From NCBI GenBank assembly GCA_905233415.1, contig CAJOEX010000017.1, forward strand, positions 1 through 40,200: 40,200 bases of DNA, in the 5' to 3' direction. This DNA comes from Paludibacteraceae bacterium. Its GTDB lineage: Bacteria; Bacteroidota; Bacteroidia; Bacteroidales; Paludibacteraceae. The notes beneath the pieces are model-generated. The model did not search any database. It saw nothing but the letters and a program-made list of their open reading frames with translations, and was not told the origin of the DNA. Shown here in pieces: positions 1-40,200 of this stretch; the first letter of the stretch is position 1; the number at the start of each line of letters is the position of its first letter. A program made the position numbers and the translations under genes.

Positions 1-155
1 ATAGTCTTAACACTCACATGCAATAATGCCGCCAATTCCTCACGCGTGATCTTCGGATTCTGCTTAATGAGCGCAGTAATGTCTTGAGGGACACCTTGAA
101 GGACATCTTGAAGGACACCTTGAGGGACATCTGTCTCTTGACTTGCCACAAACAC
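1..155 (-). pseudogene. C-terminal winged-helix fragment, Fic- or AlbA-type protein (runs off left edge)
   Basis: The minus-strand frame is open from a TAA at 177-179 to the left edge; the first possible start in it is GTG at 153-155. The translation has a Val-Pro/Leu-Gln-Asp/Gly repeat followed by a helix-turn-helix-like stretch containing ITREELAALLHVSVKT. This pattern is common at the C-terminus of Fic proteins and of AlbA_2/RecG-like ATP-binding regulators in Bacteroidetes. It follows directly, in another frame, the N-terminal Fic-like fragment at 157-348. I read the two as remains of one gene that lost its catalytic middle. A separate small DNA-binding protein starting at GTG is possible. 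The gene end lies outside the window. Confidence 0.45.
83..130 (-). repeat. Four tandem 12-bp units coding VPQG/VLQD-type repeat
   Basis: Four consecutive copies of CTTGARGGACAY (plus strand) occur with a 12-bp period. They stay in frame and encode a four-residue unit, Val-Pro/Leu-Gln-Asp/Gly, as a linker before the winged helix. Such short in-frame repeats are prone to copy-number change by slippage. Confidence 0.75.
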
Positions 156-156
156 G

Positions 157-348
157 TTAATCTCGGATTGCTGGTTTTATTTCCTCGTAAGGACCAACTA
201 AATAATTCTCATACTGCTTTCCTTTATCATCAAGCGACATCGCAGTAGAGTGCGTGATGATAGAATACAAGTAGAATTTCTTGTAGTCTATCTGCTGGTC
301 GATGCTTAAGGCTCGGTAGCGTTCTATGGTTTGCAGTATATCAGCCAT
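157..348 (-). pseudogene. Fic family protein, truncated N-terminal fragment
   Basis: From the ATG at 346-348 the protein begins MADILQTIERYRAL and continues with YKKFYLYSIITHSTA. I recognise this as the N-terminal helical part of Bacteroidetes Fic proteins, where HSTA normally leads into an IEGS-type inhibitory motif. Here HSTA is followed by unrelated residues and the frame stops at 157, so about 63 residues remain. The HPFxDGNGR catalytic motif of Fic AMP-transferases is absent. An in-frame ATG at 385-387 exists, but it lies only a few bases after the predicted transcription start, so the internal ATG is preferred. A good promoter (398-429) still precedes it. The fragment cannot be an active AMPylase. 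Confidence 0.5.
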
Positions 349-397
349 ATTGATATTGTTTAGCGATTGTCTTTTTACTTTGCACACAAAATACGTG

Positions 398-429
398 CAA
401 AGGTACTAATTTTTTTGAGATAATGCAAA
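398..429 (-). promoter_or_regulatory. Bacteroidetes-type promoter of the Fic-like remnant
   Basis: Reading the minus strand, the -33 element TTTG (426-429) is separated by 20 nt from the -7 element TACCTTTG (398-405). This matches the Bacteroidetes sigma-ABfr consensus TTTG and TAnnTTTG. Transcription would start near 391. Confidence 0.65.
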
Positions 430-506
430 TTTTTCTGCACTTTGCAAAAGATTTAGTGTTTTTTACTCATGTTTCATCAACATAGCTCTTATACTCCGTG
501 TGCTCC

Positions 507-780
507 AGCTTGTTCCCTTTTATGCATCAAAGGGAACAACCTTATACGCATACAACCTATAGTGTATTCCTCTTAATAGGGCACAGCTTGTTCCCTTCTT
601 CGCATCAAAGGGAACAACCCTCATCCCACCATATACTATGCACCATACACATATTTTACACACTCTTCTCCGTGCTCCAGCTTGTTCCCTTTTATACACC
701 AAAGGGAACAAGTCAGTACAACTTATTCCTTCTTACGTATGCCTCAGCTTGTTCCCTTTTTTACCTCAAAAGGGAACAAC
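507..780 (-). repeat. Array of four hairpin-forming palindromic repeats
   Basis: This fills the gene-free stretch from 388 to 788. Four imperfect copies of one palindrome occur, with arms TTGTTCCCTTT and AAAGGGAACAA around a 7-10 nt loop. The arms are at 510-520/529-539, 588-597/608-617, 682-692/701-711 and 749-760/768-779. On the minus strand each copy reads RTTGTTCCCTTTGRTG, then a few variable bases, then AAAGGGAACAAGC, so the loop gives all copies the same orientation. Copies 1 and 3 share more flank (AAGCTGGAGCAC). Centre spacing is irregular (about 78, 94 and 68 bp), and the intervening sequences differ in length, unlike CRISPR. A fifth copy sits upstream of the adjacent gene (1263-1292). 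No transposase lies nearby. The function is unknown. Confidence 0.85.
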
Positions 781-788
781 CTTACACG

Positions 789-1247
789 TTACTTTCCCAA
801 TAATTCGTTATATAGATTCAAACCTTTGGCTGTCAATTTATATGTTTGCTCAGGCTTGTTGGGAGAACCCGGATAAGACATTGTCACGTAACCCTGTGCA
901 ACAGCCGGCTTGAAATAATTGTAAATAAAGATTCTCCGGCTCTTTTGCTTCAAACCTAATTCTTCTACTATCTGGCGGCGAGGCAACGAAGACTTGCCTA
1001 TAACCTGAACCATCTTGCGTACACGCAAATCAACATCCGTTCTGAGAAAAGGACGATTACCACTTTCTCTGTCATTTACTAGTCCTGCTGCAGTAAGGTC
1101 TATGCACACGTGACACGATTTCAATCCTTCCTGCACATCCGGACTGTCACTACTTAATACTACTTGATGCCCGACCTTTTGCAAAGCAGACATAATCTCC
1201 GGAACGAATTTCTTGTTCGCGCGATTCTCTCGAATTAATATCTTCAC
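789..1247 (-). CDS. Small winged-helix DNA-binding protein, function unknown
   Basis: This 152-residue protein starts at GTG (1245-1247); an in-frame TAG lies just upstream and the next Met is residue 19. Residues ~1-65 form a short alpha/beta-looking N-terminal part that I do not recognise. Residues ~75-150 look like a winged helix: a helix region around LPRRQIVEELGL, a long recognition-helix region, and a C-terminal TYKLTAKGLNLYNELL like the end of MarR/Fic-type wHTH modules. The gene has its own promoter (1306-1337) and a ~60-nt leader containing one copy of the palindrome, with four more copies starting 10 nt beyond the stop codon. This suggests that the protein or its mRNA interacts with the palindromes, possibly by autoregulation; that is inference. 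No enzymatic motif is visible. Confidence 0.7.
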   Translation of the reverse strand: MKILIRENRANKKFVPEIMSALQKVGHQVVLSSDSPDVQEGLKSCHVCIDLTAAGLVNDRESGNRPFLRTDVDLRVRKMVQVIGKSSLPRRQIVEELGLKQKSRRIFIYNYFKPAVAQGYVTMSYPGSPNKPEQTYKLTAKGLNLYNELLGK

Positions 1248-1262
1248 GGCTTGCTATATGGC

Positions 1263-1292
1263 TTGTTCCTTTTCCAACATCAAAGGGAACAA
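1263..1292 (-). promoter_or_regulatory. Fifth palindrome copy in the leader of the winged-helix gene
   Basis: On the minus strand, arms TTGTTCCCTTT (1282-1292) and AAAAGGAACAA (1263-1273) flank a short GATGTTGG loop. The right arm has one G fewer than the array copies. It lies between the predicted transcription start (~1300) and the GTG start at 1247, where it could act as an operator or an mRNA hairpin. Confidence 0.7.
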
Positions 1293-1305
1293 GTCAAATC
1301 GGGCG

Positions 1306-1337
1306 CAAAGGTACAACATTTTTCTCTTATATACAAA
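1306..1337 (-). promoter_or_regulatory. Bacteroidetes-type promoter of the winged-helix gene
   Basis: Reading the minus strand, TTTG (1334-1337), a 20-nt spacer and TACCTTTG (1306-1313) match the consensus. The predicted start near 1300 gives a ~50-nt leader that contains the palindrome. Confidence 0.7.
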
Positions 1338-1404
1338 AAAATCTGCATTTTCGTGCAGATTTATATAGAAACGCCATGTAGCGAGCGTCAATAAACGCCT
1401 TTTG

Positions 1405-1464
1405 TATGTCCTTCTGTTTTCCGTCAGTAAGTAACGCCCTGTTTACGCTACTGGGAGCGGTTAT
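1405..1464 (-). repeat. ~60-bp direct repeat, copy A (downstream of dinD-like gene)
   Basis: This copy matches 2382-2449 over about 60 bp with scattered substitutions and small indels. Shared blocks include TATGTCCTTCTGTTT and CCGTCAGTAAGT (plus strand). On the minus strand it can fold CGCT...AGCG and CGTTA-CTTAC-TGACG stem-loops. It begins next to the stop codon of the dinD-like gene. Confidence 0.75.
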
Positions 1465-2349
1465 TTAGTTTTTCTTGTCGTCGTCTTCGAAAGGTAGTTC
1501 TTCAGCTTTGGTTTCCTCAATCGGTTTAATGTAATCCGAAGCTTTGTTTGGAGAAATAATACTACGTCCAAGACCCTTTTCAATATTCTCACGCGCTGCG
1601 CGCGCAGCGTCACCGCCTTTTTTAGCCACTTTCTTATTTGCCTCAACACCTTTGGGATTATATTACTTCGAGAACTCTGTCGTTGCTGCTTCTGCCAATG
1701 TGTTGAGCGCCAACTCCAAATTGGTCATATTGTCTTGAAGGTTTTCCTTCTTCAGCCCTTTAAATTTCTTATATTCTCCTGTCGTTTTACCGCTCCACGC
1801 TTTGGTGATAATATCCGTCAAAAGCGCAAATTCGCGACCTTCTTGTACTCCACCGCGTTTCCATTCATCGGTTAACTCCTTGCGGGTTTCGATAGATTTC
1901 ACGCGTTGGTTAATCCAGTTCTCTCCGTAGCCCAATCGGCGATAGTCATTAATGGCCTGTTGTATAGATAGTTCCGGATCTTGCAATTGGTCGATTCGCT
2001 CGCTTCCGATTTGTGCCAACCATTGTTTTAATGGCTCGGCTTTCTTAGAGGGAATAGACTGAATAATACGTAGAAGTTGTTCCATATCAGCTACGTCTGT
2101 TGCACGATTCTTGCCATCAGAAGCTGGCAATTTCAACTGTTTACAATTTGTAATCAGTTCATTTGCACCCTCTTGTTTGAGACGCTTTTTAAGTACCGCC
2201 CAATATACAGTTGCACCGCGGGCATTGGGCTGGTCGGTTAATACTTGCACGACATCCGTGACGGAGATATAGTATTTCTGCTCTTCGTCATCCCAAACAA
2301 TACGTACTTGTTTGTCATCAAAAGCCTGTATTTTCAGTTCACGTGACAT
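1465..2349 (-). pseudogene. Bro-N/DinD-like protein with in-frame TAA
   Basis: The reading frame codes ~294 residues if the in-frame TAA at 1663-1665 is read through. The first 228 residues contain a Bro-N-like region (VRIVWDDEEQKYYISVTDVV) and the DNA-damage-inducible protein D pattern (LPASDGKNRATDVADMEQ, then SIPSKKAEPLKQWLA). After the TAA the same frame continues with YNPKGVEANKKVAKKGGDAA and an acidic tail ending KAEELPFEDDDKKN, which is the conserved DinD C-terminus. A single nonsense change therefore splits an otherwise intact gene. The 228-residue product might still be made. Roughly 60-bp direct repeats flank the gene on both sides. DinD-like proteins are linked to the SOS response and RecA in other bacteria; the role here is unknown. 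Confidence 0.75.
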
Positions 2350-2381
2350 AGATAAACTTTTATAATTCCGCTTCTTTTCTA

Positions 2382-2449
2382 TATGTCCTTCTGTTTCCCG
2401 TCAGTAAGTGACGCCCGTTTTTACGCTGTGGGGCAGCGGTCCTGTTTTA
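2382..2449 (-). repeat. ~60-bp direct repeat, copy B (upstream of dinD-like gene)
   Basis: This is the partner of 1405-1464, in the same orientation. On the minus strand it contains CGTCA-CTTAC-TGACG and CGCTGCCCCACAGCG stem-loops. The stems survive although their bases differ from copy A in places, which hints at selection on structure. It lies 33 nt before the dinD-like start codon. Confidence 0.75.
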
Positions 2450-2504
2450 CGTCATGGATGGGACGATTAGTTTATTTTGTTTTTATCTCAAAAACGATCT
2501 AATC

Positions 2505-2633
2505 CTACAAGCGACTCTCGTAGGCTGCGTGCATTTGTTTGTGGTGCTGAATTTCCCATTCGTAGTCAATTACATGGCTCGCGGCTTCTGCTATATACCG
2601 CATTGCTCTTTGGTCATTTTCTTGTGCTGACAT
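2505..2633 (-). CDS. Small hypothetical protein, 42 residues
   Basis: The ORF runs from ATG (2631-2633) to TAG (2505-2507). The product begins MSAQENDQRAMRYIAEAA, continues SHVIDYEWEIQHHKQMHAA, and looks like one soluble amphipathic helix. A consensus promoter (2655-2687) lies just upstream, which is the main reason to believe it. It precedes direct repeat B and the dinD-like gene and may share their transcript. I do not recognise a family. An opposite-strand frame covers the same bases but has a hydrophobic, unlikely translation. Confidence 0.45.
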   Translation of the reverse strand: MSAQENDQRAMRYIAEAASHVIDYEWEIQHHKQMHAAYESRL

Positions 2634-2654
2634 TATTTTTTCAATTTTGCGCTG

Positions 2655-2687
2655 CAAAATTACTACTTTTTTTTTGACATATGCAAA
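2655..2687 (-). promoter_or_regulatory. Bacteroidetes-type promoter of the 42-residue ORF
   Basis: Reading the minus strand, TTTG (2684-2687), a 21-nt spacer and TAATTTTG (2655-2662) fit the consensus. No other good promoter was seen before the dinD-like gene, so it may drive both. Confidence 0.6.
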
Positions 2688-2775
2688 TAAATTCTACTTT
2701 TGTCGATATTTTATTTCTTTTGTCTCGCGTACTCCACGGGATGTTTTCTTTTAATCAAAAACAACATTCCTCTCC

Positions 2776-3204
2776 TTATTTTCTGCGGGGATAGAGGGTA
2801 CGGATAAGTTCGTCATAATTGGATTTGAAAGCGAACACATCTTGCAGGGACGGATAGTTCTGCGGATCTTCGCAATAGGCATGGGCATACAGCAGGAAAG
2901 CCAGACGGTTGTCATCAAACGAGAAGAGCGATGCTACGCGCGCCAAATCGTCCGTGCAGAAATGACCGAGGGTAACAGCCAGTTTGGCGATTTCCAGTTT
3001 CTTGTCTTCAAACGATTGTTGTCCTATGACCTGCAGCGTCATCGATAGTTGCTCCGCTGTGGCGCAGGTAATATGACGTTCGGGACTATGACCATGTCCG
3101 TGTTCATGTCTGGGGCCATGTTCGGGCTCGTGATGACGAGGCGGCTGAGCCGTCATCCCGGCAGCCATCGTTGCTGCCAACAGGAGTAAAAAGAATTTTT
3201 TCAT
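2776..3204 (-). CDS. Secreted DUF4476-domain protein
   Basis: This 142-residue protein has a clear signal peptide (MKKFFLLLLAATMAAGMTAQ). A His/Pro/Glu-rich segment follows (~20-45, with HEPEHGPRHEHGHGHSPERH), and then a DUF4476-like helical domain from ~50 to the end. That domain carries the typical FEDKKLEIAKLAV, LFSFDDNRLAFLLYAHAY and FKSNYDELIRTLY blocks. DUF4476 occurs in Bacteroidetes exported proteins of unknown function. The His-rich part could bind metal such as zinc or copper; this is inferred from composition only. A short ORF ends 34 nt upstream and may share its transcript. Confidence 0.85.
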   Translation of the reverse strand: MKKFFLLLLAATMAAGMTAQPPRHHEPEHGPRHEHGHGHSPERHITCATAEQLSMTLQVIGQQSFEDKKLEIAKLAVTLGHFCTDDLARVASLFSFDDNRLAFLLYAHAYCEDPQNYPSLQDVFAFKSNYDELIRTLYPRRK

Positions 3205-3238
3205 AATATCAGTTTTTTTATTTTTAATTTGTCGGGCC

Positions 3239-3361
3239 TTATGGCAAATCCGGGTGATAGATAATCGAACCTTCTTGCTTACGGTAATGTAGAAACATGG
3301 TCATATAAACAGGGGCATATAGTACGTTTCCCTTCACCGAAACATTCCCATTACTAAGCAT
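3239..3361 (-). CDS. Possible small protein upstream of the DUF4476 gene
   Basis: This 40-codon ORF from ATG (3359-3361) encodes MLSNGNVSVKGNVLYAPVYM and then a short basic/aromatic tail ending YHPDLP. The frame is open much further upstream, where it holds three KNGQ/INGQ-like repeats, but that longer frame runs through the tRNA-Pro gene, so a shorter start is required. It lies between a candidate promoter (3492-3523) and the DUF4476 gene. There is no recognised family, and the ORF could be spurious. Confidence 0.3.
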   Translation of the reverse strand: MLSNGNVSVKGNVLYAPVYMTMFLHYRKQEGSIIYHPDLP

Positions 3362-3491
3362 GATAGCACGACGGATGTAGTATTCTGCATTCGTCAGTTG
3401 TCCGTTTATGCAATAGAAAATGTGTGTGTGTTGTCCGTTTTTCCAACGTGTTTTGTGCTTATTCTGTCCGTTTTTCCAAAAAAAGACGCTG

Positions 3492-3523
3492 CAAAAGTAC
3501 TGCTTTTTATTGATATACGCAAG
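3492..3523 (-). promoter_or_regulatory. Candidate promoter upstream of small ORF and DUF4476 gene
   Basis: On the minus strand TACTTTTG (3492-3499) is a good -7 element. The -33 position holds CTTG (3520-3523) at 20-nt spacing, one base off the TTTG consensus. Confidence 0.45.
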
Positions 3524-3612
3524 AAAATAGCAAGATTTTGGACAAAATAATGCATTCATAACATTAAAAAAGAACAACGGCGCACGATAGTGATGCACCG
3601 TTGGTTGTTTTG

Positions 3613-3686
3613 TCGGGATGACAAGATTTGAACTTGCGACCTCCGGTCCCCCAGACCGTTGCGCTACCGGACTGCGCCACATCCCG
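3613..3686 (-). tRNA. tRNA-Pro (GGG)
   Basis: The 74-nt cloverleaf has an acceptor CGGGATG pairing with CATCCCG, a D-arm, a T-arm with a TTCAAAT loop, and an anticodon loop CTGGGGG giving anticodon GGG. The first anticodon-stem pair is A-G, a mismatch; the other four pair. No CCA is encoded. It has its own promoter at 3705-3736. Confidence 0.9.
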
Positions 3687-3704
3687 TCGTTTTTTAAAAG
3701 CGTG

Positions 3705-3736
3705 CAAAGGTACTGCTTTTTTCTGAACCCTGCAAA
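3705..3736 (-). promoter_or_regulatory. Promoter of tRNA-Pro
   Basis: Reading the minus strand, TTTG (3733-3736), a 20-nt spacer and TACCTTTG (3705-3712) match the consensus, 18 nt before the tRNA 5' end. Confidence 0.7.
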
Positions 3737-3752
3737 TTTTTTTGCAAAAATA

Positions 3753-6503
3753 TTACTTTTTCCTTGTTTGTGCCGGTTTATTGGTCTTTTTTTGAGCCTT
3801 TTGCAGGAATTGCTCATAATCTTCAACCGAGAACGTAGCGGGAATAAGCTGGTAATTCTCCTCTGTGATGCACAGCGGCTTTACCTGCAATTCCTTAAAG
3901 AGCGATTGCAATTCCGCATTCTTCGCAGTCAAGCCAAGATACCAATCCGTTTCGCCAAGATTCTCATAACCGGAAATTCGCAATGCGCAGCCGTTCTCCC
4001 ATACAGGCATCTTCTGCAAGTCGAAATCCCGAATCAAGAACTGCGAGAAATTGAACAATGCCACCTCATACAGCAGTTTGTTCAACTTGGACTCGTCCGC
4101 TTCCGGCAAGCATAGCAATATCAAACTCGTTGTATTCGTCTCCGGAGAGAACTGCTTCTCACTTGTATCTTCGGACGGTTCTTCGCTCTGCTGACGCAGT
4201 TCGCTCAAATCGGATTTCATAGCACCTTTCTGACTTTCCATACCCTGCCCCATCATCGCCAGCATGTCTTTCGCCATAGCTGACAATTCGCTTTCCGGAT
4301 AACGGTTGACCATTTCGCGCAGCGCATCAATAAAGGCATTCTGTCCGTCCGTACGGGCAATCGCCACGGCGTTCAGGAAGAGGAAACGCGGCATCAACGG
4401 CGACAAGGGATAATGCTCATCGGCATAACGTTTATTGGCTTTGACGGTCGCAAACTCACTCTTGCGATACGCGTTATAGGTCGCTTCATAAACCGAATCC
4501 TGTTCCTGCGCCATACGTTGGAGCTTCTCGAAATAATCAGGCTGGGAAACAATGCGGGCTTGGTCAGCATCAGGCCAACGGCGCATAATCTCCTGCTTAT
4601 AACGTTCCGCAGCAAGCTTGTCATCGTTTTTGAGCGCTTGGAGATACTTCATGTAATAAAGGTCAAGGAGTCGCGGTTCCTGCGGGAAACGGCGTTCAAA
4701 TTCAGCAAAGGTTTCGTCTGCAAGTTGTTGGTCCTCCACCTTGTCCTGATAAATATATATAAGGTCGTAAAGTGCGTCTGCAATGAGGCTGTCGGAAAGG
4801 GCAAGGTCTTCCGGCGTTTTAGGAATCTGCTGCAGATAATACTCGGGCTTGTGAATGTCGGTTTCCTCCACCACTTGGGTTGAATCGGCGGGAGTATCCG
4901 AACTTTCCAACGATTCGGAAGAGTCGGAAGAATCTGTTATGTTTTCGCTGCTGAAAGAAGCCGAAACCGCCTTGCTGCGACGGCGCCAGTTGTCTTCAAG
5001 CGCACGGTTGCCCCATTGTTTGGTAAACGCCTGTTTTCCGGAACGAATGAGCTGCGTATTGTAGAAATACCAGTCTGCCGCAGCACCGCCTCCACCGCCA
5101 AGCATATTCCGTGTATCCACGCTTTGGAGACCTTCATTTTCCGCTTCACGCTGTGCGAGCTGCTCCTTTTCAGCGGCTTCTTTTTCAGCTTGGATAAGGT
5201 CTTCGATTATCTTATCAACCACTTGTCTTTGTTCCTCGGGCGTCATTTTGGAGAGCCGCTGGAGCGAATCCTGCAACTGCACGACAGACGAAGCGGCAAT
5301 CAGTTCGTCCAAGACCGCAGAACGTTTCTGCAGACGGTCGTAGTCTTCGCTCTCGGAAGAAATGATGGTAACCGCCTCCTGGTAACAAGGTTGTGCCGGT
5401 TCGTATTCACGACGGTCATAGTAGAGGTCCCCCGCTTTGATAAGAACAGCCGCTTTGTCCGGTCCGGCTTTGGTGCTCTTTTCAATGGCAAGCGCATAGT
5501 TCTCCAAGGCTTTGGCAGTATCACCTGCCGCCAAGTAAATATTGCCGATAGCACCATATATACAATCCAACTGGTCCTTATGCTTCGATAGTTTTGCCAT
5601 CTTTTCCAACGTTTTGACGGCTGACTTTCCCTGCAAGACGGCGAGATTTATCCGAGCATTGAAATCCATCGCCGGAACAGGCGCCAAATGGATACACTTC
5701 TTGTATGCATCGGCAGCCTCTTTATTTTTGCCTTCTGCCTGGTAGAGTTGCGCCAAAACATAGTAGAATCGCGGACGATGGACATTGCGCTTCTCGTCCG
5801 GCAAAGCCAGTTTGACGAATGGAATCGCCTCGTGATATTGTTTTCCTTTGAGAAGCACATCCGCTTTAGCGGAAGAATACTGTGATGCATTTTTGCGGCT
5901 GAGCGCGTCAATATTCGCCTTGTTGAGCATATCTTCCGCCTCATACTGCCAGCCCATTTCGGCATATGCACGCGCCATCCACAGTTGGCATCGTGCCACT
6001 ATTTCCGGGTCGTTCTCATAGTGCTTGATGACATAGCTGAACGTTCCTATACTGCCGAGGAAATCGCCTTTGCTGAACTCCGCTTCGCCCAAACGAATCC
6101 AGACTTTGCCCATCTGGTTGTTGAACTCTTCCAGTTGCAGCCATAGTTTGTATTTCGGGTCGTTCCGTTTCTTCGGGTCCGGTTTGGGTTTTGCTTTGAT
6201 GGAGTGCAGTTTGATGCATTTGCGGCATTTCTCAATCGTCTTGTCCATCTGTGAGGTTGCCGCTTCCGCGGCTTTATGGTCGCTGACAGGATAAAGCGGG
6301 ATAATGGTTGAAAAATCATCCTCGTGGGCTTTGATGGTCGCACGCTGTCCTTCCTCAAATGCGATGTTGCCGTTGAAGAAGATGTTGTATTTTACCTTTG
6401 TCTGGTGGAATGAGCGGTTGGCAGCCGTGTTCTTCTGGGTAGAACAGCCGCCTGCGACAATCGCCAAGGCGATGAAAAATATGAATATTTTTCTATTTGT
6501 CAT
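3753..6503 (-). CDS. porW: PorW/SprE-type type IX secretion TPR lipoprotein
   Basis: This 916-residue protein starts with a lipoprotein signal (hydrophobic segment, then AIVAGGCSTQ, Cys20). The segment KVKYNIFFNGNIAFEEG follows, characteristic of the PorW/SprE family (compare the family's YNxYFNGNxAYxEG). Residues ~130-420 hold several TPR-like helical repeats. A Ser/Asp/Glu-rich linker lies near 510-550, and further TPR-like helices run to a Lys-rich end. PorW (Porphyromonas) and SprE (Flavobacterium) are periplasmic outer-membrane lipoproteins needed for type IX secretion and gliding. Its presence fits the secreted proteins with sorting tails in this window. The gene starts 3 nt after tsaB and is probably co-transcribed with it. 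Confidence 0.85.
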   Translation of the reverse strand: MTNRKIFIFFIALAIVAGGCSTQKNTAANRSFHQTKVKYNIFFNGNIAFEEGQRATIKAHEDDFSTIIPLYPVSDHKAAEAATSQMDKTIEKCRKCIKLHSIKAKPKPDPKKRNDPKYKLWLQLEEFNNQMGKVWIRLGEAEFSKGDFLGSIGTFSYVIKHYENDPEIVARCQLWMARAYAEMGWQYEAEDMLNKANIDALSRKNASQYSSAKADVLLKGKQYHEAIPFVKLALPDEKRNVHRPRFYYVLAQLYQAEGKNKEAADAYKKCIHLAPVPAMDFNARINLAVLQGKSAVKTLEKMAKLSKHKDQLDCIYGAIGNIYLAAGDTAKALENYALAIEKSTKAGPDKAAVLIKAGDLYYDRREYEPAQPCYQEAVTIISSESEDYDRLQKRSAVLDELIAASSVVQLQDSLQRLSKMTPEEQRQVVDKIIEDLIQAEKEAAEKEQLAQREAENEGLQSVDTRNMLGGGGGAAADWYFYNTQLIRSGKQAFTKQWGNRALEDNWRRRSKAVSASFSSENITDSSDSSESLESSDTPADSTQVVEETDIHKPEYYLQQIPKTPEDLALSDSLIADALYDLIYIYQDKVEDQQLADETFAEFERRFPQEPRLLDLYYMKYLQALKNDDKLAAERYKQEIMRRWPDADQARIVSQPDYFEKLQRMAQEQDSVYEATYNAYRKSEFATVKANKRYADEHYPLSPLMPRFLFLNAVAIARTDGQNAFIDALREMVNRYPESELSAMAKDMLAMMGQGMESQKGAMKSDLSELRQQSEEPSEDTSEKQFSPETNTTSLILLCLPEADESKLNKLLYEVALFNFSQFLIRDFDLQKMPVWENGCALRISGYENLGETDWYLGLTAKNAELQSLFKELQVKPLCITEENYQLIPATFSVEDYEQFLQKAQKKTNKPAQTRKK

Positions 6504-6506
6504 TTA

Positions 6507-7208
6507 TTAGTCAAGTCCTTTTATGTGGCTTTTAGCCGCCACGAATTCTTTGAGGTAGAAGGGCTCATAATACGCCACTTCGCCGGTTGTTTTGCACGCT
6601 TGTCCTGCTTTCATTTTTGCTTCCGCCGACTCGCCCATACATGCCGCATTGGGCACAATATCCGGCACAAAATGCCAGTTTTCGGACTCCAGTATCTCAC
6701 GGCATTTGGCAGCTCCGTCGCCGAAGAAACAGACCGCTTCGCTGTTGGGAGTCAGACTTTCACGGCTCTCTACAACAACGGCTCGGATGGGTGTGAGCGG
6801 ACGTACTTGTGCGTCATAAAGAGCCGTATAAACCTCCATCCGCCGGGCATCGATCATCGGTTGCAGGCAACTGTTTTCAGGCAGTTTGAGTGTCGCTGCA
6901 AGCGATGAACATAGCACTTCTGTTGTCGGAATCGGAATCAAAGGAATATCCAACCCGTAGCATAGTCCTTTGGCGGTGCTTGTTCCAATGCGCAAGCCGG
7001 TGTAACTGCCGGGGCCTTCTGACAGGGCTACCGCATCAAGCTTCAAGCCCTTCTGCCGTGTTTCGCGGAGCAGTTTATCAATGAACAAGGGCAATTGTCT
7101 GGCGTGATTTCCGCTTTCGCGGTCCATACATTCTGCGACGACCTGTCCGTCCGCAACAACCGCTGCAGAGCAGACCCTGGTACTTGTTTCAATTGCCAAT
7201 ATTACCAT
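6507..7208 (-). CDS. tsaB: tRNA threonylcarbamoyladenosine biosynthesis protein TsaB
   Basis: The 233-residue protein beginning MVILAIETSTRVCSAAVV has the ASKHA-fold signature of TsaB. The conserved SEGPGSYTGLRIGTSTAKGL block lies near residue 65-85. TsaB partners TsaD and TsaE in making t6A37 on ANN-decoding tRNAs in the cytoplasm. I chose the ATG at 7206-7208 rather than one 30 nt upstream because the -7 promoter element (7228-7235) overlaps the longer reading. It is followed within 3 nt by porW. Confidence 0.92.
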   Translation of the reverse strand: MVILAIETSTRVCSAAVVADGQVVAECMDRESGNHARQLPLFIDKLLRETRQKGLKLDAVALSEGPGSYTGLRIGTSTAKGLCYGLDIPLIPIPTTEVLCSSLAATLKLPENSCLQPMIDARRMEVYTALYDAQVRPLTPIRAVVVESRESLTPNSEAVCFFGDGAAKCREILESENWHFVPDIVPNAACMGESAEAKMKAGQACKTTGEVAYYEPFYLKEFVAAKSHIKGLD

Positions 7209-7227
7209 TTTCGCACAAAAAACCGCG

Positions 7228-7259
7228 CAAAGGTACAAAATTATTTTGGATTGTACAAA
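7228..7259 (-). promoter_or_regulatory. Promoter of tsaB-porW
   Basis: Reading the minus strand, TTTG (7256-7259), a 20-nt spacer and TACCTTTG (7228-7235) match the consensus about 20 nt before the tsaB ATG. Confidence 0.75.
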
Positions 7260-7333
7260 TCAAAATGCAAGTTTGTCTCTTTTTTCTAACATTCTGTCAC
7301 GAGACGTAACTCTTGTTTCACCGGACGCTTCCC

Positions 7334-7366
7334 GAAGGGTCACAGAAGGGTCACAGAAGGGTCACC
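7334..7366 (-). repeat. Three 11-bp tandem repeats over the amylase stop codon
   Basis: Plus strand GAAGGGTCACA occurs at 7334-7344, 7345-7355 and, with a final C, at 7356-7366. The array begins at the TGA stop of the amylase gene (7362-7364), and each unit on the minus strand carries a TGA. It is probably a slippage product. Confidence 0.8.
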
Positions 7367-10028
7367 GGAGCATTACCTTTTTGCTGCCGACGAGGTAGAG
7401 GCCGGAAGGCAGATTGTCAATGCGGATGATTTCGTCCGAAAGCATCACCGTACGAAGCAACTGCCCCGTTGCCGACCAGACATTCAACGTCTGCCCCAAC
7501 ATCTGCTGCGGAACAACCAACATAATAGCACCTTGGCAAGCAAATGCACGCAACCCGTCAGAAGCCGCAGCATCCGTCACAGACATTATTTCCTCGCAAA
7601 TCTCAGTAACAAGCGAAGTAGGTTGAATGGCGTTCTTGTCGTTTCCGGCATAGAGGTAATGGTTTTGGAACTTGAGGTCCTTGGTCTGATTGCCGCTATC
7701 GTCGTTCCAGATAATCTGCCATGAGTCATCTATGGCTTTGGCCTCTTCAGGAACCGTAAACTTATAGTTGCCATTGCCCAAAGCCGTTGCCTTCATACCG
7801 GGCCATTTGCCACAAACTTCTACAACTTTGCCGGTGGATGTGTGCCATATATAACAGTGGATGGCGTTGCCGAAATCGGAAGATTTGGCAAAGAAAACGG
7901 CGCGTTCGTCTTTATCGGTCAGGCAGGGTTCCATCACTTCACCTTCACCGCCGCCCGGATGTTCGGGTTCGTCGGTCAGTTCCATTTGCGTGCCGTCCCA
8001 CGTCGGTTCGGGAATGTTCTTGGGGGTAGAAGTATAGATATACTTGCCATCCTCGCCTATCTTGCCGGGAGCAGACGTCTTGGTTGTTGAAAGCACATAG
8101 ACACGAAGATTACCCTTGCCGGAGCAGGAAACGGTAAGTTTGCCATTGGTAACGGTTTTGACATCGCCTGTGACGCAATCGGTGTATGAACCGTTGAGAA
8201 TGCCGGTAAAAGTTGCTCCGCCGGAAATGCAGACAAGCGCATAACTGTCCGTTTCGGCATCGGTATAACGGCGTTTGAAGGCAAAAGAACCAGAGCAACC
8301 GTCAACGGAATACTGTCCTTTTCGGAGTGCGGGAACAGCCATGCGAATCCGGCTCAGACGGCGAATATGCTGTGCCAAAGGATGCGAGAGAGTGGCAGCA
8401 AGGTTGCCTGTTGCGGAGTTGTATTCGGCAAAGTCTGTAGTTTCGACAGTTCCTTTGATGTATCCGCCAAAATACGCACGTCCGGAATTCTGCAAGGCGA
8501 TATTCGTGCCTTCGTCAATGCGTTTGCCTTTCTGAAACTCGACTTCGGAACCATAGAAAACACAAGGAATACCGCGATGGGTATACATCAGCGAAAGGTT
8601 TTCCGCCCATGTGTCCTGCGGTTTGGAGAAGCGGTTGAACTGGACTTCGTCAGGCGCATAGTCGTGGGAATCGACATAAACGACATTCCAAGTGGCATCG
8701 TTGTAGTACTTGTCATTGGATGGTTTTGCGATATTCCATGCACTGGAAGCGCTGGCAAAGTTCCAATGTTCGGTGAAGTCAATGACATGGAGCCCGGAAG
8801 CATTGGAATAATCGGGCGTGTGGTAGTCGTTGCCGTTGAGAAGCGCATTATTGGAAGTCGGCTGTGTAGAAAGTCCGCCTTTGTCGTCCTGCGCCTGCTG
8901 CCAGCATGATTTCCAGTTGGTGTGCGAAGTGCAAGCAGAAGCTTCGTATTCCACAAGATTGTCCCATGAAGCCGCATCATCGTCCCAAGCATAGTCTCTT
9001 GATTCCGCCCATGTATAATAGAACGGAGACAGGTTTGACCAGCCACGATAGAGGATGTCACTATATCGCGCACATATTTCCGCAAACATATAGAACGGCG
9101 TTCCGCCACGTTTGTCCTTTGCCGCTTCGCCTGCTTCTATAAAGGCAGGAATAAAAGCCTTATTAAAAGTGAGACGGGGGATATGCCCACCGGTGTCAAT
9201 ACGAAAGCCGTCCACCCCCATGTTGATAAAGGATGTATAGCACTTGATAAGATAGTTATAAACGGCGGGATTCTCGGTGTTCAAGTCCACACAATCACCG
9301 GCAATCTGCGCAAACCAACGGTTGGGTTCGTCCCAGTTGAAGTCGCCGTAGTGATGCCAGTAGTTGTGGGAATCATAGTTTTTCTTCGTACCGTTCTCAT
9401 CGGATGAATTCTTCATCTTTGAGAGGCGTGCAGAGTACTGCCTGCCGCCGTCCAAAGAAAGATAATTGTCGGGCAGTTTGCCTCCGTCCTTCTGCGTAAA
9501 GGGAATCATCGATTCGTCCACAGAAGACTGGTCTGCCGACCAATCGCGATTGAAGAGCTTGCAGAGATTGGCTTCGCCAAAATTGCCGGTGTGATTGAGG
9601 ACGATGTCCAAAATAATCTTCATACCCCGTTTGTGGGCTTCGTCAATCACAGTCTGAAAACTCACGCCTTCGGACTCATGGCGATGGTCCACTTTGGAAA
9701 AATCAACCGCATGATAGCCGTGGTAATCGTACCCGGAAGCGTTTTCAACAATCGGCGTAATCCAAATGGCAGTAAAACCAAGTGCTTTGATATAGTCCAG
9801 TTTCTCAATCAGGCCTTTGAAATCGCCCCGCCAAGCAGGATCTCCGGCATTCTTGGACTGGTTGTCCCAACATTGGGTGTTGTTTGACGGGTCACCATCG
9901 TAGAAGCGCGTCGGCAGCAGAAAATAGATTTGCTCGTCACGGAAATCCGTCCGGGAGGGATAGAATGTAGCAGCCGGCAAGCCTGCCGTCATAAAGAGAC
10001 AGAAAGCCAACCAAAGCAGTTTTTTCAT
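7362..10028 (-). CDS. Secreted GH13 alpha-amylase with starch-binding module and T9SS tail
   Basis: This is an 888-residue protein with a signal peptide (MKKLLWLAFCLFMTAGLPAA). The GH13 domain spans ~25-570. Region I is DIVLNHTG (141-148), the nucleophile Asp278 is in GFRIDTGGH, the acid/base Glu317 is in FAEICAR, and the transition-state Asp456 is in VDSHD, so the catalytic triad is intact. An all-beta domain follows to ~650. Residues ~708-790 (AVFFAKSSDFGNAIHCYIW, then KWPGM) resemble a CBM26-type starch-binding module. The last ~70 residues end LPSGLYLVGSKKVMLR, a type IX type-A sorting domain. The enzyme should cleave alpha-1,4-glucans outside the cell or at its surface. It starts 12 nt after rfbC and is likely in the same transcript. 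Confidence 0.92.
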   Translation of the reverse strand: MKKLLWLAFCLFMTAGLPAATFYPSRTDFRDEQIYFLLPTRFYDGDPSNNTQCWDNQSKNAGDPAWRGDFKGLIEKLDYIKALGFTAIWITPIVENASGYDYHGYHAVDFSKVDHRHESEGVSFQTVIDEAHKRGMKIILDIVLNHTGNFGEANLCKLFNRDWSADQSSVDESMIPFTQKDGGKLPDNYLSLDGGRQYSARLSKMKNSSDENGTKKNYDSHNYWHHYGDFNWDEPNRWFAQIAGDCVDLNTENPAVYNYLIKCYTSFINMGVDGFRIDTGGHIPRLTFNKAFIPAFIEAGEAAKDKRGGTPFYMFAEICARYSDILYRGWSNLSPFYYTWAESRDYAWDDDAASWDNLVEYEASACTSHTNWKSCWQQAQDDKGGLSTQPTSNNALLNGNDYHTPDYSNASGLHVIDFTEHWNFASASSAWNIAKPSNDKYYNDATWNVVYVDSHDYAPDEVQFNRFSKPQDTWAENLSLMYTHRGIPCVFYGSEVEFQKGKRIDEGTNIALQNSGRAYFGGYIKGTVETTDFAEYNSATGNLAATLSHPLAQHIRRLSRIRMAVPALRKGQYSVDGCSGSFAFKRRYTDAETDSYALVCISGGATFTGILNGSYTDCVTGDVKTVTNGKLTVSCSGKGNLRVYVLSTTKTSAPGKIGEDGKYIYTSTPKNIPEPTWDGTQMELTDEPEHPGGGEGEVMEPCLTDKDERAVFFAKSSDFGNAIHCYIWHTSTGKVVEVCGKWPGMKATALGNGNYKFTVPEEAKAIDDSWQIIWNDDSGNQTKDLKFQNHYLYAGNDKNAIQPTSLVTEICEEIMSVTDAAASDGLRAFACQGAIMLVVPQQMLGQTLNVWSATGQLLRTVMLSDEIIRIDNLPSGLYLVGSKKVMLR

Positions 10029-10040
10029 GGTATCAGGGTA

Positions 10041-10589
10041 TTAAAAAGGGTTATCAAAATCTGCAAGCAGCGGATGCCGACAGTCCTTGTCGGAAAGAAT
10101 CATCTTATCGACAGGCACTTGCCAGTCGATATTCAAAGCAGGGTCAGTAAGCAGGATGCCTCCGTCCGCTTCGGGGTGATACAGGTTGTCGCACTTGTAA
10201 GTGAAAATAGCCGTTTCCGAAAGCACCGAAAATCCATGTGCAAAACCACGCGGAATATAGAACTGGCGGTGATTGTCTTCGTTCAATTCCACAGAGAACC
10301 ACTTTCCGAAGGTCGGGCTGTCCTTACGAAGGTCAACCGCCACATCCAATACCCTACCCCTTGTGCAGCAGACGAGTTTCGCCTGACTATACGGCGGACG
10401 CTGAAAATGCAAGCCACGCACCACGCCATAGCAGGAACAGGACTGGTTATCCTGAACAAACCGGGCAGTTATTCCGGCTTCGTGATAACGCTGTTCATTG
10501 TAGGTTTCCTCAAAATAACCACGGGCATCATTGAATACCTGAGGTTCGATTATTAGTAATCCTTCGATGGGAGTAGAAAGTATGTTCAT
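10041..10589 (-). CDS. rfbC: dTDP-4-dehydrorhamnose 3,5-epimerase
   Basis: This 182-residue protein spans the whole RmlC cupin family (usually ~180-190). Typical blocks are FNDARGYFEETYN, VVRGLHFQ (with the catalytic His), RGRVLDVAVDLRKDSPTFGK and IPRGFAHGFSVLSE. It converts dTDP-4-keto-6-deoxyglucose to dTDP-4-keto-rhamnose in dTDP-L-rhamnose synthesis for surface polysaccharide. rfbA, rfbB and rfbD are not in the window. It lies between the DUF5686 gene and the amylase, with 35- and 12-nt gaps. Confidence 0.93.
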   Translation of the reverse strand: MNILSTPIEGLLIIEPQVFNDARGYFEETYNEQRYHEAGITARFVQDNQSCSCYGVVRGLHFQRPPYSQAKLVCCTRGRVLDVAVDLRKDSPTFGKWFSVELNEDNHRQFYIPRGFAHGFSVLSETAIFTYKCDNLYHPEADGGILLTDPALNIDWQVPVDKMILSDKDCRHPLLADFDNPF

Positions 10590-10626
10590 AATTCGAGGAT
10601 TTGAAGATTTGAAAATTTGAAGATTT
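10590..10626 (-). repeat. A/T-rich TCAAAT repeat between the DUF5686 gene and rfbC
   Basis: The minus strand carries three CTTCAAAT/TTTCAAAT-type units in a row followed by a CTCGAAT variant. The same words recur in similar order at 30001-30039 between nusG and secE, so this is a dispersed repeat. Confidence 0.6.
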
Positions 10627-13483
10627 ACATTGCAACGCGGACAGTGATTCGGATACCATTACGCTGCCACGGACCGAGTTTTGCACCCGTTTCAGGAGCA
10701 TACAAATGCGTCAGACGACGGACATACTCAATACGGAAGAGTTTGAAGATGTTTTCAATACCCGCCGTAAGCTCCATATACGGCATATAACTATACTTGA
10801 TGTCTCCATCAGAGTTGTGCATGGCAAAATCCGTGCGGGCATAAACATTCTGTCCGTTCTCAATATGCGAAACCGGGAAGTCATACAAACCGTCTGTTTT
10901 ATAGGGATTATTGCGGTCGCCCAAATAACCTGCCAAGGCATGGAAGGACACAATCTCACGCAGTTTGAGATGCTTGATACCCGGAATACGGTTGAAAATC
11001 CAACCTTTGAGGTAATAGGTGACATGCAAAGACACATAGCGGTCCATCAGGAATTCCATCGGCTGCATGAGCGAGAATGCCTTCGGATCCATAAGGATAG
11101 ACTGGTTGCTGACGGGCACGAAGAGTTTGGTATAAGGTGCTTTAGCCGTTGCCAAATAGCCGACGTCACCAATGACATCAAGGTGACCGAAGGCAGACAA
11201 CCAGAAACGCTTCTCGGCAGAGAACTGAATACGGTTGTAAAAGAAACGGTCCTCCAAGATATAACCCATTTCATTGGTGAAACGGAAGACAGGTGCATCT
11301 TTCCAGAGGTTGAACGGCGACTCTATACCCTGACGGTCGTTGTAGATATATCCACCGGGAGAATAGCGCAGCGAGAACGTCCACATAGCATCGTGATAGA
11401 ACGGCGTTTCGGAATAAGTGCCATCCGGCGAACGCTTCATGTAACGCAGCAACAAGGCACTCTTGCCTTTTCTTTCTTCGCCATACCGCGGAGCTTTCGC
11501 CCAATCAGGATAGCCCATACCGGAAGAGCCGTTCGGCAGATTGTGCATAAAGTCAAACCACGTAATGATAGAGAACTGATTGGCGTACTCTTTCTCGTAC
11601 TTGAGGCGCAGTTTGGCAACATATTGCATCGGCTTGGGGTCGAAATTGAACTTAATCGACATGAAAATATGGTCGCGGTCCAAGACACGATAGGTTTGAC
11701 CAAGTTCCTCCAAATCGTAAGTAAAGGAGAATATCAAGTTATGACGGAGACTCTCGTAAGGATGATAAGGCTTGTCGTGGAAAGAGTGGATGATATTGAA
11801 TCCGCCCTTCGGGGTTTTGTCATCGATACCATACGCCACATAACCGCTGAAGAACCATCGCGGATGAGCGTTTGCCGTCGTCATACCTCCGATACGGAAA
11901 CGACAACCTTCCTGTTCGTTGTAGGAGAAGGTATTGAATATCGGTCCGAAGTCCCATTTGGAAGCGTTGCGGACACGGGTTGTAGGAATAAACTCCTGAA
12001 TAAGATCCTCAATGGTATTGACAATAAAACGGAACTTCGGGACACGCATCAATCCCGTTTCCAGCGAGTCAACAAGCGTCTCCTTGCCTGTCAGTTTAAT
12101 CGGCCGCAGCGTGTCCCAGTCGGCAACCGGACGTTTGTCTGCACCGGGCAAAGTAATGGTGTTGCCGGACATATAGAACAGGCTGTCGGGTACCGTCACA
12201 CCAAAGCGATAGTTCTCAAAATGGCGTGTTTGACGAGCATAGATATTGTGTTTCGAGCGTTTCCGGATAGCGAAACGTACATGTGTATTGACATCTTCAG
12301 GCGCCCAAAGTCCATCAGGCAGTTGGTAGAAGGTCTGCGCAATGGAAAGATGGCTGACCCAGTTCATATTGATGGACGGCGGAATATTGATAGTGTAGCG
12401 TTTGAGGGCATATGACGAATCATTGACAATGTAAAGGTGACCGGTAAAACCAAAACTCTGGCTGTTGACAGGCACAAAAGCGAGGTCTATACACTGGGTG
12501 TCCTCAATAACGACAGTATCCATTATATAATAATGGTAGAATGACACAGCAAGCGACGAAGACAACGGACTGACAAAACGATTCAGTAACAAATTAACAT
12601 CGTTCTGGAGAATGTTCACAGGTTGGAACATCGCTTGAATATTCGTAGACATACCACCGTTGTCAAAAAGTTCATCCAAACCTTCCCAACGTTTGGCTGT
12701 GATAATTTTACGCTCCTTACGCGGGAAACCGGAGACATACTCCTCCGCCAAGGTCTCACGAAGCGACATCGTAAGAATGGTTGTCTGCTCCATTTTGGCA
12801 GTTTCTTCGTTGCGCAAGATAACGACACTATCCACATTTACCTGAATAGAATCCTCACCGATTTGAATGCTATCAACCTGTACTTTACCGCTGTCCACAA
12901 CGAGTACGCCACGCTCCAGCATCATTGTATCCACATAGGATTCAATGAACTTGAAGTCTTTCCAGAAGCGGTTTTTATCCAAATCATAGTCAAAAGGCTC
13001 AAGTGCCATCGCCAATTTTTCATATGTCTCCACAACATAGGATTCTTGCGATTCAACGCGGTTCTTGTCCTTGTTCGCTATGACATTTTTAATAAGATCG
13101 ACAGCAGGATTACCTTTGCGACGGTAGCGTTCACGCGTCTTCTGCGGTTTGACAACCACATCCTCCAACGCATACGTTTCGGGCTCCATGACAACAAAGA
13201 GTTCATTGGAACGACCTGGCTTGACAGTCATTACCTTCGTTTTGTATCCGACCGAGCGGAAACTGACAGAAATCAGCCCGCGAGTATTGGAAAGTTCGAA
13301 GTTACCGTCAATGTCAGAGGTTGTACCGATAGTCGAGCCATCAAACATGATTTGCACAAAAGGAAGAGGTTCACCAGTGTTATGATCCATTGTCACGCCG
13401 GAAACACGCGTTACTGACTGCGACCAAGCGGACGCAGCCAGCAAGAAGAAGAATACAATATATAAGCTCCTAAGGGGTTTCAA
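10625..13483 (-). CDS. DUF5686 outer-membrane protein with CarboxypepD_reg-like domain
   Basis: This 952-residue protein has a signal peptide (KPLRSLYIVFFFLLAASAWS). A carboxypeptidase-D regulatory-like beta-sandwich follows (~25-110, with VSGVTMDHNTGEPLPFVQI). The long C-terminal region fits the DUF5686 family of predicted outer-membrane beta-barrels, with many alternating aromatic strands and a final RITVRVAM strand. Function is unknown. The start appears to be TTG (13481-13483), directly after the TAA of the M49 peptidase gene in the same frame; there is no ATG before the signal peptide. This arrangement suggests translational coupling. Confidence 0.85.
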   Translation of the reverse strand: MKPLRSLYIVFFFLLAASAWSQSVTRVSGVTMDHNTGEPLPFVQIMFDGSTIGTTSDIDGNFELSNTRGLISVSFRSVGYKTKVMTVKPGRSNELFVVMEPETYALEDVVVKPQKTRERYRRKGNPAVDLIKNVIANKDKNRVESQESYVVETYEKLAMALEPFDYDLDKNRFWKDFKFIESYVDTMMLERGVLVVDSGKVQVDSIQIGEDSIQVNVDSVVILRNEETAKMEQTTILTMSLRETLAEEYVSGFPRKERKIITAKRWEGLDELFDNGGMSTNIQAMFQPVNILQNDVNLLLNRFVSPLSSSLAVSFYHYYIMDTVVIEDTQCIDLAFVPVNSQSFGFTGHLYIVNDSSYALKRYTINIPPSINMNWVSHLSIAQTFYQLPDGLWAPEDVNTHVRFAIRKRSKHNIYARQTRHFENYRFGVTVPDSLFYMSGNTITLPGADKRPVADWDTLRPIKLTGKETLVDSLETGLMRVPKFRFIVNTIEDLIQEFIPTTRVRNASKWDFGPIFNTFSYNEQEGCRFRIGGMTTANAHPRWFFSGYVAYGIDDKTPKGGFNIIHSFHDKPYHPYESLRHNLIFSFTYDLEELGQTYRVLDRDHIFMSIKFNFDPKPMQYVAKLRLKYEKEYANQFSIITWFDFMHNLPNGSSGMGYPDWAKAPRYGEERKGKSALLLRYMKRSPDGTYSETPFYHDAMWTFSLRYSPGGYIYNDRQGIESPFNLWKDAPVFRFTNEMGYILEDRFFYNRIQFSAEKRFWLSAFGHLDVIGDVGYLATAKAPYTKLFVPVSNQSILMDPKAFSLMQPMEFLMDRYVSLHVTYYLKGWIFNRIPGIKHLKLREIVSFHALAGYLGDRNNPYKTDGLYDFPVSHIENGQNVYARTDFAMHNSDGDIKYSYMPYMELTAGIENIFKLFRIEYVRRLTHLYAPETGAKLGPWQRNGIRITVRVAM

Positions 13484-15478
13484 TTAGTTAATATCGGGAA
13501 GGTTGGAATAATCGCGGCTGTAACGGAGATGCTGTTCAATATAGCCTTCCGTGAAATCAATCTTTACGTCGGTGATGTTGCCGTCATGGTCACGAACCGG
13601 ACTATAAACAGGATTGATGAAACCTTTATACGGTGCCAAATTGAGTGCTGCATAACGCTCCAGCACCTCTTTGTGCAGGTCTGGATCTACCTTCACGGCA
13701 TATTTCTCCACCATAGCTTTGGCTGCTGGATAATCACCTTCAGACGTGATGCGCTGAATCTCTGCAAGCAATTTGCCGTAGAGACGGCGCAACCCCTGAT
13801 AGTCAAGGATTTGCAGATAATGTTTGCCGTCGCGCTCAACAATAGCCAATTCAGGTGCGGTAAGTGTCACATTGTCAAGCACCCAGTTGGCAATAAGCTG
13901 ACGGTTACGCATGTGTGCTTCCTCTATATCCTTGCCGGGTTCGATACGGACAAGCTGAGTCATGGCACCATTCATCTGCTGCTGGTAATAGGCAGCTTTG
14001 TAAGCATCCATATTCGGCAACAGCCCCAACTCAACAAGTTTCGGGTCTGCCAGATAATACAGTCCAAAGAGGTCCGCACGTGCTTCTTCGATAGTGGAGG
14101 CATGCTCTTTGAGGGCATCTTTGCCTACTCCCGGCATCAATTTACCGCTACCGTGACCAACGCATTCATGAAGGTCTGTGTGCAAGTCGTTGCACATAGC
14201 TCCGTACAGATTGCATATTTCGCGAATATTATCATCTATCATAAACTCCTCATTGAAACCGTTACCTTTAGCAGCCTCGTTGTAAGCATGCATGAGATTA
14301 TCAATAGTAACAGACTTCGAGCCATAATCCTTGCGAATCCAACTGGCATTCGGCAAGTTGATACCTATAGGTGTTGCAGGATAGCAATCTCCAGCCAAAA
14401 TGGCTGCAGTAATGACTTTGGCCGTTACCCCTTTTACTTCCTCTTTCTTAAATCTTGGGTCAGTAGGCGAGTTGTCCTCAAACCACTGGGCGTTGTCAGA
14501 AATGAGTTGTGTACGCTTGGTCGCTTCGAGATCCTTGAAATTGACGAGCGATTCCCATGTGCCGGTTATCCCAAGCGGGTCGGAATATGTCTCTGTGAAG
14601 CCATTGACATAATCCACACGGCTATTGAGGTCTTTTACCCAAGCAATACAATATTCATTAAAGGCTTTGAGGTCGCCGGTTTCATTGAATTCTATCATCT
14701 TGGCGATAGCCGCACGCTGTTCATCGTTTTCTGCCACTTCATAGGCTTTTCGAAGCCAGTAAACAACCTTCTCCAACGCTTCACCGTATAGACCGCCGAC
14801 CTTATAGACGCGCTCCACGATTTCGCCGTTTTCGTTCTTGACGAGTTGGCTATTCAGGCCAATCCACAATGGTTCGGCAGAATTGTCCTTGTGATCTTCG
14901 TACCATTTTTCGGCTTCAGCCTGGGTTATCCCTTCGCCGTAATAATTACCTGCAGAATTGGCTACAAGGTCCACGCCGTCCTGCTGGGTCGTGCGTTTTG
15001 GCATCACGGAAGGATCAAACATAACGGGCAGAATAGCCTCATCATATGTAACACCTGCTTTGCGGCATGCTTCAACAAACCAGTCCTGCGTAAACTCCGG
15101 CAGAAACTTGTCTTCGCTATAATGGTGATGAATGCCGTTAGAGAACCATACGCGCTTCAGATAGCGTTCAAATGCAGCAAACTCATCTGTAGATTTGCTG
15201 TAAGGATAGTTGCAATAAAGCGCCTCAAGTGCCCGACGGATACGGAGATTATAGCGACCATTCTGGTCAAAAAGAATGTCACGACCCTGCAAAGCAGCTT
15301 CACTAAGATAATAAACAAGAATCTTCTGTTGGAGTGTCAGTTCATCAAATGCTGGCACATCATAACGCAGGATTTCAAGGTCATAAAACTTATCCACGGA
15401 GTATTGGAACTTTTGTTGTTTTTGGCAGGCGCAGAACAAACTAACCGCTGCGCAGGCGATTACTAAATGTCTCTTCAT
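13484..15478 (-). CDS. Dipeptidyl-peptidase III-like metallopeptidase (M49), probable lipoprotein
   Basis: Read from the ATG at 15476-15478, this is a 664-residue protein. The six codons upstream are excluded because MKRHLVIACAAVSLFCAC forms a signal sequence with a probable lipidated Cys. The zinc-binding motif HECVGH (residues ~437-442) followed by GSGK, and the second motif EEARAD (~464-469), are those of M49 dipeptidyl-peptidase III (HExxGH, EExRAE/D). It should remove dipeptides from peptide N-termini in the periplasm or at the outer membrane. It is followed without any gap by the DUF5686 gene and preceded by the nucleoside phosphorylase gene (51-nt gap). Confidence 0.9.
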   Translation of the reverse strand: MKRHLVIACAAVSLFCACQKQQKFQYSVDKFYDLEILRYDVPAFDELTLQQKILVYYLSEAALQGRDILFDQNGRYNLRIRRALEALYCNYPYSKSTDEFAAFERYLKRVWFSNGIHHHYSEDKFLPEFTQDWFVEACRKAGVTYDEAILPVMFDPSVMPKRTTQQDGVDLVANSAGNYYGEGITQAEAEKWYEDHKDNSAEPLWIGLNSQLVKNENGEIVERVYKVGGLYGEALEKVVYWLRKAYEVAENDEQRAAIAKMIEFNETGDLKAFNEYCIAWVKDLNSRVDYVNGFTETYSDPLGITGTWESLVNFKDLEATKRTQLISDNAQWFEDNSPTDPRFKKEEVKGVTAKVITAAILAGDCYPATPIGINLPNASWIRKDYGSKSVTIDNLMHAYNEAAKGNGFNEEFMIDDNIREICNLYGAMCNDLHTDLHECVGHGSGKLMPGVGKDALKEHASTIEEARADLFGLYYLADPKLVELGLLPNMDAYKAAYYQQQMNGAMTQLVRIEPGKDIEEAHMRNRQLIANWVLDNVTLTAPELAIVERDGKHYLQILDYQGLRRLYGKLLAEIQRITSEGDYPAAKAMVEKYAVKVDPDLHKEVLERYAALNLAPYKGFINPVYSPVRDHDGNITDVKIDFTEGYIEQHLRYSRDYSNLPDIN

Positions 15479-15529
15479 ATTTATGTTGCGGGGCAAGGAA
15501 TTAGTCCATGCCCCATTTGTTTTTACTTT

Positions 15530-16405
15530 TTAGAAGCGCTCCAGAACGGTTTTAATCAGTTCTTTTACGCGAGGTTTGTAGTCAGTATTGGCAGCTTCGG
15601 CTTTGCGTTGTGCGATTACACAGCAAACAGTCATAGCCTTGTGTCCCATATGAAGTGCAAGACCGGCGATGCAACTACCTTCCATCTCGTAGTTGGTGAT
15701 TCGTTGTCCTTCATAACGGAACGCGCTAATCTTCTCGTTGATATCCGGCACAGCGATAGGTACACGCAAAACGCGACCTTGCGGGCCATAGAAACCGTTG
15801 GCAGCAATCGTGCAACCACGCATCATATCGTCTTTTGCGATACGGTCAACAAGTTCAGGATTAGCAGCCACCACATAAGGACGCGCAGCCTTTTTCGGAT
15901 ATCCGATGAAGTCCACCAGCGCCTCTTCGAAGCCGACATCAGCTATTTTGTCACGGTCGTGATAGAATGCCAGGACACCGTCAAAACCAATCGATTTCTG
16001 ACTTACAAGGAAAGTGCCCAGAGGAATATCCTCCTGCATACCTCCACAAGTACCGATACGGATAATCTCCAGATGACGCGGCTCTGCATTCTCTTCACGC
16101 GTGTTGTAATTGATATTCGCAAGCGAGTCGATTTCGTTCATAACGATATCGCAGTTGTCAGTACCAATACCAGTAGAGATACACGAGATTCGTTTTCCCT
16201 TGTATTTTCCGGTAATTGTGTGGAACTCGCGGCTTTGTACATCGCATTCAATACTGCCTTCATCGAAGAAGGATGCTACAATATTTACGCGGTCCTGATC
16301 CCCTACAAGAATAATCTTATCTGCGAGGAATTCGGGTTTAAGGTGCAGATGAAATGCACTGCCATCTGCATTGATAATCAATTGACTTGCTGGAAATGTT
16401 TTCAT
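15530..16405 (-). CDS. Nucleoside phosphorylase (uridine phosphorylase-like)
   Basis: The start is the ATG at 16403-16405 (MKTFPASQLIINADG), giving 291 residues; an upstream in-frame ATG adds 11 unlikely residues. PNP_UDP_1 family blocks are visible: IILVGDQDRV, ISTGIGTDNCDIV (phosphate site), IRIGTCGGMQ, and TNYEMEGSCIAGLALHMG, whose Met-Glu pair binds the ribose. The enzyme splits a nucleoside with phosphate to base plus ribose-1-phosphate for salvage. The family layout resembles uridine phosphorylase, but exact substrate cannot be fixed from sequence alone. Confidence 0.88.
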   Translation of the reverse strand: MKTFPASQLIINADGSAFHLHLKPEFLADKIILVGDQDRVNIVASFFDEGSIECDVQSREFHTITGKYKGKRISCISTGIGTDNCDIVMNEIDSLANINYNTREENAEPRHLEIIRIGTCGGMQEDIPLGTFLVSQKSIGFDGVLAFYHDRDKIADVGFEEALVDFIGYPKKAARPYVVAANPELVDRIAKDDMMRGCTIAANGFYGPQGRVLRVPIAVPDINEKISAFRYEGQRITNYEMEGSCIAGLALHMGHKAMTVCCVIAQRKAEAANTDYKPRVKELIKTVLERF

Positions 16406-16449
16406 AATTTCTGTGTTTTTATGGTTAATAAAATTCATTCTTCAATTTT

Positions 16450-16755
16450 CTACGCTTCGCCACCACCAAATGACATCGGAATCGTACTGCCCTTGGCCGG
16501 GTGTCCAGAGAGTTGGATTGTGCCGAATTGGTTTTCATACTTCGCAAGATTATCCTGCAACGCAAAAAGCAAACGTTTTGCATGTTCGGGAGCTAAAATC
16601 ACGCGGGATTTGACATTAGCCTCTTTTATCCCCGGCAACATACGGACAAAGTCCAGAATGAACTCTGACGACGAATGCGAAATGATAGCCAAATTAGCGT
16701 ATGTTCCGTCTGCTATTTCAGGCGAAAGTTTAATGTTTAATTGTTGTTCTGCCAT
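16450..16755 (-). CDS. DUF3467 family protein
   Basis: This is a 101-residue soluble protein. Residues such as IADGTYANLAIISHSSSEF, FVRMLPGI and KSRVILAPEHAKRLLFAL match the small DUF3467 family widespread in Bacteroidetes and some other phyla. The family has no known biochemical role. It lies between the glycosyltransferase (37-nt gap) and the nucleoside phosphorylase (44-nt gap), in one apparent operon. Confidence 0.9.
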   Translation of the reverse strand: MAEQQLNIKLSPEIADGTYANLAIISHSSSEFILDFVRMLPGIKEANVKSRVILAPEHAKRLLFALQDNLAKYENQFGTIQLSGHPAKGSTIPMSFGGGEA

Positions 16756-16792
16756 AGTTTTATAAACGTTAATTGGTTGATATGTTTATTCA

Positions 16793-17941
16793 TTACCATT
16801 TATTTCTTTTCTTGCCTGCCATAGCAGCAAGAGTTACAAGCGGTTGGAAGATGTCGTACCACATCAGTTCGAGGCCGATAGCTGGTTGCCCGAGTTTGCG
16901 GGCGCTTCTGTTCAGAATAACCAACTGGACAATAAGCCGTGCTACCAGCAATGCCCAAGCAAGACACATTGACAGCGGTTCACCCAACACAAACAGTGCT
17001 ATCACCATTCCGTAGAACAAGCCGCGCATAATAGGTTCGTGCACCAAGTGGTGCTTTGTTGCCGATTTGTATGCAGGCGAAACGGAAAGATGTCTTCGCT
17101 TCTGCTGCCACCATTCTTTCCAAGACATTTTTGGGACCGACCATGTGACACTTTCGGGCGTACAAACAGGAACAGTATTCGTATTTGTGGCAACCTTATT
17201 GACAAAGAGGTCATCGTCACCAGCATAAGATGTCATCTGGTCACTAAAACCACCATGTTCAAAGAACATCTGCTTGCGATACACCAAATTCCGTCCGACC
17301 CCCATATAGGGCTTTCCGGTTGCTGCAGCACCGAGGTAATGCAGCCCGTTAAAAAGCGTCTCATATTGAATAACGTCGTTCAATAACGTCGGTTTCACGA
17401 AATATGCTCCAAATCCGAGAACAACTTCCGTTTCCGGCTTTTCAAAACCTGCCATTACTGCTGAAATCCAATGTTTGGACTCAGGCCTGCAGTCAGCGTC
17501 CGTCAACAGCATATAATCATATCTGGCAGCCTTGGCAGCCAGCGTCAAACCGAGTTTCTTCGTACTACGGACCCGTGCTCCACGCGGTACAAACGTTGTC
17601 CGTACACGCGAATCCGTCAGCATATAATCATCAATGATCGCTTGAGTATCGTCTTCTGAACCATCGTTCACGATAATCACCTCAAACAAAGGATAATCCT
17701 GTGTAAGAAGACTTTGGATGTAGTTTCGAAGGTTATCTCCCTCATTCCTCGCGCACACTATCACCGAAACCGGGAGGCGTGTCTCACAAGTCTCAATGCC
17801 GGCAGTCCCATTTCTTGTAGCGAAACAACCTCTTATCCGCATATAGTGAATATAGAAATACACCTCATACGCGAATGCCAACAGCAACGCGCCTGCAAAG
17901 ATCAACTCCAACGACGATATGTCAAAAACGCCTATACTCAA
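16793..17941 (-). CDS. Membrane-anchored family 2 glycosyltransferase
   Basis: This 382-residue protein has an N-terminal transmembrane helix (~10-33), a GT2 GT-A catalytic domain (~55-290) and C-terminal hydrophobic helices (~305-375). Catalytic elements are VSVIVCARNEGDN, VNDGSEDDT, the DxD-type TDADC, AGDDDLF (acidic base motif), and QQKRRH in place of QxxRW. The architecture resembles polysaccharide- or glycolipid-synthesising GT2 enzymes; donor and acceptor are not predictable. The start appears to be TTG (17939-17941), overlapping the TGA of the SGNH gene as TTGA, which suggests translational coupling. The nearest in-frame ATG would remove the anchor. Confidence 0.87.
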   Translation of the reverse strand: MSIGVFDISSLELIFAGALLLAFAYEVYFYIHYMRIRGCFATRNGTAGIETCETRLPVSVIVCARNEGDNLRNYIQSLLTQDYPLFEVIIVNDGSEDDTQAIIDDYMLTDSRVRTTFVPRGARVRSTKKLGLTLAAKAARYDYMLLTDADCRPESKHWISAVMAGFEKPETEVVLGFGAYFVKPTLLNDVIQYETLFNGLHYLGAAATGKPYMGVGRNLVYRKQMFFEHGGFSDQMTSYAGDDDLFVNKVATNTNTVPVCTPESVTWSVPKMSWKEWWQQKRRHLSVSPAYKSATKHHLVHEPIMRGLFYGMVIALFVLGEPLSMCLAWALLVARLIVQLVILNRSARKLGQPAIGLELMWYDIFQPLVTLAAMAGKKRNKW

Positions 17942-18630
17942 AATCCTTTGACATGTTGCTCTTTAGCAGCTTGCACGACCATATTGGCAACTGTCATGGC
18001 CCCCTGTTCGCTCAAACGAACAGAATCACCTGCTGCAAAATAATCATTTGCATTTCCTGCACCTTTGATTTCAAGCAAGGACGCTGTCAGTTCTTCCACA
18101 TCAAGCAACGGTAAATGAGCATGTGCAGCTACACGACGAACGCCTTCTGCATATGCACCGTGACGAGGATAAAGCACATCATCCTTGAAGAATTTCTTTG
18201 CTGTCGGAGTCAGCAATGCCACTTTCAGACCCTTCTTCTGCGCTTCCTTAATCATCTGCAGAAGATTATTCTCAAAGTTCTCTAACGATGAATAGTGGCG
18301 GGAATCCTCCTCGTCATACTCGTGATGGCCAAACTGAATAAACACAACCGCACCTCTGCCCGCACGAGAGAGAAGATTGCTCCATTGTCCCTCATCCAAG
18401 ACAGATTTGGTGGTAGCACCATCAACGGCATGATTCTCTACAACTGCGTCCGCAGGCAAATATTGCGGAAGTTTTTGCCCCCAACCTACAGGAGCAGACG
18501 GTGTGATGTCCTCACTTTGGGTTAACTCTGCCATTGTTTCATCACCGATAAGAAATACAGAGAGCGGTTTCTTTGCGAACAAGCCGGTCACCACCATTGT
18601 CGCAACGAATAAAATAATTAATTTTTTCAT
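17938..18630 (-). CDS. SGNH-fold protein of the rhamnogalacturonan acetylesterase type, catalytic residues lost
   Basis: From ATG 18628-18630 (MKKLIILFVATMVVTGLFA, a signal peptide) the product has 230 residues; another ATG lies 7 codons upstream. The fold markers of rhamnogalacturonan acetylesterase-like SGNH hydrolases are clear: WGQKLPQYL, VENHAVDGATTKSVLDEGQW and VVFIQFGH. The catalytic residues differ, however. Block I reads IGDETMA where the family has GDST (nucleophile Ser to Glu). Block III reads FGHHEYD instead of GHND. Block V reads DSVRLSEQGA where DxxH is expected (His to Arg). It is probably a periplasmic pseudoenzyme, perhaps binding glycans or serving the adjacent glycosyltransferase; the latter is inference. 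It leads the operon. Confidence 0.8.
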   Translation of the reverse strand: MKKLIILFVATMVVTGLFAKKPLSVFLIGDETMAELTQSEDITPSAPVGWGQKLPQYLPADAVVENHAVDGATTKSVLDEGQWSNLLSRAGRGAVVFIQFGHHEYDEEDSRHYSSLENFENNLLQMIKEAQKKGLKVALLTPTAKKFFKDDVLYPRHGAYAEGVRRVAAHAHLPLLDVEELTASLLEIKGAGNANDYFAAGDSVRLSEQGAMTVANMVVQAAKEQHVKGF

Positions 18631-18692
18631 GTTATTTTTATTTAATTTCAAACAATTCGTCTATAATTCCCAATACTTTCCCAATTTGGCGG

Positions 18693-18724
18693 CAAAGGTA
18701 CAAATATATTTTTATTTATGCAAA
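18693..18724 (-). promoter_or_regulatory. Promoter of the SGNH-GT2 operon
   Basis: Reading the minus strand, TTTG (18721-18724), a 20-nt spacer and TACCTTTG (18693-18700) match the consensus. The transcript would begin near 18687, about 57 nt before the start codon. Between it and the rpoC terminator lies a small perfect palindrome TACGCC-TTT-GGCGTA (18750-18764). Confidence 0.7.
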
Positions 18725-18871
18725 TAAAAAAGCCGTTTTTCGTAAAATTTACGCCTTTGGCGTATAGTTTCCATAATTTTCATTGTCCCAGTCTCCTTGA
18801 TTTAGCTCACAATGTAGGAAATTTATGCCGCTTTTTCATATACCGAAAGCATAGTCATTGGCAGCAACTAT

Positions 18872-18906
18872 AAAAACAAGAGGCGGCGCAAATGCGCCGC
18901 CTCTTG
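18872..18906 (-). terminator. Rho-independent terminator after rpoC
   Basis: On the minus strand a perfect 14-bp G+C-rich inverted repeat, CAAGAGGCGGCGCA (18877-18890) with TGCGCCGCCTCTTG (18893-18906), is followed by TTTTT (18872-18876). It starts 9 nt after the rpoC stop and ends the rpoBC transcript. Confidence 0.9.
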
Positions 18907-18914
18907 AGGAATTA

Positions 18915-21900
18915 TTATTCGTCCACTTGCTGGAGACGAGCCTCAGCAGCTTCTCGTGCTGCCTGAATGGCGGCATACTCTTCAGCATTGTGAACAGAGA
19001 TACGTTGGAATTCGCGCAGACCCGTACCGGCAGGAATGAGGTTACCGCAGATAACATTCTCCTTCATACCTTCGAGATAGTCCACACGTCCTTGAATAGC
19101 AGCCTCATTGAGAACCTTGGTGGTCTCTTGGAAGGAAGCTGCGGACATGAATGACTTGGTTCCGAGTGCAGCACGCGTGATACCTTGCAGAATCTGCGAA
19201 GCGGTAGCGCACACGGCTTCACGGGCAACCACAACCTTCTTGTCCCGACGGCGAAGCGACGAATTTTCGTCATGCAAACGACGGGCGGTGATAATCTGAC
19301 CAGCGCGGAGGACTTCACTGTCACCGGCATCGGTAACGACTTTCTTGCCCCATATACGGTCGTTCTCATCCAAGAAGTCCATCTTATCAACCACTTGTCC
19401 TTCGAGGTACCGTGTATCACCGGCCTCCTGAATCATCACCTTGCGCATCATCTGACGCACGATGATTTCAAAGTGCTTGTCGTTGATTTCCACTCCCTGG
19501 AGACGGTAAACAGCCTGTGCCTCGTTAACAATGTAATCCTGCACGGCGGTGGGGCCCTTGATAGCAAGGATATCATCCGGCGTTACAGCACCGTCTGACA
19601 ACGGAGTTCCGGCACGTACATAGTCCCCTTCCTGAACCAATATCTGCTTGGTAAGCGGAATAAGATATGACTTCACCTCACCGAGTTTAGAGGTAACGGA
19701 CAGTTCGCGGTTTCCACGTTTAATCTTACCGAAAGTCACTTCACCGTCGATTTCGGCAACGATAGCAGGGTTAGACGGGTTACGTGCCTCAAAGAGCTCG
19801 GTAACACGCGGCAGACCACCTGTAATATCACCGGCAGTACCGAAGGAACGCGTAATGGTGAACAGGAGGTCACCAACCTTGATGGTATCGCCATCCTGGT
19901 GTACGAGCATAGCCTTAGTCGGCAGGTTGTACGTACGGAGTATATTGCCATTAGCATCCACGATGTGTGCAGCAGGCATCTTGGTCTTATCCTTGGAGTC
20001 GGTGATATGTACTTCCTTCTTACCAGTTTGCTCGTCGGTTTCAGTTTTGGCGGTTACACCCTCAATAACGTCTTCGTACTGGAGTTTACCGTCCTGCTCA
20101 ATAACGAGAGAAGCCTTGTAAGGATCCCATTCGCAGACTTGTTGCCCCTTTTCGTAAGATTGACCGGGTTCAACGAAGAGTTTTGAAGCGTATGGGATAT
20201 TGAAGGTCGTGAGAACTACACCTGTGTTCTCATCCATGAGACGCATCTCATTGAGACGGCTGACAACGATGGTGTCACCGGCAGCAGTCTTGATGGTGCG
20301 GAGTTCGTCAATCTCAACCCGACCGTTATGCGGCAGCGCGTAGGTATTCTGTGTAGCAGCGTTACCTGCAACACCACCAGAGTGGAAGGTTCGCAGAGTA
20401 AGCTGTGTACCCGGCTCACCGATAGCCTGTGCAGCAATGACGCCGACAGCCTCACCTTTCTGAACCATCTGACGGGTGGCAAGGTTACGACCGTAGCACT
20501 TCGCGCAAACGCCGTGTTTGGCTTCGCAGGTCAATACCGAACGGATTTCGACCTCCTCGATACCGGCAGCCTCAATAGCCTTGCAAGCTTCTTCACGAAT
20601 CTCTTCGCCAGCTTCAACAATGAGATTGCCATCATTGTCAAGAATATCATGAACAGAGACACGACCGAGAATACGCTGTGTCAATGTTGCAACAACATTA
20701 TCATTCTGCTTGATAGCACGCGCTGTAAGACCACGAAGCGTACCGCAGTCCTCTTCTGTAATAATCACGTCATGCGATACGTCGACCAAACGACGTGTCA
20801 GATAACCGGCATCGGCCGTCTTCAAGGCAGTATCGGCAAGACCTTTGCGTGCACCGTGCGTAGAGATAAAGTACTCAAGCACAGACAAACCTTCCTTAAA
20901 GTTGGAAAGAATCGGGTTCTCAATGGTCTGACGGCCTTCAGCAGCACCGGCTTTCTGCGGTTTGGCCATAAGACCACGCATACCTGCTAACTGTTTAATC
21001 TGCTGTTTGGAACCACGGGCACCTGAGTCCATCATCATATATACGGAGTTGAAACCTTGGTCTGCTTCCTGCATGTGCTTCATGAGGACGTCAGTAACCT
21101 TGGCATCGACCTTGTTCCATGCGCCAACGACGTTATTATAACGCTCGTCGTCACCCATTTCACCGAAGTTATATAGCTCGGTGATGTTCTCGACTTCGGC
21201 ATTACCTTCAGCAACGAGTTCCGCTTTCTCTTCGGGGATCAGAATATCATTGAGGTTAAAGGATAGACCGCCTTCAAACGCCTTGCGGTAACCGAGGTTC
21301 TTGATATCATCCAAGAACTTAGCGGTACGAGCCACACCACAAGCCACAATCACCTTGGAGATGATTTTCTTTACCTCACCCTTCTTGAGAGTAACGTTCT
21401 GATAACCAACCTCTTCCGGTACGAATTCATTAACCATCACACGACCCGGAGTGGTCTCAATCAGTTGGTCATTAATACGCACTTTAACGTTGGCGTGGAT
21501 ATCCACTTTGCCTTCGCTGAGAGCGATATTGCACTCTTCGGGGCTATAGAATACCAGACCTTCACCTTTGACGCCTGAACGCGGTTTGGTAATGTAATAC
21601 AAACCGAGAATCATATCTTGCGAAGGCACGGTAATCGGGTTCCCGTTTGCAGGGTCAAGGATATTGTGTGAACCAAGCATGAGCAGTTGCGCTTCGAGAA
21701 TCGCTTCGTTAGACAGCGGCAAGTGCACAGCCATCTGGTCTCCATCAAAGTCGGCGTTAAATCCGGCACATGCCAGCGGGTGCAACTGAATAGCCTTACC
21801 CTCAATCATGCGAGGTTGGAACGCCAAGATACCGTGACGGTGCAGGGTCGGTGCACGGTTGAGCAGAACCGGATGTCCTTCCATTACGTGCTCCAAAATT

Positions 21901-23189
21901 TCCCAGATAACATCTTCCTTACGGTCGATGATACGTTTCGCGGACTTCACGGTCTTAACCATACCGCGCTCAATGAGTTTGCGGATGATAAACGGCTTAT
22001 AGAGCTCAGCCGCCATGTCTTTCGGCAGACCGCACTCATGCATCTTCAATTCAGGACCAACAACAATAACCGAACGAGCGGAATAGTCCACACGTTTACC
22101 AAGCAGGTTCTGACGGAAACGACCTTGCTTACCCTTCAGCGAGTCAGAGAGTGACTTCAACGGACGGTTAGCATCAGATTTGATAGCCGTAGTCTTGCGA
22201 GAGTTGTCGAACAAGCTGTCAACTGCCTCTTGGAGCATACGTTTCTCGTTACGCAGAATAACATCCGGCGCCTTGATCTCGATAAGGCGTTTGAGACGGT
22301 TATTACGAATAATCACACGGCGATAGAGGTCATTGAGGTCGGATGTAGCGAAACGTCCACCATCAAGCGGAACCAACGGACGCAACTCCGGAGGCGTAAC
22401 AGGGATAACCTGCAGAATCATCCACTCAGGACGGTTCTTGCCCTTGCTGGCACGGAAAGATTCAACGATTTGCAGGCGCTTGAGAGCGTCCTGTTTGCGT
22501 TGCATTGACGAATCCGTATCAGCGCGATGACGCAATTCGTAACTCAATCCGTCCAAATCAAGGTTTGCGAGTAACTCAAAAATAGCCTCTGCACCCATAC
22601 GGGCAATGAACTTCTCGGGATCGGAATCCTCAAGCTGGTCATTGTTCTCAGGCAGACGCGTCAAGAGTTCTTCGTACTCGTCCTCCTCCAGCAATGCACG
22701 GTCCTCAATGACAACATCACCAACGACTTGGCCGTTCATGGAGCCGGCTTGCAGCACAAGATACTTCTCGTAATAAATAACGGCTTCCAGTTTCTTGGTC
22801 GGAATACCGAGTAGGGCAGCCATCTTTGAGGGCAGCGAACGAAGATACCAGATATGTGCAACGGGCACAGCAAGACGAATATGTCCCATGCGCTCACGAC
22901 GCACTTTCTTCTCAGTTACCTCTACACCGCAACGCTCGCAGACGATGCCTTTGTAACGAATACGTTTGTACTTACCGCAGTGGCACTCATAGTCCTTTGT
23001 AGGACCAAAGATGCGCTCGCAGAACAAACCGTCACGTTCAGGCTTGTATGTACGGTAGTTAATCGTTTCCGGTTTGAGCACCTCACCATTGGATAATGCC
23101 ATAATCTCGTCCGGAGAAGCAAGTCCGATGGAAATTCTGGTGAAACCGGTTTTCTTTGTATTGGTTGTATTTTCTCTTTTAATTGCCAT
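18915..23189 (-). CDS. rpoC: DNA-directed RNA polymerase subunit beta'
   Basis: This 1424-residue protein is the full length expected in Bacteroidetes. The N-terminal zinc finger uses Cys69, Cys71, Cys84 and Cys87 (YECHCGKYK and GIVCERCG). The catalytic NADFDGD motif is at 478-484 and carries the three Mg-binding Asp residues. Later segments include the trigger-loop region and a second Cys set ([16 protein letters not shown]). It forms the active centre with beta. It follows rpoB after 39 nt and ends at a strong terminator. Confidence 0.98.
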
Positions 23190-23228
23190 AGTTGTATTGT
23201 TATTAAAGGGTTAATGAATTGTAAGCTG

Positions 23229-26200
23229 TTACTCCATAGTAATCGACAGAGCCAAGCCCTGCAATTCGTGTAACAATACATTAAGTGACTCGGGTAAGCC
23301 TGGAGTCGGCATCGGTTCGCCCTTAACGATAGCTTCGTAAGTACGGGCACGGCCGGTTACGTCATCAGACTTAACAGTCAGTATCTCCTGCAAGACATGA
23401 GCGGCACCGTGAGCTTCCAGTGCCCAAACCTCCATCTCACCGAAACGCTGACCACCGAATTGAGCCTTACCGCCAAGCGGCTGCTGTGTAATCAAGCTGT
23501 ACGGGCCAATCGAACGTGCGTGCATCTTATCGTCAACCATGTGACCGAGTTTCATGAAGTAGGTCACACCGACAGTTGCCATCTGGTCGAATGCTTCACC
23601 GGTACCACCATCGTAAAGTTGTGTCTTACCAGCACGCGGTAAACCGGCCTTGTCAGTCCATTCGTTAAGTGAATCAAGCGTGCAGCCGTCAAAGATAGGT
23701 GTAGCAAACTTAACGCCCAGCTCACGACCTGCCCACCCAAGGACAGCCTCAAAGATCTGACCGATGTTCATACGTGAAGGCACGCCCAGCGGGTTCAGTA
23801 CGATATCCACAGGAGTACCATCTGCCAAGAAAGGCATATCCTCCACGCGGACAATCTTACTAACGATACCCTTGTTACCGTGACGACCTGCCATCTTGTC
23901 ACCCACACGAATCTTACGTTTCTTCGCCACGTAAACCTTCGCCATTTGTATGATACCGTTGGGCAGTTCATCGCCAATCGTGAGGTTGAACTTCTCACGT
24001 TTGAGGTTAGCGTCGTACTCCTTATATTTATTAATATAGTTCATGATGCAACGGCGGACAAGGTCACTACGATGTTCATCAAGCGTCCAGTTATCCAACA
24101 TTACTGACATAAAATCAATTTGGTTGATGCGCTCTTTTGAGAACACCTGTGTCTTCGGAATCAACTCAGTACCAAGCAGGTCGTAAACGCCATTCGACTG
24201 ACGGTTTTTGAGCAAGGTTGCCAGTTTGTCCACAAGTTGCTCGCGAAGGCGTTCAACTTTAGCTTTGAACTGGTCGTCCATTTGAGCGATACGGAGTTTG
24301 TCTTCCATCTTCTGCTTGCGGTCCTTCATGGCACGCGAGTAGAGTTTTTTGTCAACAATCACACCATCCAACGACGGACTTGCCTTCAATGAGGCATCTT
24401 TCACGTCACCGGCTTTGTCACCAAAGATGGCTTTCAGCAACTTCTCTTCCGGACTCGGGTCTGTTTCACCCTTCGGGGTTATTTTACCAATCATGATGTC
24501 ACCGGGAGTGATGTGTGCACCGATACGGATAATACCATTTTCGTCCAAATCTTTTGTTGCATCCTCACTAACATTCGGAATATCGGCAGTGAATTCCTCC
24601 ATTCCACGCTTGGTTTCGCGCACCTCAAGCAGTTGCTCAACCACATGAACGGAAGTAAACATGTCCTCACGAACGATACGCTCGGAAAGCACAATGGCAT
24701 CCTCGTAGTTGTAACCCTTCCATGGAATATAGGCCACTTTCAGGTTCTTACCAAGAGCCAATTCGCCGTTCTCGGTAGCGAAACCTTCGGTCAGGATTTG
24801 TCCTGCCTCTACACGGTCTCCCTTGCGTACAATCGGACGCAGGTCTATCGTCGTGTTTTGATTCGTCTTCTGGAACTTCGGAAGGATATATTCTTTCTCG
24901 TCGGGTTCGAAGCTGATGAATGCTTCTTCTTCGCTGCGGTCATATTGGATACGGATATGGTCTGCATCTACAAAGGTAACGACACCTGCACCCTCTGAAA
25001 CAATTTGAGTACGGCTATCCTGAATCAGCTGACCTTCAATACCGGTTCCGACGATAGGAGCTTCATTGCGCAACAGAGGAACGGCCTGACGCATCATGTT
25101 CGAGCCCATCAATGCACGGTTAGCATCGTCATGCTCCAAGAACGGAATCAAAGCCGCAGCAATAGACGCAATCTGCGAAGGCGACACGTCCATCAAGTCA
25201 ATCTTATCCGGGGCTACAACCGGGAAATCGGCTTCAAAACGTGCCTTGACTTTGTTGCGGATAAACTTGCCGTCTTTGTCAAGCGGTGCATTACCTTGCG
25301 CTACCGTTTTATCTTCTTCGTCCTCGGCAGTCATATAAACCACGTCCTCATTATTGAGGTTCACCACGCCGTTAGCGGCTTTGCGGTACGGAGTCTCAAT
25401 GAAACCAAGGTCATTTATTTTAGCATAAATACAGAGACTTGAAATCAGACCGATGTTCGGACCTTCCGGAGTCTCAATCGGGCACAAACGACCATAGTGA
25501 GTATAGTGTACGTCACGCACCTCAAAACCTGCACGGTCACGGCTCAAACCACCGGGACCAAGAGCAGACATACGGCGCTTATGCGTAATCTCCGCCAACG
25601 GGTTCTGCTGGTCCATAAACTGACTCAAAGCGTTTGTTCCGAAATACGAGTTGATTACACTCGATATCGCCTTGGCGTTAATCAGGTCGGTCGGCGTAAA
25701 CACCTCATTGTCCCGAACGTTCATACGTTCACGGATTGTGCGGCTCATACGTGCCAAACCAATACCAAACTGGTTATATAGTTGTTCGCCAACGGTACGG
25801 ACACGACGGTTTGAAAGGTGGTCAATATCATCCACCTCGGCATTCGAGTTGATCAACTGCACAAGATATTTGATAATCTCAATCATATCTTCCTTCGTCA
25901 GCACACGCGTATCCTCCGAAATATGCATGTTGAGCTTGCGGTTGATACGATAACGTCCCACTTCACCGAGGTCATAACGTTTCTGAGAGAAGAACAGATT
26001 CTGAATCATCTCTCGCGCCGTTGCATCATCTGCCGGTTCGGCATTTCGCAACTGACGGTAGATATAAAGCACCGCTTCTTTCTCGGAACGAGCCGGGTCT
26101 TTCTGCAAGGTGTTGAAGATGATGGAGAAGTCTGATTCATGTGCTTCCTCCTTATGAAGGAGAATGGTCTTTACACCTGCTTCGAGAATGCGGTCGCAGA

Positions 26201-27041
26201 GTTCTTGCGTCAATTCTGTTTCACGCTCAATGATAACCTCATTACGTTCGATGGAAACGACTTCACCGGTATCTTCATCTACGAAATCTTCAGCCCATGA
26301 TTTCAATACATTACCGGCAAGTGTGCGGCCGACGATATTTTGCAGATTTTCCTTGTTAACCTTAATCTCTTCAGCCAGCCCGAAGCAGTCAAGAATGTCC
26401 TTGTCCGATTCGAAACCGATAGCACGAAGCAACGTGGTAACAGGGAGTTTCTTCTTACGGTCAATATATGCATACATGACCTTATTGATATCCGTTGCGA
26501 ACTCAATCCATGAGCCGCGGAAGGGGATAATACGAGCCGAATAGAGTTTCGTTCCGTTGCTGTGCATCGAAGTGCCGAAGAATACGCCCGGCGAACGATG
26601 CAACTGACTTACAACAACACGTTCAGCGCCGTTGATGACGAATGTTCCTTTCGGAGTCATGTAAGGAATTGTACCCAGGAACACGTCTTGAATAACCGTG
26701 TCAAAATCCTCATGATCAGGATCGGTACAATATAGTTTAAGTTTTGCCTTGAGAGGTACACTATAGGTCAAACCGCGCAGGATACACTCTTCAATCGTGT
26801 AGCGGGGCTGATCCACCTGGTAGTCAAGGAATTCCAAAATAAAGTTGTTTCTCGTGTCCGCAATCGGGAAAGTTTCCGAGAACACTTTGAACAAACCTTC
26901 CTTGCGGCGCTGTTCGGGAGTTGCATCCATCTGAACAAACTCACGGAAGGATTTAAGTTGAATGTCCAAAAAGTCAGGATAAGGCATCTGCTTCTGCATT
27001 GCCGAGAAATTGACTCTTTGTGTTTGTTTATTTGTAGCCAT
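23229..27041 (-). CDS. rpoB: DNA-directed RNA polymerase subunit beta
   Basis: This 1270-residue protein is complete and of normal Bacteroidetes length. The rifampicin-binding cluster ([20 protein letters not shown] and onward, ~471-500) keeps Asp477, His487 and Ser492, the equivalents of E. coli D516, H526 and S531, so there is no resistance change at those positions. Further conserved blocks are [30 protein letters not shown] and the C-terminal [19 protein letters not shown]. It lies between the rplL-rpoB hairpin and rpoC. Confidence 0.98.
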
Positions 27042-27125
27042 TAATTGTTATTTAAGGTTTTTTAACCAAAATAGCGATAATTTTACCGAGAATTAACACT
27101 TTTTAACACTCGGTCCTTTTCAGAG

Positions 27126-27162
27126 AAAAAGGTTTAGACCCCAAAAAACAGGGATCTAAACC
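27126..27162 (-). terminator. Hairpin with T-tract between rplL and rpoB (attenuator)
   Basis: On the minus strand GGTTTAGATCCC pairs with GGGGTCTAAACC (one bulge or mismatch) around a T-rich loop at 27131-27162, followed by TTTTT (27126-27130). It sits 28 nt after rplL. In many bacteria a partial terminator here keeps ribosomal protein levels above polymerase; partial readthrough is inferred, because no other promoter for rpoB is evident. Confidence 0.8.
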
Positions 27163-27190
27163 GTGTAACCAGTGTCTTACCGGGTCGGTA

Positions 27191-27568
27191 TTACTTGAGC
27201 TCAACCTCTGCGCCTACCTCTTCAAGAGCTTTCTTGAGAGCCTCAGCAGCTGCCTTGTCAAGACCTTCCTTTACGGTTGCCGGAGCAGCGTCAACGATGT
27301 CCTTAGCCTCTTTCAGACCAAGACCGGTTTGCTCCTTAACGGCCTTAACAACCTGGAGTTTCTGAGCACCTGCAGATTTCAGAACTACATCGAACGATGT
27401 CTTCTCTTCAGCGGCAGCAGCCTCGCCAGCGGCGGGAGCAGCAGCAACTGCAACAGCTGCAGCAGCGGGTTCAATACCATACTCGTCTTTCAAAATTTGA
27501 GCGAGTTCATTAACTTCCTTAACAGTAAGGTTTACCAATTGTTCAGCAAAAGCTTTAAGATCTGCCAT
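27191..27568 (-). CDS. rplL: 50S ribosomal protein L7/L12
   Basis: This is a 125-residue acidic protein. The N-terminal dimerisation helices (~1-35) are followed by an Ala/Glu-rich hinge (~36-52). The C-terminal domain contains [20 protein letters not shown] and [20 protein letters not shown], which contacts translation factors such as EF-Tu (tuf, also in this window). It forms the ribosomal stalk on L10. It follows rplJ by 104 nt. Confidence 0.97.
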
Positions 27569-27672
27569 AATTGTATTTTTTTAATTGTTCTTTTTTAAAA
27601 GTTAGTTATTAGTTGGATATTAGTTAGATACTAAGCTGCTCGTAAGCTGCCTTAATCCTAACTGTCTGCCGA

Positions 27673-28203
27673 TTACTCGGCGCGTTCACCCAGAGTCTTG
27701 AGAACTCCGTGGATGGTGGTACCTCCGGATTGGAGAGCAGAAACGACGTTCTTAGCAGGCGATTGCAACAGAGCAATAAGGTCTGCAATGAGTTCGTTCT
27801 TGGACTTGATGGTTGCGAGGAAGTCGAGGTTCTGAGCACCAACGTAAACGGTCTCTTCCACAAAAGCGGCTTTGAGTTGCGGTTTGGCATCAGCGTTCTT
27901 TTCCTTCTTCACGATTTCCTTAATCAGTTTGGCAGGTGCGTTACCTGTGTTGCAGAGCATGAGAGCAGTATTGCCCTTGAGTGCATCAAAGATAGCGGCA
28001 TCGATACCTTTTGCTTCCAACGCCTTCTTGAGAAGGGTGTTCTTCGCCATCACGAGTTTGATATCTGCTTTGAAGCAAGCACGACGGAGCGCGCTGGTCT
28101 TCTCGGCATTCAGACCCTCAATGTTGGTGAGATAGAAGTGTGAGTATGCGCCAAGTTGATTTTGCAATTCACTAATCAGAGCGGTTTTATCTTCCTTTTT
28201 CAT
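27673..28203 (-). CDS. rplJ: 50S ribosomal protein L10
   Basis: This 176-residue protein has a typical L10 globular N-terminal domain (MKKEDKTALISELQNQLGAY, LVMAKNTLLKKALE, FDALKGNTALMLCNTGNAP). A C-terminal helix carries the L7/L12 dimers. The gap to rplA is only 20 nt, so there is no room there for the long L10 autoregulatory leader known in E. coli; any control must act elsewhere. Confidence 0.96.
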   Translation of the reverse strand: MKKEDKTALISELQNQLGAYSHFYLTNIEGLNAEKTSALRRACFKADIKLVMAKNTLLKKALEAKGIDAAIFDALKGNTALMLCNTGNAPAKLIKEIVKKEKNADAKPQLKAAFVEETVYVGAQNLDFLATIKSKNELIADLIALLQSPAKNVVSALQSGGTTIHGVLKTLGERAE

Positions 28204-28223
28204 AATTCTGTCCTTTCTAAAAA

Positions 28224-28916
28224 TTACTCAATAGATTTGGGATCAACTTTGATACCTTGACTCATTGTGCTGGAAAGATAAATACTCTTGATATATGTAC
28301 CTTTACTTACAGCGGGTTTGAGTTTGATGAGCGTCTGGATGAACTCCAACGCATTCTCCGTAATAGCTTGCGGAGTGAAACTTACCTTACCGATAGAAGT
28401 ATGTACAATACCAAATTTGTCAACTTTGAAGTCAATCTTACCTTGCTTAACCTCCTTAACGGCCTTGGCAACGTCAGGCGTTACAGTACCGCTCTTGGGG
28501 TTCGGCATAAGGCCACGGGGACCGAGAACGCGACCGAGAGCACCAATCTTACCCATGTACTGGGGTTGGGTGATCATTACGTCAAAGTCTGTCCAACCGC
28601 CTTTGATTTTCTCCACATATTCATCGAGACCCACAAAATCAGCGCCTGCCTCTTTTGCAGCGGCTTCCTGATCGGGACCTACGAAAGCGAGAACGCGAGT
28701 TACCTTACCTGTTCCGTTAGGCAGGCTAACGACGCCACGGACCATTTGATTGGCCTTACGCGGGTCAACACCGAGGCGTACATCGATATCCACACTTGCA
28801 TCGAACTTGGTGGTTGTAATCTCTTTTACGAGAGCAGCTGCTTCAGCAACTGTGTAGAGCTTACCTGCTTCAATCTTCTCAGCAGCAAGCTTTTGATTTT
28901 TTGTCAATTTTGCCAT
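28224..28916 (-). CDS. rplA: 50S ribosomal protein L1
   Basis: This 230-residue protein is full length. The conserved L1 blocks include [34 protein letters not shown] and [21 protein letters not shown]1 forms the mobile stalk at the E site and in many bacteria represses its own rplK-rplA mRNA. It starts 17 nt after rplK. Confidence 0.97.
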
Positions 28917-28933
28917 AGTGATTGAAGTTTTAA

Positions 28934-29356
28934 TTATTTAACGGTAATACCCATGCTGCGTGCAGTTCCCTTCACCATCTTCATTGCACTTTCTACAGTG
29001 AAGCAGTTGAGGTCAACCATCTTGTCTTCAGCTATCTGACGGCACTGTTCTTCGGTAATGGAAGCAACTTTCTTACGGTTAGGTTCGGATGAACCGCCTT
29101 TAATTTTAGCAGCTTCGATAAGTTGAACAGCTACAGGAGGAGTCTTGACGATAAAGTCAAAGGACTTGTCAGAATAAACGGTAATAACTACAGGCAATAC
29201 TTTACCTGCCTTGTCTTGCGTTCTGGCATTGAATTGTTTACAAAACTCCATGATGTTCACACCCTTTGAACCCAGAGCAGGTCCTACCGGAGGTGCGGGA
29301 TTGGCTGCGCCACCCTTGATCTGAAGTTTAATAAAACCAGCAATTTCTTTAGCCAT
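28934..29356 (-). CDS. rplK: 50S ribosomal protein L11
   Basis: This 140-residue protein is full length. The N-terminal domain begins [20 protein letters not shown] and continues [20 protein letters not shown] with the Pro-rich thiopeptide-sensitive region. The C-terminal rRNA-binding domain ends ARSMGITVK. It forms the GTPase-associated centre with 23S rRNA. Confidence 0.97.
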
Positions 29357-29393
29357 AGTTTTGTTAAATTTGTAATAGTTTTGCGATGTTAGC

Positions 29394-29406
29394 GTTACGA
29401 AGTAAC
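29394..29406 (-). promoter_or_regulatory. Small hairpin in the nusG-rplK leader
   Basis: GTTAC-TTC-GTAAC on the minus strand lies in the 85-nt gap before rplK, beside a second possible stem (CGGG...CCCG). This is where an L1 translational operator would be expected, but the hairpin does not by itself show L1 recognition. Confidence 0.3.
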
Positions 29407-29441
29407 TCTCGCGGGTTTCAAACGGCCCGTAACAATGCCTT

Positions 29442-29993
29442 CTACTCTTTCTCTACATCATTGAAACCGAGTTCAAGCGGAGTCTGACGATCGAAGATTG
29501 TAACAACCACCTTCAACTTGTGCTTGTCAGGCAACACTTCACTTACTACGCCATTGAAGCCATTGAAAGCACCATTGGTCACTTTCACTTTCTCGCCGAC
29601 CACATAAGTTTCCTCCAGCGTCAAGTTTGCTGCCGAGTCCTCAACAGAACCGACAATCTTGTTAATTTCGGACTGCGGAACAGGTGCCGGTTTCGTGGAA
29701 GCCTTACCGTCACTCAGAAAACCCAGCACGTTGGGAATGTTGCGCAAAAGGGGATAGCATTCGTCGGTAAGGTTGCACTCAACCAGCACATAACCAGGGA
29801 GCAGGTTACGCTCCTTGATAGTACGTTTACCGTTACGCAAAGCCACCACTTTCTCAGTTGGAATCAATACTTGCGAGACGTACTCTTTGAAGAGAGACGA
29901 AGTGACAAGTGCACCTTCGATGTACTCTTTCACCTTATTCTCCTTACCGCTTATCGCGCGAAGTACGTACCATTTGTAATTACTTTCAGCCAT
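29442..29993 (-). CDS. nusG: Transcription termination/antitermination protein NusG
   Basis: This 183-residue protein has an NGN domain ([19 protein letters not shown], with [10 protein letters not shown] and NIPNVLGFL) and a C-terminal KOW domain ([20 protein letters not shown]). NusG binds the polymerase clamp and couples transcription with Rho or ribosomes. It lies between secE and rplK as is common in bacteria. Confidence 0.97.
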
Positions 29994-30000
29994 TGCAATT

Positions 30001-30039
30001 TAAATTTTCAAATTCTCGAATCTTCAAATTTTCAAATCC
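30001..30039. repeat. A/T-rich TCAAAT repeat between nusG and secE
   Basis: The plus strand holds TTTTCAAAT, then CTCGAATCTTCAAATTTTC and AAATCC. These are the same words as in the minus strand of 10590-10626, so the element is present in both orientations relative to its neighbours. Confidence 0.55.
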
Positions 30040-30042
30040 AAA

Positions 30043-30231
30043 TTAGAACAAGCCGTAAATTAACGTCATGATGTTCTCAAAGCACCAGTCCATGAGCCAA
30101 ACAATCAGTGCCAGAATAATGGAAGCTACCAGCACTAATACAGAACTCTGGCTCAACTCTTTAGCGGTTGGCCAACTGACTTTGTGAACCAATTCGTTGT
30201 ACGATTCCTTTACATTTTCTACCAGTTTCAT
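30043..30231 (-). CDS. secE: Preprotein translocase subunit SecE
   Basis: This 62-residue protein starts MKLVENVKESYNELVHKVSW, followed by PTAKELSQSS and one transmembrane helix (~31-52). The conserved KVSWPTxxE segment is the amphipathic helix of SecE that clamps SecY. The ATG at 30229-30231 was chosen; the longer open frame runs back through the tRNA-Trp gene. The length is normal for single-span bacterial SecE. Confidence 0.95.
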   Translation of the reverse strand: MKLVENVKESYNELVHKVSWPTAKELSQSSVLVLVASIILALIVWLMDWCFENIMTLIYGLF

Positions 30232-30342
30232 ATTATGTAGATTTTTATTCCTTATATATATTATCTCCGCACCAACATTCCGGCCTTGACAAATGCCAAA
30301 GTCAGAATGGAAGCTATTTTTGTAACAACCCCGAAGGGCTTG

Positions 30343-30413
30343 CACGGAAGGCAGGAATCGAACCCACATTAACGGTTTTGGAGACCGCTCTCCTACCATT
30401 GGAGGACTTCCGT
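30343..30413 (-). tRNA. tRNA-Trp (CCA)
   Basis: The 71-nt cloverleaf has an acceptor ACGGAAG with CTTCCGT, a D-stem CTCC/GGAG, an anticodon loop CTCCAAA (anticodon CCA), and a T-arm GTGGG-TTCGATT-CCTGC. No CCA end is encoded. It lies between tuf and secE, a conserved position in Bacteroidetes and beyond. Confidence 0.95.
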
Positions 30414-30418
30414 TCGTC

Positions 30419-30475
30419 GAAAGCTGCTCGCCTATAGAATTCCAACGCTGTCGGAATTGGGCGGCTCGCGCTTTC
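30419..30475 (-). other. Long imperfect hairpin between tuf and tRNA-Trp
   Basis: GAAAGC (30419-30424) pairs with GCTTTC (30470-30475). Inside are CGCC with GGCG and a central GAATTCC/GGAATTG stem. The element lies between the tuf terminator-like hairpin and tRNA-Trp and may be a processing site or a dispersed palindrome; its function is unknown. Confidence 0.4.
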
Positions 30476-30482
30476 TCCTCTC

Positions 30483-30512
30483 AAAACGATGAGCCGTTTG
30501 GCTCACCGTTTT
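30483..30512 (-). terminator. Terminator-like hairpin after tuf
   Basis: AAAACG-TGAGCC (30483-30495, with one mismatch) pairs with GGCTCA-CGTTTT (30500-30512) around a GTTT loop, 18 nt after the tuf stop. The 3' arm on the minus strand ends in TTTT but no longer T-run follows, so termination may be weak, as tRNA-Trp and secE appear to need readthrough. Confidence 0.5.
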
Positions 30513-30530
30513 GTAGGGAAATTGGACTAA

Positions 30531-31684
30531 TTAGTCCAGAATTTTCGTGATTTGGCCCGAACCAACGGTACGACCACCTTCACGGATAGCGAAACGAAGA
30601 CCTTCAGAGCAAGCTACCGGATAGATGAGCTTAACATCAATCTCAAGGTTATCGCCCGGCATTACCATCTCAGTTCCTTCCGGCAGAGTAATTTCGCCGG
30701 TAACGTCCATCGTACGGATGTAGAATTGCGGACGATAGTGGTTGTGGAACGGAGTGCCGATGCACGGAACTCCTCGTGAGGTTTAACAACACCCGGGTGG
30801 GTGATTACCATACCACGCTTAACTTCATCTTTGTCAATACCGCGGAGCAGCAGACCTACGTTATCACCAGCTTCACCTTGATCCAACAGTTTGCGGAACA
30901 TTTCAACGCCGGTTACTACAGACTTCTTACCATCGCAGCCAAGACCAATCAGCTGAACCTCGTCACCAACTTTGATGACACCAGTCTCAATACGACCAGT
31001 AGCAACGGTACCACGACCTGTGATTGAGAACACATCCTCAACAGGCATCAGGAACGGTTTGTCAACAGCGCGAGGAGGCAGTTGGATCCAAGTGTCAACA
31101 GCATCCATGAGCTCCATAACTTTGTCTTCCCATTCAGGGACACCGTTCAATGCGCCAAGAGCGGAACCGCGGATAACCGGGGTATTGTCACCGTCGAACT
31201 CATAGAACGACAGGAGCTCACGCATTTCCATTTCAACGAGGTCAAGCATCTCAGGATCGTCAACCATGTCACACTTGTTCATGAAAACAACAAGACGCGG
31301 AACGTTCACTTGGCGAGCCAGCAGAATGTGCTCACGAGTCTGAGGCATAGGACCATCAGTAGCAGCAACAACGATGATAGCACCGTCCATCTGGGCAGCA
31401 CCAGTTACCATGTTCTTTACATAGTCAGCGTGACCCGGGCAGTCAACGTGAGCGTAGTGGCGATTAGCCGTCTGATACTCAACGTGAGCAGTGTTGATGG
31501 TGATACCACGCTCTTTCTCTTCAGGAGCGTTGTCAATAGAATCGAAAGAACGAACTTCCGAAAGACCCTTCTTAGCCAACACGGTAGTGATAGCCGCGGT
31601 CAAAGTAGTTTTACCGTGGTCAACGTGACCAATAGTACCGATGTTTACGTGCGGTTTCGAACGGTCAAATTTCTCTTTTGCCAT
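30531..31684 (-). CDS. tuf: Elongation factor Tu, with a ~34-nt internal deletion and frameshift
   Basis: The start is the ATG at 31682-31684 ([20 protein letters not shown]). The GTPase motifs [16 protein letters not shown] and NKCD are intact. The frame reads correctly to [12 protein letters not shown] and is then lost near 30758. In the next frame the protein resumes with [20 protein letters not shown] and ends GQITKILD at 30531. Known EF-Tu sequences have about 12 residues (VYVLKKEEGGRH-like) between these parts. The gene is 1154 nt, 34 fewer than expected for 395 residues. As read, the product would lose domain 3. EF-Tu is essential, and the surrounding synteny says this is the main copy, so an assembly or sequencing error is the likeliest cause. 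Confidence 0.9.
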
Positions 31685-31802
31685 AATTCTAGAATTTAAT
31701 TTTATTAACGTTAATGAATTGTTAGTTTTCATTTTTGCACACCGAAAAGGGCATACCTCCCCTCGCGCGTGTGTAATAAAAATAAGGTCTTTCAACCATC
31801 CG

Positions 31803-31874
<72 letters not shown>

Positions 31875-31906
31875 AGACCTCGTGATACGAGGATATAAGC
31901 CTGTTG

Positions 31907-31979
31907 AGCGGAAAACGGGACTCAAACCCGCGACCCCCAGCTTGGAAGGCTAGTGCTCTATCGACTGAGCTATTTCCGC
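31907..31979 (-). tRNA. tRNA-Gly (TCC)
   Basis: The 73-nt cloverleaf has an acceptor GCGGAAA/TTTCCGC, an anticodon loop CTTCCAA (anticodon TCC) and a T-arm GCGGG-TTTGAGT-CCCGT. All stems pair, allowing G-T. Confidence 0.95.
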
Positions 31980-31999
31980 AGGGTACGAAATCTCGTTTG

Positions 32000-32082
32000 T
32001 GGGTGCGGATGGATTCGAACCACCGAAGTCGAGAGACAGCAGATTTACAGTCTGCCCCATTTGGCCACTCTGGAACACACCC
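32000..32082 (-). tRNA. tRNA-Tyr (GTA)
   Basis: This 83-nt class II tRNA has a long variable arm (CTGTCTCTCGACTTCGG). The acceptor is GGGTGTG/CGCACCC, and the anticodon loop CTGTAAA gives anticodon GTA. Confidence 0.95.
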
Positions 32083-32104
32083 AATTTCAATGATCACTTT
32101 TTAG

Positions 32105-32177
32105 AGCCTCTAGTCGGACTCGAACCAACGACCGCTGGATTACAAATCTAGTGCTCTACCAACTGAGCTATAGAGGC
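32105..32177 (-). tRNA. tRNA-Thr (TGT)
   Basis: The 73-nt cloverleaf has an acceptor GCCTCTA/TAGAGGC, an anticodon loop TTTGTAA (anticodon TGT) and a T-arm GTTGG-TTCGAGT-CCGAC. The anticodon stem CTAGA/TCCAG has an A-C mismatch at its third pair. It is first of the Thr-Tyr-Gly-Thr-tuf cluster, the same order as E. coli thrU-tyrU-glyT-thrT-tufB. Confidence 0.92.
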
Positions 32178-32246
32178 AATCACCATGCTCTCATTTGACC
32201 CAAAATATTTCGCAAAAAAAGTGCATTTTTTTTGCATTTTGCAATA

Positions 32247-32300
32247 TTTAGGTCACAAAAACCGCACAATTTGACCCTCATACGGTCTTTGTGACCTAAA
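32247..32300. repeat. 13-bp perfect inverted repeat with a nested stem
   Basis: TTTAGGTCACAAA (32247-32259) and TTTGTGACCTAAA (32288-32300) are perfect arms. On the minus strand the 28-nt interior can form GACC...GGTC. It starts 5 nt after the nuclease gene stop and lies upstream of the tRNA cluster, so it could end transcription or be a regulator site. No T-run follows it. Confidence 0.65.
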
Positions 32301-32305
32301 ATTTG

Positions 32306-35248
32306 TTACTTTATCAACGCACCCTGTGCCGAGTACTTTTTACCTTCACGGTAGATATACATTACACCGTTCTCCAATACTTTGACAGCACCTGTATGCT
32401 CAAGTTGCTCAATATCGGACGGAACACCACGAGGCTCCTCGGTATATAATGCCGTATAGGTTGCACTCTCTGTTACAAAGTCAGGCAACTCAGGATCCCA
32501 ACCGTAGAACGTATAGATGTAATGGGTCGTTACATAGATATACTGTCCTTTGTCATTCTGCGTTACGCCGAATTGCTCCAACCACGACGTTGCACCTTCG
32601 AGCACCACATCCATCGGCGTTCCGTACGGTATATCATTGGCCGGAATATTGAGGAAATTGACGTTAAAAATAAGGTCAAACTTTTCCGGTTCAGCTTCTG
32701 TCGGAACAGCCTCAGCCAGACCTGCGTCACTATTGCAGACCGTAGTACTGAGTGCACGTACGGTAGCCGTGTACTCAAGACCGTTCACCAAACCGGTGAT
32801 GAGGCACATTGCTATGCCGTCCTGTATCGTGATCTCACCGATAGTGGTGTTGCCGCACTCTGTCGTAAAGCCTTCACCGGCACTGACAACGACCTCATAA
32901 TTCTCTGCGTCCGCTACTTCCTTCCAAGCCAGCGTAATCTGCTGGTCACCCGGTATAGCCATCACAGCCGGTGTCGCGAGTTTGCCGGTACAAGCTGCTT
33001 CAAAGTTCGCCTTCACGGTCACATTATATGCCGGCATCTCGAAACTGTTACCTTCGATTTCGATGATTACAGTCGGATCGTCCGTCTTATAAACCGTCCA
33101 ACCGGTAAAGTCATATCCGGCTCCTTCATCCACATTCAGTACAATCTGTTCACCTGCTGTAGCAATCGGCGGCAGTGCAGAGTACATACCTCCTTGAGCA
33201 ATACCATCGGCGTCCGCATAGGAAATCATATAGTTCGCTACAGGGTTCGTGTGATAAGTTGTCACACCGGCAAACGAAGATTTATACAAATGTATCGGTT
33301 TGTAATCACCATTACCTTGGCCAGATCCACAAGTACCTGATTTGTAATATCTGAAACGTTTCTGATCAGCAACCGTACTATAGTTCATATAGTTCACAGC
33401 TCCTTTGATAATAGCCACATTCGAACTGAGTGACAAACTATTTGCAATCGGGTTTTCAGATTCCTGCAAATCATTCTTCGATGTGTTGGTCGAACCGATA
33501 TACTTACCCGATTTTGCTTTGATACAGTATTTGCCATCCGTGTCTGCCATCGGAGCAATTGTAAAGCTGATAGCTTCCGTTTCTGCATTGCAGGCAATGG
33601 CATCGTCCGTTATATCAAAGGTCTTGGTATTGGATGCCACATCAATTTTAGCCAAACTACCATCCAAGACGATCCCCTTAGAAGAAGTTTCCTCATATAC
33701 AATCAGATAGTTTCCGGACCAATCTTCCGGTTCAGTTGTAAGGCGCTCATACAACGCTGTGCCGCTGCCGCCTTCTGTTTTCGCATAGACAGCATACAAC
33801 TTCCCAGCTTTGCCCACAGACGTTACGTATGTCGGTTCTTCGGTTGCACCATCTTCAATCGGTTCCGTTACCCAGCCGCTGAATTCCCAACCATCTCCAA
33901 CACCAGGTACTTCTTTAGGTAGCGCGAATACACCGCAGACGCTCTCGAAATACGAGACGCCATTACGAACCAGTTCCACTTCGTACGGTTCGCAGCATTC
34001 TGCACTCAGTTCAAGTTCTACGGTCTTGCTCAAGCCTCCTCCGGAGATAACAAGTGTTGCTTTATGTTCGCCTTCTTCGGTCGGGTCATAGGTAATGGTC
34101 AGCGTTCCGCCTTCCAAAGCCTGCTCTTGTGTCATTGTGTTAACCGACAAACTGAACAGCGAAGCGTTAGCACCGCCCAACGAGAAACTGATACCGTCTT
34201 CGAGGTTTACACCCTGAACAGTAATGCTCTTGTATATCGGTGTACCTACCTTCGTATCGCCTATATAGATATCAGACTTCGGCATGGTAATACGCGGCGT
34301 TGCACCACACGGACATCCGTCTCCGTTTTGCCAAGCACCCTCATAAGTCGGAATAAGTTCAGCCAGTACGATTGTTTCTCCGGCTTTTTCACCCCATAAG
34401 TACTCTGCCAGACACGGGTAGTCAATAAATGGGTTGCGGTTACCTTGCTTGTCCTCCATACCATTGTTACGGTCTATCTCCTTTCGGCTCACCGGGTCTT
34501 GGCGATGCCACTTCATGAGCAATGCTACTGAGAAATCTGTCAATCCGTAGTTCTCATCATCGGCATTGAACATGTACACACCATTCTCGTGATTCAATGT
34601 AATGCCATTTACATTACCCTTACCGTATCTTACTGCCATATACATGTACATGCGGGCAAAGTCTCCTTTGTATTGATCGTCCGGTTCGAACGATGTTCCC
34701 TCGTAAGTGGTTGTAATGGTACCTTTCAAGGTATTGTGCACCGTTATCGATTTAGCATTACCGAGTTTACCGGTTCCCCACGTCTTGGCACCTGCAGCCA
34801 GTTCCGCAAAGGGCCAGTTACTGCGCATACCGTTCACCTTACCGTCTGTCGGAACAATATGCCCCAAATCATTGTAAGCGGGTTTCTTGTCATCAAACCA
34901 GCTCTTCGGTAGCGAGTGCTCGCGGTTGTAACAGTCGCAGACATTGGAATAGTTACCGCATTGGTCTGTTCCGGGTTTGAAGGTACAATCACTGTACATG
35001 TCCCATATATTACCGGCCTTTCCGACACTGTCAGCCGGATAAACGTCCGTAGTCTTGTATGCATCCCACAAGCCGTCATAACTTATTCCGACAGGACCTG
35101 CTTGTGTAATCTGTTGCAACGCATCACGCAGGGCCGTATTATTCGTGCCATCTATCGTGCTGTAATACGATTGTTCGATGGCAAATACAGTACCGCAAGC
35201 ACAACTCAGTGCCAGCGCAAGGGTCAATATATACTTACTTGTTTTCAT
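32306..35248 (-). CDS. Secreted endonuclease I-family nuclease with T9SS-like tail
   Basis: From the ATG at 35246-35248 the product has 980 residues with a signal peptide (MKTSKYILTLALALSCACG and on). Residues ~25-310 form an Endonuclease_1 (EndA/Vvn) domain. CYNREHSLPKSWF, DLGHIVPTDGKVNGMRSN and KGDFARMYMYMAVRYG carry the metal and catalytic residues, and MKWHRQDPVSRKEIDRNNG closes the fold. Beta-rich modules follow, including a lamin-tail/choice-of-anchor-like region, an InlB-like VKANFEA repeat and a fibronectin-type segment (~770-860). The last ~25 residues, with MYIYREGKKYSAQGALIK, look like the short Bacteroidales type IX sorting tail. It probably degrades extracellular DNA. It starts 20 nt after the M6 protease gene. 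Confidence 0.9.
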   Translation of the reverse strand: MKTSKYILTLALALSCACGTVFAIEQSYYSTIDGTNNTALRDALQQITQAGPVGISYDGLWDAYKTTDVYPADSVGKAGNIWDMYSDCTFKPGTDQCGNYSNVCDCYNREHSLPKSWFDDKKPAYNDLGHIVPTDGKVNGMRSNWPFAELAAGAKTWGTGKLGNAKSITVHNTLKGTITTTYEGTSFEPDDQYKGDFARMYMYMAVRYGKGNVNGITLNHENGVYMFNADDENYGLTDFSVALLMKWHRQDPVSRKEIDRNNGMEDKQGNRNPFIDYPCLAEYLWGEKAGETIVLAELIPTYEGAWQNGDGCPCGATPRITMPKSDIYIGDTKVGTPIYKSITVQGVNLEDGISFSLGGANASLFSLSVNTMTQEQALEGGTLTITYDPTEEGEHKATLVISGGGLSKTVELELSAECCEPYEVELVRNGVSYFESVCGVFALPKEVPGVGDGWEFSGWVTEPIEDGATEEPTYVTSVGKAGKLYAVYAKTEGGSGTALYERLTTEPEDWSGNYLIVYEETSSKGIVLDGSLAKIDVASNTKTFDITDDAIACNAETEAISFTIAPMADTDGKYCIKAKSGKYIGSTNTSKNDLQESENPIANSLSLSSNVAIIKGAVNYMNYSTVADQKRFRYYKSGTCGSGQGNGDYKPIHLYKSSFAGVTTYHTNPVANYMISYADADGIAQGGMYSALPPIATAGEQIVLNVDEGAGYDFTGWTVYKTDDPTVIIEIEGNSFEMPAYNVTVKANFEAACTGKLATPAVMAIPGDQQITLAWKEVADAENYEVVVSAGEGFTTECGNTTIGEITIQDGIAMCLITGLVNGLEYTATVRALSTTVCNSDAGLAEAVPTEAEPEKFDLIFNVNFLNIPANDIPYGTPMDVVLEGATSWLEQFGVTQNDKGQYIYVTTHYIYTFYGWDPELPDFVTESATYTALYTEEPRGVPSDIEQLEHTGAVKVLENGVMYIYREGKKYSAQGALIK

Positions 35249-35268
35249 ATACATTGGTATTAAGATCG

Positions 35269-37277
35269 TTATTTATATACGGCATAATAGTCGGCATCGG
35301 CATTGACGGCACTGCCGGCAGAAATGAGGTCAGGTGCCTCTGCACCGGTATAGTGCTCGGTTGCGATCCAGCCGTAGAACGGTTTGCCGTCATTGTCTTC
35401 GGGTATCTCTGTCGGTAACGTTAAGGAATCGCCTTCCGTATAGGTTTGTACGTACTCACCGCCGCAATAGTGCCACGTCACGTTGTGATTTACGGGTATA
35501 GGCATCGCTTCCACAAGAATCGTCACATCGCTCGTTACGTTCTCAATGACAAACTCGTTCGTTGCGGCATCATACGTAAAGCCTTCGCCATACACAAGGT
35601 CGTTACCCACACCCATTTCTACCAGCCAACAATCTGGGTTATCCAAGAGATATCCGGTTTCCGGGGTAATAATCAGACGCAAGGTTTCACCAATCAGACC
35701 TGAGCCGCTTGCAGCAGAAACAGTACAATGCGTGGCATCCACCTCATACTCATAGGTCGGCAGACCACCGTTGTACTTAAAGGTCACATTCCCGCCGATG
35801 ACTTGAATCTCCGTCAGCTCGTGACCGGTAATGGGGGTATACGAACGTTTGTTCGTTGCTCCAGGGAACGGATCTCTGTTGCCGTTGCGCGTTATTTTCC
35901 CATTACTGTCGCGAAATGTTCCTACTTTTGAACCGCCATCTGCCGGAACGACCGAGTGCAACGGATAACCTGAAGTGCTCGTATTGTTGGGTCTATTACC
36001 CGACCACGCACTTGAATTGAATTTGATCTTCCACACCAACATGCCCGGACCGGGAAGGAAGGAGTCCCAACCGATCAATTGGCGGTTCTCCAAGTAATAC
36101 ACTTCGCCTGAAGTAGTCGGAGTCTGCAGTTTATTGGAAGAGTTGACTTGATATGCCACATAACCCTCTGTACCGTTAGGCTTGAGGACGATATTTTGGG
36201 GATCTGTACCAATATTTATTGGCGTATTCCAACCAAAGAAATACTTCTGCCAAGGGTCGTAGTTGGGCACGCAGTGACCTTCTCCGTTATAACAACCGCC
36301 ATCCATCAAACTCCACTGATATGGTGTTTTGGTGTTACTGTCTGATTGAGTATCGTACAGATCCGGCAAGCCCATCACATGACTGAACTCATGGCAAAGG
36401 GTACCGATACCGCATAATTCTATTTCACCGGTATCCCAGTTTTCTGCTATTTCACCGGCGCAGGCATAGTTATCAATTGTTTTGCCATCTAACTTACGGT
36501 TATTGGAAGAATATGTGCAATTACCCCAAGAATATGCGGAACTGAGCGTCCAATTGTGCGGCCAAATTTGGTCAGTCACGCCGGTAGAAGCCTGTTCTTC
36601 GCCGGCATAAATGAGGAACACAAAATCCACATAGCCATCCTTGTCCGAATCATAGTCCGCAAAATTCAGTTCGGGGTACTGTTCGTTCGCCAAAATACAT
36701 GCTTCCATTACCGCATCTGCCGCATAGGCATCGGAGCCCGGGTCGCTCGCATCGGTATCTGCACCATAATGCGCCATATCCTGACTCAGGTCCAGAGGAC
36801 CAAATACATCTAATTGTGCGCGGCAGAACCATATTGCACACCGTTGTAGGTATTTACCGTACAGTTCGTTGAGTTGCACAGTTCGTCGAACACCTCCACG
36901 GTGTGTGCTACATCCATCTTCACATCCTTGAAATTTGCCAAGATAACTACACCCTTGGGGGCAAGATTAGGTGAGGTACCTACCGCCTTACGAATACCGG
37001 AAGTTTGATACATCGGGGACTCAAGGCGTCGCACACGGATATTCTCCGCGCTAGGACGCGGCTCGTCGGTCACGATAAACGTGCCGTCCTCTTGCATTTT
37101 CGCAATCTTGCCATCTGCGGTTTCCCAGAAATGGTAGAACTCGTCACCCACCAGACGGACAGAGACAGTCTGTCCGTCGGGGGTAACTTTGGTTTGCCAG
37201 CCACTTCGTGCCGGCACAGCAAATAATGTCGTAGCCACAAATAGGGCGGACATCAGTATGAGAAGATGCTTGTTCAT
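35269..37277 (-). pseudogene. M6 family metalloprotease, disrupted by deletion/frameshift
   Basis: The N-terminal part (37277 to ~36820) has a signal peptide (MNKHLLILMSALFVATTLFA), a propeptide-like region and LAPKGVVILANFKDV, the start of an M6 catalytic domain. This frame ends in NGVQYGSAAHN and TAG at 36810. The other frame carries QLDVFGPLDLSQDMAHYG, then the zinc motif LCHEFSHVMGLPDLYD and a long beta-rich C-terminus to 35269. Family members have ~15-20 residues (YFxDQSNGxYxPQF-like) where the frames meet near 36820, so a short segment is missing and the frame is shifted. M6 proteases are secreted peptidases. The gene sits between the phosphomutase (10-nt gap) and the nuclease (20-nt gap). 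Confidence 0.85.
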
Positions 37278-37287
37278 TAAAAGTCAA

Positions 37288-39026
37288 TTATATTCCGAGA
37301 CTCTTCTTGATATCAGGTATGCGGGCTTCAGCCGCAGCAGTAGCTGCTTCATAGTCCTGCGGGGTCTTCATCTCTGCGGGGATTTCGAAGTAGAACTTAA
37401 TCTTCGGCTCTGTTCCGGAAGGACGAACGCTGACTTTGAGACCACCTTCGGTGAAGTATTGCAGTACATTTGATTTTGCGCCCAATGCCATTACGATGGG
37501 CTTCTCTTCCCACTTGCCGTTGACAAGGTTGCGCTCGATGAGTTGTTGGAAGTCTTTCGTGCGAACGACTTTCTCTCCAGCGATTTCCTCTACGGGGTGC
37601 TCGCGGTAGTTCACCATCATCTGTGCGATCTCTTCCGCACCTGTCTTACCCGGGCGAACGACGTTAATGGTATTCTCGCGTTGGAAGCCATATTCCATGT
37701 AGATATTCATCAGGTACTCGTACAATGTCATACCGTTATCTTTCGCATACGCAGCGATTTCGCAAATGAGGCAGATAGCCGAAGGCGAACATTTATCGCG
37801 TACTTTGTCGTAAGCCATATAACCGAAGGACTCTTCGCCGCCGCCTATAAACGTACGTTTGCCTTCCCACTCACGAATACGGTTTGCAATCCACTTAAAG
37901 CCGGTATATTCGTCTGTCAGGGTTACGCCTTGACGATCAGCGATCTTACGAATAAGTTCGGAGGTAACGATAGTCTTCACAATATACATATCATCGCGCA
38001 TCTTGCCCAGACGCTTCATATTATTGATGATATAGTAGTTGTACATGATGTTCGTTTGGTTACCGTTGATGATCACCCATTCGCCCTTGTCGTTGCGGCA
38101 AACGATAGCGATACGGTCTGCATCGGGGTCAGAAGCGATTACAAGGTCTGCGCCAAGTTTCGTTCCAAGTGCCATACCCATGGTCATAGCTTCTGCGTTC
38201 TCGGGGTTCGGGGACACAACTGTCGGGAAGTTGCCGTCAATTACCATCTGCTCAGGCACTACATGGATGTTCTGGAATCCCCAACTGCGCAAGCACATCG
38301 GTACAATCTGACGTCCTGCTCCGTGCATAGGTGTATAAACGATGTTGAGGTCTTTCTGACGAAGGATAGAGTCTTGATCAATCATGACCGACTTAACAGC
38401 CATCATGTAGTCATAGTCCATCTCACCGCCGATGATCTCGATAAGGTCCTTATTGCCACCGGTCTTCACATCTTCCATGCGCACTTTGTTGACTTCGTCA
38501 ATGATACCCTTGTCGTGCGGCATAAGCACTTGTGAACCATCTTCCCAATATGCTTTGTAGCCGTTGTACTCTTTGGGGTTATGTGAAGCTGTAACGTTCA
38601 CACCGCCTTGGCAATGGAGTTCACGGATTGCAAAGGATACTTCGGGAGTCGGACGCAGGGACTCGAAGAGATATACTTTAATGCCGTTAGCAGCAAATAC
38701 GTCTGCGCAGGTTTCTGCGAAGAGACGTCCGTTGTTACGGCAGTCGTGACCGATCACTACGCTGACAGGGGTATTGGGGCGAAGGGTTTTGAAGCCGCCT
38801 TCTTTAGCCACCTTCAGCAGGTAGTTGGCATAGCCCTGTGTAGCTTGTGCCACAATGTACTTATTCATACGGTTCGTACCGGGACCCATAATTCCGCGGA
38901 GTCGATGAGTTCGGTTTTGTCCTCTGCTTCCATCATTTGTTTCACTTGTGCGCGGGTTTCCGCGTCAAACGGCTCGCGAGTCCAAGTCTCTGCGACAGCC
39001 ATGATTTGTTTTAATTCGTCGTTCAT
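37288..39026 (-). CDS. Phospho-sugar mutase (phosphoglucomutase/phosphomannomutase), frameshifted near the N-terminus
   Basis: The start is the ATG at 39024-39026 (MNDELKQIMAVAETWTREPF). This frame reads to EDKTELIDS and is then lost near 38896. The next frame resumes GIMGPGTNRMNKYIVAQATQ and continues complete to 37288. Family members have FYxxLEFGTGGLR between IDS and GIMG, so about 37 nt are missing. Functional motifs remain: NVTASHNPKEYNGYKAYW with the phosphoserine, SDPDADRIAI (metal loop), GGGEESFGYMAYD (sugar loop) and RPSGTEPKIKFYFE (phosphate loop). It interconverts hexose 1- and 6-phosphates. Without the deletion it would have ~590 residues, typical for Bacteroidetes enzymes. An assembly error is plausible. 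Confidence 0.9.
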
Positions 39027-39030
39027 GGTA

Positions 39031-39057
39031 ATTTACGATTTTATTATTTACGATTTA
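39031..39057. repeat. Duplicate ATTTACGATTT upstream of the phosphomutase
   Basis: ATTTACGATTT occurs at 39031-39041 and 39047-39057 in the A/T-rich 56-nt gap between the surface-protein gene and the phosphomutase. No consensus promoter is seen here. Confidence 0.6.
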
Positions 39058-39082
39058 ATTATTTATTTTATCATTTTGATAT

Positions 39083-40200
39083 TTAGTTATCTTTTACGAG
39101 GCGGACGGAATAGGCATAACTGCGGGAGTTAGAGGCGTAGATATAGAAACCGCTTCCCTGACAGCCGATTGAGCGGGCGTTGCCTTCATAGTTTTGGCAA
39201 GCGGTGGAAGACCAGTAGCAGGCAAGCCAGTTGGCTCCATTCATATTCGTATACTGGCGTCTGCCGCCGCAAGGGAGAAATACCGCACCTGCAGCCTCCA
39301 TCATTTTCCATTCGTCCACGGTATATTTATTAACATCATGTATGCCGCTTTTAGCTTCGTAGGCATGCATGCCTTCGTTCCAGTTGATATCTGATTTAGC
39401 GGCAAAGGACGTAAACGTCAGACCGCCAGGCACTTCAAAGCCGTTGTCAGGCAGGATGACAATACCTTTCACATCGTCTATTGTAGCGGTGCTGACTAGG
39501 GCTGCGCCGCCATCCCTGTAATAGAGAATAAATGCCCATTCATCGGTAGTGAGGGTGCGCCACTGACCTTTTTTATTACCACCGTTGAGAATCGAGTTAT
39601 GCACTCCCCAATCCGCTTCGGCGTATGTGCCGGTTAGATTGTTATACGGATCGCCACCCGGGTAGTAATCCTCCGCTGACGCGCTGTAAGCCATTGGACT
39701 ATACTCGACAGCACCGCTGTTCCAACCCGATGTGCCCCAACCGAAGAGGTCTATCCAACCGCTATACTCGTCTCTTGCAATATCGCCGTTATTGCTCTTG
39801 ACTCCATTCTCATACACATTACCTTCCGCTTTGTCTCCGACAAACTCCCATTGTTGTCCTGCGAAACGCCAGGTCTTAGAAACGGCATGATACTGGAGGT
39901 TACCTTGTGAGAACACGATCGTTTTGCCGTCGTAATCAACGGAGAACGGCAGGGCTTTGAAATTATTGTTTATCGTTGCCGTGGCACTACCGCCGCCATC
40001 GCCGCCGCCCGGAGTATCGTCATCGTCGTCATCATCATCGTCGCCATCATCGTCATCATCGTCTCCGCCCGGTTTACCTCCATCACCAGTATCGTCTTCA
40101 GCGCCGCCTTCTTCGGGAGATTTACAGCCATCTTCGTCCGTAGCTTTGGTCGGAGTATAGGTGCAGTCGATCTCGACACCTTCGTCCAGATACATGTTAT
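39083..40200 (-). CDS. Surface protein with Asp-rich linker and FISUMP/DUF1566-like domain (5' end outside window)
   Basis: The frame is open to the right edge, so at least 370 C-terminal residues are seen. The visible N-terminal part has Thr/Lys-rich text (CTYTPTKATDEDGCKS) typical of InlB-like repeats, then a Gly/Asp/Pro linker with nine and six consecutive Asp residues. The rest (~75-370) begins FKALPFSVDYDGKTIVFSQG, contains WIDLFGWGTSGWNSGA, and ends with WLACYWSSTACQNYEG and RSYAYSVRLVKDN. The YWSST and VRLVK signatures are those of FISUMP/DUF1566-type major-paralogous domains in exported Bacteroidetes proteins. A surface-exposed or secreted role is inferred. No T9SS tail is seen. Confidence 0.75.
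   Translation of the reverse strand, partial: NMYLDEGVEIDCTYTPTKATDEDGCKSPEEGGAEDDTGDGGKPGGDDDDDDGDDDDDDDDDTPGGGDGGGSATATINNNFKALPFSVDYDGKTIVFSQGNLQYHAVSKTWRFAGQQWEFVGDKAEGNVYENGVKSNNGDIARDEYSGWIDLFGWGTSGWNSGAVEYSPMAYSASAEDYYPGGDPYNNLTGTYAEADWGVHNSILNGGNKKGQWRTLTTDEWAFILYYRDGGAALVSTATIDDVKGIVILPDNGFEVPGGLTFTSFAAKSDINWNEGMHAYEAKSGIHDVNKYTVDEWKMMEAAGAVFLPCGGRRQYTNMNGANWLACYWSSTACQNYEGNARSIGCQGSGFYIYASNSRSYAYSVRLVKDN
40016..40063 (-). repeat. GAT/GAC trinucleotide tract coding poly-Asp
   Basis: This is an uninterrupted Asp-codon tract apart from one Gly codon: nine Asp codons (40016-40042) and six (40046-40063). It codes a flexible acidic linker, possibly calcium-binding, and is likely to vary in length. 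Confidence 0.8.

Follow-up and report, generated by a model that had tools for sequence, protein, structure and literature searches.

Five copies of one palindrome surround a single small gene near one end of the 40,200-nucleotide stretch of Paludibacteraceae DNA analysed here (the window). Three readings had been offered from the letters of the window: an operator array of an autoregulated DNA-binding protein, an array of mRNA hairpins, and a palindromic element tied to a protein of its own.

The palindromes and the winged-helix gene

All five copies reported around the gene, which encodes a 152-residue winged-helix (WH) protein, were recovered, one in the leader and four past the stop codon (Table 1), and on the gene strand GC comes next after each of them. 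No further copies had been seen in the window, and this held: the five palindromes account, through their arms, for all 10 arm matches with zero or one mismatch, and when up to two mismatches were allowed 21 matches were found (14.6 expected), the other 11 all being single. Across the assembled genome (2.05 Mb, 95.6% complete, in 53 contigs), a search for the palindrome that allowed three mismatches at most and an 8-base loop gave four places, all at the window locus, the copy at 749-779 with its 9-base loop lying outside this pattern; with loops of 4-14 bases and no mismatches, the window locus was again the sole match in the window genome. The proposal that an asymmetric loop gives every copy the same orientation found weak support, as GC is the right flank in 34 of 39 copies at close homologues but the left flank is variable; the palindrome site is in essence a symmetric dyad.

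Table 1. Features of the palindrome-flanked locus, in window positions.
Feature	Position	Strand	Remarks
Next promoter, -7 box TACCTTTG, past the downstream palindromes	398..405	-	From sequence
Downstream palindrome 4	510..539	-	Begins 249 bases after stop codon
Downstream palindrome 3	588..617	-	Begins 171 bases after stop codon
Downstream palindrome 2	682..711	-	Begins 77 bases after stop codon
Downstream palindrome 1, 31 bp	749..779	-	Begins 9 bases after stop codon; 9-base loop
Chimeric WH protein gene, 152 residues	789..1247	-	GTG start; Pfam Fic-like_C (PF21247) match
WH domain, residues 74-150	798..1028	-	
Predicted recognition helix, residues 104-117, RRIFIYNYFKPAVA	897..938	-	AlphaFold2 model; the strongest half-site association is at column R105
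N-terminal domain, residues 1-50, predicted beta-alpha-beta-alpha-beta	1098..1247	-	AlphaFold2 model, mean pLDDT 84.5
Leader palindrome	1263..1292	-	Starts 21 bases from first base of -7 box; ends 15 bases before start codon
Promoter -7 box TACCTTTG, consensus TAnnTTTG	1306..1313	-	
Promoter -33 box TTTG	1334..1337	-	20 bases from -7 box
Terminator-like hairpin directly upstream of the promoter	1339..1362	-	End of previous unit

As intrinsic terminators the palindromes were rejected, with no T run after any of the five and none of them flagged as a terminator; one flagged terminator stem (705-729) overlaps a palindrome arm, but through a different pairing. A search for known RNA families returned six sub-threshold matches alone, to families implausible here. 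Elsewhere in the window, 12-bp tandem repeats (TTGAAGGACAyC) occupy 82-129, within a partial ORF at the contig start.

The protein matches the Pfam profile of Fic-like_C over residues 76-139 at 59.4 bits, the gathering cut-off being 27. Its structure was modelled by AlphaFold2 with 70 sequences, an earlier model with 13 sequences having been dropped for an unreliable WH (mean pLDDT 59.9). Comparison with the PDB, which covered mainly residues 64-152, identified the modelled WH as MarR-like, with residues 104-117 as the predicted recognition helix. For the N-terminal domain, which we infer to be a dimerization and spacing module, a designed P-loop fold (2lr0) was a weak sequence match (E 0.009). 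A total of 42 database proteins match the window protein, one of them being its own entry, and 41 of 41 relatives in named genomes are labelled Bacteroidales or Paludibacteraceae, several titles mentioning the rumen or other ruminant gut sites.

Co-occurrence of gene and palindrome

Among 178 congeneric genomes searched, 13 close homologues were found in 12 genomes: one is the window protein itself, and the remaining 12 show 70-76% identity, one of these ending at residue 125 at a contig end. The leader palindrome is present at all 13, and one to four copies lie past the stop codon at each of the 12 that have downstream sequence. The leader palindrome also precedes one more homologue, in G127, whose sequence stops with the contig at residue 40 and which is not counted among the 13; homologues without the repeats, named by the initial annotation as evidence against its reading, were not found in this close group. 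When genomes were counted from the complete table of matches, the palindrome was held by 12 of 12 gene-bearing genomes versus 24 of the 166 congeneric genomes without the full gene (P value=9e-10; Fisher test). The suggested co-occurrence in related genomes therefore holds for every genome with the gene, while the scattering in genomes without it, likewise named as contrary evidence, is seen in part, in those 24.

A family of winged-helix chimeras

In weaker homologues of the window protein the WH is the main common part and the N-terminal parts differ. The latter were recognized as cupin, D-aminoacyl-tRNA deacylase and GNAT acetyltransferase domains by Pfam and as TIGR04076 by NCBIfam, together with FMN-reductase-like pieces (weak, below the Pfam cut-off) and further Rossmann-like ones. 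Most of these chimera genes are flanked by palindromes as well, of a sequence other than the window's. A half-site was assigned at 66 of 85 WH loci, being set by hand at 12 loci and then at five (three of them repeats); an upstream copy is found at 62 of the 66, a downstream copy at 42, and both within 600 bp at 39. The 19 loci left without a half-site in these counts comprise 12 standalone WH genes plus L138, L155, L156, L165, L170, L175 and L189; some are cut by contig ends, and at several the automatic pass had proposed single palindromes that were put aside by hand.

At 44 of the 85 WH loci, including the window's, one exact 8-mer occurs in two or more inverted pairs no further than 450 bp from the gene. 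This was seen in none of the first-order resampled sequences (20 per locus, 85 loci), and the 12 standalone WH genes have at most one such pair each. Three of these standalone genes (L174, L176 and L182) each have one palindrome of another subfamily 417-503 bp upstream. Two chimeras, L169 and L170, are of reverse order, the WH coming first and a cysteine-rich domain forming the C-terminal part; palindromes with half-site ATGTACCAT accompany L169, and none was assigned to L170.

Half-site word and half-site spacing

Covariation between site and recognition helix, as expected of cognate operators, was found across the family, with exceptions. The SRR-x-FIY helix goes with half-site GGAACAA, SRHTFIN with GACACAA, SRAIFIN with GATACAA or GATACAG, SRKVFID with ATACAG, SRKS with TATACAA, SRCIFVY with AATACAA, SRRNFMD with GGAGCAA and SRRTFIDH with GGTACAA. 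Over 501 pairs of different N-terminal class (38 non-redundant of 65 loci), recognition-helix identity correlated with half-site identity (r=0.35; 0 of 5,000 permutations, null 0.000, s.d. 0.067, the 38 loci being taken as exchangeable), while identity in WH helices 1-2 and in the wing region gave r of −0.12 and −0.22 for the same pairs. R105 is the WH column most strongly associated with the half-site. The exceptions are L158 (SRRVFID with GATACAA), L128 (FTY with GATACAA), L143 (SRRTFID with GGAACAA) and the L144 group (FVY with AATACAA). The same half-site recurs behind different N-terminal domains: TTTATACAA is common to DTD, cupin and TIGR04076 chimeras, and GGAACAA to Rossmann-like A, B, E and cupin chimeras. 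In the related loci L063, L125 and L126 the half-site ends in CAT, not CAA, and these have a different wing in common (PDIPSKPDQ or PEIPSKPDQ), hinting that the wing may read the outer base.

The span between half-sites falls into classes of about 30, 40 or 52 bp and follows the N-terminal class (eta2=0.835; 0 of 5,000 permutations), a value that may be raised by the drawing of the Rossmann-like A, B, C and E classes by hand from N-terminal sequence; for span by half-site, eta2 was 0.456 (225 of 5,000 permutations). Spans are 30-31 bp in all 39 palindromes of the window group, 39-41 in 15 of 15 of Rossmann-like B and 41-43 in 7 of 7 of the FMN-reductase-like pair. They are 32-33 in 3 of 4 deacylase palindromes, 50-55 in 21 of 26 cupin palindromes, 47-54 in 51 of 62 TIGR04076 palindromes (the rest 29-46 and 61) and 39-42 in 13 of 19 Rossmann-like C palindromes (the rest 28-29). 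Helical periodicity of the spans is purely descriptive, with a broad resultant length of 0.64-0.66 at periods of 10.5-11.5.

The window genome itself holds a second chimera, a cupin-WH protein (L134, G000:C14), whose recognition residues SRRIFIYNYF are as in the window protein. Its palindromes have a GGAACAA half-site core like the window's, but spans of 53-54 as against 30-31. To the following broader reading we give roughly an even chance: in this one genus there would be a two-part DNA address code, in which a portable WH is fused to enzymes or sensor domains of unrelated folds and each chimera has its own operators. The WH helix would pick the half-site word and the dimer geometry of the fused domain the spacing (about three, four or five helical turns), so that chimeras with the same helix, as in the window genome, would be kept apart by spacing alone; the units would pass from species to species, with solo operators remaining where they had been.

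Position of the palindromes relative to promoters

In the sigma-ABfr consensus as quoted from PMC7366714, TAnnTTTG lies at -7 and TTTG near -33. Relative to such promoters the palindromes take two fixed positions, both counted from where the -7 box begins. In one the palindrome ends at about -27, abutting the -33 element; in the other it starts at about +21, and in Rossmann-like B and E the two may occur at a single gene. A palindrome in a canonical position was found at 41 of 66 loci, whereas random slides gave a mean of 3.3 and a maximum of 12, with 0 of 2,000 reaching as many. Unbiased inverted repeats occupy canonical positions at 43 of the 66 loci; the corresponding figure is 1 of 12 for the standalone WH genes and 13 of 227 for other TAnnTTTG boxes. 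By class, the position is canonical for 10 of 13 loci of the window group, for Rossmann-like B (4 of 5), C (4 of 4) and E (4 of 4), for TIGR04076 (14 of 23), flavodoxin-like (2 of 2) and deacylase (1 of 1) chimeras, and for the DUF-like reverse chimera (1 of 1), cupin (1 of 12) and GNAT (0 of 1). Such a fixed position is expected of an autoregulator with cognate operators, and the leader palindrome of the window is at +21.

In 23 of the 37 loci listed, the palindrome is upstream of the promoter and ends at about -27 (TIGR04076, 10; Rossmann-like B, 4; C, 4; E, 1; flavodoxin-like, 2; deacylase, 1; cupin, 1). As a palindrome there is not in the transcript from that promoter, DNA operators are favoured over hairpins. 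The downstream copies were also considered as operators of the next promoter, which was not supported, 2 of 63 being at a canonical offset.

We consider it probable that the palindromes are operators to which the predicted WH protein binds as a dimer, thereby controlling transcription of its own gene. The WH domain would read the half-site, and the N-terminal domain would dimerize and, like a ruler, set the spacing between half-sites. A dimer on the +21 site could block initiation or early elongation, which would amount to negative autoregulation, and the downstream copies may strengthen it by looping or as a roadblock.

That the palindromes instead form hairpins in the mRNA, in its leader and at its 3′ end, governing decay or translation and perhaps bound by the protein, is unlikely in our judgement. 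The copies of the window group all lie inside the likely transcript, and their arms pair almost perfectly, with 19 G-U against 5 A-C pairs on the sense strand, an excess expected of an RNA hairpin, although these counts come from related copies and are non-independent; for the window group an RNA role thus keeps some likelihood. In Rossmann-like B the wobble bias is opposite (9 A-C and 0 G-U). The location upstream of the promoter disfavours hairpins for the family, as do the spans, which step by about 10 bp from one N-terminal class to another. Among the readings first proposed, the operator array is hence preferred to the hairpins, and the linked palindromic element stands in part, in that the gene moves with its palindromes and solo copies occur.

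Mobile units and solo palindromes

In G060, G167 and G177 the unit is near-identical from the -7 box to a terminator-like end, with two or three downstream copies, and its surroundings are unrelated. From such comparisons, the gene and its palindromes appear to travel between species as a promoter-to-terminator unit. G060 further holds gene-less palindromes, two complete (L052) and one cut by a contig end (L053), which combine the left end of the leader copy with the right end of the last copy. Other solo palindromes are found in G001, where the copy is of the G182 type (L062 compared with L126), and in G177, which has one on C1. The solo palindromes likely reflect gene loss through recombination between palindromes, to which their hybrid ends point.

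The near-identical unit in three genomes with unrelated flanks, and the solo palindromes with hybrid ends in G060 plus the one in G001, would also suit a cassette, integron-like or solo-LTR-like, whose palindromes function chiefly in recombination or mobility, with the WH protein serving its movement. We regard this as quite improbable: the unit has no apparent recombinase, its borders are at the -7 box and the terminator region rather than at the palindromes, and the fixed promoter geometry would need another reason. Moreover, G177 has the 5′ part of the unrelated 505-residue gene that lies beside a solo copy on G060:C21 (97% DNA identity over 621 bases). No solo palindrome is present in the 330 bp shown upstream of it, as at a candidate empty site, but the upstream region is wholly unlike that of G060, the whole context switching near the 5′ end of the gene, and the comparison falls short of proving insertion; exchange at promoter borders may thus be general here.

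Several further arrangements were observed. By eye, palindromes of several subfamilies are lined up within a single intergenic stretch at L122 (5640-6000), L058 (4420-4560) and L200, as if solo operators were accumulating there. At L119, tandem single half-sites (GTAGGGAACAA repeated) come after a palindrome (3550-3960 and 2380-2620), and the block recurs after a neighbouring 368-residue gene that is polysaccharide-deacetylase-like by eye. At L132 (G129:C19), palindrome arrays at 3415-3721 and 7290-7681 are in opposite orientation, with about 3.6 kb between them.

Relation to known systems

MarR-family autorepressors dimerize via their own helices and bind short operators of fixed spacing, whereas the spans here are mostly 30-54 bp and track an unrelated N-terminal domain. 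In the trigger enzymes PutA, BirA and NadR, an enzyme and a DNA-binding domain form one autoregulating chain. The chimeras likewise have both in one chain, with autoregulation predicted; unlike in trigger enzymes, one WH is joined to unrelated domains of at least five types, with separate variation in half-site and in spacing. The Fic-like_C winged helix (PF21247) is known from Fic proteins such as 4rgl, yet the window protein is without a Fic domain: its WH lies behind a 50-residue piece of putative Rossmann-like fold, or behind various enzymes in the family, and the gene carries its own palindromes. The match to Csa3 (CARF-wHTH, 2wte) is limited to the WH, and no link to the sensing of cyclic oligoadenylate by CARF in CRISPR was seen here.

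REP elements are likewise short extragenic palindromes; those here differ in having one locus in a 2.05 Mb genome and in being apparently cognate to the adjacent protein. REPs have a GTAG or CGTC tag at one end, as described in PMC3733652, and this tag is absent from the window palindromes, whose ends read TTGTTCC/GGAACAAGC. That a REP-like dispersed repeat became lodged near the window gene by chance is barely credible, for although a copy is present in the 24 congeneric genomes without the full gene, the window genome has a single locus, all 13 close homologues are flanked, and half-site and span vary with the protein.

In kind, then, the system is quite likely an ordinary one, an autoregulator with its operators. 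What appears unusual is its design: word and spacing fall to different modules, the fused domains are several and unrelated, palindromes follow the stop codon, and the units are mobile. A literature search, over titles and the abstracts shown and with most subscription papers beyond its coverage, returned no description of such a chimera and palindrome system. Across the family, two protein modules are matched by separate changes in half-site and in spacing. This naturally occurring set of operators would allow the role of a dimerization domain as a ruler for DNA recognition to be tested directly; it also bears on how related regulators avoid cross-talk. For unannotated small proteins of uncultured Bacteroidales and Paludibacteraceae (cupin-, TIGR04076-, deacylase- and acetyltransferase-WH chimeras) a plausible function is provided.

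A second repeat in the window

Another repeat, GTCCTTCTGTTTYCCGTCAGTAAG, is present at 1400-1444 and 2377-2421 of the window, on either side of a Bro-N gene (1663-2349). A third copy (L277, G000:C5:153911) lies about 90 bp upstream of a gene whose product looks KilA-N-like by its motif, and a fourth is at C11:24833 (L280). This repeat and its neighbouring gene may represent a parallel pairing of a DNA-binding protein with a repeat.
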